A stretch of DNA of 43,341 bases from Bacteroidales bacterium (GTDB taxonomy: Bacteria > Bacteroidota > Bacteroidia > Bacteroidales > Paludibacteraceae), in NCBI GenBank assembly GCA_015061185.1, contig SUWZ01000028.1, forward strand, positions 1 to 43,341. Reading direction: 5' to 3'. Shown here one piece after another: positions 1 to 43,341 of this stretch. Numbering within the stretch: position 1 is the stretch's first letter; every line of letters starts with the position of its first letter. The translations under genes and the position numbers were made by a program. The notes under the pieces were generated by a model. The model did not search any database and had not been told where the DNA came from. It saw only the letters and a program-made list of their open reading frames with translations.

Positions 1-216
1 TTTTTTCCTACTGGAGTACTCCAGTAGGGAGGGAAGAATGACTATATTTTTTTGCACTTCGTTTTTTACAGTACAAAATCTGTTGATTCTACGATTGAGT
101 TTTTTTTTGTCTATGTGTAAAAAATATTTGAAAAAATTTTGATAATTAAAAATAATTTTAGAAATTTGGGTGATTTCGTTTTTATTGAAAAGTGTAATAT
201 TTAAAAGTGTGAGCGT

Positions 217-561
217 ATGGACGAAGAGAAAAAGAGGTATGAGACGGATAAACGGGATCAAGAGATTGTTTATTCGAAGGCAATAAAAGCCGGCAAGCGC
301 ATCTATTATTTAGATGTAAAACGTAATCGTAAGGATGAGTTGTTTTTAGCGATTACAGAAAGTAAGAAAAAGGTAATGGGCGATGATTCCCAAGTGTCAT
401 TTGAGAAGCACAAGATTTTCTTGTACAAGGAAGATTTTGAGAAGTTCCTTACCGGTATGCAAGATGTTATTGGTTTTATTAATGACAGTGCTTCAGGAAC
501 TGATAGTGCTGAGAAAGGAGATGATTCGTCTTCCAGTCGATTCGAAATTGATTTTGGTTGA
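217..561 (+). CDS. PUR-alpha-like nucleic-acid-binding protein (DUF3276)
   Basis: This 114-residue cytoplasmic protein matches the Bacteroidota DUF3276/PUR family, which is related to Borrelia BpuR and eukaryotic PUR-alpha and binds single-stranded DNA or RNA. One PUR repeat can be read at residues 15-92: a basic beta-rich stretch (VYSKAIKAGKRIYYLDVKRN), then LFLAITESKK, then a helix (KEDFEKFLTGMQDVIGFI). The C-terminal 20 residues are acidic and Ser-rich and look disordered, ending in RFEIDFG as in related proteins. The ATG at 217 gives the usual family length. It stands alone, followed 20 bp downstream by a strong terminator. The exact cellular target is unknown; a role as a nucleoid or RNA-binding regulator is inferred from the family. 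Confidence 0.85.
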   Translation: MDEEKKRYETDKRDQEIVYSKAIKAGKRIYYLDVKRNRKDELFLAITESKKKVMGDDSQVSFEKHKIFLYKEDFEKFLTGMQDVIGFINDSASGTDSAEKGDDSSSSRFEIDFG

Positions 562-581
562 TATGATTTGCTCGAAAAAAT

Positions 582-614
582 AAAAAAAAGAGGTTGAAAA
601 GACCTCTTTTTTTT
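582..614 (+). terminator. rho-independent terminator of the PUR-like gene
   Basis: The hairpin AGAGGT-TGAAAAG-ACCTCT is extended by an A-run pairing with a T-run of eight. It lies 20 bp after the stop codon of the gene at 217. Confidence 0.85.
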
Positions 615-626
615 GTATCATCATTT

Positions 627-714
627 ATAAAGTAATTTCTATAAATCACGTTGGAAAATACAAATTAACAATAATTATACTTTCCCTTTGCGTGATTTAT
701 AGAAATTACTTTAT
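627..714. repeat. 88-bp element with perfect 24-bp terminal inverted repeats
   Basis: Positions 627-650 and 691-714 are exact inverted copies (24 bp each) around a 40-bp AT-rich centre. The repeat arm contains TTTCTATAAAT, which resembles the ends of the family A elements seen elsewhere in the window. This may therefore be a short palindromic derivative of that family. It lies between convergent genes, so it could also act as an RNA hairpin in either read-through transcript. Confidence 0.75.
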
Positions 715-732
715 GTATGTTTACGAGTAAAA

Positions 733-1092
733 TTAATTGTTGTTTGTACTCTCTTTCTTACTCATGTTGCAAGTTCCTGTGAATATAGCTTGTGGTTCAA
801 TTGATAATATTTTGGTGTCAATATCGCCTTCAATGTGTGCAGAGGATTTTAAAGAAAGGGTGTCGTTGATGTGTAATTGACCGTTTACACGACCCAATAT
901 ATCTGCATTATTGCATGTTAATGTGCCATCTAAAGAACCTTTTGTTCCAATGATAACTTTCCCTTTGCAAGTGATAGTTCCTTCTACAGAACCATCCAAT
1001 CTGAAATCACTCTCTGCTTGGATGTCGCCTACTACCTTTGTTCCAAATGCCAGGGTGTTGTGTTCGCTACCCGCTGATGAATCTTTTGCCAT
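733..1092 (-). CDS. bactofilin (polymer-forming cytoskeletal protein)
   Basis: This 119-residue protein has the bactofilin/DUF583 signature. Regularly spaced Gly and hydrophobic positions across residues 14-110 (VVGDIQAESDFRLDGSVEGTI, GKVIIGTKGSLDGTL, ADILGRVNGQLHI, SAHIEGDIDTKIL) build a right-handed beta-helix. The short polar N-terminus and Ser/Asn-rich C-terminus are typical disordered tails. Bactofilins polymerise without nucleotide and act in cell shape, envelope or polar organisation. The gene starts 12 bp after the pheS stop on the same strand, so the two are probably co-transcribed. Its specific role here cannot be read from the sequence. Confidence 0.9.
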   Translation of the reverse strand: MAKDSSAGSEHNTLAFGTKVVGDIQAESDFRLDGSVEGTITCKGKVIIGTKGSLDGTLTCNNADILGRVNGQLHINDTLSLKSSAHIEGDIDTKILSIEPQAIFTGTCNMSKKESTNNN

Positions 1093-1104
1093 GGTATTTT
1101 TCTT

Positions 1105-2124
1105 TTAATATGCTGATTTAAACTGATTAAGGAATCGTATATCATTTTCAGAGAACATCCTTAAATCTTTTACTTGAAATTTTAGATTAGTTATTCTTTC
1201 TACACCCATTCCAAATGCGTATCCGGTGTATTCTTTACTATCTATTCCGCAACTCTCCAATACGTTAGGGTCAACCATTCCGCACCCTAAAATCTCAACC
1301 CAGCCTGTACCTTTACAGAATGGACAGCCTTTCCCCCCGCAAAGGTTGCAAGATATATCCATCTCTGCAGATGGTTCTGTAAATGGGAAGTAGGATGGTC
1401 GTAAACGTATTTGTGTCTCTTCTCCAAACATCTCCTTTGCAAAGTATAGCAATGCTTGTTTCAAGTCTGCAAACGAAACGTTTTTATCAATGTATAAACC
1501 TTCTACTTGATGGAAGAAACAGTGCGCACGATAAGAGATGGCCTCATTGCGATAAACTCTACCCGGACAAAGCACCCTGATAGGAGGCTTTTGGCTTGTC
1601 ATTGTACGAGTTTGTACTGATGAGGTGTGCGTACGCAATAAAACATCCGGATTTCTCGCAATAAAAAATGTATCTTGCATATCTCGTGCCGGATGTTCCG
1701 GTGGAAAATTCAGAGCAGAAAATACATGCCAGTCATCCTCAATTTCAGGTCCTTCTGCGACAACGAATCCTAATCGGGAAAAAATTTCGACAATCTCATT
1801 TTTGACAATCGATAGAGGATGCCTTGTTCCTAATTCTATCGGTTCTGCTGAACGTGTTAAATCTAACTTGTCATTACTTAAGTTTAACTCTTCAAACTTT
1901 TCTTTCAGTTCAGAAATTGCTTCTTGAGTCTCATACTTCAATTTATTCAACATCTGTCCCACCTCTTTTTTTAGGTCGTTGGGAACTTCTCTGAATTCGT
2001 TGAATAACATCGAAACCTCACCTTTTTTACTTAAGTATTTTATGCGTAGAGCCTCAATATCTTCTAAACTCTCTGCATGTAAGTCTTTTATTTCTTCAGC
2101 TATTTTTCTTATACGCTCTTTCAT
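1105..2124 (-). CDS. pheS: phenylalanine--tRNA ligase alpha subunit
   Basis: PheS charges tRNA-Phe as part of an alpha2-beta2 enzyme. Visible class II features are motif 2 around RVYRNEAISYRAHCFFHQVEGLYID, the Phe-pocket region (PSYFPFTEPSAEMDISC) and motif 3 (GFGMGVERI, here AFGMGVERI). A Cys cluster, CNLCGGKGCPFCKGTGW, is a zinc-ribbon-like insert seen in many PheS. The N-terminal coiled coil covers residues 1-85. The longest frame opens with TTG at 2157, but that codon lies inside a strong TACCTTTG promoter box, so the ATG at 2124 (339 residues) is chosen. No pheT is adjacent, as is usual in Bacteroidales. Bactofilin follows 12 bp downstream. Confidence 0.95.
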   Translation of the reverse strand: MKERIRKIAEEIKDLHAESLEDIEALRIKYLSKKGEVSMLFNEFREVPNDLKKEVGQMLNKLKYETQEAISELKEKFEELNLSNDKLDLTRSAEPIELGTRHPLSIVKNEIVEIFSRLGFVVAEGPEIEDDWHVFSALNFPPEHPARDMQDTFFIARNPDVLLRTHTSSVQTRTMTSQKPPIRVLCPGRVYRNEAISYRAHCFFHQVEGLYIDKNVSFADLKQALLYFAKEMFGEETQIRLRPSYFPFTEPSAEMDISCNLCGGKGCPFCKGTGWVEILGCGMVDPNVLESCGIDSKEYTGYAFGMGVERITNLKFQVKDLRMFSENDIRFLNQFKSAY

Positions 2125-2154
2125 CTCTCTTTTCTGAATTGATATTTCTTTCGG

Positions 2155-2183
2155 CAAAGGTACTATTTTTATTCTAAATCCAA
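2155..2183 (-). promoter_or_regulatory. Bacteroidetes-type promoter of pheS-bactofilin
   Basis: On the minus strand TTG (2181-2183), 18 bp, then TACCTTTG (2155-2162) fits the TTTG/TAnnTTTG consensus. Transcription should start near 2148, about 24 nt before the ATG at 2124. This is the main argument against the TTG start at 2157. Confidence 0.7.
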
Positions 2184-2442
2184 GATAAACAATTCTCTTA
2201 TTTTTTTATTTCTATATAAAAATCTTTCTATTGGTCGCTTTAGATGGGTTCTATAATTTCATTTTGCAGAATTTTTGAAGGAAGTTTCTATAAATTTTGT
2301 CGAGGTGATTTTGAATAGTTTTTTGCTTAGATTGATTATGTATGAGAAGCTTTTCGTATATCCAAATGAGTATAGTTAAACTTGTTTCTGCTATGCCATG
2401 GCGAGAATTATGGAGGAGGTTTACATCACACACACAAGGCAC

Positions 2443-2477
2443 AAAAAAAACGGAGGCGGGTTATGAACCTCCGTTTT
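2443..2477 (-). terminator. rho-independent terminator of the candidate small RNA
   Basis: On the minus strand the stem AACGGAGG/CCTCCGTT encloses an 11-nt loop and is followed by eight T. The opposite strand has only four T after the stem, so minus is the likely direction. Confidence 0.8.
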
Positions 2478-2608
2478 GTCGGACCAACAATTCACATCGT
2501 TTCTTTTTTTGGGAGATTAGAACCCCCTCGTCCTAAAAAATTTTAACCAAACTAAAACCAGAATGAATATCTTTACTCTACTTTTGTAGATATGTCTTAT
2601 CTAAATCT
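2443..2608 (-). ncRNA. candidate structured small RNA upstream of pheS
   Basis: A consensus promoter (2615-2645) and a strong terminator (2443-2477) delimit a transcript of about 165 nt without a convincing reading frame. It can fold several local hairpins: AGATA/TATCT, CTAC-AAAA-GTAG, UUGUUG-GUC-CGACAA, and the terminal GGAGG/CCTCC stem. In architecture (order-specific promoter, terminator, orphan RNA) it resembles the Rfam Bacteroidales-1 motif, but I cannot confirm that match from sequence alone. It could alternatively be an attenuated leader of pheS, though pheS has its own promoter 280 bp further on. A 63-codon frame at 2251-2442 looks like chance. Confidence 0.5.
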
Positions 2609-2614
2609 CTTTTG

Positions 2615-2645
2615 CAAAGATAAGATACATTTTTCTTTTTGTCAA
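2615..2645 (-). promoter_or_regulatory. Bacteroidetes-type promoter of the candidate small RNA
   Basis: On the minus strand TTG (2643-2645), 20 bp, then TATCTTTG (2615-2622). This is the same box and spacing as the tRNA-His promoter in this window. The predicted start is near 2608. Confidence 0.7.
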
Positions 2646-2903
2646 GTCTTTTCTTCTTTTTTTTTTGAAAATATTTCTTCTTGCTTTCTAAGTGTTTAAT
2701 TTTTAAGTGGTTTATTTTATTCTTTCTACGGAGGATTTTTCAATTTTGAAAAAATGCTTATCCTTTTGAAATGTTTTATCTCTATTACATCAGCATAATT
2801 CAACAAAGATAATTAGCTGTATAAGATGTTTTTTATAGAACTTACCCAAAAAAACAGAGAGTCTTTTCTTTCATATTCTGAATAATTTCTTAAATTTGGA
2901 GGT

Positions 2904-4022
2904 ATGGAAAATAGGCGAGTAGAATTCTTTTGGAATAGGGAGTCTGTAGTTGAGATTCTTATTTGGGTGGCAGTTTTTCTTTTGTTAACTGTCAGTAGTT
3001 TCCCTTTGGATTTTTATTTATCATTTTCATTATCAATTGTTCTTCTAATAGGAATGATTCTCCTTTCTCTATTTAATAGAAAGTTTATAATTCCTTTTTT
3101 TCTAAGTAAAGAACGTTTCTTTTGGACACTTTTATTCACAGTTGTTATCATTGTTCTAATGACAATTGTTTTTTCTTTTTTAGAAGAGCGCATTTTGTAT
3201 TATTTTATAGAAAAAAACAGAGTTGCATCAGAAGTGTCATTATTGGATATCTCTTTGCCGGAAGAAAGAAAGCCCTTTTTTGAAGAAGAGTCTATTGTCT
3301 CCCTTCTTGGTAATTCTCAAACAACAAAATGGAAAATTTTGATTCTGTTTTTAGGTGTTACTTTGGTGAATTTTTTGTCGTTTTATAGGCAAAGGAGTTT
3401 AGTAGCTGAACAGGTCAGAAACTCATTATTACAAGAGAAAATGCAGATGGAACTGAATTTTCTTCGCTCCCAAATCAATCCTCATTTTTTGTTTAATGCG
3501 ATGAATAACCTTTATTCTTTGGTGTACATGAAAGATAAAAATGCTCCCGATGCAATTTTATCTCTTTCAGAGATGCTGAGATATGTTACAAATTGTTCTA
3601 AAAACAATGAAATTTTGCTGGAAAAAGAGATTCTTTATTTGGAAAATTATATTGATTTTCATCGTTTTAGTTTTGAAAATCCACTAAATATTACTTTTGA
3701 AAAATATGTTGAGTCTGAGTCTATTATGATAGCACCTATGTTGCTTCAACCTTTTTTGGAAAATTCGTTTAAGTATAGTGGAGTGGGTCGGGAAGATGAT
3801 TCCTATATTTTATTGTCGCTGAATGCGACTAATAATCAACTCCATTTTTATATAGAAAATACCATCTGTGAGAAATTTCGCACAAAAAAAGAATTTTCAA
3901 ATGGTGTAGGCTTGCAAAATGTACAACAACGTTTGCAGTTGTGTTATCCTAATCGTTATGTATTGAGTGTTAACGAATTGAATAATATCTATCAACTTGA
4001 TTTAGTAATTAATTTAAAATAA
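2904..4022 (+). CDS. LytS/YehU-type sensor histidine kinase
   Basis: This 372-residue inner-membrane kinase probably phosphorylates the response regulator encoded 6 bp downstream. Four hydrophobic segments (about residues 16-32, 38-56, 72-92 and 144-161) form the sensor part; no extracellular binding domain is evident. A short coiled coil leads into the His_kinase domain (PF06580) with phospho-acceptor His194 in QINPHFLFNAMNNLYSL. This is followed by an HATPase domain with N box LLQPFLENSFKY (about 277-288) and G box NGVGLQNVQQRL (about 337-348). GGAGG sits immediately before the ATG at 2904. The stimulus is unknown. A solitary family A repeat end lies at about 2830-2850 in its upstream region. 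Confidence 0.93.
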   Translation: MENRRVEFFWNRESVVEILIWVAVFLLLTVSSFPLDFYLSFSLSIVLLIGMILLSLFNRKFIIPFFLSKERFFWTLLFTVVIIVLMTIVFSFLEERILYYFIEKNRVASEVSLLDISLPEERKPFFEEESIVSLLGNSQTTKWKILILFLGVTLVNFLSFYRQRSLVAEQVRNSLLQEKMQMELNFLRSQINPHFLFNAMNNLYSLVYMKDKNAPDAILSLSEMLRYVTNCSKNNEILLEKEILYLENYIDFHRFSFENPLNITFEKYVESESIMIAPMLLQPFLENSFKYSGVGREDDSYILLSLNATNNQLHFYIENTICEKFRTKKEFSNGVGLQNVQQRLQLCYPNRYVLSVNELNNIYQLDLVINLK

Positions 4023-4028
4023 TTTATT

Positions 4029-4742
4029 ATGGTGCAAGAAGTGATTAAAACGATAATAATAGATGACGAATTTCCGGCGAGAAAATTGTTGTCTGAATAT
4101 GCTTCAAAAATTGCTAATATTAAATTATGTGGAGTGTGTGACAATGCTGTTCATGCATTAGAACTTTTGCAAAACGAGGAGGTAGATCTGATATTTACGG
4201 ATATTCAGATGCCGGACTTATCAGGGATGGAGTTTATTCGCTCTTTAAAAAATCCACCTCTGATAGTTTTTACTACAGCCCATTCAGAGTATGCTATTGA
4301 TAGTTATGAATTGGAAGCTGTAGATTATCTTTTAAAACCTATCTCATTTCCCCGTTTTGTGCAAGCTGTTAATAAAGTGCAAGAGCGGATTCAATTGTTG
4401 AGAAGTAAGGAGTGTGAGACGAAACCTGAAAAGGATTATTTTATGGTAAAGGCTGATTATAAACTATATAGGATAGATTTTGTTAATATTTTATTTGTCG
4501 AAGGGCAAAGTGAGTATGTTACCTTTCATCTGAAAGATAATAAAAAGATTACGGCATACTATGCGTTAAAAAAATTGGAAGAAGAGTTGCCGTCTCGCGA
4601 TTTTATGAGAATTCATAAATCTTACATTGTCTCTCTCGCTAATATTGAGTCGGTCGAAGGAAATTTAGTGACTATTGCAGGTCAAAAATTGTCAATCGGA
4701 AAGAATTATAAAGATTTATTAATGGATCGTTTGAATTGTTGA
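4029..4742 (+). CDS. LytTR-family response regulator
   Basis: This 237-residue cytoplasmic transcription factor pairs with the upstream kinase. The receiver domain (residues 5-120) has the acidic pair DDE at 12-14, phospho-acceptor Asp58 in LIFTDIQMPDLSGMEF, and the conserved Lys in DYLLKPISFPRF. The C-terminal LytTR DNA-binding domain (about 138-235) shows FMVKADYKLYRIDFVNILFVEGQSEYV and FMRIHKSYIVSLANIESVEG. It is only 6 bp from the kinase, so the two form one operon. No target promoter can be named from the sequence; transporter or envelope genes next door, the common partners, are absent. Confidence 0.94.
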   Translation: MVQEVIKTIIIDDEFPARKLLSEYASKIANIKLCGVCDNAVHALELLQNEEVDLIFTDIQMPDLSGMEFIRSLKNPPLIVFTTAHSEYAIDSYELEAVDYLLKPISFPRFVQAVNKVQERIQLLRSKECETKPEKDYFMVKADYKLYRIDFVNILFVEGQSEYVTFHLKDNKKITAYYALKKLEEELPSRDFMRIHKSYIVSLANIESVEGNLVTIAGQKLSIGKNYKDLLMDRLNC

Positions 4743-4856
4743 GGTGCTAAAAAAAATTAGTGCCTAATTTCACAACCAAGCACTTAACCTGAGAGTAAAT
4801 TCTCTCTAATAAAAAAATGAAAACAAACACTATTATGAAAAATTTATTTGCAACTT

Positions 4857-5052
4857 AAAGTGGGTTCGATTAACTCATTTCACAGTTTTTTTATTTATTT
4901 CGAGTGAATTACTGTTCAAAAGAGCAGTTCAAACACTGTAACCATTTGATAAACGGTAAGTCACCGAAAGAAATCAAAAAGTTCCGAAAAGTTCATCAAC
5001 CACCAACTATACCTTCTCAATTACAAACGGAGAATTTATAAAACTCACCTTA
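4857..5052. repeat. family A MITE-like element, copy 1
   Basis: The ends resemble the family A inverted repeat (AAGTGGGTTC at the left; complement of AAGGTGAGTTTTATAAATTC at the right). The interior shares the family landmarks ATTTATTTCGAG and AATCAAAAAGTTCCGAAAAGT. It starts inside a short aborted frame (ATG at 4818 or 4836). With the B copy just downstream it accounts for most of the 4743-5413 gap. Confidence 0.65.
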
Positions 5053-5145
5053 TGAAGGTATATTTCCTCGTCAAAGTTAAATTCAATCTAAATAGTTGGC
5101 AATAATTTATAGATGAAATGGCTATTTTTATAGACAAAATAATTA

Positions 5146-5315
5146 GAACTGTTTAAATATTATTATTAAATGATTTTTGCTTCACCTTTTTTCGGCATCT
5201 TTGAAGTGCTTTTTAAGCTATTTTCACTATTCATTTTTGAGAATAGTCCACTATTAACTTCAAAAGAATAATAAAATCACTCTCAAATAAGTCGAAATAA
5301 AATCTAAACAACTTC
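5146..5315 (-). repeat. family B MITE-like element, 170-bp copy
   Basis: A diverged, shortened copy of the 191-bp family, in reverse orientation relative to the copy at 41875. The ends are GAACTGTTTAAAT and its inverted partner ending CAACTTC. Direct repeats TTA flank it (5143-5145 and 5316-5318). The internal landmark CGGCATCTTTGA is retained. Confidence 0.8.
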
Positions 5316-5356
5316 TTATTGATTGTGTGAGATTGTAGAAAATTGTAATTTTGAGG

Positions 5357-5385
5357 TTGTTTAATTGTTATTTCATCTATCTTTG
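5357..5385 (+). promoter_or_regulatory. Bacteroidetes-type promoter of the CobW-family gene
   Basis: TTG (5357-5359), 18 bp, TATCTTTG (5378-5385). The predicted start is near 5391, about 23 nt before the ATG. I could not make out a metal-responsive operator with confidence. Confidence 0.6.
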
Positions 5386-5413
5386 AAAAACATTATATTA
5401 TAAAATTTAAGTC

Positions 5414-6643
5414 ATGAATAAACAGGTAGTTCCAATAATGTTGTTGACCGGGTACCTTGGAAGTGGGAAAACCACTTTGGTAAACAATATTTTATCCAAT
5501 AGCAAAGGGTATCGTTTTGCTGTTATTGTAAATGATATTGGTGAAGTCAATATTGATGCTTCTTTAATTCAAAAAGGCGGAATTGTAACAGAGGAGCAAA
5601 ATAATTTGGTTGCGTTATCAAATGGGTGTATTTGTTGCTCTTTGCAGACAGATTTGCTTGAACAAATTGCAGAGTTGACTAAAAGCAATCAGTTCGATTA
5701 TATTGTTATCGAGGCAAGTGGGGTTTGTGATCCTTTCCCTATTGCTCAAACAATTGCTTCTACTTCTGATTATGCAAAAAAATATCAATTGCCGGAAATT
5801 TGTCGTTTGGATTGTGTGGTTACTGTTGTCGATGCTTTACGTATTTTGGAAGAATTCTCCGGAGGGAATGATTTATTGGGGCTTGTAGATGAGGAGTGTA
5901 TTGCTAGTTTATTGGTTCAGCAAATCGAATTTTGTAATGTTATCGTATTAAATAAAATCAGCGAAGTAACAATAGAGGCTAAAAACCAATTATTAGCGGT
6001 GTTGAAGAAATTGCAACCTAATGCGCAGGTGATAGAAGCGGATTTTGCACAATTCGACCTGAATTTAATTTTAGACACTCATGCGTTTGATTTGGAAAAA
6101 GTGGCGATGTCTGCCGGATGGATAAAGAGTATGGATGAGGAGGTGGAGTGTTCTGACACTTCCGAGCATTGCCATTGTGGATGTAATCATGAACATCACG
6201 ACCATCACGAAAATCACCAGAATTGCAAGCATCATGACCATTCTCATTGTCACCATCATCATCAAGGTGAAGGGGAGAGTGGTGAATATGGTATTTCAAC
6301 GTTTGTTTATTATAGGAGGAGAGCTTTTAATTTGTCTAAATTTGAGCAGTTTGTTTACTCCAATTGGCCTAAAGGAATTATTCGTTCTAAAGGAATTCTC
6401 TATTTTGAAGAGAATGAACCTATGTCCTATATGTTTGACCAAGCCGGCTCTTTAAAGCGACTAACCGAGGCAGGACAATGGATTTGCACCGCTCCCCAAG
6501 AAGAAGTAGAACAATTGTTGGAGCGAAACGCTGAATTGCGTAGAGATTGGGATGCAGAGTATGGTGATAAAATGATAAAAATCGTATTTATAGGGAAAGA
6601 TATGGAACGGCAAGCAATCATAGATACGTTAAACAAAATATGA
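5414..6643 (+). CDS. CobW/COG0523-family metallochaperone GTPase
   Basis: This 409-residue G3E GTPase delivers or handles a metal, most often zinc under starvation. Walker A is GYLGSGKTTL (residues 13-22). The COG0523 metal motif is GCICCS (Cys72, Cys74, Cys75). A Walker B-like segment is VIEASGVCDP, and the nucleotide-specificity motif reads NKIS where NKxD is canonical. A His/Cys-rich stretch at about residues 250-285 (for example KHHDHSHCHHHHQ) is a metal-buffering loop. The C-terminal CobW_C domain follows from about residue 290. The gene is monocistronic with its own promoter. Zinc is inferred from the family; cobalt or nickel cannot be excluded. Confidence 0.9.
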   Translation: MNKQVVPIMLLTGYLGSGKTTLVNNILSNSKGYRFAVIVNDIGEVNIDASLIQKGGIVTEEQNNLVALSNGCICCSLQTDLLEQIAELTKSNQFDYIVIEASGVCDPFPIAQTIASTSDYAKKYQLPEICRLDCVVTVVDALRILEEFSGGNDLLGLVDEECIASLLVQQIEFCNVIVLNKISEVTIEAKNQLLAVLKKLQPNAQVIEADFAQFDLNLILDTHAFDLEKVAMSAGWIKSMDEEVECSDTSEHCHCGCNHEHHDHHENHQNCKHHDHSHCHHHHQGEGESGEYGISTFVYYRRRAFNLSKFEQFVYSNWPKGIIRSKGILYFEENEPMSYMFDQAGSLKRLTEAGQWICTAPQEEVEQLLERNAELRRDWDAEYGDKMIKIVFIGKDMERQAIIDTLNKI

Positions 6644-6692
6644 TTCGTCCGAAGGTACGATAGCGAAATCATGCAGAGGAGTTTATATCAAT

Positions 6693-6746
6693 TGCGTCAT
6701 AGTGTACAATTCACAAATCGTGAGTGCATTTGTACATTATGACGCA
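6693..6746. other. long intergenic hairpin between convergent cobW-like and hisC genes
   Basis: TGCGTCATA-G-TGTACAA pairs with TTGTACA-T-TATGACGCA over 17 bp with one mismatch, around a loop that holds a smaller TCAC/GTGA stem. There is no long T-run on either side, so it may be an RNA-stabilising 3' hairpin or a shared terminator rather than a classical one. A solitary family A end (about 6774-6792) lies between it and the hisC stop. Confidence 0.5.
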
Positions 6747-6792
6747 TAAGTTTTTAGGGTGTCACTATTTATTAAAGGTAAGTTCTATACAC

Positions 6793-7824
6793 CTAAAGTT
6801 TTTTCAATTCTGTCAGTAGAATATCATTTTCTTCCGGTGTCCCAATCGTAATTCGTAGTCCCCCTTGACAAAGAGTTACAGAATTTCTGTTTCTGACAAT
6901 GATTCCTTTTTTTACTAACTCTTGATAGATTTTATTAGCATCATTTACTTTAACCAATAGGAAGTTGGCATCGGACGGATGTATAAAAGTTGTTACAGGC
7001 AATTGGCTCAACTCTTTTATCATTCGATCTCTTTCTATAATGGTGGTCTCTTTCCATGAAGAAATAAGATCTTTTTTGCCGATGGTTTCTAACGCAAGTT
7101 TTTGAGTTAGGATATTGATATTATACGGATATTTAATTTTGTTGAAAATGGCAATAATATCAGTAGAAGCAAAAGCCAATCCTAAGCGGATACCGGCGGA
7201 AGCCCAAGCTTTCGAGAATGTTTGTAATACAATGAGATTGGGATATTTATTAAGTTGTAATGCCCAAGATTCTGTAGAAGAAAAGTCAATATATGCCTCG
7301 TCAACAACCACAATTCCATGAAATGAGTTTAAAATCTTTTCAATTTCGCAGGTTGCCAACAGATTACCCGTAGGATTGTTTGGAGAACATAGCCAAATTA
7401 CCTTTGTATTATCATCAACGGCATCTAGCAGATTTTCTGCATTAAGAGAGAAATCATCATTAAGTTTAACATTCTTATAAGTCACATTATTGATGTCGGC
7501 ACAAACTCCATACATTCCGTAAGTCGGTTCAATTGCTACAACGTTGTCTCTTCCCGGTTCACAAAATGCGCGGTAAACCAAGTCGATTGCTTCATCACTC
7601 CCGTTCCCTAAAAAGATCTGTTTAGCATCCACTTTTTTTATCTTTTCAATTTCCTTTTTTAAATCCCATTGTAGAGGATCCGGATATCGATTATACGGAG
7701 CGTTGTATGGACTTTCATTAGCATCTAAATAAACAGACGCCTCTCCTTGGAATTCGTCTCTCGCACAAGAGTAAGGCTTTAAATTCCAAATATTTGGACG
7801 GACAATATTTTTTAAATCAAACAT
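6793..7824 (-). CDS. hisC: histidinol-phosphate aminotransferase
   Basis: HisC converts imidazole-acetol phosphate and glutamate to histidinol phosphate in histidine synthesis. This is a fold-type I PLP enzyme of about 343 residues. The substrate-loop motif is LDANESPYN and the PLP-phosphate region is [12 protein letters not shown]. The core is [11 protein letters not shown] and [10 protein letters not shown], the PLP lysine is in [14 protein letters not shown], and the C-terminal arginine is in [13 protein letters not shown]. The frame extends to a TTG at 7833, but the ATG at 7824 ([13 protein letters not shown]) fits homologs better. It is third in hisG-hisD-hisC but is separated from hisD by a 200-bp family A element. 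hisB and later genes are not in the window. Confidence 0.95.
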
Positions 7825-7835
7825 ATCTAACAATT

Positions 7836-8039
7836 TTAGGAGGGTTCCATAAATTCGTTTCGAGGAATTTTTGAATTTATTTCGAGAGGTTGCCGATCGA
7901 AAGAAAGTGCAGTGCGGGCATTAAGACTGACTATCAGACAGTAAGTTGTCGAAATAAATCAAAAAGTACCGAAGAGTTTATCTCTCCCCATGATTTATGC
8001 TTTTAATTTAAATATGGTGAATCTATAGAACTCACCTCT
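7836..8039. repeat. family A MITE-like element splitting hisD and hisC
   Basis: The left end contains GGGTTCCATAAATTC and the right end CTATAGAACTCACC. The interior has ATTTATTTCGAGAGGTTGCCGATCG and AATCAAAAAGTACCGAAG. The right terminus reaches the hisD stop codon (8038-8040). This is the only large gap in the his cluster. Confidence 0.7.
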
Positions 8040-9315
8040 ATAACAATCGTCTGAGGGTTACAGCATTTTTATGAGCGAATAGACTCTCATTTTCAGCCAT
8101 TATCTCGATTGTGTTACCAATTATTTCGATTCCTTCTTTACTAATCTCCTGGTAGGTAATTTTTTTTCTAAAACTATCTAAATTTACACCACTATAAGCT
8201 TTTGCATAACCATTGGTGGGTAGGGTATGATTAGTTCCGGAAGCATAATCACCGGCACTTTCAGGAGTGTAATTTCCCATGAAAATCGATCCTGCGTTCT
8301 CTATTTGCTCTCCAACCTCAAGATAGTTCCGAGTGGATATAATGAGGTGTTCCGGAGCATATTCATTAGTAATTGCAATCGCCTCTTCTATATCCTTTAC
8401 AAGGATTATTTTGCTATGTTCGATAGATTGAGTGGCGATCTCTTTTCTTGGTAGTTCCGCTAATTGTTTTTCAACTTCAACAACTACATCTTCTGCTAAT
8501 TTTTCGTCAGTGGTAATTAATATCGCTTGACTGTCAACACCATGTTCTGCTTGAGATAAAAGGTCGGCAGCAACAAATTTAGGATTGGCAGAAGAGTCTG
8601 CCAAAACTTCCACTTCCGAAGGACCAGCAGGCATGTCAATAGCAACATCTTTTAAGCTAACCAATTGTTTAGCAGCTGTAACATATTGATTTCCGGGACC
8701 GAAAATTTTATAAACTTTGGGAACACTTTCTGTTCCGTATGCCATGGCCGCAATAGCTTGAACACCACCAATTTTGAAGATTTTACTAACTCCGGCAATT
8801 TTAGCCGCATATAGAACTGCGGGATGAATTTTCCCCTCTTTGTTGGGAGGGGAACATAGTACTATCTCTTTGCAACCGGCAATTTGAGCCGGAATAGAAA
8901 GCATAAGAACAGTTGAAAAAAGGGGAGCTGTTCCGCCCGGTATATATAAACCAACCTTATCTATGGCTTTGGCTTTTTGCCAACATGTTACCCCCTTAGA
9001 TGTTTCAATTTTAGGTAATTGAGTATTTTGTGCAGCATGAAATTTTGCAATGTTCTCTTTAGCTGTTAAGATGGCCTCTTTAAGTTCGTTTGATACACAC
9101 TTTTCTGCCCATTCTAATTCTTGCTCAGAAACTGATAAAGTTTCAATAGACACCTTATCAAATTTTAAACCATATTTCTTTACGGCAATGTCCCCTTTTG
9201 ATTTAACATCATTCAGCACAGTGTTGACTGTGTCAAATAAAGAAGCATTATCAAATGCAGGACGTTTTAATAAATCTTGCCATTCGTTGTGTTTCGGATA
9301 CCTAACTACTTTCAT
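8038..9315 (-). CDS. hisD: histidinol dehydrogenase
   Basis: HisD performs the final two NAD-dependent oxidations from histidinol to histidine; it is a cytoplasmic zinc enzyme. The protein has 425 residues, the usual length. Signature pieces are YIPGGTAPLFSTVLM (about 124-138), FGPGNQYVTAAKQ, MPAGPSEVEVLAD, zinc ligands Gln255 and His258 in LLSQAEHGVD, and the substrate segment ASGTNHTLPT near the C-terminus. It starts 44 bp after the hisG stop, consistent with an operon. Its stop codon coincides with the end of the downstream repeat element. Confidence 0.97.
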   Translation of the reverse strand: MKVVRYPKHNEWQDLLKRPAFDNASLFDTVNTVLNDVKSKGDIAVKKYGLKFDKVSIETLSVSEQELEWAEKCVSNELKEAILTAKENIAKFHAAQNTQLPKIETSKGVTCWQKAKAIDKVGLYIPGGTAPLFSTVLMLSIPAQIAGCKEIVLCSPPNKEGKIHPAVLYAAKIAGVSKIFKIGGVQAIAAMAYGTESVPKVYKIFGPGNQYVTAAKQLVSLKDVAIDMPAGPSEVEVLADSSANPKFVAADLLSQAEHGVDSQAILITTDEKLAEDVVVEVEKQLAELPRKEIATQSIEHSKIILVKDIEEAIAITNEYAPEHLIISTRNYLEVGEQIENAGSIFMGNYTPESAGDYASGTNHTLPTNGYAKAYSGVNLDSFRKKITYQEISKEGIEIIGNTIEIMAENESLFAHKNAVTLRRLL

Positions 9316-9359
9316 ACCTTTAGAAGTTGTTTGAAATACAAATTGCCAGAAGAAAAATA

Positions 9360-10211
9360 CTAAAGAATCATTTTTTCAATAGGGACAACCAAAATGCCTT
9401 CTGCACCTAATGTTTTTAATTGATTTATAATGTCCCAAAATTGTTTTTCTTCGATAACCGAATGTAGAGAGGACCAGCCCTCTTTTTTTAGTGGAGTAAC
9501 AGTTGGAGCTTTCATGCCGGGAAGTAATTGACAAACTGCATCAATCTTCTCATTGGGAATGTTTAGAATGATGTATTTTTTTCCTTCCGCATTTTTGTAA
9601 GAATCGAAGCGGAACAAAAGTTCACTCAAAATTTCTCTTTTCTCAGTCGATAAATTAGGATTGCCAATCAATATAGCCTCAGAATTTAGTACAACTTCAA
9701 CCTCTTTAAGGTTGTTGCTTACAAGAGTACTTCCGGAACTCACAATGTCAAAAATGCAATCCGCTAAACCAATTCCGGGTGCAATCTCAACTGAACCGGT
9801 TATGACATGTATTTCGGCTTTAATACCCTTTTCGTCTAAAAATTTTTGCAATATGACCGGATATGAGGTCGCAATTTTTTTTCCGTTAAACCATTCCGGA
9901 CCATTGTATTCTTCTGCTTTAGGGATAGCCAAAGAGACTCTGCACTTAGAAAAATCCAAACGTTTAATTAAATCTGCATTTTCATTTTTTTCTACGTATT
10001 CATTTTCTCCAACAATTCCAACATCGGCAATTCCACTTGCAACGGCTTGCGGAATATCATCATCTCGAAGGTATAAAATCTCTACCGGAAAATTAGATGC
10101 AGGAACCAATAAGGTTCTTTTCCCTGACTTAATCTTGATGCTGGATTCTTCCAACATTGTCATTGTCTCTTCATATAAACGGCCTTTAGCCTGAACTGCG
10201 ATACGTAACAT
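9360..10211 (-). CDS. hisG: ATP phosphoribosyltransferase, long form
   Basis: HisG joins ATP and PRPP in the first committed step of histidine synthesis and is feedback-inhibited by histidine. At 283 residues it is the long form. The catalytic part includes LRIAVQAKGRLYEET, the DVGIVGENEYVE segment and the PRPP loop ADCIFDIVSSGSTL (about 151-164). The C-terminal ACT-like regulatory domain (about 210-283) ends GAEGILVVPIEKMIL. The long form normally works without HisZ. It is the first gene of the cluster and lies behind a His-rich leader peptide and terminator. Confidence 0.96.
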   Translation of the reverse strand: MLRIAVQAKGRLYEETMTMLEESSIKIKSGKRTLLVPASNFPVEILYLRDDDIPQAVASGIADVGIVGENEYVEKNENADLIKRLDFSKCRVSLAIPKAEEYNGPEWFNGKKIATSYPVILQKFLDEKGIKAEIHVITGSVEIAPGIGLADCIFDIVSSGSTLVSNNLKEVEVVLNSEAILIGNPNLSTEKREILSELLFRFDSYKNAEGKKYIILNIPNEKIDAVCQLLPGMKAPTVTPLKKEGWSSLHSVIEEKQFWDIINQLKTLGAEGILVVPIEKMIL

Positions 10212-10241
10212 ATATTTCTTTTTTATTGTTTCCTATAAAGT

Positions 10242-10267
10242 AAAAAAGCTCACCATTTCGGCAAGCT
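10242..10267 (-). terminator. his operon attenuator terminator
   Basis: On the minus strand AGCTTGCC-GAAAT-GGTGAGCT forms an 8-bp stem with two G-U pairs, followed by TTTTTT. A competing antiterminator forms when CGGTGAG (10289-10295, just past the leader peptide stop) pairs with CTTGCCG of the terminator's first arm. Confidence 0.8.
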
Positions 10268-10299
10268 GAGAAAAGGATACTCCAAAAACTCACCGATTA

Positions 10300-10344
10300 T
10301 TATCGTTGAAAATAATGATGAATATGATGGAAAAATTGTACCAT
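10300..10344 (-). CDS. hisL: his operon leader peptide
   Basis: A 14-codon frame, MVQFFHHIHHYFQR, carries four His codons in HHIHH. It lies between the hisG promoter (10368-10375) and the attenuator terminator (10242-10267). In classical attenuation, ribosome stalling at the His codons frees the antiterminator arm just downstream of the stop, while full translation covers it. The position, codon content and alternative pairings all fit. Translation itself is not proven. No histidine-responsive riboswitch alternative is known. Confidence 0.8.
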   Translation of the reverse strand: MVQFFHHIHHYFQR

Positions 10345-10367
10345 TTTTATTGTTTATTATTGCACTG

Positions 10368-10375
10368 CAAATGTA
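10368..10375 (-). promoter_or_regulatory. -7 box of the hisG operon promoter
   Basis: On the minus strand TACATTTG matches TAnnTTTG. The predicted start, near 10361, is 17 nt before the leader peptide ATG. The upstream -33 box is not clear, which lowers confidence. Confidence 0.5.
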
Positions 10376-10401
10376 TAAAAAATATACTAAATAAAAAAAT
10401 A

Positions 10402-10433
10402 TTGGTAGAATAATATCAAAATGACTAAATTTG
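10402..10433 (+). promoter_or_regulatory. candidate coaX promoter, divergent from hisG
   Basis: TTG (10402-10404), 21 bp, TAAATTTG (10426-10433). If used, the coaX transcript would start near 10440 and carry the whole nested repeat region (10456-10733) as a leader of about 300 nt. Confidence 0.45.
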
Positions 10434-10455
10434 CGTTTCTTAAAATAAGGATCTT

Positions 10456-10733
10456 ATAAGGTGTGTTTTATAAGAAGTTGTTAAAATTTTAGTTCGAGCA
10501 TATTTGTGAGAGATTTTAGTAATAAAATTTAAACAACTTCTAACTTTACCGCTTTATATTTAAAAAAGTATAATTGAGGGTTGATAAACTTTTCGATACT
10601 TTTTGATTTGTTTCAATAACTTATTGTTTGAAAGATTGTTATAGAACTTGCACTGCTACGTTCTTTCGATTAGCAATCTACTCGAAATAAATTTAAAAAA
10701 AATCACGAAAAGAATTTATAGAACCCATCTTAA
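10456..10733. repeat. family A MITE-like element interrupted by a family B copy
   Basis: When the B element at 10475-10541 and one TAA are removed, the left end reads ATAAGGTGTGTTTTATAAC. It then aligns continuously with the intact copy at 34862 (GTATAA, GTGATAAACTTTTC, TACTTTTTGATTTG). The right end is GAATTTATAGAACCCATCTTAAG. The element ends about 11 bp before the coaX ATG. Confidence 0.75.
10475..10541 (+). repeat. family B MITE-like element, internally deleted 67-bp copy
   Basis: Both ends are present (GAAGTTGTTAAAATTTTAGT at the left, AATAAAATTTAAACAACTTC at the right), but the internal 120 bp are missing. TAA direct repeats flank it (10472-10474 and 10542-10544). It is inserted in the left end of a family A element. 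Confidence 0.85.
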
Positions 10734-10744
10734 GAAAGATAGAA

Positions 10745-11464
10745 ATGAATTTGATTTTGGATCAAGGTAATTCGTCCGTAAAAGTTGGGGTTTTTAATTC
10801 CGGCGAATTGCTGTTGTCTGAGCGATGGAAAGCATTGTCCGAGAAAAAACTGATGATGTTGATGGAGAGATTTACAATTAAACAAGCACTCTGTTCTTCG
10901 GTTGCTGTTGAAGAAGCCGTTTTACTGAAAACTTTGAAAAAGTATGTTCCCATTGTAAAAACTTGGTCAACGACTGATCCTTTGCCATTGGATAATTGTT
11001 ATAAAACACCGGAAACGTTGGGCAAAGATCGGTTGGCAGCTTGTATTGGAGCCAATTTTTTGGCACCAGACCAAAATTTATTGGTGATTGATGCCGGAAC
11101 TGCCATAACGTATGATGTTGTGAATGCGAATAATCAGTATGTTGGAGGAAGTATTTCATTAGGTTTGGATATGAGACGTAAAGCATTAAATCATTTTACC
11201 AAGCGATTGCCATTGGTTAATTTGCAAGATGAAATACCTTTGATAGGTACAACAACGGAAGAGGCTATTCTTTCCGGAGTGGTGAATGGTTTAGTAGGTG
11301 AAATAGATGGGTTTATATCCAATTTAGGTGGAGTTTATCCAAAACTTTTAGTGTTTTTAACAGGAGGAAACACAAAATACTTTGAAAAAAGAATAAAAAA
11401 TTGCAACTTTGCAGTTCCTGATTTAGTGTTAATCGGATTGAATAGAATTTTGACATTCAAATGA
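10745..11464 (+). CDS. coaX: type III pantothenate kinase
   Basis: CoaX phosphorylates pantothenate in the first step of coenzyme A synthesis, in the cytoplasm. This 239-residue member of the ASKHA fold has the phosphate-1 motif LDQGNSSVKVGVF (residues 5-17), the LGKDRLAACIGA segment, the phosphate-2 motif VIDAGTAITYDVV (about 116-128) with GGSISLGLDMRRKAL, and the C-terminal VFLTGGNTKYFE. The ATG overlaps nothing upstream. The 3' end overlaps the next gene by 4 bp, so coaX starts a plus-strand cluster of envelope genes. Confidence 0.95.
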   Translation: MNLILDQGNSSVKVGVFNSGELLLSERWKALSEKKLMMLMERFTIKQALCSSVAVEEAVLLKTLKKYVPIVKTWSTTDPLPLDNCYKTPETLGKDRLAACIGANFLAPDQNLLVIDAGTAITYDVVNANNQYVGGSISLGLDMRRKALNHFTKRLPLVNLQDEIPLIGTTTEEAILSGVVNGLVGEIDGFISNLGGVYPKLLVFLTGGNTKYFEKRIKNCNFAVPDLVLIGLNRILTFK

Positions 11465-12705
11465 AGAAGATATATTTTGTAATAATTTGTGTATTGAGTT
11501 TTATTGTGCAACCCTTGATTGCGCAAAATAATACGAGTTCGCCTTATACACGCTATGGATATGGCTTAGTAAATGATGCCGGTTTCGGACAAGTGAAGGC
11601 TCTGGGAGGCTTGTCGATGGGATTACGTTCCAATAATTTCATAAATCCTGCCAATCCTGCATCCTATACGTCAATAGATTCATTAACGTTTAGAATGGAG
11701 GCGGGAGTGAGTTTTCAAGTCTCCAATTTTTCAGATGGCGAAAAAAGTCAAACAGCTTTAGATGGCAATTTAGAATATTTGGCAATGCAATTTCCAATAA
11801 AAAAGTGGGTTGCGTTAAGTTTAGGTTTGATGCCATACTCTATTGTAGGGTATAATTACTCTATGACAGAGACTTCACCTTCTTCGATTACTGCCGGAAG
11901 TTTGAAAACAAATTACACTTATGCAGGAGAGGGTGGGATAACTCAGCTTTACTTAGGCTTGGGATTTCGACCTTTTTCTTGGTTCTCATTGGGTGCCAAC
12001 TTGCAATATTATTTTGGATCTATCGAGTATTCAAGTTCTGCCTCTTTTGAAGAAGTATATGTTCCTACTATTATGCAGCGAACAATTTCTGTAACAGATT
12101 TATCCGGAAATTTTGGAGTTCAATTTACTATTCCGTTGAAGAAAGATATGTCTTTAACGCTGGGAGGAACTTATCAATTGAAGTCAAGTGTTAATGCAGA
12201 TGCAGAACAAACTGTGATTACCACAGATACAGTTGTGCAGAATTTTAACAATTCTTTTGATTTTCCAATGAGTTTTGGCACGGGATTTGTTTTTAATTAT
12301 TTAAATAAGCTTACCATTGGGTTTGATTATAAAAAGGAGTTTTGGTCGGATGTTGAGTTTTTTGGAGAGAAGGAGTTTTTGGATAGAAACAAATTTATTG
12401 TAGGTTTTGAATATCTGCCGAATCCTAATGGTAGAGCATATTTTGAAAGAGTTTATTATCGTTTCGGAGCCAATTTGTCTAAGTCATATTACACGGTGAA
12501 TGGAGAGCAGTTGAAATCTTTGGTGTTGAGTACAGGGTGGGGATTTCCATTAAAGAAGGGCTTAAATCCAACAATAATGAATTTTACATTTGAGTATGGA
12601 TTGAACGGTAAAGTTGAAGGTAACTTACTCAGAGAACAGTATTTTAAGTTTATCTTAAATGCTACGATTAATGAGAATTGGTTTATGAAAAGGAAATTGA
12701 ATTAG
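11461..12705 (+). CDS. conserved outer-membrane beta-barrel protein
   Basis: This 414-residue protein opens with a signal peptide (MKKIYFVIICVLSFIVQPLIAQ, cleavage after about residue 22). It then shows SSPYTRYGYGLV and alternating amphipathic strands rich in Tyr, Gly and Phe, consistent with a transmembrane barrel of the Bacteroidota 'membrane protein/OmpP1-like' type (FadL-like topology is possible). Its start overlaps coaX by 4 bp and a TPR protein follows, a neighbourhood that looks conserved. The substrate is unknown. No plug domain or TonB box is seen. Confidence 0.8.
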   Translation: MKKIYFVIICVLSFIVQPLIAQNNTSSPYTRYGYGLVNDAGFGQVKALGGLSMGLRSNNFINPANPASYTSIDSLTFRMEAGVSFQVSNFSDGEKSQTALDGNLEYLAMQFPIKKWVALSLGLMPYSIVGYNYSMTETSPSSITAGSLKTNYTYAGEGGITQLYLGLGFRPFSWFSLGANLQYYFGSIEYSSSASFEEVYVPTIMQRTISVTDLSGNFGVQFTIPLKKDMSLTLGGTYQLKSSVNADAEQTVITTDTVVQNFNNSFDFPMSFGTGFVFNYLNKLTIGFDYKKEFWSDVEFFGEKEFLDRNKFIVGFEYLPNPNGRAYFERVYYRFGANLSKSYYTVNGEQLKSLVLSTGWGFPLKKGLNPTIMNFTFEYGLNGKVEGNLLREQYFKFILNATINENWFMKRKLN

Positions 12706-12726
12706 TAACTATAAAATTGAAATGAA

Positions 12727-14082
12727 ATGAAAACGAAAGTATTTTTCTTAGGTTTGGCAATGTCTGTTTCTGCATTGTCGATGGCTCAGAAAGGGATTCA
12801 AGATGGTTCCAAGTATGGTCATGGAGAGGATAGTGTGCAATGTGTTCAGAATCTAAGTTTATTCACTCAATATGCTAAACAAGGTGATTACAAAAGTGCA
12901 GCAACTTTTTGGGAGAAGGCGTATGCAGATTGTCCTCAATCTTCAAAGAATATCTATATATATGGTCCAAGGATTATAGGTTATCAAATTAAAACTTCAA
13001 AGGATCCTGCGCAAAAGGAGAAGTTGTTTGAAAAAATGATGAAGGTATATGATGATCGTATAAAATATTTTGGGAATGATAGAAAGCAAGGAAAGAACTA
13101 CATAATGGGTAGAAAAGCTATTGATTATGTAGAGTATGTTCCTGAAAGTCGCGACCCAATGAAGAGTCAGGCGTACAAATGGTTGTCTGATGTAATCGAA
13201 GCTCAAGGGTCTGCTTGTGAAGCATCTGTTTTTCAACAATATTTCTTGCTTTCTGATGCCTCTTTCAAGAAGAATCCTAATACCTTCAGAAGTACTTATA
13301 TTGATGATTATATGAAGATTACACCATTGTTGGCTGAGCGTGCTGCATCCGGAGTTGCTAAGGATTCTATTTTTGCGAATATTAAAGCTTCTGTTGATGC
13401 TATGTTTGCGAAGTCGGGGGCAGCTGATTGCAATACGTTGGATGGAGTATATGCAAGTCAAGTTGAGGAAAAGAAAAGTGATAAAGATTTCTTGAATATG
13501 GTGTTGAAGTTGTATTCAATTGCTAATTGTGATAAGTCTGCTGTTTATTTTAAGGCTTCTGCTTATAAACATGCAATTGAACCGTCTGCTTCATCAGCAA
13601 GAGGTTTGGCAGCACAAGCTTACTCAAAGAAAGATTATAGCAAGGCAATTAGTTACTTTAAAGAGGCTGTTTCTTTGGAGACTGATAATATTGAAAAGGC
13701 TAAGTCACAACAAAATTTGGCTGTGATCTATCATGAAATGCGTAATTATTCTCAGTCTCGTGCTGCTGCACAAGCTGCAATTAATTACAACCCTAAAAGT
13801 TCAGATTCTTACATCTTGATAGCTGTGTTATATGCAGAAAATAATTCGGCAATTAGTAGTGATGCAATTATCCAAATGACTGCATTTTGGGCAGCAGTTG
13901 ATAAATTGGAGAGAGCCAAAGCCGTTAATCCGGCATGTGCGTCAACCGTAAATAAGATGATTGCAACTTATAAAGAGTATTTCCCACCTGCATCAGAGTT
14001 GTTTATGAGAAATATTAAAAATGGAGACTCATATACTGTTCCGGGTTGGATTAATGAAAAAACTACAGTAAGAGCAAAATAA
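12727..14082 (+). CDS. secreted tetratricopeptide-repeat protein
   Basis: This 451-residue protein has a signal peptide (MKTKVFFLGLAMSVSALSMAQ) and helical repeats. A first TPR-like pair lies around residues 45-75 (LFTQYAKQGDYKSAATFWEKAY). Clearer TPR units occur at about 292-365 (ARGLAAQAYSKKDYSKAISYFKEAV; AVIYHEMRNYSQSRAAAQAAI; SYILIAVLYAENN). It is probably periplasmic and serves as a scaffold. It lies 21 bp after the outer-membrane protein and 12 bp before lptC. Codon 1 is the ATG at 12727, preceded by another ATG in a different frame (12722). Confidence 0.85.
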   Translation: MKTKVFFLGLAMSVSALSMAQKGIQDGSKYGHGEDSVQCVQNLSLFTQYAKQGDYKSAATFWEKAYADCPQSSKNIYIYGPRIIGYQIKTSKDPAQKEKLFEKMMKVYDDRIKYFGNDRKQGKNYIMGRKAIDYVEYVPESRDPMKSQAYKWLSDVIEAQGSACEASVFQQYFLLSDASFKKNPNTFRSTYIDDYMKITPLLAERAASGVAKDSIFANIKASVDAMFAKSGAADCNTLDGVYASQVEEKKSDKDFLNMVLKLYSIANCDKSAVYFKASAYKHAIEPSASSARGLAAQAYSKKDYSKAISYFKEAVSLETDNIEKAKSQQNLAVIYHEMRNYSQSRAAAQAAINYNPKSSDSYILIAVLYAENNSAISSDAIIQMTAFWAAVDKLERAKAVNPACASTVNKMIATYKEYFPPASELFMRNIKNGDSYTVPGWINEKTTVRAK

Positions 14083-14094
14083 TTTTAAGTTGTA

Positions 14095-14652
14095 GTGGAT
14101 TTAGTTGTAAAATATAGAAGAAGTGTAGCGACCATCTTATCGATGGTTGCTATATTTCTTTTTTCATGTTCAGAGAAACATGAGGTGGTAGAGGTGGTTG
14201 AACGTTCTATCTCACCACGATTGCATGCATTAGATGTTGCTACTCTTGTTTCAGATTCTGGAATAACAAGGTATCGTGTAAATGCTAAAGAGTGGTTGGT
14301 TTTTGATAAGGCGGAAGAACCCTATTGGGATTTTCCTAAAGGGATTCATTTGGAGCGTTTTGATTCAACATTGAATGTTGATGCCGAAGTGAAGAGTAAG
14401 TATGCAATTTATTATACGAATAAAAAATTGTGGGATCTCAGAGATAGTGTTCATGCGATGAATTTACAAGGGGAACACTTTGAAACAAATCAAATGTTTT
14501 GGAGTGAAAAAGAGGAATTGATTTTTTCAAGCGAAAAGATTAAAATTACGCAAGCAGATAAAATTATAACAGGAACCGGGTTTGAATCTAATCAAACGTT
14601 TACTAAGTATGTGATAAAAAAACCGGAGGGGATTTTCCCAATTAAAGAGTAA
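14095..14652 (+). CDS. lptC: LptC-like LPS export periplasmic lipoprotein
   Basis: LptC bridges the inner-membrane LptBFG exporter and periplasmic LptA in lipopolysaccharide transport. This 185-residue protein has an N-terminal hydrophobic segment with a lipobox-like VAIFLFSC (Cys about 25). The beta-jellyroll-like region includes ALDVATLVSDSGITRYRVNAKEWLVFD, PYWDFPKGIHLERFD and AKYAIYYTNKKLWDLRDSVHAMNLQGE, which is typical of LptC/OstA folds. The 185-residue frame starts at GTG 14095; an internal ATG at 14140 would remove most of the signal segment, so GTG is kept. It follows the TPR gene by 12 bp. Confidence 0.85.
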   Translation: MDLVVKYRRSVATILSMVAIFLFSCSEKHEVVEVVERSISPRLHALDVATLVSDSGITRYRVNAKEWLVFDKAEEPYWDFPKGIHLERFDSTLNVDAEVKSKYAIYYTNKKLWDLRDSVHAMNLQGEHFETNQMFWSEKEELIFSSEKIKITQADKIITGTGFESNQTFTKYVIKKPEGIFPIKE

Positions 14653-14883
14653 TCTATTATTTATAGAGCTTACCTTAACTTGTTTTGTCTCGTTATTCGG
14701 CAGTTTTATAAGAAATTAGTAGGTTATAATAGACTAAGCGAATTTCTTTAAAAGTATAGAATCAATGTTTAAAACAGCAAGTTACATTAAAAAATTGATA
14801 AAGCATTTTTTCTTTCAATATATTTTCGTAAATTCGTGCGCTCAAAAGCAAGAATAAAAAAAATATTAAATTAATAAATGTAA

Positions 14884-16980
14884 ATGGCAACTTTAGAAAA
14901 AATTAGAAGCAATTCGAAATTGCTTATTTTTACGATTTTCTTTGCACTTTTATGTTTTGTTATCGGAGATTTTTTGAATAGTTCAAGCACATTCTTCGGT
15001 CAGCAAAGAGAGAAAATTGGAGAGGTAGAAGGAACTGATTTGTCTTACCTGAAATTTCAAGATGATGCAGAGGTGATGACTAATGTGTTCAAGGTTCAAG
15101 GTCAAAATCAACCAGAGGATGGAGATATCCGAGAAATGGTTTGGAACGATTATGTTGAGAGTGCGATTTTGAATTCTGAAGCTAAGGAATTAGGTTTGGT
15201 TGTTACTCCTGCAGAGTTAGCGGACGCAACCTTGGGTGAAAATGTTCATCCTATGATGAAGCAAATCCCTATTTTTTATAATGAGAAAAATCAGTTTGAT
15301 CCATCAATTCTTAATAATGTATTGTCTAGTATCGAAAATTCAGAAGATGGAGAAAATGATGAGTCAATGAAACAACTTAAAGATTATTGGTTGTTTTGGG
15401 AGGGAAGAATTCAAAAACAAATTTTGATAGAAAAGTATCAAAATTTATTGGTAAAGGCTTTGACCTCACCAAAGGCTGAGTTGGATTATTTGGCTTCTTT
15501 GTCTTCAAAATCGGTTGATTTCGCTTATACAAAGCAACCATATTGGTCTTTGGCTGATTCTTTATATACTGTAACAGATGGAGAGAAAAATGCGAAGTAT
15601 AATGAATTGAAGGAGTCATTCAAGGCTAAGCCAAGCAGAACTATGCAAGTTGTTGTATTTTCTGTTACTCCTTCTGAAGCTGATTATGCTGACGCTCAGG
15701 AGAATGCTCGTATCTGTAAAGAAGATATGAAGTCGTTGAGTGGGGATGATTTAATGAACTATGCTGTGGCAGAATCTGATATAGCTTATCCTACCTACTT
15801 CGTTTCTAAGAATGATGTGGATTTCTCATTGCAAAATTTTGTATTTTCTGCGTCTGTGGATTCTGTTATGGAGCCATACTTAGATGGAACTATATACAAA
15901 ACAGCTAAATTAGTTTCGGCACCAATTATGCGTTCAGATTCAGTTCGTGTTGCTCGTTTGGTTGTTGGTGGAAAAACTTATGAAGAGGCAAATGCTACAG
16001 CAGATAGTTTGTTGGCTGTTGCAAAAGCAGGTGCTGATTTTTCTGCCTTGGTTAAAGCTCACTCGTTCGATCAAATGTTTAAGGATGCCGGAGGTGATTT
16101 AGGTTGGTTGAAAGAGGGTCAAGCTGGTTCTTATGAATTTGATAGTATTGCGTTTAATGGCAAAGTAGGTGATGTAGCTAAGATTGAAAGTAATCAAGGT
16201 ATTTTATTGGTTAAAGTTTTGGATAAAACGGCTCCTGTTAAGAAGGTTAAATTTGCTGCTGTTGCAAAAGAAATTTTACCTAGTACTGATACCTATCGCG
16301 ATGTGTATGATAAAGCAAATCAATTTATTACTTCTTGTAAGCCGGGTGTTGAAGGTTTCACTAAGAATGCTGAGGAGAAGAGTTTGCAAGTTCGTCAATT
16401 GGGTCCATTGACAGAAAATCAATACAATCTATATGTCCTTCCTAATGGTCGTCCCGTTGTTCGTTGGGCGTTTGAACATGAGTTGGGAGACATAACTGAT
16501 AAACCTTTTGAGTTAGGTAATCAGTTGTTAGTTGGTATTTTGTCTGAAATTAATGATTCTGAGTATATTCCTCTTTCTTCTGCAACTGTAGCTAATCAAA
16601 TTGAGTCTGAAGTGATAAGAGATAAGAAAGCTGATCAATTGATTGCTGAGATGGCTTCAATTAAGGATTTAGCATCTGCTGAGAAGGTTGATACTGTTGT
16701 TGGAGTAACTTATGCAGGAGGTTCTATTCCGGGATTGGGACTTGAACCGGCTGTATTGTCAAAGGCACTTACCTTGTCTGCTAATCAAGTTTCCGAACCA
16801 ATTAAAGGTGAAACGGCAGTTTATGTATTGAAAGTTTTGGATAGCAAAGAATCTGCTAATACTTCTGAGCAAGTTCAACAAAAAGAACAAAAAGATATTA
16901 TGCAAGTATTGAGTGTTTCTTTGATTCAATCTTTAATGGATATGTCTGAGATAGAAGATAATCGTTCTGTTTTCTATTAA
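14884..16980 (+). CDS. PpiD/SurA-like periplasmic peptidyl-prolyl isomerase
   Basis: This 698-residue protein is anchored by one N-terminal membrane helix (about residues 13-31, LLIFTIFFALLCFVIGDFL). It carries a SurA_N-type chaperone region (about 40-230) and a parvulin (PPIC) domain at about 340-455, containing SFDQMFKDAGGDLGWLKEGQ and SYEFDSIAFNGKVGDVAKI. A further PPIase-like, probably inactive segment ends the protein (about 560-660, GGSIPGLGLEPAVLSKAL). It assists folding of exported and outer-membrane proteins. The 230-bp gap upstream holds a solitary family A end and no gene. A strong terminator follows. Confidence 0.9.
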   Translation: MATLEKIRSNSKLLIFTIFFALLCFVIGDFLNSSSTFFGQQREKIGEVEGTDLSYLKFQDDAEVMTNVFKVQGQNQPEDGDIREMVWNDYVESAILNSEAKELGLVVTPAELADATLGENVHPMMKQIPIFYNEKNQFDPSILNNVLSSIENSEDGENDESMKQLKDYWLFWEGRIQKQILIEKYQNLLVKALTSPKAELDYLASLSSKSVDFAYTKQPYWSLADSLYTVTDGEKNAKYNELKESFKAKPSRTMQVVVFSVTPSEADYADAQENARICKEDMKSLSGDDLMNYAVAESDIAYPTYFVSKNDVDFSLQNFVFSASVDSVMEPYLDGTIYKTAKLVSAPIMRSDSVRVARLVVGGKTYEEANATADSLLAVAKAGADFSALVKAHSFDQMFKDAGGDLGWLKEGQAGSYEFDSIAFNGKVGDVAKIESNQGILLVKVLDKTAPVKKVKFAAVAKEILPSTDTYRDVYDKANQFITSCKPGVEGFTKNAEEKSLQVRQLGPLTENQYNLYVLPNGRPVVRWAFEHELGDITDKPFELGNQLLVGILSEINDSEYIPLSSATVANQIESEVIRDKKADQLIAEMASIKDLASAEKVDTVVGVTYAGGSIPGLGLEPAVLSKALTLSANQVSEPIKGETAVYVLKVLDSKESANTSEQVQQKEQKDIMQVLSVSLIQSLMDMSEIEDNRSVFY

Positions 16981-17004
16981 TCAGTATATTCTCTTAAGTA
17001 TATT

Positions 17005-17036
17005 GGCGCAAAGAGACTTCTCTTTGCGCTTTTTTT
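17005..17036 (+). terminator. rho-independent terminator after the PpiD-like gene
   Basis: GCGCAAAGAG-ACTT-CTCTTTGCGC is a perfect 10-bp stem with seven T, 25 bp past the stop codon. It ends the coaX-to-PpiD cluster. Confidence 0.92.
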
Positions 17037-17109
17037 CAAAGTGTCCTTTCTTTAATTTTGAAAAGATAATTTGTCTCTTTTTTATCGTAGGATTTCTGGG
17101 AAATAAATT

Positions 17110-17336
17110 ATTTTGAGTGTTGCTATAAATATTTTAGGCAGGTTTTAGAAATTTATTTTGCGGATTTTTTGAAGCTATTTCAATTGGATTGCTGTTTAAA
17201 AGAAGGAGGATTGCGAGTAGAATGACAGAATGACAAACAGCAAAGGGCAGAACGAAATCAAAAAAGTACCGAAAAAACATCTCCCACGGATTTTACCTTC
17301 GTAATCATAATTGGTTAATTTATAGAAACCACTTTT
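17110..17336. repeat. diverged family A MITE-like element upstream of rlmN
   Basis: The left end carries TTGCTATAAAT and the right end AATTTATAGAAACCACTTTTAG. Internal landmarks AAATTTATTTTG and AATCAAAAAAGTACCGAAAA match other family A copies. The boundaries are approximate. It ends about 10 bp before the rlmN start, so it forms most of the rlmN leader. Confidence 0.6.
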
Positions 17337-17345
17337 AGTAATCTG

Positions 17346-18389
17346 ATGAAATTTATGGAGAAAAAAAAGTCATTGGTTGGATTAACTTTAGAAGAGTTGA
17401 AACAAGTTGTTTCTCAACTTTCGTTGCCCTCTTATACTGCCAAACAAATAGCAGATTGGATTTATAAGAAAAGGGTGCGTAGTGTTGATGAAATGACCAA
17501 TATTTCAGTGGTAAACAGACAGAAAATTTCTGAACATTTTGAGGTGGGGTTAAGTTCTCCAATTGAATGTTGCCAATCGATTGATGGAACCAAAAAATAT
17601 TTGTTTCAAGTGAACAATCATTATATCGAATCTGTTTTCATTCCCGAAGCAGAAAGAGCGACACTCTGTGTTTCTACACAGGTTGGATGTAAAATGAATT
17701 GTTTGTTTTGTGCAACAGGGAAACAGGGTTTTTCTGCTCACTTGACGGCTTCGGAAATCTTAAACCAAATATTTTCTATCCCTGAAAGTGAACAATTAAC
17801 CAATGTTGTGTATATGGGGATGGGAGAGCCTTTTGATAATTTAGATTCAGTTTTATCCTCTTTGTCGATTCTAACTTCTGATTATGGTCTGGCATGGAGC
17901 CCGAAAAGAATAACGGTTTCAAGTGTTGGATTGTTGCCCGGATTGAAGCGGTATTTAGTCGAAAGCAAATGCCATCTTGCAATTAGTTTACATAATCCTA
18001 TTCCAAGCGAGCGACTAAATATTATGCCAATTCAGAAAGCCTATTCAATAGAATCTGTTGTGGAAGAATTAAAAAAGTATGATTTTTCAGGACAACGCAG
18101 AGTCTCTTTTGAATATACGATGTTTAAAGGATTAAATGATCAAATGAAACATGTTCAAGCTTTAGCTAAATTGTTAGATGGTTTGGAGTGTCGTATCAAC
18201 CTGATTCGATACCACTCTGTCCCAGAGTCAGGATTGTTGGGTACTGAGATAAAGCAAATGGAATGGTTTAGGGATGAATTAAATAAACGAGGGATAACAA
18301 CTACAATAAGAAAGTCCAGAGGGGAAGATATTTATGCAGCGTGTGGACTATTGTCAACTAAGAAAAAAAACATTTATGAAAAATTGTAA
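17346..18389 (+). CDS. rlmN: dual-specificity 23S rRNA/tRNA adenine-C2 methyltransferase RlmN
   Basis: RlmN methylates A2503 of 23S rRNA and A37 of some tRNAs by a radical-SAM mechanism. In this 347-residue protein the 4Fe-4S motif CKMNCLFC gives Cys115, Cys119 and Cys122. GMGEPFDN is the SAM-binding region, and the resolving cysteine lies in RGEDIYAACGLL near the C-terminus. The N-terminal accessory domain covers residues 1-100. Two ATGs compete (17346 and 17355); both give near-normal lengths. Its 3' end overlaps the next gene by 14 bp. Confidence 0.96.
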   Translation: MKFMEKKKSLVGLTLEELKQVVSQLSLPSYTAKQIADWIYKKRVRSVDEMTNISVVNRQKISEHFEVGLSSPIECCQSIDGTKKYLFQVNNHYIESVFIPEAERATLCVSTQVGCKMNCLFCATGKQGFSAHLTASEILNQIFSIPESEQLTNVVYMGMGEPFDNLDSVLSSLSILTSDYGLAWSPKRITVSSVGLLPGLKRYLVESKCHLAISLHNPIPSERLNIMPIQKAYSIESVVEELKKYDFSGQRRVSFEYTMFKGLNDQMKHVQALAKLLDGLECRINLIRYHSVPESGLLGTEIKQMEWFRDELNKRGITTTIRKSRGEDIYAACGLLSTKKKNIYEKL

Positions 18390-19371
18390 AATTTTTATTA
18401 GCGCACTCTTGACATCCGTTATTATGTTGTCATGTAGCGGAGGGGGTGATTCGGTTCTTTTGCCTACGATTACAGGGGCAGCATACGATCTTTTAGTGGT
18501 AGGTGATGCAAGAGTGTGGAAGGATTCTGCCGGACAAGTTTTATTTGATGTTTTGGATGAGGATGTTCCCGGACTTCCGCAGTCGGAACCTCAATTTAAT
18601 ATTTCGTTTATCCCATCAAAGGAGTTTTCTTCTATTCTAAGGCCGGCACGTAATATTTTATTGTTTAGCATAGACGATAAAATGTACACGCAAGGGAAGG
18701 TGTCTTATGCGAGAAACAGATGGGCAAAGCCACAAGCTATTGTTCAGATAACAGCCCCAAACCAAAGCGAAATGATGAAAGTTGTTACAGAAAAGGCAAC
18801 AGAGATTGTTGATTTTCTTGTTGATGCAGAGTGCGCCCGTTCATTAGATTTTTTCAGACGTTATGCCAATAATGAGGGAAGAGAACTGATAAGGAAAGAA
18901 TTGAATGTTAATTTGTCTCTTCCGGACTTTATGAATAAATATAAAGTGGGAGAAAATTTTGTTTGGATATCTAACGGAAGTTTGGATAGTAGGTTGGATT
19001 TGGTTGTTTATAGAACCCCATATAAAGGTCCGGATGATTTTAAACAAGAGCATCTTTTGATGATAAGAGATTCTGTGTTAAAGGTAAATGTGCCGGGACC
19101 AAGTGATGGTTCTTATATGACGACAGAAGTTCAGTTTTTCAAACCATTGTATAGAGAGTTTATGTTCGAAGGTAAATATTGTGCAGAGTTAAGAGGTTTG
19201 TGGCGTGTTGAAGGTGATATAATGGGAGGGCCTTTTGTGAGTCGTTCTTATTATGATGAAGCAAGACAAGAGATTGTTACAGCAGAAGCTTTTGTATATG
19301 CACCACAACATAAAAAGAGAAATAAAATGCGTCAAATAGAGTCTATTCTTCGTTCTGTAGAGATAAATTGA
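18376..19371 (+). CDS. DUF4837 family lipoprotein
   Basis: This protein of about 331 residues starts at the ATG at 18376, which yields a lipoprotein signal peptide (MKNCKIFISALLTSVIMLSC, lipidated Cys20, then SGGGD). An upstream in-frame ATG at 18334 lies inside rlmN and would add 14 residues without a signal. The body matches the Bacteroidota DUF4837 pattern: GAAYDLLVVGDARVW, NILLFSIDDKMYTQGKVSYARNRWAKPQAIV and GLWRVEGDIMGGPFVSRSYYD. Its function is unknown; as a lipoprotein it should face the periplasm or the cell surface. The 14-bp overlap with rlmN suggests translational coupling. Confidence 0.85.
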   Translation: MKNCKIFISALLTSVIMLSCSGGGDSVLLPTITGAAYDLLVVGDARVWKDSAGQVLFDVLDEDVPGLPQSEPQFNISFIPSKEFSSILRPARNILLFSIDDKMYTQGKVSYARNRWAKPQAIVQITAPNQSEMMKVVTEKATEIVDFLVDAECARSLDFFRRYANNEGRELIRKELNVNLSLPDFMNKYKVGENFVWISNGSLDSRLDLVVYRTPYKGPDDFKQEHLLMIRDSVLKVNVPGPSDGSYMTTEVQFFKPLYREFMFEGKYCAELRGLWRVEGDIMGGPFVSRSYYDEARQEIVTAEAFVYAPQHKKRNKMRQIESILRSVEIN

Positions 19372-19410
19372 CAAAAAAAATATTATTTTTGTCTAAAAAT
19401 ATGATTTAGT

Positions 19411-20478
19411 ATGGAAGATTATAAAATAAAAGTAGGTATCACTCAAGGTGATATAAATGGAATTGGATATGAAGTTATCTTAAAAACATTAATAGATGCT
19501 CGTATATGTGAATTTTGTATTCCTATTGTTTATGGCTCATCTAAAGCAGCAGCATTTCATAGAAAAGCTTTAAATATGGAGCATTTTAGTTTAAATGCAA
19601 TTAATCATGTTTCAGAAGCCAATCCGAAACGTCCCAATATTATCAATTGTGGAGATGATGAAGTTAAGGTTGAGTTGGCTAAATCGACAGGAGAGGCAGG
19701 TAAAGCAGCTTTTTTAGCGTTGGAACGTGCTACTTCTGATTTGAGAGATGGTTTAATTGATGTGTTGGTTACAGCACCTATAAACAAAAAGAATATTCAG
19801 TCTGAAAAGTTTCATTTTCCGGGACATACAGAATATCTTCAAGATAAGTTTGCAAAGGGGGAGAAAGGATTAATGTTGATGGTTAGTGATGTGTTGAAAG
19901 TTGCTGTTGCCACAGGTCATGTGCCGGTTAAACAAATTGCATTTCATATCACTCAAGAAAAATTGATTGCCAAATTGGTTGATTTAAATAAAACGTTGAT
20001 TGAAGATTTTGGAGTGATTCGTCCGCGTATTGCTGTTTTAGGTTTGAATCCTCATGCTGGAGACAACGGTGTTTTAGGCACAGAAGAGGAGGAAATTATA
20101 ATTCCGGCAATCAAAAAGGCGAATGAAATGGGGATAACTTGTTTTGGACCCTATCCGGCTGATGGATTTTTTGGAGCAGGTAGTTTTAAAAGTTTTGATG
20201 CTGTTTTGGCAATGTATCATGATCAAGGGCTGACTCCATTTAAATGTATTGCAATGGAGAGTGGGGTTAATTATACAGCCAATTTGCCAATTATTCGTAC
20301 TTCTCCGGCTCATGGTACTGCGTACGATAAGGTGGGCATCGGAAGTGCATCTGAAGAGTCTTTTAGAAATGCGCTTTATTTAGCTTGCGATATTTATAAA
20401 TGCAGAAAGAATTATGCAGAATTGATTAAAAATAGGTTAAAGAAGCAAGATGTAGAGATAAGTGGGCAAGTTGAATAG
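19411..20478 (+). CDS. pdxA: 4-hydroxythreonine-4-phosphate dehydrogenase
   Basis: PdxA oxidises 4-phosphohydroxy-threonine in the DXP-dependent route to pyridoxal phosphate. This 355-residue protein has the N-terminal GITQGDINGIGYEVILK, substrate and metal ligands in FPGHTEYL (His), ATGHVPVKQI and AMYHDQGLTPFKC, and the C-terminal SPAHGTAYDKVGIGSASEESF. It lies 39 bp after the DUF4837 gene. TATTTTTG in that gap could be a -7 box, but it overlaps a short inverted repeat and has no good -33 partner. Confidence 0.96.
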   Translation: MEDYKIKVGITQGDINGIGYEVILKTLIDARICEFCIPIVYGSSKAAAFHRKALNMEHFSLNAINHVSEANPKRPNIINCGDDEVKVELAKSTGEAGKAAFLALERATSDLRDGLIDVLVTAPINKKNIQSEKFHFPGHTEYLQDKFAKGEKGLMLMVSDVLKVAVATGHVPVKQIAFHITQEKLIAKLVDLNKTLIEDFGVIRPRIAVLGLNPHAGDNGVLGTEEEEIIIPAIKKANEMGITCFGPYPADGFFGAGSFKSFDAVLAMYHDQGLTPFKCIAMESGVNYTANLPIIRTSPAHGTAYDKVGIGSASEESFRNALYLACDIYKCRKNYAELIKNRLKKQDVEISGQVE

Positions 20479-20490
20479 AATTTTTTTTGA

Positions 20491-20634
20491 CGAGGGGGCT
20501 ATAAATTCATTTCGAGGAATTTTTAAAGTCAGCTTTTAAGTTGCCGAAATATATCAAAAAGTGCCGGAAAGTTTATTCCCACTCGATTAATCCCTTTTAA
20601 ATATAAAATGGTGAATCAGTAGAACTCACTTTAA
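20491..20634. repeat. family A MITE-like element, shortened copy downstream of pdxA
   Basis: The left end is GGGGGCTATAAATTCATTTCG, and the right end contains AGAACTCACTTTAAA. It keeps the AATCAAAAAGT-like stretch (ATATCAAAAAGTGCCGGAAAG) but lacks about 60 bp of the centre. Confidence 0.65.
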
Positions 20635-20642
20635 AATAAATA

Positions 20643-20690
20643 ATGTGCTATGGAACTTCTGTTTAGGTAGTCATAGCACATTTATTTTTA
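20643..20690. terminator. probable bidirectional terminator between pdxA and the AmpG-like gene
   Basis: ATGTGCTATG and CATAGCACAT pair as a 10-bp stem around a 19-bp loop, flanked by TTTATTTTT on the plus side and an A/T-rich run on the other. The flanking genes are convergent. Confidence 0.65.
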
Positions 20691-20701
20691 TCCTATCTAT
20701 T

Positions 20702-21952
20702 TCATTCGTTTTGCTTTTTGCCAAAAGAACTATCAATTTTAATAAATTTTGCAATAATAAATGCCGGGATTGTGCATATACATACCCAGATAAAGAAATT
20801 TAAGTAGCCAAATTTTTCTTGTATGTAGCCCGCAAACATTCCCGGGATCATCATGCCTAAAGCCATAAGTCCTGTGCAAATCGCATAATGAGACGTCTTA
20901 AATTCTCCCTGAGATACATAGATTAAATAGAGGGTAAATGCTGTAAATCCAAATCCATATCCCAATTGTTCGATAGCAACGAAAGAGGAGATGACGAAAA
21001 TATTCTGGGGCTGATATATAGCCATGATAACATAGACGATATTAGGAAGATTCATTGCTGTCAACATTGGCCAAAGCCATTTTTTTAATCCTCCGTTGGA
21101 AATTGCCCAACCTCCAAGTAAACCTCCGATTAAAAGTGCAATTACACCGATAGTACCATATACAGTTCCTACATCTTCGACTCTTAACCCTAAGCCACCA
21201 AGTGCTTTGCTATCCATTAAAAAAGGTGAGGCTATTTTTACTAATTGAGCTTCGCCAAAGCGATATAGAAGGATGAAGGCCAATATAATTCCAATTTCTT
21301 TCTTTTTAAAAAATGTTGAAAATAGATTGCCTATTTTTTCAAATGATCTTTTTTGACCTTCTTCCGGATTGGGCAGAATGTACCAATGGTAGAAAGCCAG
21401 AGTAATAACAATTGCTCCGGAAATGAGGAAAACAATCAACCAAGCCTTTTGAGTGGAGTAGAGGTGTGTTAAGTACCCTGCGCAAGTAACCAGTCCGCCT
21501 TGACCAACAACCATTGCGATTCGGTAGAATATATTGCGAATTCCTACAAACAATGATTGTTCTTTTTCGGTTTGTGCAATCATATAAAATCCATCTGCAG
21601 CAATATCGTGAGTGGCAGAACTAAATGCCATAAGCCAAAGGATAGCAAGTGAGGATTGAAAAAAATGGGTGGTTGGGATGAGGTAAGCAACTCCTGCCAA
21701 TCCGCATCCAATTAATAATTGCATGACAATAATCCACCATCTTTTTGTTCTAAATAGATCCACAATCGGACTCCAAAAAGGTTTTATAACCCAAGGTAAG
21801 TAAAGCCAACTCGTAAAAAATGCAATATCTGTATTATTGATTCCTAAATCTTTGTACATAATAACAGAGACAGTCATTACAATGACGTAGGGTAATCCTT
21901 CTGTGAAGTATAATGTTGGAATCCAACTCCATGAATTTCTTTGATTTTTCAT
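20702..21952 (-). CDS. AmpG-like MFS transporter (PAT family)
   Basis: This 416-residue integral membrane protein has about 12 hydrophobic segments. It matches the peptide/acetyl-CoA transporter branch of the MFS that includes AmpG (anhydromuropeptide permease). Visible pieces are YFTEGLPYVIVMTVSVIMYKDLGI (helix 1 and loop), LPWVIKPFWSPIVDLF (an AmpG hallmark), SATHDIAADGFYM, and GLGLRVEDVGTVYGTIGVIALLIGGLLGG. The likely role is uptake of cell-wall turnover products across the inner membrane; the substrate is inferred only from the family. It is a single gene with a family B element 32 bp upstream of its start. Confidence 0.85.
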   Translation of the reverse strand: MKNQRNSWSWIPTLYFTEGLPYVIVMTVSVIMYKDLGINNTDIAFFTSWLYLPWVIKPFWSPIVDLFRTKRWWIIVMQLLIGCGLAGVAYLIPTTHFFQSSLAILWLMAFSSATHDIAADGFYMIAQTEKEQSLFVGIRNIFYRIAMVVGQGGLVTCAGYLTHLYSTQKAWLIVFLISGAIVITLAFYHWYILPNPEEGQKRSFEKIGNLFSTFFKKKEIGIILAFILLYRFGEAQLVKIASPFLMDSKALGGLGLRVEDVGTVYGTIGVIALLIGGLLGGWAISNGGLKKWLWPMLTAMNLPNIVYVIMAIYQPQNIFVISSFVAIEQLGYGFGFTAFTLYLIYVSQGEFKTSHYAICTGLMALGMMIPGMFAGYIQEKFGYLNFFIWVCICTIPAFIIAKFIKIDSSFGKKQNE

Positions 21953-21984
21953 GTATTTAAGTGAAAATTAATACTTTGATTTAA

Positions 21985-22175
21985 GAAACTGTTTAAATTT
22001 TATTAAAAAAAATTTTAGAGTTTCACTTTCTTATTTTCGGCATCTTTGAGATTCTTTTTAACCTATTTTTATTCTCCTTTTTTTGATAATAGTCCACTAT
22101 TTTCTACAAAAGAAGACTAAAAATAGATTTAAAAATCTCTCTCAAATATGCTCGAAATAAAATTTAAACAACTTC
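21985..22175 (-). repeat. family B MITE-like element, 191-bp copy
   Basis: The copy is in reverse orientation relative to that at 41875. The left end is GAAACTGTTTAAATTTTATT and the right end its inverted partner ending CAACTTC. TAA direct repeats flank it (21982-21984 and 22176-22178). It sits between the start of the AmpG-like gene and the tRNA-His terminator. Confidence 0.9.
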
Positions 22176-22197
22176 TAAATTTAGATTCTTAGAAATA

Positions 22198-22230
22198 GAA
22201 AAGGGGCTTGAATAAACATTATTCAGCCCC
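22198..22230 (-). terminator. terminator of tRNA-His
   Basis: On the minus strand GGGGCTGAATA...TATTCAAGCCCC forms a stem with one bulge, followed by TTTTC. It begins about 12 bp past the tRNA 3' end. Confidence 0.7.
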
Positions 22231-22242
22231 TCTTAAATTTTG

Positions 22243-22317
22243 GGTGGAAGATGGGGATCGAACCCACGACCCTCAGGACCACAATCTGATACTCTAACCA
22301 ACTGAGCTACTCCCACC
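22243..22317 (-). tRNA. tRNA-His (GTG)
   Basis: The minus strand folds as a cloverleaf. The acceptor GTGGGAG pairs with CTTCCAC, and an extra 5' G (-1) faces C73, the histidine identity feature. The D arm is GCTCAGTTGGTTAGAGT, the anticodon loop TTGTGGT with anticodon GTG, and the T arm GTGGGTTCGATCCCC. CCA is not fully encoded. It has its own promoter and terminator. Confidence 0.95.
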
Positions 22318-22330
22318 ATCAAATTTGATG

Positions 22331-22361
22331 CAAAGATAATGCTATTTTATTAGTTTTGCAA
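22331..22361 (-). promoter_or_regulatory. Bacteroidetes-type promoter of tRNA-His
   Basis: On the minus strand TTG (22359-22361), 20 bp, TATCTTTG (22331-22338). The -7 box ends 13 bp before the mature tRNA 5' end. Confidence 0.8.
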
Positions 22362-22419
22362 CTTTTTGAGAAAAAAAATATTAACTTTTTTTCTACGGAA
22401 AGAAATCGTTCAAGATGAA

Positions 22420-22450
22420 TTGCTAAACTTCTATTTTTATTTTACTTTTG
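22420..22450 (+). promoter_or_regulatory. Bacteroidetes-type promoter of the AlkD-like gene
   Basis: TTG (22420-22422), 20 bp, TACTTTTG (22443-22450). The predicted start, near 22457, puts a short family A element in the leader before the ATG at 22588. Confidence 0.65.
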
Positions 22451-22486
22451 CACCTAAAATAGAGTTTGGATAGATAAAGATTTATT

Positions 22487-22575
22487 GACGGTGAGTTCTG
22501 TAATTTCACTGTTTTAAATTTAAAAAAAATATAAATCGTGGGGTGGTAAACTTTTCGCTTTATAGAACCCATCAG
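22487..22575. repeat. family A MITE-like element, 89-bp remnant
   Basis: The left end is GGTGAGTTCTGTAATTTCAC and the right end TTTATAGAACCCATC. It keeps the segment AATCGTGGGGTGGTAAACTTTTCG and has lost most of the centre. It lies in the predicted 5' leader of the gene at 22588. Confidence 0.65.
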
Positions 22576-22587
22576 ATATAATTAGAG

Positions 22588-23265
22588 ATGAATAATAACC
22601 AATTTTTTTTGTATGATGAAAAGGTTGAAACTAACCTGAAGAAGGCGAAACATTTGTTAATGTTATCCATGAATGGGGTAGTTTCTGAAAATATGTCATC
22701 ATTAGATTATCGCTTGAATTATGGTGTTTCCTTGCCTAGAATCATTGAATTATCAAAACGTTTTCCGAAAGATTCTCTTGTTGCTAATTGTTTTTGGAAT
22801 ACCAATTGTAGGGAATTAAAAATACTTGCTACGTTGTTGTATCCTGAGGATAAATTTACAGAAGATCTATTTTTTCAATGGTTACCTTCGTGTTCGACTA
22901 TGGAGTTGGCAGAGCAACTGTCTCGTAATTTATTGATAAAATTACCTTGGGCAAACAACTTGATTCAATCGGTATCTGTTGCAAAAGAGCCGTTTCATCT
23001 TATTTTAATTTTTCTTCTTGCTACGCGTCAGATTCAATTGGCTCTTTTTGATTTCCAAAACTGCAATTGCTTGTTAGAGGTTGCTGCACAATGTTTGTGT
23101 TCTGATGATTATAAAGTGGCAACATCTGTTATTAGATTCTTGAAATTATTGTCGCGTACTCATTCTAACGAGGTTTTAGCTTTCTTGGAACTCATGAAAG
23201 ACAGAGACGCTCATTATTACCAAATTGCTCATGAAGAGGTGCTGACTGAGATTAATTTTTATTGA
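22588..23265 (+). CDS. AlkD-like HEAT-repeat protein (DNA alkylation repair family)
   Basis: This 225-residue, all-helical cytoplasmic protein resembles the DNA alkylation repair (AlkC/AlkD-like) HEAT family. Landmarks are YGVSLPRIIELSKRFPKDSLVANCFWNTNCRELKILATLL (about 46-86), then a helix pair WLPSCSTMELAEQLSRNLLIKLPWAN. Typical AlkD proteins have basic residues lining a DNA groove and an active-site Asp/Trp set; I cannot map these here, so glycosylase activity is uncertain. It may be a structural member of the family. A hemolysin III gene follows after 4 bp, giving a two-gene unit. Confidence 0.65.
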   Translation: MNNNQFFLYDEKVETNLKKAKHLLMLSMNGVVSENMSSLDYRLNYGVSLPRIIELSKRFPKDSLVANCFWNTNCRELKILATLLYPEDKFTEDLFFQWLPSCSTMELAEQLSRNLLIKLPWANNLIQSVSVAKEPFHLILIFLLATRQIQLALFDFQNCNCLLEVAAQCLCSDDYKVATSVIRFLKLLSRTHSNEVLAFLELMKDRDAHYYQIAHEEVLTEINFY

Positions 23266-23269
23266 TATT

Positions 23270-23902
23270 ATGACTAACATTAATATAAAAAGGGCGGAAA
23301 TTGCCAATTATATTACCCACGGAATAGGATTTTTATTTTATTGTATTGTTTCTTATTTATTATTTGAGAAAGGGCGTGTTTATAATAATTTTATATTGGA
23401 TTTTAGTTTGATTGTCTATATAATATCACAACTGCTGATTTTCTTTTCATCTACACTCTATCATGTTGTTTCTCAACCCAAGGTAAAACGAATTTTAAGG
23501 TACGCAGATCATATTTCTATATATGTTTCAATTGCAGGATGTTATACACCAATTTTGCTTTGGGTAATTGGTGGAACTACCGGAAAAGTCTTCTTCTTGA
23601 TTCTTTGGAGTTTAGTCTTATTAGGTGTTATATATAAAATTTTCTTTTTAGGTAAATATCCCAAATTTTCCTTAGGATTATATTTGGGCATGGGATGGAT
23701 TGCTGTTTTTTTGGCGAAACAAATCTTTGATGCATTTTCTGCTTCTTGTTTATGGCTGTTGTTAGGTGAAGGTTTATCTTATACTCTTGGTACCTACTTC
23801 TTTTGGAAGGATGATAAGTATACTTACTTTCACTCTATATGGCATCTATTTGTTTATGCCGGAAGTTTATTTCACTATCTATTATTGTGGTTCCTCCTCT
23901 AA
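23270..23902 (+). CDS. hemolysin III/PAQR family membrane protein
   Basis: This 210-residue protein has seven predicted membrane helices. It carries the PAQR/YqfA zinc-site pattern: SSTLYHVVS (Ser and His, helix 2), RYADHISIYVSIAGCYTPILL (Asp, helix 3) and HSIWHLFVYAGSLFHYLLL (two His, helix 7). The family is named for a Bacillus hemolysin, but its housekeeping role (membrane fluidity or hydrolase-like) is unsettled. The gene starts 4 bp after the AlkD-like gene. Its 3' end overlaps the convergent DUF4924 gene by 21 bp. Confidence 0.9.
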   Translation: MTNINIKRAEIANYITHGIGFLFYCIVSYLLFEKGRVYNNFILDFSLIVYIISQLLIFFSSTLYHVVSQPKVKRILRYADHISIYVSIAGCYTPILLWVIGGTTGKVFFLILWSLVLLGVIYKIFFLGKYPKFSLGLYLGMGWIAVFLAKQIFDAFSASCLWLLLGEGLSYTLGTYFFWKDDKYTYFHSIWHLFVYAGSLFHYLLLWFLL

Positions 23903-24424
23903 CCAATGTTTATATTTCTGAGATAATACGGCCAAAAATGAGCTAATTTGTTTTACTGCTACTTCTGTATCTTTGCTGATCTCCTTTTTCTGTAATTTGA
24001 GTAGTAAAATTGCATAAAGTGAATGTAGTGACAACTGAATATCATTAGTTTCTTCTCCTGCTTTTAATTTGCTCCTAAACTCAACTAAAAAAGGGAGTGT
24101 TTTGAAGAATAGGGCGTTATATTGTATTTCTTGTGGATTTTGAAGTAATTCTATATGCAAATCGTTTAAATCATTCACTAAATTTATATTGATTTGGAGA
24201 TGTCCGGATTCTTCTATATGTTCTAGTTTCATCATCTGAATTAAATTGTCGTACCATTCTCGAATCTCTTTTTTAGTGTTCTCATCTTGTTGGTATTGAG
24301 ATACTATAACTTCATCTAATTTTTCAATATCTAGTTTATATGCCCTTAAAATATCTTCAATTTGCCACATGTAGAGAAGATACTCTACTATATTCTCTTC
24401 TTTCTTTTGTTTTGCGATAATCAT
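23882..24424 (-). CDS. DUF4924 family protein
   Basis: This helical cytoplasmic protein of about 180 residues matches the Bacteroidota DUF4924 pattern, with the start MIIAKQKKEENIVEYLLYMWQIEDILRAYKLDIE. The longest frame begins four codons upstream (24436), but the ATG at 24424 fits homologs. Its function is unknown. It is the last gene of the minus-strand series that begins with the Mla-like permease, though a 54-bp gap precedes it. It overlaps the convergent hemolysin III gene at the 3' end. Confidence 0.8.
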   Translation of the reverse strand: MIIAKQKKEENIVEYLLYMWQIEDILRAYKLDIEKLDEVIVSQYQQDENTKKEIREWYDNLIQMMKLEHIEESGHLQININLVNDLNDLHIELLQNPQEIQYNALFFKTLPFLVEFRSKLKAGEETNDIQLSLHSLYAILLLKLQKKEISKDTEVAVKQISSFLAVLSQKYKHWLEEEPQ

Positions 24425-24478
24425 AGTGTGTATCAATTTATTGTTCTTGTAATGTTTGCAATGTGTGCTAATGGTTCA

Positions 24479-25003
24479 TCAAAACGGAATTACCTTAATT
24501 TTCCCTTTGGCTGTGAATAAAAATTTTTCTTTATTGTTGTAATATTCGTAGCAACCATTTTTTTTATTCCACCGTCTTTCGTAGGAAAAGGGTTTTACCA
24601 ATTCTCCCTTTTTATTTATTATACCCCATAAACCTTCTTCCCATGTAATTTCGGCACTTCCATCTGTTGCAGACTTGTCTAATGCTTTCCCTATATTCTT
24701 GACAGCACACCTTTTTTTGCAGAATTTTTCTGCTTTTGCAAATTGTGGTGTTATTTTTATGTTCCCTTTTTTATCAATAAATCCAATCTTTTTCTCTTTT
24801 TCTATTCTCCTTAATCCTCCGGAGTAGTTATCTGCAATAGACCCTATATAAAATACAGTGTATAAAACCTCTCCATTCCCGTCTTTATAGCATTGTGTTA
24901 ACTCTCCATTTTCGTTTTCAATCTCTGCTAGAGTTAATTTTTGAGCAAAAATGGTAATTGGGGTAAAACCTAAAATTAAAATTATAAATAGTATTTTCTT
25001 CAT
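24479..25003 (-). CDS. exported WG-repeat protein
   Basis: This protein of about 174 residues starts at the ATG at 25003, which produces a signal peptide (MKKILFIILILGFTPITIFAQ). The longest frame extends to 25066 but would bury it. The body has WG-type beta repeats: GGLRRIEKEKKIGFIDKKGNIKITPQFAKAEKF and EGLWGIINKKGELVKPFSYERRW, roughly residues 57-145. It is probably periplasmic or surface-attached; the ligand is unknown. It starts 16 bp after the S4-protein gene, so it is probably co-transcribed with mutL and that gene. Confidence 0.8.
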   Translation of the reverse strand: MKKILFIILILGFTPITIFAQKLTLAEIENENGELTQCYKDGNGEVLYTVFYIGSIADNYSGGLRRIEKEKKIGFIDKKGNIKITPQFAKAEKFCKKRCAVKNIGKALDKSATDGSAEITWEEGLWGIINKKGELVKPFSYERRWNKKNGCYEYYNNKEKFLFTAKGKIKVIPF

Positions 25004-25019
25004 GATTGCTAATTGTTTT

Positions 25020-25457
25020 TTATTCTTCATCATCGTCTGTAAAAATGAACAAATCTTCGTAATCATCTATTGGATCCATAAATTGTTCAATATCCCGTCT
25101 CTCTTTTTTTGTTGGTCTTCCTGTTCCTCTGTCTCGCCGTCCGAAGGTAGTGTATTTTGACATTTCCAACAATTCTAATTGGTCGGGCGTTGTGACATTT
25201 TCCATAAATTCAGGAACCAATTTTGCTCCTATTCTATTTTCTGTCAGATCAAGCACTTTAAATGAATAGGTGATAGGAGAGCGTTTAATTTGTATAATGT
25301 CTCCTTTCTTAATGCAGCGAGACGCTTTTACACTATTTCCTGCTATAAATACTTTCCCTTTTTTACATGCATCTGCGGCTAAACTTCTTGTCTTAAAAAG
25401 TCTGACAGCCCACAACCATTTATCTATTCTGACTTCCTCTTTTACTGTTTTTGCCAT
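25020..25457 (-). CDS. hslR: Hsp15-like S4-domain RNA-binding protein
   Basis: This 145-residue cytoplasmic protein has an S4 domain at about residues 8-70 (VRIDKWLWAVRLFKTRSLAADACKKGKVFIAGNSVKASRCIKKGD), matching the ribosome-associated heat-shock protein Hsp15. Family members bind stalled 50S subunits carrying peptidyl-tRNA. The C-terminus is basic (GRRDRGTGRPTKKERRD), then strongly acidic (FTDDDEE). Its start codon overlaps the mutL stop by one base (TAATG), implying translational coupling. Confidence 0.88.
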   Translation of the reverse strand: MAKTVKEEVRIDKWLWAVRLFKTRSLAADACKKGKVFIAGNSVKASRCIKKGDIIQIKRSPITYSFKVLDLTENRIGAKLVPEFMENVTTPDQLELLEMSKYTTFGRRDRGTGRPTKKERRDIEQFMDPIDDYEDLFIFTDDDEE

Positions 25458-27349
25458 TATTTAAATCGTTTTTCTATTTCGTCATTTTCAAAAATTGAAA
25501 TGATTTTCTTGTTCTCTTCTGTAAAAGCCGGGTTAGAGCTTGAAAACAATTTACAAACCAAGTCCATCATTTCATTTTGATCTAATTTTTTTCCTGCTGT
25601 AATGGCGGTTGTTTTAGCTAAAGACAGAGCCATTTTTTTCTTAAATTCCAATTTTAAATCTTTGCTTTCTATTTTAGCATCGCCGATTATTCCCAGCAAA
25701 TAATCTTTAATCGACGATGATTTTAAATCGGATGGAATGCCATTGATGGAAAATGTATTTTTCCCAAAAGGTTCTATTTCAAAACCTAAATAGCTTAGTT
25801 CTTCTAATAAATCATTCAGAATCAGAGTCTCTGATTCTAATAGTTCCAATATCTCCGGGAATAATAATTTTTGAGAAACTCCATTTTGGTTGCAAATACT
25901 CTGTATATATTGGTCATATAAGATTCTCTCATGGGCACGATGCTGATCAATACATGTTAATCCGGATTTGGTGGTTGTGAAAATATACTTGAATTTATAT
26001 TGAAAATAAATGGCTTTACTCTCTTCAACTTCCATGTTTAATTCCAACTGAACTTCATCGTTTTGTTCGAGAAGTTGTTCTGTATCTTCCGGAAAATCGA
26101 AATCACGGTTTCCGGTTGTTGCAGAGAAGAACGATTCGCTATTTTCAAAGGGCGAGCTTCCACTTTGTTTCTCAAATCCGTTATAAAGCTGTTCCCAATT
26201 TCCGCGTGAATCATTTCTTTTATAACTTTTTTGTTCTCCTGCAAATGGGTTGTAATTAGGGTCTGTTTTTATTGTTGGAGCTTCAAACGTTTCATTTGAA
26301 CTGGAGGTGTACGGAAAATTAATAGATTCCGGAGCATCAAAATCTATTGCCTGAGTTATATTGAATTTTCCTAAAGCTTCTTTTATGCAAGCCATTATAA
26401 TGGGCCAAATTGCTTGTTCGTTTTCAAACTTTATTTCTGTTTTTGTCGGATGTATATTTACATCAATACTCCCCGGGTCGATATTAAAATATATGAAGTA
26501 ATCCGGAGTGGTATTGGGTTGCACCATCCTATCAAAAGCTTGCATAACTGCTTTATGAAAATAGGGGTGACGCATATATCTTCCGTTGACAAAAAAATAT
26601 TGTTTGTAGTTTTGCTTTTTTGCGGTTTCCGGTCGACCAACATAACCATAAATCTGTACAATGGAAGAATCTGCATTTATGCTAAGTAGTTGTGTGTTAA
26701 TGCCTTTGCCAAATAGATTTACTATACGTTCTTTTAAGTTGCAAGCTTTTAATTTGTAACAAACTTCATTGTTATGAATTAGTTCAAACGACACCTCCGG
26801 ATTCACCAAAACAATTCGGAAAAACTCTTTCTCTATATGCGTAAATTCAGTAGTGTTTGATTTTAGGAATCGTCTTCTGGCGGGAACATTATAAAATATA
26901 TTTTTTATGGAAAAGTTGGTTCCATTAGGACATAAAATGGATTCTTGATTCTCGATTTTTCCTCCTGCCATCTCGATAAGAGTACCTATTTCGTCCTCTG
27001 CACGTTTGGTTTTTAGTTCTACTTGGGCAATTGCACCGATAGATGCTAAAGCCTCACCTCTAAAACCCATTGTTCGTAACGAAAATAGGTCGTCTGCCGA
27101 TTGTATTTTGGAGGTCGCATGCCGTTCAAAACAGAGTCTTGCATCTGTTTCACTCATACCTTTCCCATTGTCAATTACTTGAATCAGAGTCCTTCCGGCT
27201 TCTTTTATAATTATTTGAATATCAGATGCTCCTGCATCTATGGCATTTTCAACCAACTCTTTAATAACCGAAGCCGGACGTTGAATAACCTCTCCGGCTG
27301 CAATTTGATTGGCAACTGTATCTGGTAATAAATGAATTATGTCACTCAT
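25457..27349 (-). CDS. mutL: DNA mismatch repair protein MutL
   Basis: MutL links MutS recognition to downstream repair. This 630-residue protein has the GHKL ATPase domain with motif I IAAGEVIQRPASVIKELVENAIDAGA (16-41), motif II VIDNGKGM, ERHATSKI, and FRGEALASIGAI. It is followed by a transducer domain (to about 330), an acidic linker and a C-terminal dimerisation domain. The C-terminal segment CIDQHRAHERILYD resembles the DQHAxxExxxxE metal/endonuclease motif but departs from it (Arg after His, Asp at the last position), so nicking activity is unclear. It is coupled to hslR downstream and lies 32 bp after a small membrane protein gene. Confidence 0.96.
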   Translation of the reverse strand: MSDIIHLLPDTVANQIAAGEVIQRPASVIKELVENAIDAGASDIQIIIKEAGRTLIQVIDNGKGMSETDARLCFERHATSKIQSADDLFSLRTMGFRGEALASIGAIAQVELKTKRAEDEIGTLIEMAGGKIENQESILCPNGTNFSIKNIFYNVPARRRFLKSNTTEFTHIEKEFFRIVLVNPEVSFELIHNNEVCYKLKACNLKERIVNLFGKGINTQLLSINADSSIVQIYGYVGRPETAKKQNYKQYFFVNGRYMRHPYFHKAVMQAFDRMVQPNTTPDYFIYFNIDPGSIDVNIHPTKTEIKFENEQAIWPIIMACIKEALGKFNITQAIDFDAPESINFPYTSSSNETFEAPTIKTDPNYNPFAGEQKSYKRNDSRGNWEQLYNGFEKQSGSSPFENSESFFSATTGNRDFDFPEDTEQLLEQNDEVQLELNMEVEESKAIYFQYKFKYIFTTTKSGLTCIDQHRAHERILYDQYIQSICNQNGVSQKLLFPEILELLESETLILNDLLEELSYLGFEIEPFGKNTFSINGIPSDLKSSSIKDYLLGIIGDAKIESKDLKLEFKKKMALSLAKTTAITAGKKLDQNEMMDLVCKLFSSSNPAFTEENKKIISIFENDEIEKRFK

Positions 27350-27381
27350 ATTTTAGTAGATTTTATCGTTGGCAAATGCTT

Positions 27382-27654
27382 TTAAGAACGCATAAATGAT
27401 ATTATCGCAAAAATTGCAACTGCAATAATTGCCATTTGTATAATTCGCGATTTTTCTGAACTCCGTTTAATTTTACTCTGCTCACGGAACATCCCTTTTC
27501 TAACAAGTCCGGACCCCCCATTCTTTTCATCAGCTATTTGTTGTTGAACCCTTTTCAAACGTTCTTCTCGTTCCTCTTTTTTGGGGTCATAATAACGGTA
27601 ACTGACGTTATATTGTCTAATTTTAGGTGTTTTGAAAAAATTGAAAATCGCCAT
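27382..27654 (-). CDS. small conserved tail-anchored membrane protein
   Basis: This 90-residue protein has an N-terminal MAIFNFFKTPKIRQYNVSYRYYDP segment, a charged helix (KKEEREERLKRVQQQIADEKNG), a basic stretch, and one C-terminal membrane helix (about 71-88). The architecture is that of a Bacteroidota-specific family of unknown function. Some databases label similar proteins as a riboflavin synthase beta subunit, which the sequence does not support. It sits 5 bp after the Mla-type ATPase and 32 bp before mutL. Confidence 0.7.
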   Translation of the reverse strand: MAIFNFFKTPKIRQYNVSYRYYDPKKEEREERLKRVQQQIADEKNGGSGLVRKGMFREQSKIKRSSEKSRIIQMAIIAVAIFAIISFMRS

Positions 27655-27659
27655 AGTTA

Positions 27660-28424
27660 TTATTTATTTGATGAGTGAACATGTTTTATCTTTTTGAATA
27701 ATTCCGAAGCAAAAATAAAATCTTCCAAAGGTTGGCAACCGGTGTTGTATATCTCGTTTGAGTTTCCTTGCCATGCTTTTTCTCCTTTGTTGATAAAGAT
27801 GATATTTTCCCCGATTTCCATTACCGAGTTCATATCATGAGTGTTGATAATTGTGGTGATATTAAATTCGTGGGTAATATCTTGAATTAGTTTGTCGATA
27901 AGTAGAGATGTTTTAGGGTCTAATCCTGAGTTGGGTTCATCGCAGAACAGATACTTGGGATTGAGAACGATTGCTCGTGCAATGGCCGCTCTTTTTTGCA
28001 TACCACCACTGATTTCGGACGGATACAAATCCACTGCATGAGAAAGTTCAACTCTCTCTAAGCAAAATCTCGCACGTCTATCTTTTTCATCCTCTGTTTC
28101 GTCTGAAAACATATCCAATGGGAATCTTACATTTTCAAGTACTGTCATAGAATCAAAAAGGGCAGAACCTTGGAAAAGCATACCAATTTCACGTCTTAAT
28201 TGGTTAAGTTGTTTCCGTTTCATTATTGTGATGTCTCTACCATCGTACAAGATATGACCGGAGTCGATTCTGTGAATTCCCACAATACTTTTCATGAGAA
28301 CTGTTTTTCCGGAACCACTCTGTCCTATAATTAAGTTGGTTTTTCCTGCCTCAAAAATTGCAGATACATTCTTAAGAACTTGATTTCCATCGAATGTTTT
28401 TATGGCGTTTTGAACTTCAATCAT
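27660..28424 (-). CDS. MlaF-type ABC transporter ATP-binding protein
   Basis: This 254-residue ATPase powers phospholipid trafficking between outer and inner membranes in the Mla system. Walker A is GQSGSGKTVLMKSI (about 34-47), the signature EISGGMQKRAAIARAI, Walker B YLFCDEPNSGLDP, and the switch His lies in IINTHDMNS. It overlaps the permease gene by 4 bp. The usual third component, an MCE-domain protein (MlaD), is not adjacent; the next gene is the small tail-anchored protein. Confidence 0.9.
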   Translation of the reverse strand: MIEVQNAIKTFDGNQVLKNVSAIFEAGKTNLIIGQSGSGKTVLMKSIVGIHRIDSGHILYDGRDITIMKRKQLNQLRREIGMLFQGSALFDSMTVLENVRFPLDMFSDETEDEKDRRARFCLERVELSHAVDLYPSEISGGMQKRAAIARAIVLNPKYLFCDEPNSGLDPKTSLLIDKLIQDITHEFNITTIINTHDMNSVMEIGENIIFINKGEKAWQGNSNEIYNTGCQPLEDFIFASELFKKIKHVHSSNK

Positions 28425-29161
28425 GTTAGTAGTAGTTTTGTGAGCATCACGTTAAACAATAAAATTAATACGCTGCTATTTACAACAGCATCTGTACTGG
28501 ATTTTCCTACTTCCAATGCCCCTCCTTTGACGGTGTATCCATAGTAGGATGATACGGAAGATATTATGAATGCAAACACAATTCCTTTTATTACTGAGTA
28601 GGTTACGTAAAACGGAATAAATGCATATTGAATTCCTACTTCGTAATCATGAACGGTAATGATATCTGTGAATATACCAACGCAATACCCTCCGATTATT
28701 CCTACGAACATACTTACCAATACAAGACAAGGAATGATGGTCATGAAGGCTGTAATCTTAGGTAAAATTAAATAGTTGGCAGAGTTGACACCCATAATAT
28801 CAAGGGCGTCAATTTGTTCTGTGATACGCATTGTCCCAATTTCTGAAGCGATATTAGAGCCAACTTTTCCTGCCAAAATCAGGCACATGATTGATGAAGA
28901 GAACTCCAACAATAAGGTGTCGCGAGTTGCCAATCCGGTTGAGTAGGTAGGCAAAAGGGGATTTTCTGTGTTCAGAACCATTTGAATGGTAATTACTGCT
29001 CCAATGAAAGTAGAAATAATCACTACAATCCATAAAGAATCAATGCCTTGTTTCTTTACTTCATTGACATATTGTTTCCAGAAGATGCTCCATCTGTCCG
29101 GCTTAGTAATTGTTCTGTACATTAGGCTCGCATACTCGCCAACTTTTTCTATTGCATTCAT
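28421..29161 (-). CDS. MlaE-type ABC transporter permease
   Basis: This 246-residue permease has about five membrane helices and the MlaE family signature GKVGSNIASEIGTMRITEQIDALDIMGVNSANYLILPKI (about 105-143). It pairs with the ATPase, which overlaps it by 4 bp. It starts the minus-strand cluster that continues through mutL. A family B element lies 62 bp upstream, inside the predicted 5' leader. Confidence 0.92.
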   Translation of the reverse strand: MNAIEKVGEYASLMYRTITKPDRWSIFWKQYVNEVKKQGIDSLWIVVIISTFIGAVITIQMVLNTENPLLPTYSTGLATRDTLLLEFSSSIMCLILAGKVGSNIASEIGTMRITEQIDALDIMGVNSANYLILPKITAFMTIIPCLVLVSMFVGIIGGYCVGIFTDIITVHDYEVGIQYAFIPFYVTYSVIKGIVFAFIISSVSSYYGYTVKGGALEVGKSSTDAVVNSSVLILLFNVMLTKLLLT

Positions 29162-29223
29162 AGTAAATCTTTATTTCTTTTTTTTGTAGAAGTCTTTATT
29201 TTTTCTTCTGCGATTTTCATTAA

Positions 29224-29414
29224 GAAGTTGTTTAAAATTTATTTCGAGCATATTTGAGAGCGATTTTTAAGATTATTTTTATTATTCTTTTGCAGTTAAT
29301 AGTAGTCTATTCTCAAAAAAGAATAGTAAAGATAGGCTAAAAGAGCCTCAAAGATGCCGAAAAAGAAAGAGTAAAAACTCAAAAACAATTTAATAATAAA
29401 ATTTAAACAACTTT
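29224..29414 (+). repeat. family B MITE-like element, 191-bp copy in the mlaE leader
   Basis: The left end is GAAGTTGTTTAAAATTTATT and the right end AATAAAATTTAAACAACTTT (last base diverged). TAA direct repeats flank it (29221-29223 and 29415-29417). The predicted transcription start for mlaE falls at its right edge, so the whole element would be transcribed. No gene is present between 29162 and 29493. Confidence 0.9.
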
Positions 29415-29420
29415 TAAAAG

Positions 29421-29428
29421 CAAAGATA
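29421..29428 (-). promoter_or_regulatory. -7 box of the mlaE operon promoter
   Basis: On the minus strand TATCTTTG is identical to the boxes of tRNA-His and cobW. The -33 region is not clear. The predicted start is near 29414. Confidence 0.5.
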
Positions 29429-29493
29429 AGAATTTTTAGTGATTTTAGTAGCATCTGAAACCTATTCTTAAATTCATTGCTTATGCAACTCTA

Positions 29494-30252
29494 TTAAGAA
29501 TCTTCTCTTGCTACAATTGTATTAAACCTTACTTTACTTTTGCAGACCGTTTTCCCCTCGTTGTTTTTCAAGTCAATCAAGTATTCTTGCTTTGAAATTT
29601 CTGTTTTAAAAATGCTGATTTCTTCTCCAAACAGACATTCTTCCACAAATTCTGTTTCAAGTCTTGATATGTCTCTGTCGTTGAATTCTTGTAAAGAAAA
29701 TGCATCTACAATGTATTCGACGTATTTCGAGCTATTTAGGTGTTTATTGATGTCAATGTCGCTATATTTAACTTTAAAATTTTCGCAAAGGATACTTTCT
29801 GATTGGGGCGTTGCAAATTTAACAGTTCGCTCGATAGGACACTCTTTATCACAGATAAAAGAATTAATTTTTTCATCTGTCAAAGAGACCGGTTTGCGAG
29901 TTTCTGTATCTATCATTGCCCATACTGTTTTAGCATATCCGTATATCTCATTGTTTTTCCCTATAATAGCAAAATTTCTGAGTGTGAACATTTTCATTAC
30001 ATTCTCAACCCATGTTTGAATCATAATCTCATCGTTGTTGATAGGATATTTATATAATTCAATTGCTATGCGGGATAGCACCCAAGAGCGATTGTCTTTG
30101 TTAATTTTCTCCATCCCAAATCCTCTTGCATCAGCATGATAACCGGCAACGTTTAGGAGGTAATTTATTAATAAAGGGAGGGTGAGTTTATTCCTAAAAT
30201 CCACCTCAAAGGGTCTTATCGTAAAATGATATTCTCCTACTTTATTCTCCAT
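29494..30252 (-). CDS. acyl-ACP thioesterase
   Basis: This 252-residue protein has a double hot-dog fold and matches the acyl-ACP thioesterase family (PF01643), which releases fatty acids from acyl carrier protein. The first domain has RNKLTLPLLINYLLNVAGYHADARGFGMEKI and RSWVLSRIAIELYKYP. The second has VKYSDIDINKHLNSSKYVEYIVDAF, whose Asp, Asn and His are the catalytic-type residues. It follows ilvN by 2 bp. The link to branched-chain synthesis may be branched fatty-acid supply, which is inference. ilvC, often next in Bacteroidales, is not here. Confidence 0.88.
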   Translation of the reverse strand: MENKVGEYHFTIRPFEVDFRNKLTLPLLINYLLNVAGYHADARGFGMEKINKDNRSWVLSRIAIELYKYPINNDEIMIQTWVENVMKMFTLRNFAIIGKNNEIYGYAKTVWAMIDTETRKPVSLTDEKINSFICDKECPIERTVKFATPQSESILCENFKVKYSDIDINKHLNSSKYVEYIVDAFSLQEFNDRDISRLETEFVEECLFGEEISIFKTEISKQEYLIDLKNNEGKTVCKSKVRFNTIVAREDS

Positions 30253-30254
30253 GT

Positions 30255-30803
30255 TTAACTATTTTTTTTCCATCTCTCTTCATATTTTTCCAATATATCA
30301 GAAAGACGTTCTATTTTTGATTTTGTAATTGCAATTCTTCCGGAACGGATAAATTGCAAAACTTTCATTTTTTGACTTAATTCATCAAATAATCCTTGCG
30401 TTTCATTATAATGTCCTGTTTTTTCTAAAACAACACAATTTTTAGTCATTTCAAGAATTCGGATGTTGTATTTTCTAATCAGTTCTTCGCTGGATTCCAA
30501 TTCGATAAAGTCATCAGTTGATATTTTATACAATGCAATTTCTTGATATACCAACTCTTCATCTGTGTTGTAGAATGATTTGATGATGTCAACTCTTTTG
30601 TCGATTTGTTTTACAACCTTTTCGATGGTATTTTCATCTGTATAGGTTGTAATGGTAAACTTGTGTATCCCTTCTAATGCAGAGGGTGAAACAGAAAGTG
30701 TTTCAATATTTAACCCTCTTCTTGTGAAGATAATACTGATTTGATTTAATAATCCGACATGATTTTCGGAGAATATGATGATTGTATATAATTTTTTTTC
30801 CAT
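30255..30803 (-). CDS. ilvN: acetolactate synthase regulatory (small) subunit
   Basis: This 182-residue regulatory subunit confers valine feedback on IlvB. An N-terminal ACT domain covers residues 4-76 (YTIIIFSENHVGLLNQISIIFTRRGLNIETLSV). The C-terminal domain is the extended one of the IlvH type (LEMTKNCVVLEKTGHYNETQGLFDEL). It lies 3 bp from ilvB. Confidence 0.93.
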   Translation of the reverse strand: MEKKLYTIIIFSENHVGLLNQISIIFTRRGLNIETLSVSPSALEGIHKFTITTYTDENTIEKVVKQIDKRVDIIKSFYNTDEELVYQEIALYKISTDDFIELESSEELIRKYNIRILEMTKNCVVLEKTGHYNETQGLFDELSQKMKVLQFIRSGRIAITKSKIERLSDILEKYEERWKKNS

Positions 30804-30806
30804 GAT

Positions 30807-32507
30807 CTAATCTTCCGGGGTAAGTATATTGGTAATTGTTTCTCCTGCAGGTGTCATTGGATATACCAAACCATTCTCTTCTACTTCAACTACTAATAAA
30901 AATGCTTCATCATTGTTAAGCATATCACTTATTGCTTCGTCCAGTTCCTCTCTCTTTGTTACTTTTCTATTTGCAATTTTGTAGGCTGATGCTATAGCAT
31001 TGAAATCAGGGTTTATCATTGGAGTAGAGGAGTAACGTTTTTGGTAAAATAGTTCTTGCCATTGACGTACCATTCCCAAATAGTTATTGTTTAATAGGAT
31101 CATTTTGACCCCAATATTACTCTGCATGATGGTTCCCAATTCTTGAATGCTCATTTGAAAACCTCCATCTCCGGCAAATATACAAACAGTCCTATTCGGA
31201 ACACCAATTTTAGCTCCAATGGCAGCCGGGAGTCCAAACCCCATTGTTCCTAATCCTCCTGAAGTGACGATGCTTCGACTTTTTGTATATTGAAAATATC
31301 TTGCCGATTCCATTTGGTTTTGTCCTACATCTGTAACCAATATTGCATCTTTATGAGTTGCATCGGATACTTTGCGAACAACTTCTCCCATTGTAAGGGC
31401 ATCGCCGGTCGGATACAAAGATTTTTTTATTACTTTATTGTACTCTTCCTCTTCAAATGTTTTAAATGAGTCGATCCACTCGCTATGATTGTTCTCTTTT
31501 ATCTTTTTAGTAAGTGCAATCAATACCTCTTTGGCATCTCCTAAAATTTTAGCATCTGTTTTTATATTTTTTCCTATTTCCGATATATCTATGTCTATAT
31601 GGACAATCTTTGCTTGTTTGGCATAGGTTTTAACGTTCCCTGTTACCCGATCGGCAAATCTCATACCAATACCTATTAAAAGGTCACATTCGTTTGTTTT
31701 TTTATTTGGTGCGATATTTCCATGCATCCCGATAAATCCTTTGTTTAGTCGGAAGTCGGACGGCATGGCAGACAATCCCAACAGTGTTGAAGCGGCAGGA
31801 ATATCTGCTTTTTCCAAGAATGCCAGTAGCTCTTTTTCTGCATTGCTTAAGATGACTCCTTGTCCAACCAAAACCAGCGGTTTCTTAGATTCATTTATTA
31901 GGTTTGCAACCTCATCAACTTGTTTTTCATTAAGATCAGGATAAGGTATATATCCTCTGGCAATTGATATTTTTTGCGGTTGAAATTCAAATAATTCGTT
32001 TTGGGCATTTTTTGCGAAATCCAATACAACCGGTCCCGGTCTTCCTGTAGTTGCAATATGAAATGCGCGAGCAACAGCGTAGGCAATATCTTCGGCACGT
32101 CTAATTTGGTATGACCATTTTGTGATGGGTTGAGTTATACCTACAAGGTCAATCTCTTGAAATGCATCTGTACCTAAGCTTGCTGCGTTGGCTTGACCCG
32201 TTATCACAATCATAGGAGTACTATCCATCATGGCATCGCCAATGCCTGTAATAGTATTGGTTGCTCCCGGTCCGGATGTTACAATGCATACTCCCGGTTT
32301 TCCTGAAGCTCTTGCGTATCCCTCGGCTGCGTGAGTGACAGCTTGTTCATGACGCATTAGTATATAGTTGAAATCATCTTGATAGTCATATAAGGCATCA
32401 AAAACAGGAATGATATTTCCTCCGGGATATCCAAAAATGGTATCAACACCCTCTTGTTTTAATGCTTCCATTAAAATATATGAACCTTTCATTTTTTTTT
32501 CTGCCAT
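30807..32507 (-). CDS. ilvB: acetolactate synthase catalytic (large) subunit
   Basis: This 566-residue TPP enzyme condenses pyruvate into acetolactate (or acetohydroxybutyrate) for Val/Leu/Ile synthesis. The ylide glutamate is in LMRHEQAVTHAAEGYARASG (about 50-69), and the family segment is GPGATNTITGIGDAMMDSTP. The TPP-Mg motif starts at GDGGFQMSIQELGTI and ends LLNNN (about 447-477). It is preceded by ilvD with a 6-bp gap. Confidence 0.96.
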   Translation of the reverse strand: MAEKKMKGSYILMEALKQEGVDTIFGYPGGNIIPVFDALYDYQDDFNYILMRHEQAVTHAAEGYARASGKPGVCIVTSGPGATNTITGIGDAMMDSTPMIVITGQANAASLGTDAFQEIDLVGITQPITKWSYQIRRAEDIAYAVARAFHIATTGRPGPVVLDFAKNAQNELFEFQPQKISIARGYIPYPDLNEKQVDEVANLINESKKPLVLVGQGVILSNAEKELLAFLEKADIPAASTLLGLSAMPSDFRLNKGFIGMHGNIAPNKKTNECDLLIGIGMRFADRVTGNVKTYAKQAKIVHIDIDISEIGKNIKTDAKILGDAKEVLIALTKKIKENNHSEWIDSFKTFEEEEYNKVIKKSLYPTGDALTMGEVVRKVSDATHKDAILVTDVGQNQMESARYFQYTKSRSIVTSGGLGTMGFGLPAAIGAKIGVPNRTVCIFAGDGGFQMSIQELGTIMQSNIGVKMILLNNNYLGMVRQWQELFYQKRYSSTPMINPDFNAIASAYKIANRKVTKREELDEAISDMLNNDEAFLLVVEVEENGLVYPMTPAGETITNILTPED

Positions 32508-32513
32508 ACCTTT

Positions 32514-34343
32514 TTATTCAATTATACGTATTCCTCCTTTATCTGCTGATGAAACCATGCTGGCGTATGCTCGCAATGATTTAGAAACTTGTCGATTCCT
32601 ATTGGGTTTCCAAGCATTTATTCCTTTACTTTCCTCTTCTTTCCTCCTGTTGGCTAACTCTTGGTCAGACAATTTTACATTGATGCTTCGGTTCGGAATA
32701 TCAATTTCTATGATATCTCCATTTCTAATTAAGCCGATATTACCTCCCGATGCAGCTTCCGGAGAGATGTGTCCGATTGATAGTCCCGATGTGCCTCCGG
32801 AAAAACGTCCATCAGTAATCAAAGCACACTCTTTACCTAAGTGTTTTGATTTGATATAAGAGGTAGGGTAGAGCATCTCTTGCATACCCGGACCACCTTT
32901 CGGTCCTTCGTGAATGATTACCACCACATCTCCGGATACCACTTCTCCGCCTAATATGCCCTCGCAAGCATCGTCTTGAGAGTGATAAACTTTAGCCGGA
33001 CCGCTAAATTTCCATATACTTTCATCTACTCCGGCAGTCTTGATGACGCATCCATCTTGAGCAATGTTTCCTTTCAAAACTCCCAAACCTCCATCTTTCG
33101 TATAGGCATATTCAATTGCTCGAATACATCCTGCAGAACGGTCTGTGTCCAATGTTTTGTAATACATCTCTTGTCCGCCTAATTCGATACTCCTTGTTCT
33201 TGCAGGTGCGCTTAGATATATTTTTTTAGCCTCTTCACTGCAATTCTCTTTGGTTATATCGTAATGCTCGATAGCTTCTTTAAGTGAAAATCCATCCACT
33301 CGTTTGACACTGGTATCAAGAAGTCCCCCCTTACTTAATTCAGACAGGATGGAAATGATTCCTCCTGCCCTGTTAACATCTTGAATATGATATTTTTTTG
33401 TGTTTGGAGCAACCTTACATAGACATGGTGTTTTTCTTGAAAGAGAGTCAATATCATCCATTGTAAAATTTACTCCTGCCTCATTTGCTATGGCTAAAAG
33501 ATGAAGTACGGTATTGGTTGACCCTCCCATGGCAATATCTAATGTCATGGCATTGAGGAATGCAGCTCTTGTTGCGATAGAAAGAGGAAGTACACTCTCG
33601 TCTCCGTCTTTATAGTATTTATAAGTATTTTCAACAATTAGTTTAGCCGCCTTCTTAAATAGGTTTTCTCTGTTTTTGTGGGTTGCAACAATAGTTCCAT
33701 TCCCGGCAAGAGCCAAGCCAATGGCTTCGTTTAGGCAGTTCATAGAGTTGGCTGTAAACATACCGGAGCAAGAACCACAAGTAGGACAAGCACAACGTTC
33801 TATAATTTCTACCTCATTGTCGCTAACGTTGCTGTCTGCAGCTTGAATCATGGCATCTATCAAGTCGAGGTGCTCGTCTCCTTTTTCGCCGGCTTCCATC
33901 GGACCTCCTGATACGAAGATAGTAGGAATGTTCAAGCGCATTGTCGCCATTAACATACCCGGAGTGATTTTGTCGCAGTTGCTTATGCATACCATAGCAT
34001 CTGCTTTATGAGCATTAACCATGTATTCTACACTATCAGCAATTAAATCTCTGGATGGAAGGGAGTACAACATTCCATCATGTCCCATTGCAATACCATC
34101 ATCAATGGCAATTGTGTTAAACTCTGCTGCAAAACACCCAAGAGCCTCAATTTCTTTTTTTACTAATTGTCCTATTTTATGTAAATGAACATGTCCGGGT
34201 ACAAACTGGGTGAATGAATTGACTATGGCGATAATGGGTTTGCCAATTTGTTCTTCTTTCATTCCATTTGCTCTCCACAATGCACGAGCTCCCGCCATGC
34301 GTCTGCCTTGTGTGCTGAATGCACTTCTTAACTCATTTTTCAT
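32514..34343 (-). CDS. ilvD: dihydroxy-acid dehydratase
   Basis: IlvD dehydrates dihydroxy-acids in Ile and Val synthesis with an iron-sulfur cluster. This 609-residue protein has the cluster-type cysteines in [13 protein letters not shown] and [21 protein letters not shown], the metal loop GPMEAGE, and C-terminal [27 protein letters not shown]. It is first in ilvD-ilvB-ilvN-thioesterase and lies behind a leader peptide attenuator. Confidence 0.97.
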
Positions 34344-34350
34344 ATTATAT

Positions 34351-34392
34351 CCTTTAAAATAAAAACCCTTTCCCCTGTTTTCGGAGAAAGAG
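34351..34392 (-). terminator. ilv operon attenuator terminator
   Basis: On the minus strand CTCTTTCTCC-GAAAACA-GGGGAAAGGG forms a 10-bp stem (two G-U pairs) followed by TTTTTATTTT. The competing antiterminator pairs GAGAAAG-TTT (34414-34424), a few bases past the leader peptide stop, with AAA-CT-CTTTCTC (34384-34395). Confidence 0.85.
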
Positions 34393-34432
34393 TTTACATT
34401 GTCCTTTCAATACAAAACTTTCTCGCTCTTAG

Positions 34433-34489
34433 TTAGTCTGTCACGACCACCAAAATCACGAGAATGATATTTGAGATAAAGTTTTTCAT
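34433..34489 (-). CDS. ilvL: ilv operon leader peptide
   Basis: An 18-codon frame, MKNFISNIILVILVVVTD, contains four Ile, two Leu and four Val codons. It stands between the predicted promoter and a strong terminator in front of ilvD. This is the classical branched-chain attenuation layout: stalling at Ile/Leu/Val codons exposes the antiterminator arm at 34414-34424, while reading to the stop masks it. Direct proof of translation is lacking, but the codon content and two exclusive pairings make chance unlikely. Confidence 0.85.
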   Translation of the reverse strand: MKNFISNIILVILVVVTD

Positions 34490-34566
34490 TTTAATAGTTA
34501 TTAATTCGTTAAGTTTTTTGATTATCTCTTTTTCAAAGAGAAACCATATTCCTAATACGATTATAA

Positions 34567-34758
34567 GAAGCTGTTTAAATTTTATTATAATAATGTTTTA
34601 GAGTTTTACTATCTTATTTTCGGCATCTTTGAGATTCATTTTAACCTATTTTATTCTTCTTTTTTTGGTAATAGTTCACTATTTTCTGCAAAAGAAGACT
34701 AAAAATAGATTTAAAAATCTCTCTCAAAATATGCTCGAAATAAAATTTAAACTACTTC
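34567..34758 (-). repeat. family B MITE-like element, 192-bp copy in the ilv leader
   Basis: The ends are GAAGCTGTTTAAATTTTATT and the inverted partner ending CTACTTC. TAA direct repeats flank it (34564-34566 and 34759-34761). It is in reverse orientation relative to the copy at 41875. It lies between the predicted ilv promoter and the leader peptide. Confidence 0.9.
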
Positions 34759-34787
34759 TAAAAAAGACTATTTTTTCTTCTTCTCGA

Positions 34788-34795
34788 CAAAGTTA
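34788..34795 (-). promoter_or_regulatory. candidate -7 box of the ilv operon
   Basis: On the minus strand TAACTTTG fits TAnnTTTG, with TTG about 22 bp upstream (wider than ideal). The start would be near 34781. No better box is visible between the B element and the leader peptide (34490-34566), where only TCTCTTTG occurs. Confidence 0.4.
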
Positions 34796-34861
34796 TAAAT
34801 CTTTTTCTTTTTAAACTCAATAGTTAGGATTTTTTTTGAAAATTTAGTTGTTAAAATTTTA

Positions 34862-35067
34862 TTAAGGTGAGTTCTATAAATTCATCGTTATACTTTTTGA
34901 AAGTATAAATTGTGTGGTGATAAACTTTTCAGTACTTTTTGATTTGTTGCTGCAACTTATTGTTAATCAGTTGGTCACGATGCTTACATAGCTTCTTCTT
35001 TTCGACTTTCATCTACTCGAAATTAATTCAAAAATTCATCAAGATGAATTTATAGAACCTAACTTAA
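34862..35067. repeat. family A MITE-like element, 206-bp copy
   Basis: This is the best-preserved copy. The left end is AAGGTGAGTTCTATAAATTC and the right end is GAATTTATAGAACCTAACTT, closely matching inverted repeats. The interior includes GTGATAAACTTTTCAGTAC, TTTTTGATTTG and CTACTCGAAATTAATTC. It fills most of the gap between the ilv operon and the sugar porter. Confidence 0.8.
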
Positions 35068-35108
35068 AACAACTTATAGATTTGCTTTGTTTTTTTAGAT
35101 TTTTTGAA

Positions 35109-35184
35109 ATTTAGGTCGAAAAGTTTTGAATCGTATTTTGTTAATAGAGCCTAAAATAACTTTCAAAATCATTCCGACCTAAAT
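35109..35184 (-). other. 76-bp imperfect inverted repeat downstream of the sugar porter
   Basis: ATTTAGGTCG-AAAAG-TTTTGAA pairs with TTCAAAA-TCATT-CCGACCTAAAT. It begins 8 bp after the porter stop codon. It could be a 3' RNA hairpin or another small repeat family; no T-run marks it as a simple terminator. Confidence 0.5.
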
Positions 35185-35192
35185 AAGATGAG

Positions 35193-36596
35193 TTAGTTGG
35201 ACAAACTTCTTGGACTACCCTTTTTTCTCCAATGTTCTTCGATTTTTTCAAGAGAAACACCTTTGGTTTCAGGAATGTAGAAGTATCCCCAAAGAAGCGC
35301 AATTAAAGAAATTGCAGCAAATACCCAGAATGTAGAGGCGATGGCTATGTTTTCTCCTCCCAACAGGTAGTTGAATCCGCCAATCATTTTAAAGAATGTC
35401 CATGCTACCAACGTATTGAATCCCCAGTTGGCAAGAGAACCGATTGAAGAGCCTAATCCACGTACTTTTAATGGGAATATTTCGGATATTATCAACCACG
35501 CTAAAGGACCAAGACTTATAGCAAAAAATGCAATATAGATCAACATGGAAGCTACTAACACAATCTTTGTAAATTCGCCTAATGCATCACTAAGCGCAAA
35601 GCATGCTCCAATAAGCACTAAAGATGCAAAAATTCCTGCAGTTCCAATGAAAAATAGCTTTCGTCTTCCGATTTTATCAATAAGGAAAAGAGAAAGAATC
35701 GTGAATAAAACGTTCACTACACCCACTGACACAGATGCCCAAATAGCAGCTTGGTTGCCATTGAATCCTGCTCGTAAAAATATGTCGGGACTATAGTAGA
35801 TAACAGTGTTTATACCTACAAATTGTTGGAAAAACATAATTCCTACAGCAATGATCAGTGCATTCCTCATCCATGGTTTAAATATCTCTGTCCAAGGCAT
35901 TTGAGATTTGTCTTGTTGAATCTCTTTTCGCATATTATCAATGGATTTTTCAACCAATTTAGGGTCTTCTGTCATTCTAAGTACTTTCAAGGCTTCCGCT
36001 TCTCTCCCCTTACTCATTAACCATCTTGGAGTTTCCGGAAGGAAATACATTCCGATGTACAAAATGATAGCAGGAATCACACCTACATAAAACATGGGTC
36101 TCCAACTTTCCGGGTTACTATTATCAGCCAATAAACTATCGCTGATGTAGGCTGCTAAGATACCAACGGTAATTAGTAGTTGGAACATTGATACTAAGGT
36201 TCCTCTGATTTTTGTCGGAGAAATTTCTGCAATATACAATGGGGTTGCAAAAGATGAGACACCAATGGCTAAACCTAAGTATAGGCGAGATATTAAAAGT
36301 TGAGTCACGTTAGGAGCAATTCCACTCCATAATGCACCCGTTACAAAGACAAATGCTGAGCCTAAAATTACTCTTCGTCGTCCTAAAATATCAGTAAGAC
36401 GACCACAAACTAAGGCTCCGATTACAGCTCCAATTAGACCGAATGCTGTAATGTTTTCTATTTGACTATCAGTTAGTTGAAAGTCGTTTCTAAGGAAAGG
36501 AATTGCTCCTGATATTACTCCGGTGTCGAACCCGAAAAGCAATCCGCCGGTAGCGGCAATGGCGGCAATTATCCACACTAAATTTTTGTTATACAT
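35193..36596 (-). CDS. sugar porter family MFS transporter
   Basis: This 467-residue inner-membrane symporter has 12 helices and the full sugar-porter signature set: GFDTGVISGAIPFL (helix 1), CGRLTDILGRRRVILGS, LYIAEISPTKIRGTLVSMFQL, FLPETPRWLMSKGR, QQFVGINTVIYYSPDIF, DKIGRRKLF and FYIPETKGVSLEKIEEHW. The family includes XylE, GalP and AraE (proton-coupled hexose/pentose uptake). QQFVGINTVIYY suggests a hexose or xylose. The substrate cannot be fixed. It is monocistronic; no catabolic gene is adjacent. Its promoter is not clear. Confidence 0.93.
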   Translation of the reverse strand: MYNKNLVWIIAAIAATGGLLFGFDTGVISGAIPFLRNDFQLTDSQIENITAFGLIGAVIGALVCGRLTDILGRRRVILGSAFVFVTGALWSGIAPNVTQLLISRLYLGLAIGVSSFATPLYIAEISPTKIRGTLVSMFQLLITVGILAAYISDSLLADNSNPESWRPMFYVGVIPAIILYIGMYFLPETPRWLMSKGREAEALKVLRMTEDPKLVEKSIDNMRKEIQQDKSQMPWTEIFKPWMRNALIIAVGIMFFQQFVGINTVIYYSPDIFLRAGFNGNQAAIWASVSVGVVNVLFTILSLFLIDKIGRRKLFFIGTAGIFASLVLIGACFALSDALGEFTKIVLVASMLIYIAFFAISLGPLAWLIISEIFPLKVRGLGSSIGSLANWGFNTLVAWTFFKMIGGFNYLLGGENIAIASTFWVFAAISLIALLWGYFYIPETKGVSLEKIEEHWRKKGSPRSLSN

Positions 36597-36947
36597 ACTT
36601 TATTTGTTTATAAGTTGAACATAAATAAATTTTTTTTGACAATTGTTTCGTTACATAGAGTAACAAAGGAGAGGAGAAAAAGTAGGATTGGGTAATCTAT
36701 TTTTTTATTTTTTTTTTATTTATCTTTCTGTTTTTGTTATCTATTCGGATATTCGGAGCAACCTCTTGATATGAGATTTTGATGTTTTAGAGAAATGTGT
36801 CATTTTAAGAGTGATTATCAGATTGGAAGAAAAAAATTTTTATTATTGTGAACATTTTATGAACGCATTCTGTTTTATTATCGAAACAAGACCACAATGG
36901 TATTAAAAATGATAACCTACTTTCTCATATAAATAGATTATTTCAGT

Positions 36948-36984
36948 AGCGATTTTTGTAGTGATACAAGGGTCGCTTTTTTTT
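36948..36984 (+). terminator. orphan plus-strand terminator upstream of the capsule locus
   Basis: AGCGA...TCGCT encloses an inner TTGTA-GTGA-TACAA stem and is followed by eight T. No plus-strand gene lies upstream in 36597-36947 and no clear promoter is visible there. It therefore ends either an unseen small RNA or a longer upxY leader from an upstream promoter. The rest of 36597-37084 is very AT-rich, and I see no gene in it. Confidence 0.6.
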
Positions 36985-37084
36985 ATCTTTTTAATTTTTA
37001 GTAAATTAGAGATATGAGTGAAAGTCAGTATATAAATTTGTACTTTTAGTGTAGAAATTTACATAAAGAAAAGTGTTAGAAATG

Positions 37085-37116
37085 TTTGTTTCCTAATGAA
37101 AATTCAATTACTTTTG
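37085..37116 (+). promoter_or_regulatory. Bacteroidetes-type promoter of the upxY capsule locus
   Basis: TTTG (37085-37088), 20 bp, TACTTTTG (37109-37116). This is the most complete match to the consensus in the window. The predicted start is near 37122, leaving a leader of about 90 nt with one strong hairpin. I found no long inverted repeats flanking it, so there is no sign of an invertible promoter. Confidence 0.75.
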
Positions 37117-37160
37117 CAAGAATAAAAGGATAGGTAAATTTTGAAAATGTCTATTTTGTG

Positions 37161-37187
37161 GGCCGGTAGTATATGTTACTAACGGCC
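37161..37187 (+). promoter_or_regulatory. strong leader hairpin, ops-like, before upxY
   Basis: GGCCGGTAGTA pairs with TACTAACGGCC (10 pairs and one G-A mismatch) around the loop TATGT. No T-run follows, so it is not a terminator. It contains GGTAG, the core of the RfaH-recruiting ops element (GGCGGTAGCGT). UpxY is an RfaH-type NusG paralog, so this hairpin is a candidate recruitment or pause site. Confidence 0.55.
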
Positions 37188-37213
37188 GCGAAGCGTGCCA
37201 AGAAGTGAGCAAA

Positions 37214-37744
37214 ATGGGTGAATCAGAGGGTAAAAAGTGGTATGTAGTGCGAACCAATGCTCGTCATGAGAAGAAGGTTTACGAGAAGATCCTAAAATTA
37301 GGAGTAAAGGCTTATTTGCCTATAAGAGAAGAACTTAGACAGTGGCATGACCGAAAGAAAAAGGTGGATGTAGTGCTGACTCCTTGTGTATTATTTGTTT
37401 ATGCTGACAAAACTACAGCCTTGTCTCTTCCTAATGAGATGGGTTTGAAACTTCAGTTTATGTTGGATTATACGAATAAAGGTAGAAAATTGATGGTTGT
37501 TCCGGATAACCAAATGGAGGATTTTATTGCTTTTGTTGGAGTGGCTGATGATACTTTTCGCATGGAAGATGATTTGTTGTATGTGAAAGGTGATAAAATT
37601 ATCGTTACTTCAGGAGTTATGAAGGGGTTGACCGGTGAGTTGGTTAAAGTCGGACGAGAAGATCGTATTTTGGTGAGATTGGATGGTGTATTAGCCTGTT
37701 CAATGGTGATGAGTTCTGATATGTTTGAAAAAATTTATGAGTAA
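37214..37744 (+). CDS. UpxY-family transcription antiterminator (NusG paralog)
   Basis: This protein of about 176 residues starts at the ATG at 37214; a GTG three codons upstream (37205) is less likely. The N-terminal NusG (NGN) domain has KKWYVVRTNARHEKKVYEKILKLGVKAYLPI. The C-terminal KOW domain has GDKIIVTSGVMKGLTGELVKVGREDRILVRLDG. In Bacteroides, UpxY proteins open capsule loci and prevent early termination in their own operon. Here the gene likewise precedes sugar-nucleotide genes. The UpxZ partner gene that normally follows is missing; rfbB comes next after 45 bp. Confidence 0.92.
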   Translation: MGESEGKKWYVVRTNARHEKKVYEKILKLGVKAYLPIREELRQWHDRKKKVDVVLTPCVLFVYADKTTALSLPNEMGLKLQFMLDYTNKGRKLMVVPDNQMEDFIAFVGVADDTFRMEDDLLYVKGDKIIVTSGVMKGLTGELVKVGREDRILVRLDGVLACSMVMSSDMFEKIYE

Positions 37745-37789
37745 ACAGGCTTTGGTTTAGTCTGTGTCAATAATAAAGAATATTATTTT

Positions 37790-38923
37790 ATGAACTTTAA
37801 GAAAAGTATTTTAGTGACCGGAGGAGCCGGGTTTATAGGTTCTCATGTGGTGCGTCTTTTTGTGAATAAATATCCTGAGTATCGCATTGTAAATCTTGAT
37901 AAATTGACTTATGCCGGTAATTTGGCAAATTTGAAAGATATAGAGTCTGCTTCCAATTATGTTTTTGAAAAAGCGGATATTTGTGATTTTGAAACAATTC
38001 AATCTATTTTTAAGAAATACGAGATTGATAATGTGATTCATTTGGCGGCAGAGAGTCATGTGGACCGTAGTATTCGCGACCCATTTACTTTCGCTAAAAC
38101 TAATGTGTTGGGTACTTTAACTCTTTTGCAGGTTGCAAAAGAGTTGTGGAATGGTGATTTCGAAGGGAAACGATTTTATCATATTTCAACGGATGAAGTG
38201 TATGGAGCATTGCAAATGACTCATCCGGAGGGTATTGAACCTCCTTTTACAACCACGGCTTCAAGTGGAGAACATCATCTTGCATACGGTGAGGGATTTT
38301 TCTACGAAACAACAAAGTATGATCCTCACTCTCCTTATTCGGCTTCGAAGGCAAGTTCAGATCATTTTGTTCGTGCGTATCACGATACATACGGATTGCC
38401 TACCATTGTAACGAATTGTTCTAATAATTACGGGCCTTATCAGTTCCCTGAAAAATTGATTCCTTTGTTTATTAATAATATTCGTCAGGGAAAACCTCTT
38501 CCGGTTTATGGTAAAGGTGAAAATGTGAGAGATTGGTTGTATGTTGTTGATCATGCAAGAGCAATCGATGTTATTTTCCATAATGGTAAAATCAATGATA
38601 CCTATAATATTGGCGGATTTAATGAGTGGAAAAATATCGACCTGATTAAGGTTATCATTAAGACTGTCGATCGTTTGTTAGGAAATCCGGAGGGAACAAG
38701 CGAGCATCTGATTACGTACGTGACAGACCGTGCAGGACATGACTTGCGTTATGCAATTGATTCTACAAAACTCAAGAACGAGTTGGGATGGGAACCAAGT
38801 CTTCAGTTTGAAGAGGGTATCGAAAAAACGGTTCGTTGGTATTTGGATAATCAGGAGTGGATGGATAATATCCTTAGCGGAGATTACGAAAAGTATTACG
38901 AAGAGATGTATAAAGGGCGTTAA
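37790..38923 (+). CDS. rfbB: dTDP-glucose 4,6-dehydratase
   Basis: This 377-residue extended SDR enzyme makes dTDP-4-keto-6-deoxyglucose for surface polysaccharides. The Rossmann motif is GGAGFIGSHVVRLF (11-24), the dehydratase-specific segment is HISTDEVYGAL, and the catalytic YxxxK is in PYSASKASSDHFVRAY. The substrate loop is NCSNNYGPYQFPEKLIPLFI, and GENVRDWLYVVDHARAI is also present. The insert between TDE and YxxxK (GEHHLAYGEGFFYETTKYDPHS) is longer than in enterobacteria. rfbA, rfbC and rfbD are not adjacent. Confidence 0.95.
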   Translation: MNFKKSILVTGGAGFIGSHVVRLFVNKYPEYRIVNLDKLTYAGNLANLKDIESASNYVFEKADICDFETIQSIFKKYEIDNVIHLAAESHVDRSIRDPFTFAKTNVLGTLTLLQVAKELWNGDFEGKRFYHISTDEVYGALQMTHPEGIEPPFTTTASSGEHHLAYGEGFFYETTKYDPHSPYSASKASSDHFVRAYHDTYGLPTIVTNCSNNYGPYQFPEKLIPLFINNIRQGKPLPVYGKGENVRDWLYVVDHARAIDVIFHNGKINDTYNIGGFNEWKNIDLIKVIIKTVDRLLGNPEGTSEHLITYVTDRAGHDLRYAIDSTKLKNELGWEPSLQFEEGIEKTVRWYLDNQEWMDNILSGDYEKYYEEMYKGR

Positions 38924-38953
38924 GTCTTCTATATATTTAAGGTATAAAGTTGT

Positions 38954-40297
38954 ATGAGAGATTTTGAGAATTTGAAGATTGCAGTTGCCGGAACAGGATA
39001 TGTGGGTTTGAGTATTGCTACATTGTTGGCTCAGCATCATGATGTTGTGGCTGTCGATGTGGTGAAGGAAAAGGTGGATTTAATCAACGCAAGGAAGTCT
39101 CCGATTCAGGATGATTACATTGAAAAGTATCTGAAGGAGAAGGATTTGCGATTGTCAGCAACATTAGATGGAAGGTCGGCATACGCAGATGCGGATTTTG
39201 TGGTGATTGCTGCTCCGACAAACTACGACCCGGTGAAAAACTATTTTGATACGAGTCATGTAGAGGAGGTTATTGATTTGGTGTTAGAGGTAAATCCGGA
39301 TGCAGTGATGGTAATCAAATCAACTATTCCTGTGGGTTACACTCGAAATCTTTATGTGAAATATGCTGATAAGTTTGCTCAAACAGCCGCTCTAAAAAGT
39401 AAAAAGTTCAATTTGCTTTTTTCTCCGGAGTTTTTAAGGGAGAGCAAAGCTTTATATGATAATCTATATCCGTCCAGAATTATTGTTGGTTATCCCAAAA
39501 AAATCGAGGCGAATGGTTTTGAAGATGAAAACAGGGCAATAGATGCTGTAGCTCATCCTGACATTGAAAGCTATGCTAAAACTTTCGCCCGGTTATTGCA
39601 AGAGGGAGCTTTGAAAGAGGAGGTTGAAGTCCTTTTTATGGGTATGAAGGAGGCAGAAGCTGTTAAGTTGTTTGCCAATACTTATTTAGCTCTTCGTGTC
39701 AGTTATTTCAACGAGTTGGATACCTATGCAGAAGTGAAAGGGATGGATGCGCAAGCCATCATTCAAGGTGTAGGTTTGGATCCGCGTATTGGAACGCACT
39801 ATAATAATCCAAGTTTTGGCTATGGAGGATATTGTTTGCCCAAAGACACGAAACAGTTGTTGGCCAATTATGAGGATGTCCCTCAAAATATGATGACTGC
39901 TATTGTGGAAAGTAATCGTACTCGTAAGGACTTTATTGCAGACCAAATTCTTCGACAAGCAGGATATTATGATTACACCGACCAAAGTGGATACAATCAA
40001 GATAGAGAAAAGGAGGTGACAATTGGAGTGTATCGTTTGACGATGAAGAGCAATTCCGATAACTTCCGTCAAAGTTCCATTCAAGGTGTCATGAAGCGTG
40101 TTAAAGCTAAGGGCGCAATGGTGATAATTTATGAACCGACTTTGGAGGATGGAACCACATTCTTTGGCAGCAAGGTGGTGAATGACCTTGAACAATTTAA
40201 GTCCCTTAGTAATGCCATCGTGGCCAACCGCTATGATTCCATTTTGGATGATGTTAAAGATAAGGTTTACACGAGAGATATATTTGGACGAGATTAG
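38954..40297 (+). CDS. ugd: UDP-glucose 6-dehydrogenase-like nucleotide-sugar dehydrogenase
   Basis: This 447-residue NAD-dependent enzyme oxidises a UDP-sugar C6 to a carboxylate (UDP-glucuronate if the substrate is UDP-glucose). The NAD motif is [17 protein letters not shown] (10-26). The substrate region is [11 protein letters not shown] with [21 protein letters not shown], and the catalytic Cys lies in [19 protein letters not shown]. The C-terminal domain covers about 325-440. The exact UDP-sugar is not decided by sequence. It lies 30 bp after rfbB, in the same operon. Confidence 0.9.
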
Positions 40298-40380
40298 GAG
40301 AGGTTGTTAGTTCAAAAGAAGAGAAATGTTTAAACATTCGATTTGACTGCTATATTGTTATGCAAGAGGGTATTGATAAA

Positions 40381-40836
40381 ATGAGTGAAATTTATCATGG
40401 AAGCAATCAATCTGTGAAAAATCCAAAGATTTTAGTCCAAGGTTTCTATAAAGATTTTGGCTTTGGGTTTTATTGCACTAAGTACGAAAGGCAAGCAGTC
40501 CGATGGGCATTGACAAAGAAAGGGACTCATTGCGTAAATGTATATACTTATGAGCCTTCAGAAACGTTGAAAACTAAGGTTTTTAGTAAGATGGATGATG
40601 AATGGCTTGATTTTGTTGCTAATTGCAGAATTGGGAAGGAGCATGATTATGATATAGTGGAGGGTCCGATGGCTGATGATACGATTTGGAATTATGTGGA
40701 GGACTTTGTTCTGAAGAATATTTCGAGAGAGGCTTTTTGGGAGTTGGCAAAATATAAGTATCCGACTCATCAGATTGTATTTTGCACCGAGAATGCTTTA
40801 AAAACTATTTCGTTCAAAAGCCATTACACTTTATGA
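40381..40836 (+). CDS. DUF3990 ART-like protein, probable toxin
   Basis: This protein of about 151 residues starts at the ATG at 40381, with GAGGG about 10 bp upstream; another ATG lies at 40360. It matches DUF3990, which has an ADP-ribosyltransferase-like layout: N-terminal YHGS (His6), then DFGFGFYCTKYERQAVRWA (Tyr of an H-Y-E type triad), and later DYDIVEGPMADDTIW (candidate Glu). It overlaps the next gene by 4 bp (ATGA), as toxin-antitoxin pairs often do. The ART and toxin roles are inferences from fold-type motifs and arrangement; NAD use and target are unknown. It sits inside a capsule locus, separated from ugd by about 80 bp. Confidence 0.7.
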   Translation: MSEIYHGSNQSVKNPKILVQGFYKDFGFGFYCTKYERQAVRWALTKKGTHCVNVYTYEPSETLKTKVFSKMDDEWLDFVANCRIGKEHDYDIVEGPMADDTIWNYVEDFVLKNISREAFWELAKYKYPTHQIVFCTENALKTISFKSHYTL

Positions 40837-41294
40837 AAAACAAATATTTTCCCGAAGAATCAATATCAACGAATGATTTGTTTTTTGTCTGCTATATGGT
40901 AGAACGAGTTGCAAGGAAAATTAAACAGCGCAATTCATACGTTGTAAACCAAATAGGAAAAGAAAAATTATATCACTTTTTAAGTTTGGCACAGGTTCTT
41001 CATTCTTCCAATCCTTTGCAAGTTGAGGCTGAGTGGATAGAGGAGTTTAATTTGCAGAATGGAACTTTTGATATTACAAATGTGGATAAGAATTTGTGTG
41101 ATAAGATTCCCACTCCCCTCGAAATGGGAAGCGTCTATTCTCGTTTGATAGATTCTGTTTCTGAAAATTATGTGGATGGGTTAATCGAAGTTTATAATTC
41201 AGACTTATGTGATGTCATAGACAACTATAATTCAAGTGCTTACTATGAGCCATCATATTATATAACAAGAGCTTATTTGAATGGAGGGTTTTAG
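40833..41294 (+). CDS. partner of the DUF3990 protein, putative antitoxin
   Basis: This protein of about 153 residues starts at 40833, overlapping the upstream stop as ATGA; the frame extends upstream to 40782, but inside the DUF3990 gene. The N-terminal half is helical (STNDLFFVCYMVERVARKIKQRNSYVVNQIGKEKLYHFLSLAQVLHSSNPLQVEAEWI). It vaguely resembles the DUF3791 proteins that accompany DUF3990, with an L..A..LH pattern. The second half is acidic and Tyr/Ser-rich (LCDVIDNYNSSAYYEPSYYITRAYL). I do not recognise a defined family beyond that. Confidence 0.6.
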   Translation: MKNKYFPEESISTNDLFFVCYMVERVARKIKQRNSYVVNQIGKEKLYHFLSLAQVLHSSNPLQVEAEWIEEFNLQNGTFDITNVDKNLCDKIPTPLEMGSVYSRLIDSVSENYVDGLIEVYNSDLCDVIDNYNSSAYYEPSYYITRAYLNGGF

Positions 41295-41407
41295 TGTTGA
41301 GACATTGTAATGAAGAACTTTGAAATGATGAATACAGACACTTGAAACTTGAAATTTGAAACATGACACAAAGAACGCACGTGGTGAATTGAAGCTTTAT
41401 ATTATTA

Positions 41408-41710
41408 ATGCGATTATCATCAATAGAAATAAAAAAGATTATAGATGTTGCCAAAGAGGTATATGGCTCGTCTGTTAAAGTATTTTTATTTGGTTCTCGC
41501 ACTGATGATTCGAAGCGAGGCGGAGACATCGATTTGTTAATCAGAACAGAGACTCAAGAGAAGTTGGGATTTATGGGGCGAGTTTTGATGCGAGCGAAGT
41601 TAAAAATGGTTCTTGGAGATCAGAAGATTGATATAGTGGGAGATAATGAAGAGTCTGATTTTGTTCAAAGTATAATTAATGGTGCTATTTTGTTAAATGA
41701 TGCAATCTGA
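41408..41710 (+). CDS. MntA-like minimal nucleotidyltransferase antitoxin
   Basis: This 100-residue MNT-fold protein has the nucleotidyltransferase signature FGSRTDDSKRGGDIDLLI: Gly29-Ser30 and the metal Asp40 and Asp42. In MntA/HepT systems, the MNT protein AMPylates a Tyr of the HEPN toxin and neutralises it. It overlaps the following hepT frame by 14 bp. It appears intact although its partner is split by a repeat element. The third catalytic acid is probably in KIDIVGDNEES. Confidence 0.85.
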   Translation: MRLSSIEIKKIIDVAKEVYGSSVKVFLFGSRTDDSKRGGDIDLLIRTETQEKLGFMGRVLMRAKLKMVLGDQKIDIVGDNEESDFVQSIINGAILLNDAI

Positions 41711-42379
41711 AAATAAAATTTTGATAGAAAGAATTCATAGAGAATTTATCATTGCAGAAAAGCATCTTTCTCGAATAGAAGAGTGTGTTTCATTGATGAG
41801 TAACATGTTTCCTCTTTCAACTGTTTCTTATTCTTTTTTAACTTCAGAAGAGGTTCGATTATTGGATCAATTTAGAAGTTGTTTAAATTTTATTTCGAGC
41901 ATATTTGAGAGAGATTTTTAAATCTATTTTTAGTCTTCTTTTGCAGAAAATAGTGGACTATTATCAAAAAAGGAGAATAAAAATAGGTTAAAAAGAATCT
42001 CAAAGATGCCGAAAATAAGAGAGTGAAACTCTAAATTTTTTTTTAAATAAAATTTAAACAGCTTCTTATATTCAGATTCTCAAAATTGCAAGATTGTTTA
42101 GGAGCAAAGATGTTTCGATATACGTTGCAATTATTGGATGAGGATGTTGAGAATGCTCCCATGCGAGATGTTTTGAATATGCTTGAACGTTATAATTTAC
42201 TTTCTTCCGTTCAAGAGTGGATGACTCTGAGAGAATTAAGGAACGAAGTTGCACATGATTATCCGTTTGAGGTGGATGATGTTGTTGAATCCCTTAATCA
42301 TTTGCATGAGAAATGGGAATTGCTGAAAGTGGTATTGTTTCGACTCAAAGAGGTCTATTTGTCTATCGTTAAGGGGTAA
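41697..42379 (+). pseudogene. HepT-like HEPN toxin gene interrupted by a family B element
   Basis: Two pieces flank the repeat. 41697-41873 encodes MMQSENK...LLDQF; 42069-42379 encodes FRFSKLQDCLGAKMF...VKG. Removing 41875-42068 (the element plus one TTA) joins them in frame as LLDQF-I-FRFSKLQD and gives about 162 residues, the normal HepT size. The HEPN RNase motif is RNEVAHDYP (R-x4-H-x-Y, including the Tyr that MntA modifies). As it stands, the 5' piece reads into the element and stops at 41921 (74 residues). A 3' piece could start only at a weak TTG at 42086. Toxin function should be lost unless the element excises. Confidence 0.9.
41875..42065 (+). repeat. family B MITE-like element, 191-bp copy inside hepT
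   Basis: The left end is GAAGTTGTTTAAATTTTATT and the right end AATAAAATTTAAACAGCTTC, forming an inverted repeat of about 20 bp. TTA direct repeats flank it (41872-41874 and 42066-42068). The centre is non-coding and forms a long imperfect palindrome around TAGTGGACTA. This copy defines the family because its empty site is readable. Confidence 0.95.
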
Positions 42380-42457
42380 TGAGTTTCAAGATTAAGTTTC
42401 AAACATACAGCCACTTGACACTTGAAACGTGCGTGGTGCATTCTCGAAAGTTCAATA

Positions 42458-42586
42458 ATGTCTGAATTAAAGCAAAAAACAGTAAAGGGCGTTGTGTGGA
42501 GTGCCGTAGAACGATTGATAGATTTGAAGAAAAATAGAACCACTCAGAGCAGAAAAAGTGATGTAATTTGCAAAACTAATTGCTGA
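42458..42586 (+). pseudogene. N-terminal fragment of a polysaccharide flippase (Wzx-like)
   Basis: The frame begins MSELKQKTVKGVVWSAVER, the stereotyped start of Bacteroidota O-antigen/capsule flippases. It then diverges into LIDLKKNRTTQS... without any membrane helix and stops after 42 codons. The remaining flippase is absent, so this is a deletion scrap. It shows that the region once continued with capsule genes. A separate scrap frame before 42604 (LIAEAKKILSQAK, then stop) is unassigned. Confidence 0.65.
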
Positions 42587-42678
42587 AGCTAAAAAGATTT
42601 TATCTCAGGCAAAATGATAGGTGTAGAAGTGCATTTTAAGTAAAAAGTATCAAAGTCAACGATATCGTTTAAAGCATC

Positions 42679-42891
42679 ATGTTGATAGAGAAAGGTTTTG
42701 AAAATAAGTCAAGATTAAGTAAAATAGTTGAATCGCAAGGTTACAAAGAAGCAAGGGAGGATGTGAGCTTTGGGCGTGTGTATAAGGCAAAGGATGCAGA
42801 AGAAGTGTTTTTTTATGTTTTAGGATATATTCCTTCAGACGTATCTAATGTGGAGATACAACAAAGAAAAAACAAATCGTTTAGATTGTGA
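42679..42891 (+). CDS. hypothetical protein, 70 residues
   Basis: This small basic frame starts MLIEKGFENKSRLSKIVESQGYKEAREDVSFG and ends QQRKNKSFRL. I do not recognise it. It lies 6 bp before the ORF6N gene. It could be a real small regulator or antitoxin-like protein, or debris like its neighbours. No membrane segment or signal is present. Confidence 0.35.
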   Translation: MLIEKGFENKSRLSKIVESQGYKEAREDVSFGRVYKAKDAEEVFFYVLGYIPSDVSNVEIQQRKNKSFRL

Positions 42892-42897
42892 CATAAG

Positions 42898-43341
42898 ATG
42901 AGCAGAGAGGAGATACAATCATTAATCTCTACAAACGAAGTAGAGAAATTAATGCTGAATGTGAGAGGGCAAAATGTCTTGCTTGATAGAGACGTTGCCA
43001 TGCTTTATGGTGTGGAGACCAGGATTGTGAATCAAGCTGTAAAGAATAATCCATTAAAATTTCCGGAAGGTTATATTATAGAGTTGGATGAAAAGGAATC
43101 TTCGGTTTTAAGATCAAAAATTTTGACCTTAGAACAAAGGGAGGGAAGAGGTCGTCATTCTAAGTACAATGTAAAAGCCTTTACAGAAAATGGCGACTAT
43201 TTTAAAATCTCCAAGAGCTGTAGAGGCAACTCTTGCCATCATAGACACCTTTACGATGACAAGACAATTGGCTCGCACGATGGAGTCGCTTCAAACAGTG
43301 GAAGATGGAGGAGAACAGCAGAAGTCTCTTCTTCAAAAGAC
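42898..43341 (+). pseudogene. ORF6N-domain protein, frameshifted and cut by the window end
   Basis: The first 98 residues match the ORF6N (KilA-N-related, phage-type DNA-binding) domain: VRGQNVLLDRDVAMLYGVETRIVNQAVKNN, FPEGYIIELDEKE, GRGRHSKYNVKAFTE. After FTE (about 43188) the frame turns to noise. The expected continuation (MATILKSPRAVEATLAIIDTF, then TMTRQLARTMESLQ) is found in the +1 frame from 43190. A few residues are also missing at the junction, so a small deletion with frameshift is likely. The 3' end lies beyond the window. Confidence 0.75.

What the first reader, a model, noticed from the sequence alone, without database searches (positions are those of the whole stretch)
41697..42379. 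A MITE-like element inactivates the HepT toxin beside an intact MntA antitoxin
The two half-frames rejoin perfectly as a HEPN protein (LLDQF-I-FRFSKLQD, with RNEVAHDY) when 191 bp plus one TTA are removed. The antitoxin-like MNT gene keeps GS-x9-D-x-D. An orphan antitoxin could still protect against incoming HepT, and precise excision would re-arm the toxin. This is also the clean empty-site proof of the family B boundaries.
Basis: partly seen in the sequence, partly recalled or inferred. Interest (0 to 1): 0.85.

Follow-up and report, generated by a model that had tools for sequence, protein, structure and literature searches.

The report
Mobile element splits a HEPN toxin-like gene
A short, high-copy mobile DNA element has landed inside the toxin-like half of a bacterial two-gene module and broken it, while the protective partner gene next to it still looks intact; this is an ordinary kind of event, seen here unusually cleanly.

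Summary
A 191-bp AT-rich palindromic element (41875-42065) sits between TTA duplications (41872-41874, 42066-42068) inside the second gene of an MNT-HEPN pair. Searched apart, its two pieces match consecutive stretches (1-57 and from 59) of the same intact HEPN proteins of a Phocaeicola MAG, a Bacteroides MAG and Odoribacter lunatus. The split is thus derived and precise. The element is a MITE: 42 places in this genome, 313 terminal-repeat matches against 5 for a control, 27 of 29 paired copies with identical 3-bp flanks. An IS5-family insertion sequence with the same ends and TTA flanks lies, decayed, in a congeneric genome; here only a remnant of it was found. The MNT gene keeps its carboxylates. 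The family label needs care: the pair resembles HI0073/HI0074 and HepT/MntA, but its MNT motif is GSX9DXD, not GSX10DXD, and it scores below the curated MntA/HepT cut-offs. Toxicity is inferred. Reversible re-arming has no support; protection by the orphan antitoxin is possible but untested. Broken or missing HEPN beside MNT recurs among relatives.

The parts
41408..41710 (+). MNT (minimal nucleotidyltransferase) gene, 100 aa, intact; putative antitoxin
   Evidence: Polbeta 1.4e-7 and NTP_transf_2 5e-5, both over cut-off; D40, D42 and D75 invariant in 35 of 35 aligned; predicted fold matches HI0073 and MNT antitoxins
41697..41871 (+). 5' piece of the HEPN gene (58 whole codons before the insertion; the open frame runs on into the element to 41921)
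   Evidence: ends at residue 57 of intact relatives; overlaps the end of the MNT gene
41872..41874 (+). target-site duplication TTA, left copy
   Evidence: identical triplets in 27 of 29 paired copies
41875..42065 (.). 191-bp MITE, terminal inverted repeats GAAG(T/C)TGTTTAAATTTTAT, near-complete palindrome, no transposase
42066..42068 (+). target-site duplication TTA, right copy
42068..42379 (+). 3' piece of the HEPN gene with RNEVAHDY (RX4HXY)
   Evidence: starts at residue 59 of intact relatives; NTase_sub_bind 1.7e-5, below its cut-off; an ATG at 42110 preceded by AGGAG could start a fragment (seen, untested)

Best explanation
An IS5-type MITE transposed into a TTA site inside the HEPN gene of an MNT-HEPN two-gene module and duplicated the TTA. 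It broke the HEPN protein inside its second long helix, parting the N-terminal third from the catalytic RX4HXY part (shown by sequence and by the model of an intact relative). The MNT gene upstream is untouched and looks catalytically competent (shown by sequence and model). By homology, the HEPN protein was probably an RNase toxin that the MNT protein silences by adenylylating the motif tyrosine (inferred). Loss of a toxin should be harmless to the cell while loss of its antitoxin should not, so damage on the toxin side is what one expects to find (inferred). The insertion looks recent: both pieces are still open, and 15 other copies in the genome are 97-99% identical to this one.
For: Two pieces searched apart match one protein consecutively. 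The single frame is the common state: 62 of 81 MNT-anchored loci. Terminal repeats and target duplications across the genome. IS5-family transposase between the same ends with TTA/TTA in G012:C8, a 5' remnant with one such end in this genome, and a relative on a Bacteroides fragilis plasmid with related ends and TTA/TTA. Empty counterpart of another copy (window 29219-29418) in G012. Profiles: HEPN to HI0074 5e-7 and HepT 0.004; MNT to HI0073 7e-5 and MntA 0.004. Best structural matches are HEPN toxins and HI0073 and MNT antitoxins. R, N, H, Y of RX4HXY invariant in 49 aligned HEPN relatives.
Confidence: 0.9

Rival explanations
1. The orphan MNT gene is kept by selection as an antitoxin that protects against incoming HEPN toxins (anti-addiction).
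For: MNT catalytic residues are intact. HEPN is absent or broken beside an MNT frame in other lineages: 14 such loci were re-examined, 11 with an MNT match to profile position 81 or beyond of 92, 3 (L082, L094, L107) with a shorter one. In Parabacteroides distasonis a 52%-identical MNT gene is followed by a HEPN start cut after about 12 codons and then rplU.
Against: After a recent insertion the MNT gene need not be under selection to be intact. No other NTP_transf_2 gene and no HepT-like (PF01934) gene was found in this genome at E 0.001. No functional data.
Confidence: 0.1
2. The element is a reversible switch: its precise excision restores the toxin.
For: The duplicated TTA and the frame arithmetic make it possible in principle.
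Against: No complete matching transposase in this assembly: PF01609 and PF13359 none at E 0.001; PF13586 only a sub-threshold match of another IS5 type; of the matching type only a 46-residue remnant. The G012 copy is decayed. No second allele of this locus was available.
Confidence: 0.03
3. The pieces still act: the element-tailed N-terminal piece, or a C-terminal fragment started at 42110, is made and functions.
For: Both pieces are open; an AGGAG precedes the ATG at 42110.
Against: The break is inside a long helix of the model of an intact relative; I found no evidence of a working split form.
Confidence: 0.04
4. Ancestral two-gene arrangement, or an assembly chimera at a repeat.
For: The genome is a draft with many near-identical copies of the element.
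Against: 62 of 81 relatives have one frame; both pieces come from one gene in register, with matching triplets.
Confidence: 0.02

Closest known systems
HepT/MntA (SO_3166/SO_3165, Shewanella oneidensis; type VII toxin-antitoxin), PMC7641770
   Same: HEPN with RX4HXY next to MNT with a GS-DXD motif; similar folds
   Different: MNT motif GSX9DXD rather than GSX10DXD; far below curated MntA/HepT model cut-offs; HEPN gene broken here
HI0073/HI0074 of Haemophilus influenzae
   Same: Best profile match for both proteins (1jog 5e-7, 1no5 7e-5)
   Different: HI0073 has one more residue in the motif; below the TIGR01987 cut-off
IS5-type MITEs such as those of Porphyromonas gingivalis (PMC4596501, passages)
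   Same: Short non-autonomous elements whose terminal repeats resemble those of IS5-family elements
   Different: Other terminal-repeat sequence; a constant TTA/TAA duplication here, varying ones for BrickBuilt; at least 42 places here, 19 BrickBuilt copies in the strain of that paper
IS5-family element on a Bacteroides fragilis plasmid (CP103159.1)
   Same: Transposase 71.6% identical to that of G007:C109; TTA/TTA flanks and related ends
   Different: Carries a 258-codon transposase gene; ends differ from the MITE at several positions

Membership tests
HepT/MntA type VII toxin-antitoxin | HEPN with RX4HXY | tested here: met
   RNEVAHDY in the right piece; R, N, H, Y invariant in 49 of 49 aligned relatives, which had been pre-selected for R-x4-H
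HepT/MntA type VII toxin-antitoxin | MNT with GSX10DXD | tested here: not met
   GSX9DXD here and in all 80 loci (printed; one search pattern, DDSKRGGD, lies in that motif, so this is biased); HI0073 and MntA chains carry one extra residue there
HepT/MntA type VII toxin-antitoxin | NCBIfam MntA and HepT models over cut-off (60 bits each) | tested here: not met
   MntA model 20.7 bits; of four relative pairs, MntA 18.9-29.8 bits in three and no match in one, HepT 20.3 bits in one and no match in three
HepT/MntA type VII toxin-antitoxin | Toxicity of HEPN and neutralisation by adenylylation | not testable with these tools
   Needs an assay
HEPN/MNT two-gene module (HI0073/HI0074-like) | Adjacent MNT and HEPN genes with those folds | tested here: met
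   the HEPN fold was modelled on intact relative L038, not on the window gene
HEPN/MNT two-gene module (HI0073/HI0074-like) | TIGR01987 / PF08780 over cut-off | tested here: not met
   19.9 bits against 55.8 and 25.3 against 31.8 for the right piece; four intact relatives also below
IS5-type MITE | Terminal repeats shared with an autonomous IS5-family element | tested here: met
   L131: 172-residue transposase frame, NF033580 120.1 bits against 110, between GAAGCTGTTTAAATTT ends; the gene itself is broken
IS5-type MITE | Constant short target duplication | tested here: met
   TTA or TAA, 27 of 29 pairs identical; one of 30 loci gave no pair
IS5-type MITE | Mobility | tested here: inconclusive
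   Another copy of the family has a contiguous counterpart in G012 that differs from the expected empty site at two bases; no movement observed

The most novel reading that the evidence does not exclude
This GSX9DXD clade of MNT-HEPN modules repeatedly loses its HEPN toxin and keeps a competent MNT, and the solo MNT is maintained as an immunity gene against incoming modules of the same clade; the MITE insertion here is a fresh first step of that route.
Probability: 0.1. Interest if true: 0.55.

Novelty: new member of a known kind. Interest (0 to 1): 0.3.

Why it matters
It is a clean natural example of a mobile element disarming a toxin-like gene while sparing its partner, with boundaries, target duplication and a plausible parent insertion sequence all identified. 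It also offers a testable case of whether a solo MNT gene still neutralises HEPN proteins of its clade, and points to several independent losses of the toxin side in relatives.

Tried and rejected
Searches that led nowhere: plasmid DNA search with the locus, no match; phage collection, no MNT match; viral contigs, 10 pattern stretches of which none was a relative; plasmid tblastn with an intact HEPN, none. The window proteins alone against PDB gave HI0074 at E 0.014 for the right piece and nothing better than 0.26 for MNT. The left piece alone matched no Pfam family but one chance hit at 0.22. PADLOC gave PDC-S09 models for MNT (best 1.4e-5) and only CARF-HEPN models at about 0.008-0.01 for the right piece; I did not follow these. 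Promoter-like sites were not clearly above shuffles (8 found, mean 5.8, sd 2.5) and no terminator-like site was found. Rfam gave only a tRNA at 22243-22316.

Considered and dropped: a clustering of break points of relatives near the RFxxLQD segment, because my first rule (90 aligned columns) can only call breaks near the middle. With a span rule, 62 of 81 loci are full-span, 9 interrupted or partial (L061 ambiguous), 7 without a HEPN match, 3 at a contig edge. In-frame stops in L032, L035, L073, L078 and L079 lie at different places and are of three kinds, so I read them as decay or draft errors, not recoding. Asymmetry of decay is not shown: the 81 loci were found through MNT; of 5 loci found through HEPN (without the window's own), 4 have an MNT match to profile position 85 or beyond and one (L036) is at a contig edge. 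In the gene-interruption screen 5 of 36 paired copies passed a loose test and 4 of 40 loci had no pair; the 40 are 30 of this genome and 10 of G012. I judged two of the five (the present gene and L018) to be real genes; the L007 pieces had no Pfam match, and L030 and L126 I judged only from their frames.

Dropped rows: A1 holds 49 of the 52 HEPN proteins (L054, L102, L110 left out); A2 holds the window MNT and 34 of the 80 relatives. The host organism could not be named. Literature: listings; passages only of PMC7641770, PMC4596501 and PMC2701414. No paper on a MITE inside a HEPN/MNT module was listed, which is no proof that none exists.

Full report
What was checked. The window is contig C12 of an unnamed draft genome (G000, 2,897,178 bases, 96 contigs). 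Near its right end an MNT gene (41408-41710) overlaps the start of a HEPN gene whose frame is interrupted. The inserted DNA is 41875-42065, 191 bp, between TTA at 41872-41874 and TTA at 42066-42068. Frame arithmetic fits: the two host frames are offset by 2 modulo 3, and so is 194. Searched separately against 52 intact single-ORF HEPN proteins taken from next to MNT genes (52 of 80 loci passed a filter of 140-185 residues and R-x4-H), the left piece ends at residue 57 and the right piece begins at residue 59 of the same proteins in L037 (Phocaeicola MAG), L038 (Bacteroides MAG) and L039 (Odoribacter lunatus).

The element. It has terminal inverted repeats and folds, as RNA, into one near-complete hairpin (-65.6 kcal/mol, z -9.6). 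The own genome holds 42 distinct places at 81-100% identity among 68 listed matches; the other 26 are short or reverse-strand matches of the palindrome, and only 40 of 268 candidates were scored, so 42 is a floor. There are 313 terminal-repeat matches with up to 3 mismatches, against 5 for the reversed pattern. Of 30 fetched copies, 29 gave a repeat pair and 27 of those have identical TTA or TAA flanks. Within the genus, 2 of 16 genomes carry it at E 0.001 (G000 and G012).

Its likely parent. PF01609 and PF13359 gave nothing in the own genome at E 0.001. PF13586, searched in 16 genomes, gave matches in three, among them G012:C8 (L131), where an IS5-family transposase frame (NF033580, 120.1 bits against a cut-off of 110) lies between GAAGCTGTTTAAATTT ends with TTA on both sides; the gene is broken. 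The own-genome PF13586 match (L130) is below cut-off and of another IS5 type. With the L131 protein as query the own genome gave one 46-residue 5' remnant, with one such end (L139). A Bacteroides fragilis plasmid IS5 element has related ends and TTA/TTA. That the IS mobilised the MITE in trans is inference from shared ends and target duplication.

Empty sites. For this copy none exists in the data: the MNT gene was found in 1 of 16 genomes of the genus, and in G012 the homology stops at window 41334 and other genes follow. For another copy of the family (window 29219-29418) G012 has a contiguous site that differs from the expected empty site at two bases, which supports the family's boundaries to within a few bases.

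How it works. Shown: insertion, target duplication, broken HEPN frame, intact MNT. Inferred: HEPN was an RNase toxin, MNT its adenylylating antitoxin, and the insertion disarmed the module without harm. The other copies seldom split genes: of 36 paired copies screened, 5 passed a loose two-sided test and I judge two to be real genes, the present one and a PDDEXK_2-family gene in L018 whose pieces match profile positions 3-29 and 106-228. This fits tolerance of hits in dispensable genes.

Relatives. Among 81 MNT-anchored loci (80 and the P. distasonis plasmid), 62 have a full-span HEPN frame, 9 an interrupted or partial one (L061 ambiguous), 7 none and 3 lie at a contig edge (an earlier, looser rule gave 64, 7, 7 and 3). 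Of the 14 loci called partial or none by the looser rule, 11 have an MNT match to profile position 81 or beyond of 92 and 3 a shorter one. In Parabacteroides distasonis (L149) the HEPN start is cut after about 12 codons and rplU follows. Of the 5 HEPN-anchored loci (without the window's own), L032-L035 have an MNT match to position 85 or beyond, and L032 and L035 have an in-frame stop in HEPN; L036 is at a contig edge. Damage on the HEPN side beside MNT thus recurs, but the sampling does not test asymmetry, and some of it may be draft error.

Verdict. Real, precisely delimited and ordinary in kind. The claims of re-arming and of a protective orphan antitoxin are not shown.

Noticed in passing
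L149 (NZ_OY725754.1 36314-42598), 3001-3462: Parabacteroides distasonis carries a related MNT gene (52% identical) whose HEPN partner is cut after about 12 codons, followed by rplU: an independent loss of the toxin side.
   Followed up: partly
L043:1950-3032: In a Candidatus Parabeggiatoa contig the HEPN gene (upstream of MNT) is in two pieces about 490 bases apart; an inverted repeat with 36-nt arms (2235-2359) begins at the end of the first piece.
   Followed up: partly
L018:1372-2273: Another copy of the same MITE separates pieces of a PDDEXK_2-family gene, with about 76 profile positions missing between them.
   Followed up: partly
window 35183-35194 and G012:C99:1926-2597 (L133): G012 has a nested group of elements (copies related to this family inside one with TATAGAACCC-like ends) where the window has none: reciprocal insertion polymorphism.
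   Followed up: partly
window 7834-7875, 2238-2279, 17132-17173, 20486-20527: A second repeat family with GGGTTCTATAAATTCATTT-like sequence, probably another MITE family.
   Followed up: no
window 40328-40716: G012 lacks this stretch, which covers most of the DUF3990 gene (40360-40833), while the next 620 or so bases are 97% identical.
   Followed up: no
window 41332-41354 and 42405-42427: A 23-base direct repeat (21 of 23 identical) flanks the MNT-HEPN module, possibly a trace of its gain.
   Followed up: no
window 42898-43341: The ORF6N gene at the contig end seems to change frame near 43190.
   Followed up: no
window 42459-42520: A short frame there looks like the start of a polysaccharide flippase gene without the rest (recalled resemblance, not searched).
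   Followed up: no
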